From Nitrospira sp. (lineage in GTDB: Bacteria; Nitrospirota; Nitrospiria; Nitrospirales; Nitrospiraceae), in contig JABMDG010000083.1 in assembly GCA_015904045.1 (NCBI GenBank), positions 6,823 through 12,026 on the forward strand: DNA of 5,204 nucleotides. The letters are read 5' to 3'. This document shows positions 1-5,204 of this stretch, one piece after another (position 1 is the stretch's first letter; the number at the start of each line of letters is the position of its first letter). The notes under the pieces were generated by a model, which did not search any database, had not been told where the DNA came from, and saw nothing but the letters and a program-made list of their open reading frames with translations. A program made the translations under genes and the position numbers.

Positions 1-241
1 GCTTGAGATAGAGTGTCCGCTCCCCGGCTGCACCAACCCATCTCACAACAAGCTGGTCGTGATCGAATCCACCCGCGGCAACCGTTAACGCTGAAAATGA
101 AGCCGATTCCGATCGGTCTTCGGCGGCGCCGGACAGGAACATGACCGTGATCCCGAGATCTTCGACCTGAACCAGGCAAGGCTCGCCGCTCGCGGGAAAT
201 TCCTGGCCGAAACAGAGGGCATTGGGCTGGAATTCGGTCAT
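1..241 (-). CDS. N-terminal part of an unidentified protein (runs off the left edge)
   Basis: An open frame starts at ATG 241-239 and continues without a stop for 80 codons to base 1, so only the N-terminus is visible. The translation begins MTEFQPNALCFGQEF and later reads GGFDHDQLVVRW and ERTLYLK. It has no signal peptide or membrane segment and looks like a small beta-rich soluble domain with alternating hydrophobic residues. A modest Shine-Dalgarno match (GGGAA, 253-249) lies 7 nt before the ATG. The gene is co-oriented with AIM24 upstream and separated from it by a 124-bp palindrome. The GGFDHDQL...RTLYL pattern vaguely recalls N-terminal domains fused to M48-type metallopeptidases, but no catalytic motif is in view, so I assign no function. 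The coding call is supported by the uninterrupted frame, the RBS and the gene order; the identity is unknown. Confidence 0.75.
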   Translation of the reverse strand, partial: MTEFQPNALCFGQEFPASGEPCLVQVEDLGITVMFLSGAAEDRSESASFSALTVAAGGFDHDQLVVRWVGAAGERTLYLK

Positions 242-248
242 AGCATGG

Positions 249-253
249 TTCCC
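249..253 (-). promoter_or_regulatory. Probable ribosome binding site for the left-edge gene
   Basis: GGGAA on the minus strand lies 7 nt before ATG 241-239. An out-of-frame ATG at 246-244 reads ATG-CTA-TGA and overlaps the true start, so it could only encode two residues. Confidence 0.4.
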
Positions 254-284
254 GATTGATTCATTGACATCGGAATGTTCTCGC

Positions 285-408
285 GCGGATGCTCAAAACG
301 GCGGCCAACGCGGCCGCAGGCGAGAAAGAACCGCAGGCGTACCCTCTGGGGTACGTTGAGGATTGTTTCGAGCCGAGAACAAAGTTGGCGGGCGTTTTCA
401 GCATCCGC
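285..408. repeat. 124-bp long imperfect palindrome (REP/MITE-like intergenic element)
   Basis: The outer arms 285-309 and 384-408 are reverse complements at 22 of 25 positions; each carries GCGGATGCT at its outer end and GCCAAC at its inner end. The centre is a perfect 7-bp stem CGTACCC/GGGTACG (338-344 and 349-355) with the 4-base loop TCTG. Both are centred on 346.5, and an intermediate block (319-332 against 361-374) also pairs at 10 of 14 positions in the same register, so this is one long hairpin or cruciform. A second local stem GCGGCC/GGCCGC (301-306, 312-317) could compete with the left arm. The right arm ends on the last base of the AIM24 stop codon (TAG, 410-408). No U-tract follows, so it is not a classic terminator. 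The overall look matches a dispersed element I associate with Nitrospira-like genomes, from memory only. Confidence 0.85.
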
Positions 409-1091
409 TACTCGGAGACTGGGATGAACTGCCGTATCCAGTTGCCGAAACTGCCTGGATTGCGGCTCTGAATATAGACCACGCCAGGCCCACGGAACCG
501 GCAGACGAATCCCTCGCCCGACGTGAAACTTGCTACCCACCCGGATGCCGCTTTCTCGATGTTGTAGGACGTAGTCGCCGACCAGGCCACGAGATGGCTG
601 TTGTCAACGATATATTCCTGGTCCGGTTTCAACTCAATCTTGTGAATCGCGCCGAAGCTGTTCAGGATCAGTGTGCCCTTGCCGCTGACCTTCAAAATAA
701 AGAACCCTTCTCCTCCCATGAGCCCCCGGCTCAGACTCTGCATTTTGCTCTCAATATTGACCGACTCGGCACCGGCCAAAAAGCCGTCTTTCTGAACCAG
801 ATACTCATTGACGCCATCAAGCTCCATGATCACGATTTCTCCGGGAACCGTCGGCGCCAGCAAGACTTCGCCGGGCCCGCGGCTTGCCCGCAAGGTTTGG
901 AAGAAAAACTTTTCTCCCGTCAGCAACTTCCTAGACAGCGCGCCGAGGAACCCGCCTTCCATCTTACTTTCGATGTCGATGGTCGGCGACGACGCCACCA
1001 TCGCGCCGGATTCGGCCTTGATGTGCTCGCCAGCCGCCAATTCGACCCGCACCATCGGAAACGCCCCGGGATACAGAATGTCGCTTTTCAT
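408..1091 (-). CDS. AIM24 / TIGR00266 family protein
   Basis: A 227-residue protein of typical length for the AIM24/TIGR00266 family. The family has a beta-rich fold related to the TRAP-like (Trp RNA-binding attenuation protein-like) superfamily. The namesake is a yeast mitochondrial protein; the bacterial function is not settled. Visible signatures are GEHIKAESGAMV (residues 21-32), LLTGEKFFFQ (56-65), the PGEIVIMEL strand (83-91), GGEGFFILKVSGKG (126-139) and the near-terminal SGEGFVCRFRGPGVVYIQSRN (191-211). There is no signal peptide or membrane segment, so it is probably cytoplasmic. The ATG at 1091 is preceded by a strong purine-rich site (AAGGA, 5 nt spacing) and no earlier in-frame start is needed. 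It lies downstream of the amidohydrolase in the same direction, across a 159-bp gap holding an inverted repeat. The stop is TAG at 410-408. The family assignment is firm; the role is unknown. Confidence 0.93.
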   Translation of the reverse strand: MKSDILYPGAFPMVRVELAAGEHIKAESGAMVASSPTIDIESKMEGGFLGALSRKLLTGEKFFFQTLRASRGPGEVLLAPTVPGEIVIMELDGVNEYLVQKDGFLAGAESVNIESKMQSLSRGLMGGEGFFILKVSGKGTLILNSFGAIHKIELKPDQEYIVDNSHLVAWSATTSYNIEKAASGWVASFTSGEGFVCRFRGPGVVYIQSRNPGSFGNWIRQFIPVSE

Positions 1092-1096
1092 GTATG

Positions 1097-1106
1097 TCCT
1101 TCCTTC
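1097..1106 (-). promoter_or_regulatory. Ribosome binding site of the AIM24 gene
   Basis: The minus strand reads GGAAGGAAGGA before CATAC and the ATG at 1091. The AAGGA core (1101-1097) is 5 nt from the start, with a second GGAAG copy just upstream, giving a strong site that fixes the start codon. Confidence 0.75.
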
Positions 1107-1125
1107 CCTTCACCATCACTCACTT

Positions 1126-1243
1126 GGATAGGGCAGATCAGTGCCTGACTGCGCGCATGCACCGAGCACCGCCCGTTGTGATAACCATTCGATCATTCCC
1201 GTGTGCGCGGTGCGCGAGCACAAGACACTGATCTGCCCTGTCC
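1126..1243. repeat. 118-bp inverted-repeat element between the amidohydrolase and AIM24 genes
   Basis: The terminal arms 1126-1146 and 1223-1243 are reverse complements at 19 of 21 positions, including an uninterrupted 14-base match (AGGGCAGATCAGTG, 1130-1143, against its complement at 1226-1239). Further in, CGCGC plus ACCGAGCAC (1152-1156, 1161-1169) pairs with the stretch 1203-1216 apart from a 4-base bulge and one mismatch. The unpaired loop is about 1170-1202. In the amidohydrolase mRNA the element begins 7 nt after the TGA and would fold into a long hairpin; no U-tract follows it. It ends about 34 nt before the AIM24 ATG. Possible roles are a mobile palindromic repeat, a 3'-end stabiliser, or an attenuator before AIM24. 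It shares no obvious sequence with the 285-408 element. Confidence 0.82.
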
Positions 1244-1250
1244 ATCCCAC

Positions 1251-2735
1251 TCATCCCGCCACCCATCCATACGCCCGATGACTCGGCTCCGGCCCTTCTT
1301 CCAGATAGCTCATTCTCAATCGGCCGAGGATATCCTGAGGCACGGCGTTTCTTGTCGCCTTCACATCGATTCCAAACACTCGCGCCGCATTCAGCCCGAA
1401 AATCCGCTCTTTCACTTGTCTCGTCAACGGGTGATAGCGATGCTGTTCAATTAGTTGATCGGGAATCTGGAACCGCTTGAACGCTTCGATCTGCCATTGC
1501 GGAGTCCCGTACCAAATCGAGTCGGTTCCCCACAACACATGATCGGCGCCGAACGCCCCGATGATCTGTCCGAGCAGATGGGCGCAGACCGTCGGATGGG
1601 TGGTCACCAATTGCGCAAAGGTTGAACCGAGTTCCATATAGATGTTGGCGATTTCCGGATGCTGTTGTTTCAGGCGGCAGAATTCTGTTGTCCAAGGAAT
1701 CTGGCCGGTCTTCGCAAACACCTCATCCACGGACGTAGTCCCCCTGAACCCTGAGTGATAGACGAGAAAGTCGATGTCGGGGAAATCCCTGGCGGCTTTG
1801 ATCACATCCTTTGGATGGTTGTACTCCGGCACAGGCCCCAGCGGCAATCCTTTATGAACACAGAGGCGCTTCACATTCAGCTTCTGCGCCTGTGCCAACA
1901 TTGGGTAGGCAATCTTCTCGTCATCCATCCACCAGCCCCGGTCGAACCCTTTCGGGCAGGAGCCGGTATAGCACTTCCACGCATCGACGTGGAGCGTTTC
2001 GGCCTGCATGGCCATGAAGTCCAGATCCGCGGCACCCAACTGCGGCGTTGCCAGCCCGTGCGCGAGCATCCGCTGCGAACCGGCCACACGGTTGATCTCG
2101 TCGCGAATATGCGCCATTTCGGCCGGCGGCACCACCGCTTCGTGCGGATACGGCCCGGGCGGCGTACTGATCAACCCAATGGCCGTTTCGCTGTCGAGGA
2201 ACACTTCTTTCACAAAATTCCTCCACGAGAGATCATCGATGGTTCCCCGGTCATCCTTGAGGTTCGGGTTGAGCCCCGCCTCCCGAATGTACCGTCTGAG
2301 TGACAATAACGCTTGTTTGGACACGGCACCTTTTCGAGACGCTTCGGCATCGGCCGGATCGTACTGAGACCCAACGTAGTGCGTCTGCACATCAAGGATG
2401 AAATAGGGCGTGCCCTGCTGCTCCGCGAACGCCGCCGTTTCGAACAGCTCAACCTCGCCGATGTCGAAGAAGCGGCCAAAGACGGCATTCATCGCCAGCA
2501 TGGCCGCGGCCATCCCTCCTGTGGTCTTGAGGAACTCACGGCGTGACAGGCCCTTGACGGAGGCGGTCCGGCCCACCAGCGCCACCACCGCCTGCTCCAC
2601 CCTGGCCTGGTCTCTTGTCTGTCCGATGGGAGTGAATTCTTCGTTGGAAACGACTTGCGTTGGAATGGGCGATGGAAACGTCTTGCCCTGCTGCATGACC
2701 GACGCACTGTTCATCCAAAACCGCGCCGCTGCCAT
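1251..2735 (-). CDS. Tat-exported amidohydrolase_2 (ACMSD-like) family metal-dependent hydrolase
   Basis: A 494-residue protein with the start placed at ATG 2735-2733. A GAGAGG site sits 6 nt upstream and a promoter just before it. The frame stays open to 2864, but that would overlap the preceding gene and exclude the promoter. A twin-arginine signal SRREFLKTT occurs at residues 64-72, followed by a short hydrophobic stretch (73-87), implying folded export to the periplasm; AFA (102-104) is a possible cleavage site. The catalytic domain of the amidohydrolase_2 TIM-barrel type follows, with DVQTH (115-119), WKCYTG (253-258), VHKG (His294), YHSG (His327) and GTDS (Asp405), matching the metal-site order of that superfamily. 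The first His of the usual HxH is Gln117. The 63-residue leader before the RR motif is long, yet its IPTQVVSNEEFTP segment resembles what I recall from other members of this subfamily. The substrate is unknown; hydrolase or decarboxylase activity are both possible. Confidence 0.9.
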   Translation of the reverse strand: MAAARFWMNSASVMQQGKTFPSPIPTQVVSNEEFTPIGQTRDQARVEQAVVALVGRTASVKGLSRREFLKTTGGMAAAMLAMNAVFGRFFDIGEVELFETAAFAEQQGTPYFILDVQTHYVGSQYDPADAEASRKGAVSKQALLSLRRYIREAGLNPNLKDDRGTIDDLSWRNFVKEVFLDSETAIGLISTPPGPYPHEAVVPPAEMAHIRDEINRVAGSQRMLAHGLATPQLGAADLDFMAMQAETLHVDAWKCYTGSCPKGFDRGWWMDDEKIAYPMLAQAQKLNVKRLCVHKGLPLGPVPEYNHPKDVIKAARDFPDIDFLVYHSGFRGTTSVDEVFAKTGQIPWTTEFCRLKQQHPEIANIYMELGSTFAQLVTTHPTVCAHLLGQIIGAFGADHVLWGTDSIWYGTPQWQIEAFKRFQIPDQLIEQHRYHPLTRQVKERIFGLNAARVFGIDVKATRNAVPQDILGRLRMSYLEEGPEPSHRAYGWVAG

Positions 2736-2741
2736 CAGTAG

Positions 2742-2747
2742 CCTCTC
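2742..2747 (-). promoter_or_regulatory. Ribosome binding site deciding the amidohydrolase start
   Basis: GAGAGG on the minus strand is 6 nt before ATG 2735-2733. The alternative in-frame ATGs at 2714 and 2696 have no comparable purine-rich site at suitable distance, so 2735 is preferred. Confidence 0.65.
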
Positions 2748-2768
2748 ACAGCGTCCACCGTGCGCGCG

Positions 2769-2797
2769 ATTGTGTGAAATACCGCCGGCGGTGTCAA
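2769..2797 (-). promoter_or_regulatory. Sigma70-type promoter of the amidohydrolase gene
   Basis: On the minus strand a perfect -35 box TTGACA (2797-2792) is followed by exactly 17 bases and CACAAT (2774-2769), matching 4 of 6 bases of the -10 consensus including the key A and final T. The expected transcription start is near 2762, giving a leader of about 26 nt that contains the RBS. It sits wholly in the gap between two genes. Seen by eye only. Confidence 0.6.
2781..2792. promoter_or_regulatory. 12-bp palindrome in the promoter spacer (possible operator)
   Basis: ACCGCCGGCGGT is a perfect 12-base palindrome that covers the last base of the -35 box and most of the spacer. A further GGCGGT copy (2809-2804, minus strand) lies upstream and could pair with the ACCGCC half instead. 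A dimeric repressor site is possible, as is a chance GC-rich palindrome. Confidence 0.35.
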
Positions 2798-2817
2798 GCA
2801 CGAACCGCCTGGGTTGT

Positions 2818-5204
2818 TTATCTGGACTTGGCAGTTGCGGCAGACGCTTTGAGTGCAGCGGCAACGGCGTGATTGACCGGGATGGCCACCACGACGTCGG
2901 CCTGTGGATCGGCGTCCTGGTCTTGTCCGTCGTGTCCCACGCTATACAGAACGCCTTTCTTCAGATTCACCAGCATCGGGAATCCGGTGTAGGGGTCATA
3001 GAAATCCTGTCCGGCCTTGGCGATGCGCGGCATGAGCTCGGCGTCCTGAGGACCACGGCGTATCCAGGCTTGCAAACTGGCGAGACGCAAATGCGCATCG
3101 GTGTCGACGACCAACCCATTGTAGAGATCCCATGGCGCCAAGGGTTCCAGCCCCACAATGTTTTCGATCGGATTGGCAAAATGGTCCATAACCGTCTTGG
3201 CCGGGAAACGGATGTACTCGCTCCATTTCGGCAAGGCTCCATATCGCCCTTCACCGGCGGCTTTGTACGACGCTTCGTAGTAGTCCGCATACCGGTTGAG
3301 GCGGCGCTGTTCCGGCAAGGGAAGCACCGACGCAATAGCGGCAAGCACCGTTTGCTCTTCACCCTTCTCGGCCTTCAACTTGGCATCGAAGGTCTTTGCC
3401 GCGGAGACCAATTCACTCTGCATCGGCCAACGGAGCGAGAGTTCGCTCTGCTCGAGGGGCCGAACCATCTTGGCCAATCGGCCGAGATATGTTCCGTCGA
3501 CATCAGGCTGGACCAGCAGACCGGAGACCACCGCGATGTCATCGTTCAAGGCTCGGAGCGCCAGCGTTTTCACAGGCAATGTCCTCGCCTGGCTGAGCAC
3601 GATTCGCCACGCCTCCATGTCCGTCTCAATCCGATCCACACCCACGTCAGTGCCCTTCGCAAACCCCTCCGCGATGTAGAGGTGTTGCGTGAGCGTGATC
3701 GCCGCGCATGGCGGACTGGTCGCCTGGCCATAGCCCCAATCTTCGAATGATAGCCGGTGCCACTGTTGATACCGGCCGAGCACGCCTCCAGCTTGATTGA
3801 CCCACCCCTCGATCGTTCCGCGATGTGAGGTAAACCGCCCGACGGGATTCGATTCCTTGAACCATCCGTTCAAGACTTTGCCGGAGGCATTCGATTGCCC
3901 GCCGGACGCATCACCACCGCTTCCTCCAAGACACGCCAGCGCCCTATCTGCGTCTTTGTCGTCGGGCTTCCGCTCAAATCCGGCTTGGATGGGGTCTTGA
4001 TCCATCGACACATCGAAACCCATCAGAACCAAATAGCCATTCTTTCTCAGATCGCCCAGAGTTCGCTGCGGACTCGTGGTCATGCTTCCATATGTGGAAG
4101 ATGGGGGCTCCTCCATGATGACCCAGACCAATCCCACGGCGCCGATTGCCAGCCCGGCGCACAGGCCTGCCAGCACCACCAACCCAATAAGGGACGCCAC
4201 AATGGCACGCGTGGTGGAAAAACAGGACCCGATAAAGGCCGAGATGGTGCGTGCGACGCGGCTTAATCCAAATCGAGTTTTCCGACGCGGCTGTTTCGGG
4301 ATCGGACGTGACCGTGTTTCTGCTCGCGCAGAGTGACCGGATGACTCAAAGAGTACATCGACGGCAGCCGCAACCGCCGATGTACGATGGCTCATGTCTT
4401 GATTATCCCATGTCGGTTCCGGCAACTCGGTTTCCGCGATGGACGACGCGTGTGATTCCCCGACGAATCGGATGGACTCGCCAGGTTGTATCGACCCATC
4501 TTGTTTCGGTGGTAAGTCGAGAAGGGATGCTTTCGCCTCGGTCAGCACCGGCTCTTGCCACAGATGCTGTTTGGTCTGGGGAGGAGGAAGAGGCTCTTCA
4601 GTGAACGGCTTGGCCTCAGCCAGCTCCGGCTCTGGCTGCGAGACCGTTTCCGGAACCGCCGTCTCGGGAGCATCGGTCTGATCCGCTCGGCCACCTGTCA
4701 TCCGATGATCAAAATCGGAGACTGTCACTGGCGAGGCCGGCTCCGCCTGAGATGCGGCCTGGTCTGAATAAGAATCAACCGGAAACTCCGTTGATTCCGG
4801 TTTCAGCGAAAAGATTGTCTCTTCCCGCCGCGTATCAGACAGGGACTCCTCGGCAAACAATGGCGAATAAGCAGGTTCCGGTGAGGAGAGCGATGTTGTC
4901 GGTTCAACTGGTGCCGCAACCTCACCGGCAAATGAAAATACTGGAGGCTGTTGTTCGGTTATCGCTTCGGTTGCATGCTCGTCAGCCAGGGACTGCTCCG
5001 ACGGTACGTCTGCAGGAGAAACTTCCGGCTCTGACACCTGTAGAGCACATAACGGGTCCGCAAGGGAGAAGGCCGACATCTCCGGCTCAGCGCCTGCCGT
5101 GGCTACACTGGATGGTGGAAGACCCTGCTCACTAACCGGTTCCGGATACGACGCCTCGACCGGCTCGGCCTCGCGCAGCAATACGGCTGATTGATCAACG
5201 GGAG
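2818..5204 (-). CDS. Large single-pass membrane protein with acidic disordered N-terminus; 5' end outside the window
   Basis: The frame is open from the window edge to the TAA at 2820-2818 (795 whole codons). The first possible start is a TTG at 5181 without a Shine-Dalgarno site, and coding continues above it, so the true start is probably outside. Numbering from that TTG: residues 1-270 are rich in Pro, Glu, Ser and Ala and almost certainly disordered; 289-311 are strongly basic (RSRPIPKQPRRKTRF); about 327-356 form one membrane helix; 357-787 form a folded domain. The positive-inside rule puts the acidic tail in the cytoplasm and the C-terminal domain in the periplasm. That domain has Cys417 and Cys492, a Gly/Ser linker (419-434), an amphipathic helical region (about 584-645) and a terminal DPYTGFP...GVLYSVGHDGQDQDAD motif (729-758), reminiscent of the Asp-rich ends of type II secretion pseudopilins. 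I do not recognise the family and assign no function. Confidence 0.85.
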   Translation of the reverse strand, partial: PVDQSAVLLREAEPVEASYPEPVSEQGLPPSSVATAGAEPEMSAFSLADPLCALQVSEPEVSPADVPSEQSLADEHATEAITEQQPPVFSFAGEVAAPVEPTTSLSSPEPAYSPLFAEESLSDTRREETIFSLKPESTEFPVDSYSDQAASQAEPASPVTVSDFDHRMTGGRADQTDAPETAVPETVSQPEPELAEAKPFTEEPLPPPQTKQHLWQEPVLTEAKASLLDLPPKQDGSIQPGESIRFVGESHASSIAETELPEPTWDNQDMSHRTSAVAAAVDVLFESSGHSARAETRSRPIPKQPRRKTRFGLSRVARTISAFIGSCFSTTRAIVASLIGLVVLAGLCAGLAIGAVGLVWVIMEEPPSSTYGSMTTSPQRTLGDLRKNGYLVLMGFDVSMDQDPIQAGFERKPDDKDADRALACLGGSGGDASGGQSNASGKVLNGWFKESNPVGRFTSHRGTIEGWVNQAGGVLGRYQQWHRLSFEDWGYGQATSPPCAAITLTQHLYIAEGFAKGTDVGVDRIETDMEAWRIVLSQARTLPVKTLALRALNDDIAVVSGLLVQPDVDGTYLGRLAKMVRPLEQSELSLRWPMQSELVSAAKTFDAKLKAEKGEEQTVLAAIASVLPLPEQRRLNRYADYYEASYKAAGEGRYGALPKWSEYIRFPAKTVMDHFANPIENIVGLEPLAPWDLYNGLVVDTDAHLRLASLQAWIRRGPQDAELMPRIAKAGQDFYDPYTGFPMLVNLKKGVLYSVGHDGQDQDADPQADVVVAIPVNHAVAAALKASAATAKSR

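Follow-up and report, generated by a model that had tools for sequence, protein, structure and literature searches.

A palindrome abutting the AIM24 stop codon in a Nitrospira genome belongs to a dispersed, probably IS5-type MITE family that frequently sits at stop codons

RESULTS

A long imperfect palindrome directly behind AIM24

The sequence analyzed here (the window) is a 5,204-nt stretch of Nitrospira sp. contig JABMDG010000083.1. Read in transcript sense, it holds an AIM24 gene, its TAG stop, a hairpin, 43 nt, and the next co-directional gene (Table 1). The AIM24 gene and its counterpart in Nitrospira sp. UBA2082 are 98% identical, and a Pfam scan of the next gene gave no match. The palindrome is 96.7% identical over 122 nt to a sequence at the orthologous place in another locus (L003).

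Table 1. Coordinates of the palindrome, its parts, and its neighbors in the window
Feature	Positions	Strand	Remarks
Next co-directional gene	2..241	-	Runs off the window; 43 nt beyond the element
Spacer between element and next gene	242..284		Read by eye
Palindrome	285..408	-	124 nt, imperfect; homolog of the MITE left-end hairpin; sense orientation, 3' of AIM24
Internal arm complementary to the left terminal repeat	286..299	-	G.G mismatch, 294 versus 399
Terminal stem-loop CGTACCC/GGGTACG	338..355	-	Strongly conserved across the family
Left terminal repeat, degenerate	394..407	-	CGGATGCTGAAAAC, compared with CAGGATGCTGAAAA in the family
AIM24 stop TAG	408..410	-	Last base also opens the palindrome
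AIM24 gene	408..1091	-	Upstream neighbor; PF01987, E = 5e-73

A sequence-only reading of the window had described three nested blocks sharing one center and adjoining the AIM24 stop. The recount bore out the adjacency, which amounts to a one-base overlap with the TAG at 410 to 408 of the minus strand, as well as two of the blocks: the outer arms (285 to 309 and 384 to 408) pair at 22 of 25 positions, and the inner stem (338 to 344 and 349 to 355) pairs at 7 of 7 around the loop TCTG, both centered on 346.5. The middle block fared less well. Instead of the claimed 10 of 14 pairs, strict symmetry yields 8 of 14 over 321 to 334 (limits that we chose), while an RNA fold pairs part of the block with small offsets. 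The palindrome as a whole is confirmed, with 40 matches in 62 positions (285 to 346) compared with 29 at the next-best center and a mean of 15.8 across all half-integer centers of the window. The predicted RNA fold is stable (−67 kcal/mol, z = −6.45; 0 of 200 shuffles were as good). An alternative stem at 301 to 317, which had been taken to indicate two competing folds, is present in the window, but just 3 of the 26 orthologous copies and 3 of the 38 in the family have it; because of this rarity, two competing folds are unsupported as a feature of the family.

A second long palindrome lies at 1125 to 1244, directly behind the stop codon of an amidohydrolase gene, with 22-nt arms that are 91% complementary; the segment from 1120 to 1250 folds at −68.4 kcal/mol. 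Matches were found at 18 loci, most of them orthologous in position, and the 1.6 Mb of N. defluvii gave a single partial match of 29 nt, so we regard this palindrome as a different, apparently nondispersed sequence.

The element is multicopy across Nitrospirales

Searches with the 124-nt palindrome as the query found copies in all eight Nitrospira genomes examined (2 to 43 matches each). A covariance model, R1, was built from 38 copies of the element and used to search larger sets. At least 15 of 16 genomes were positive, with at least 11 to 118 matches where the element was present, and at least 111 of 117 genomes in a sample of the order carried a copy. These counts are lower bounds, based on scoring no more than 150 (16-genome set) or 30 (117-genome set) candidates per genome. 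Among the candidates scored, no copy was detected in G013 of the smaller set or in G028, G040, G055, G058, G067, and G073 of the larger one; such genomes could serve as natural controls for host effects. A 208-bp unit had no match in plasmid and phage collections.

The 1.6 Mb of N. defluvii yielded at least 60 R1 matches, or at least 58 after removal of two antisense shadows, some of them arranged in tandem. A simple gene caller placed no gene over the midpoint of any of the 58. One tandem group (L166, 15447 to 15834) comprises three head-to-tail copies spaced 131 bp apart, and a second lies at 3836 to 4201 of L172.

A sister subfamily has the borders of a mobile unit

The full unit is ∼207 bp long including the target copies and consists of NTAG, CAGGATGC(G/T)GAAAA, the 124-nt hairpin, ∼60 nt, TTTTTCCGCAGCCTG, and the target copy. 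The NTAG at the foot of the hairpin varies in its first base and is mostly CTAG or TTAG. A distal right end resembling TTTTTCCGCAGCCTG, ∼62 nt beyond the hairpin, was recognized in 10 of the 56 N. defluvii copies scoring at least 40; by the pattern used, it was absent from 46 of the 56 and from 58 of 66 copies in other genomes. Identical 4-bp flanks enclose six of the 10 (CTAG four times, ATAG and TTAG once each). All six clean duplications belong to a subfamily beginning CAGGATGCGG (here, GCGG), whose units start with CAGGATGCGGAAAAA in 14 of 15 cases and finish with TTTTTCCGCAGCCTG in 15 of 15. Identical flanks were found in none of the other four N. defluvii copies in which a distal end was recognized and in none of the eight such copies elsewhere, which are of the TGA type, like that of the window, and include some weakly matching right ends. 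The 4-bp duplication test for the GCTG type to which the window belongs thus stands at 0 of 8, all from other genomes and some with weak right ends.

We probed the borders with a 951-bp query around one N. defluvii unit in 29 genomes of the genus. The unit was returned many times with nearly constant borders (query positions 355 to 562). In G076 the orthologous site is empty: query positions 1 to 359 are joined directly to 562 to 951, and a single CTAG with one extra G stands where N. defluvii has CTAG, the unit, and CTAG. This CTAG supplies the third position of a Val codon and the in-frame TAG stop of the host gene. At the same locus, G142 has a different insertion, and G052 (L303) has nine bases between two CTAGs, a stretch that could be a footprint of excision or deletion.

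The dispersed, MITE-like character suggested by the sequence-only reading is thus supported by copies in many genomes and by the 4-bp duplication and empty site of the sister subfamily. For the GCGG subfamily, the data show mobility as a ∼207-bp unit; by homology, this probably extends to the type found in the window. There, the AIM24 stop and its preceding base form GTAG, the counterpart of the family target NTAG. Reading by eye after position 285 revealed neither a right end nor a second copy of the target, and the window copy is therefore a family member by homology only.

Two other assignments were considered. A TA-only duplication of the IS630/mariner type gave way to the 4-bp repeats (ATAG/ATAG, TTAG/TTAG, and CTAG/CTAG) and the IS5 transposase described below. 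An integron attC site, considered for its position behind stops, was dropped on comparison of the ends CAGG/CCTG with attC motifs.

An IS5-family element shares the terminal repeats

A 1.32-kb N. defluvii element is flanked by ends matching those of the MITE family, and its open frame encodes an IS5-family transposase (NF033581, 278.9 bits against a cutoff of 140) that also matches PF05598 and PF01609. The IS ends read CAGG(C/T)TGCGGAAAAA, with flanks TTAG/TTAG in L252, CTAG/CTAA in L253, and CTAG/CTAG in L254; the L253 and L254 elements are IS5-family relatives with nearly identical ends. Terminal repeats are common to the GCGG subfamily and the IS5-family element (IS ends, CAGGCTGCGGAAAAA), and the GCTG type of the window is further removed from them (CAGGATGCTGAAAA, 12 of 14). 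IS5 prefers and duplicates CTAG-like sites, according to PMC11894529. Only 15 of 57 genomes had a relative of the transposase, several by weak matches. Given the shared ends, an IS5-family transposase would be the likely agent moving the MITE family in trans. Near the IS5-family copy of L254, a sibling 89-bp MITE-like stretch (936 to 1024) has the ends CAGTCTGCTGAAAA and CTAA flanks.

Copies begin at stop codons in excess, with no supported orientation bias

Counting only open frames of at least 100 codons, we found that 28 of 56 N. defluvii copies have a stop codon ending within −1 to +2 of the left edge, at one exact register in 19; the stops were TAG (19), TAA (7), and TGA (2). Among 66 copies from other genomes, 41 had a stop ending within −2 to +2 of the left edge, 37 at the N. 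defluvii register (TAG 26, TAA 10, TGA 5). The latter set derives from 67 loci, mostly through their best-scoring matches (L245 gave none, and three extra matches are shadows or partial); it leaves out N. defluvii, the AIM24-site loci of the eight-genome search, L088, and L090, and some of its copies are orthologous and hence nonindependent. Since only 314 of the 1,806 nongenic YTAR sites in this N. defluvii sequence (1.6 Mb) are stops, their presence at half of the copies is an excess (binomial P = 2e-8, a rough value because the left 4-mers are not all YTAR). The GTAG of the window is itself outside YTAR. The NTAG target contains a stop and is duplicated, and insertion at a TAG therefore leaves the protein intact; TGA at an abutting stop is not predicted by this target unless it was mutated later.

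Stops lie at the left rather than the right hairpin edge by 28 to 2 in N. defluvii and 41 to 3 elsewhere, and this was considered as a sign of selection. The bias was dropped because the unit does not end where the hairpin does on the right: copies with both ends have the stop at the left end in three cases and at the right end in four in N. defluvii, and in two and one, respectively, in other genomes. Between co-directional genes, 25 copies are sense and 15 antisense (P = 0.15). Orientation lends no support to selection on the RNA.

Copies behind AIM24 are unusually conserved and covary

The slot behind AIM24 gave an R1 match at 41 of 80 loci; the other 39 hold degenerate remnants in some cases, other sequence in others, and almost nothing in still others. 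The window and 25 of the 41 matched slots were aligned, the 16 with inserts, deletions, or an offset being dropped. Across these 26 copies, the element has a mean identity of 80.9%, compared with 53.7% at AIM24 third codon positions, and it exceeds the third-position value in 322 of 325 pairs. In a 100-tip tree, the 26 copies fall within a split of 29 (support, 0.72), and the nearest neighbor of each is another AIM24-site copy. Because they group together, these sequences are most simply explained by descent from one old insertion, although resupply from other copies may also produce such grouping.

Thirteen of 45 pairs in the AIM24-site alignment have changed on both sides, a number reached by 12 of 500 shuffles. 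The covariation score is 0.189, compared with 0.101 for shuffles (0 of 500), and sliding the structure gives no more than 0.066; the structure used is the fold of the window itself, so that the test leans towards it. The family alignment of 38 copies (15 AIM24-site copies including the window and 23 others) scores 0.296 against 0.093 shuffled (0 of 500), with an RNAalifold structure derived from the same alignment and a corresponding lean. The outer stem retains a G.G mismatch in 24 of the 26 orthologous and 37 of the 38 family copies. The covariation may come partly from palindrome-correcting mutation. The element is thus neither single copy nor free of covariation between its arms, and the proposal of a structured RNA at the 3' end of the AIM24 transcript is consistent with the covariation and unusual conservation.

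A general need for a hairpin in this slot is unsupported. Unmatched slots of at least 40 nt (n = 31, with seven shorter slots, L041, and L075 left out) have a mean fold z score of −1.5, and eight are below −3; the mean for slots with an R1 match is −2.4. Unrelated inverted sequences, some with strong folds, occupy the slot at L012, L013, L027, L037, and L039; at L042 to L044 and L079; and at L049, L051, and L058. A longer form of the element occurs behind AIM24 at L006, L007, L029, L050, L062, L065, L071, L073, L074, and L077, where an extra ∼50-nt block beside the central loop mostly contains GAGCTGTCTTGGCAGCTC or a close variant. A further block lies in the other arm at L009, L035, and L047.

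Shared slots in other likely operons

Genomes with few copies hold several of them at shared places. Copies lie behind a nuoD-like gene at L232, L233, and L239 (in L233, the scan covered PF00346 and a following nuoG-like gene), behind a gene for a FAD-binding protein and before a CoA-ligase gene at five loci (L229 to L231, L243, and L247; domains scanned in L229), and between the genes for ribosomal proteins L23 and L2 at L250 and L251 (scanned in L251). Others lie behind purH and before a purD-like gene in N. defluvii and L228 (scanned in L228) and behind the CTP synthase gene and before a DAHP-synthase-like gene at L087, with a homologous upstream end in N. defluvii. Their position inside likely operons disfavors full termination.

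DISCUSSION

The palindrome in the window is, we believe with reasonable assurance, a member of a nonautonomous IS5-type MITE family that survives at stop codons, and some copies have probably been retained as RNA hairpins. An IS5-family transposase would move the unit in trans. Insertion at the TAG of a gene would duplicate NTAG, so that the protein stays intact and the element starts right behind it, and insertions inside genes would presumably be lost. Copies of the GCTG type, including that of the window, may be related units whose right parts were lost or have decayed. Some old insertions, among them the one behind AIM24, persist in distant species, where compensatory changes maintain the hairpin. 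Retained copies would most likely form 3'-UTR or intercistronic RNA hairpins that stabilize, process (through an RNase III-type activity), or insulate the upstream message; because several lie in likely operons (L23|L2 and purH|purD), they would act without ending transcription. We give both the MITE assignment and domestication less weight because clean duplications are confined to GCGG units and no orientation bias held up.

A purely selfish MITE, for which stops are merely harmless sites and whose structure reflects within-genome copying and palindrome-correcting mutation without host function, is a serious contender that could well be correct, even if we lean against it. Such an element would account for the recent multicopy 207-bp units with clean duplications, for stop codons as safe targets, for the empty site and the different insertion at the same stop in close relatives, and for the near-equal use of left and right ends by full units that meet stops. 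It accounts less readily for AIM24-site copies that group (26 in the split of 29, 0.72) and yet are 81% identical where third positions are 54% identical, or for the G.G mismatch that persists in 24 of 26 although simple correction of the palindrome would remove it.

We consider it unlikely that the copies are intrinsic, possibly bidirectional terminators placed behind genes by selection. Many copies do lie right behind stops and have a GC-rich stem followed by a T-tract in their arms, but this T-tract is inside the outer stem rather than free, and no terminator-like site was found on either strand at 285 to 408. Copies between likely operon partners (L23|L2 and purH|purD), dispersal, and target duplications also speak against termination. 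Still less probable is a conserved cis-regulatory RNA or small RNA family that is not mobile DNA. The strong covariation and shared slots would suit it, but the window has no match to Rfam 15 models at the gathering score, genomes hold many nonorthologous copies, and the sister subfamily has transposon ends and an empty site.

The sequence-only reading had also named REP/BIME repeats, and although the TAG foot, the asymmetric hairpin with its kept mismatch, the tandem groups, and the ability of GTAG-type REPs to supply TAG stops (PMC3733652) fit a repeat spread by RAYT (a Y1 HUH tyrosine transposase), we reject RAYT as the engine and give this origin almost no credence, since PF01797 was found in 9 of 16 genomes and is absent from 7 that carry copies (G002, G003, G004, G006, G008, G015, and G016, with at least 11, 50, 72, 22, 110, 17, and 19, respectively; some of these assemblies are incomplete, but G003 and G004 are recorded as whole chromosomes), the GCGG subfamily has 4-bp duplications and IS5-type ends, and the unit, at 124 to 207 bp, is far longer than a REP of 20 to 40 bp and has an NTAG foot with a variable first base in place of a GTAG or CGTC tag.

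A bolder extension of the preferred MITE interpretation, which we find possible but doubtful, is that an IS5-derived MITE colonized the whole order by using stops as reusable safe sites and that copies were domesticated as selected intercistronic RNA elements tuning or processing polycistronic mRNA in core operons (L23|L2, purH|purD, nuoD|nuoG-like, CTP synthase|DAHP-synthase-like, and AIM24).

The family offers a clean, testable case of a transposable element made harmless by its choice of target, the duplicated target itself carrying the stop. Its shared-slot copies in core operons of nitrifiers allow a host benefit of palindromic repeats to be tested directly, by a comparison of slots that have the hairpin with slots that lack it. 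The family also indicates a source of false short open reading frames and of repeated DNA common to Nitrospira genomes.

IS5-type MITEs are a known kind of element, and this family is a new, order-wide variant of them; a search of the open-licence PMC literature found no paper describing it. Like IS5-family insertion sequences and their MITEs, it has terminal repeats, a 4-bp CTAG-like duplication, and the form of a short noncoding derivative. Unlike the N. defluvii IS5 element, in which no such structure was seen on reading, it has a long covarying hairpin at one end, and it differs from IS5-type MITEs in its strong stop-codon excess, order-wide spread, and partial retention at shared slots. 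GTAG-tagged REPs are likewise palindromes near the 3' ends of open reading frames, with a foot that can supply a TAG stop, but as described in PMC3733652 they are 20 to 40 bp long and RAYT linked, whereas the Nitrospira element measures 124 to 207 bp, needs no RAYT, and has IS5-type ends and duplications in its sister subfamily. PMC2229807 provides the remaining comparisons. ERIC/IRU is also an intergenic MITE-like unit (127 bp), transcribed and with an orientation-dependent effect on mRNA; it is enterobacterial, and a TA motif is reported for most such elements. Correia/NEMIS and RUP are MITEs of other hosts in the same source, which ties RUP to IS630-Spn1 through terminal repeats, so that its ends are of the IS630/TA type and those of the Nitrospira family of the IS5/CTAG type. 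NEMIS RNA hairpins have been proposed as RNase III targets (PMC2229807). ERIC and NEMIS are precedents for an RNA role like that proposed for the retained hairpins, and GTAG REPs for the provision of stop codons.
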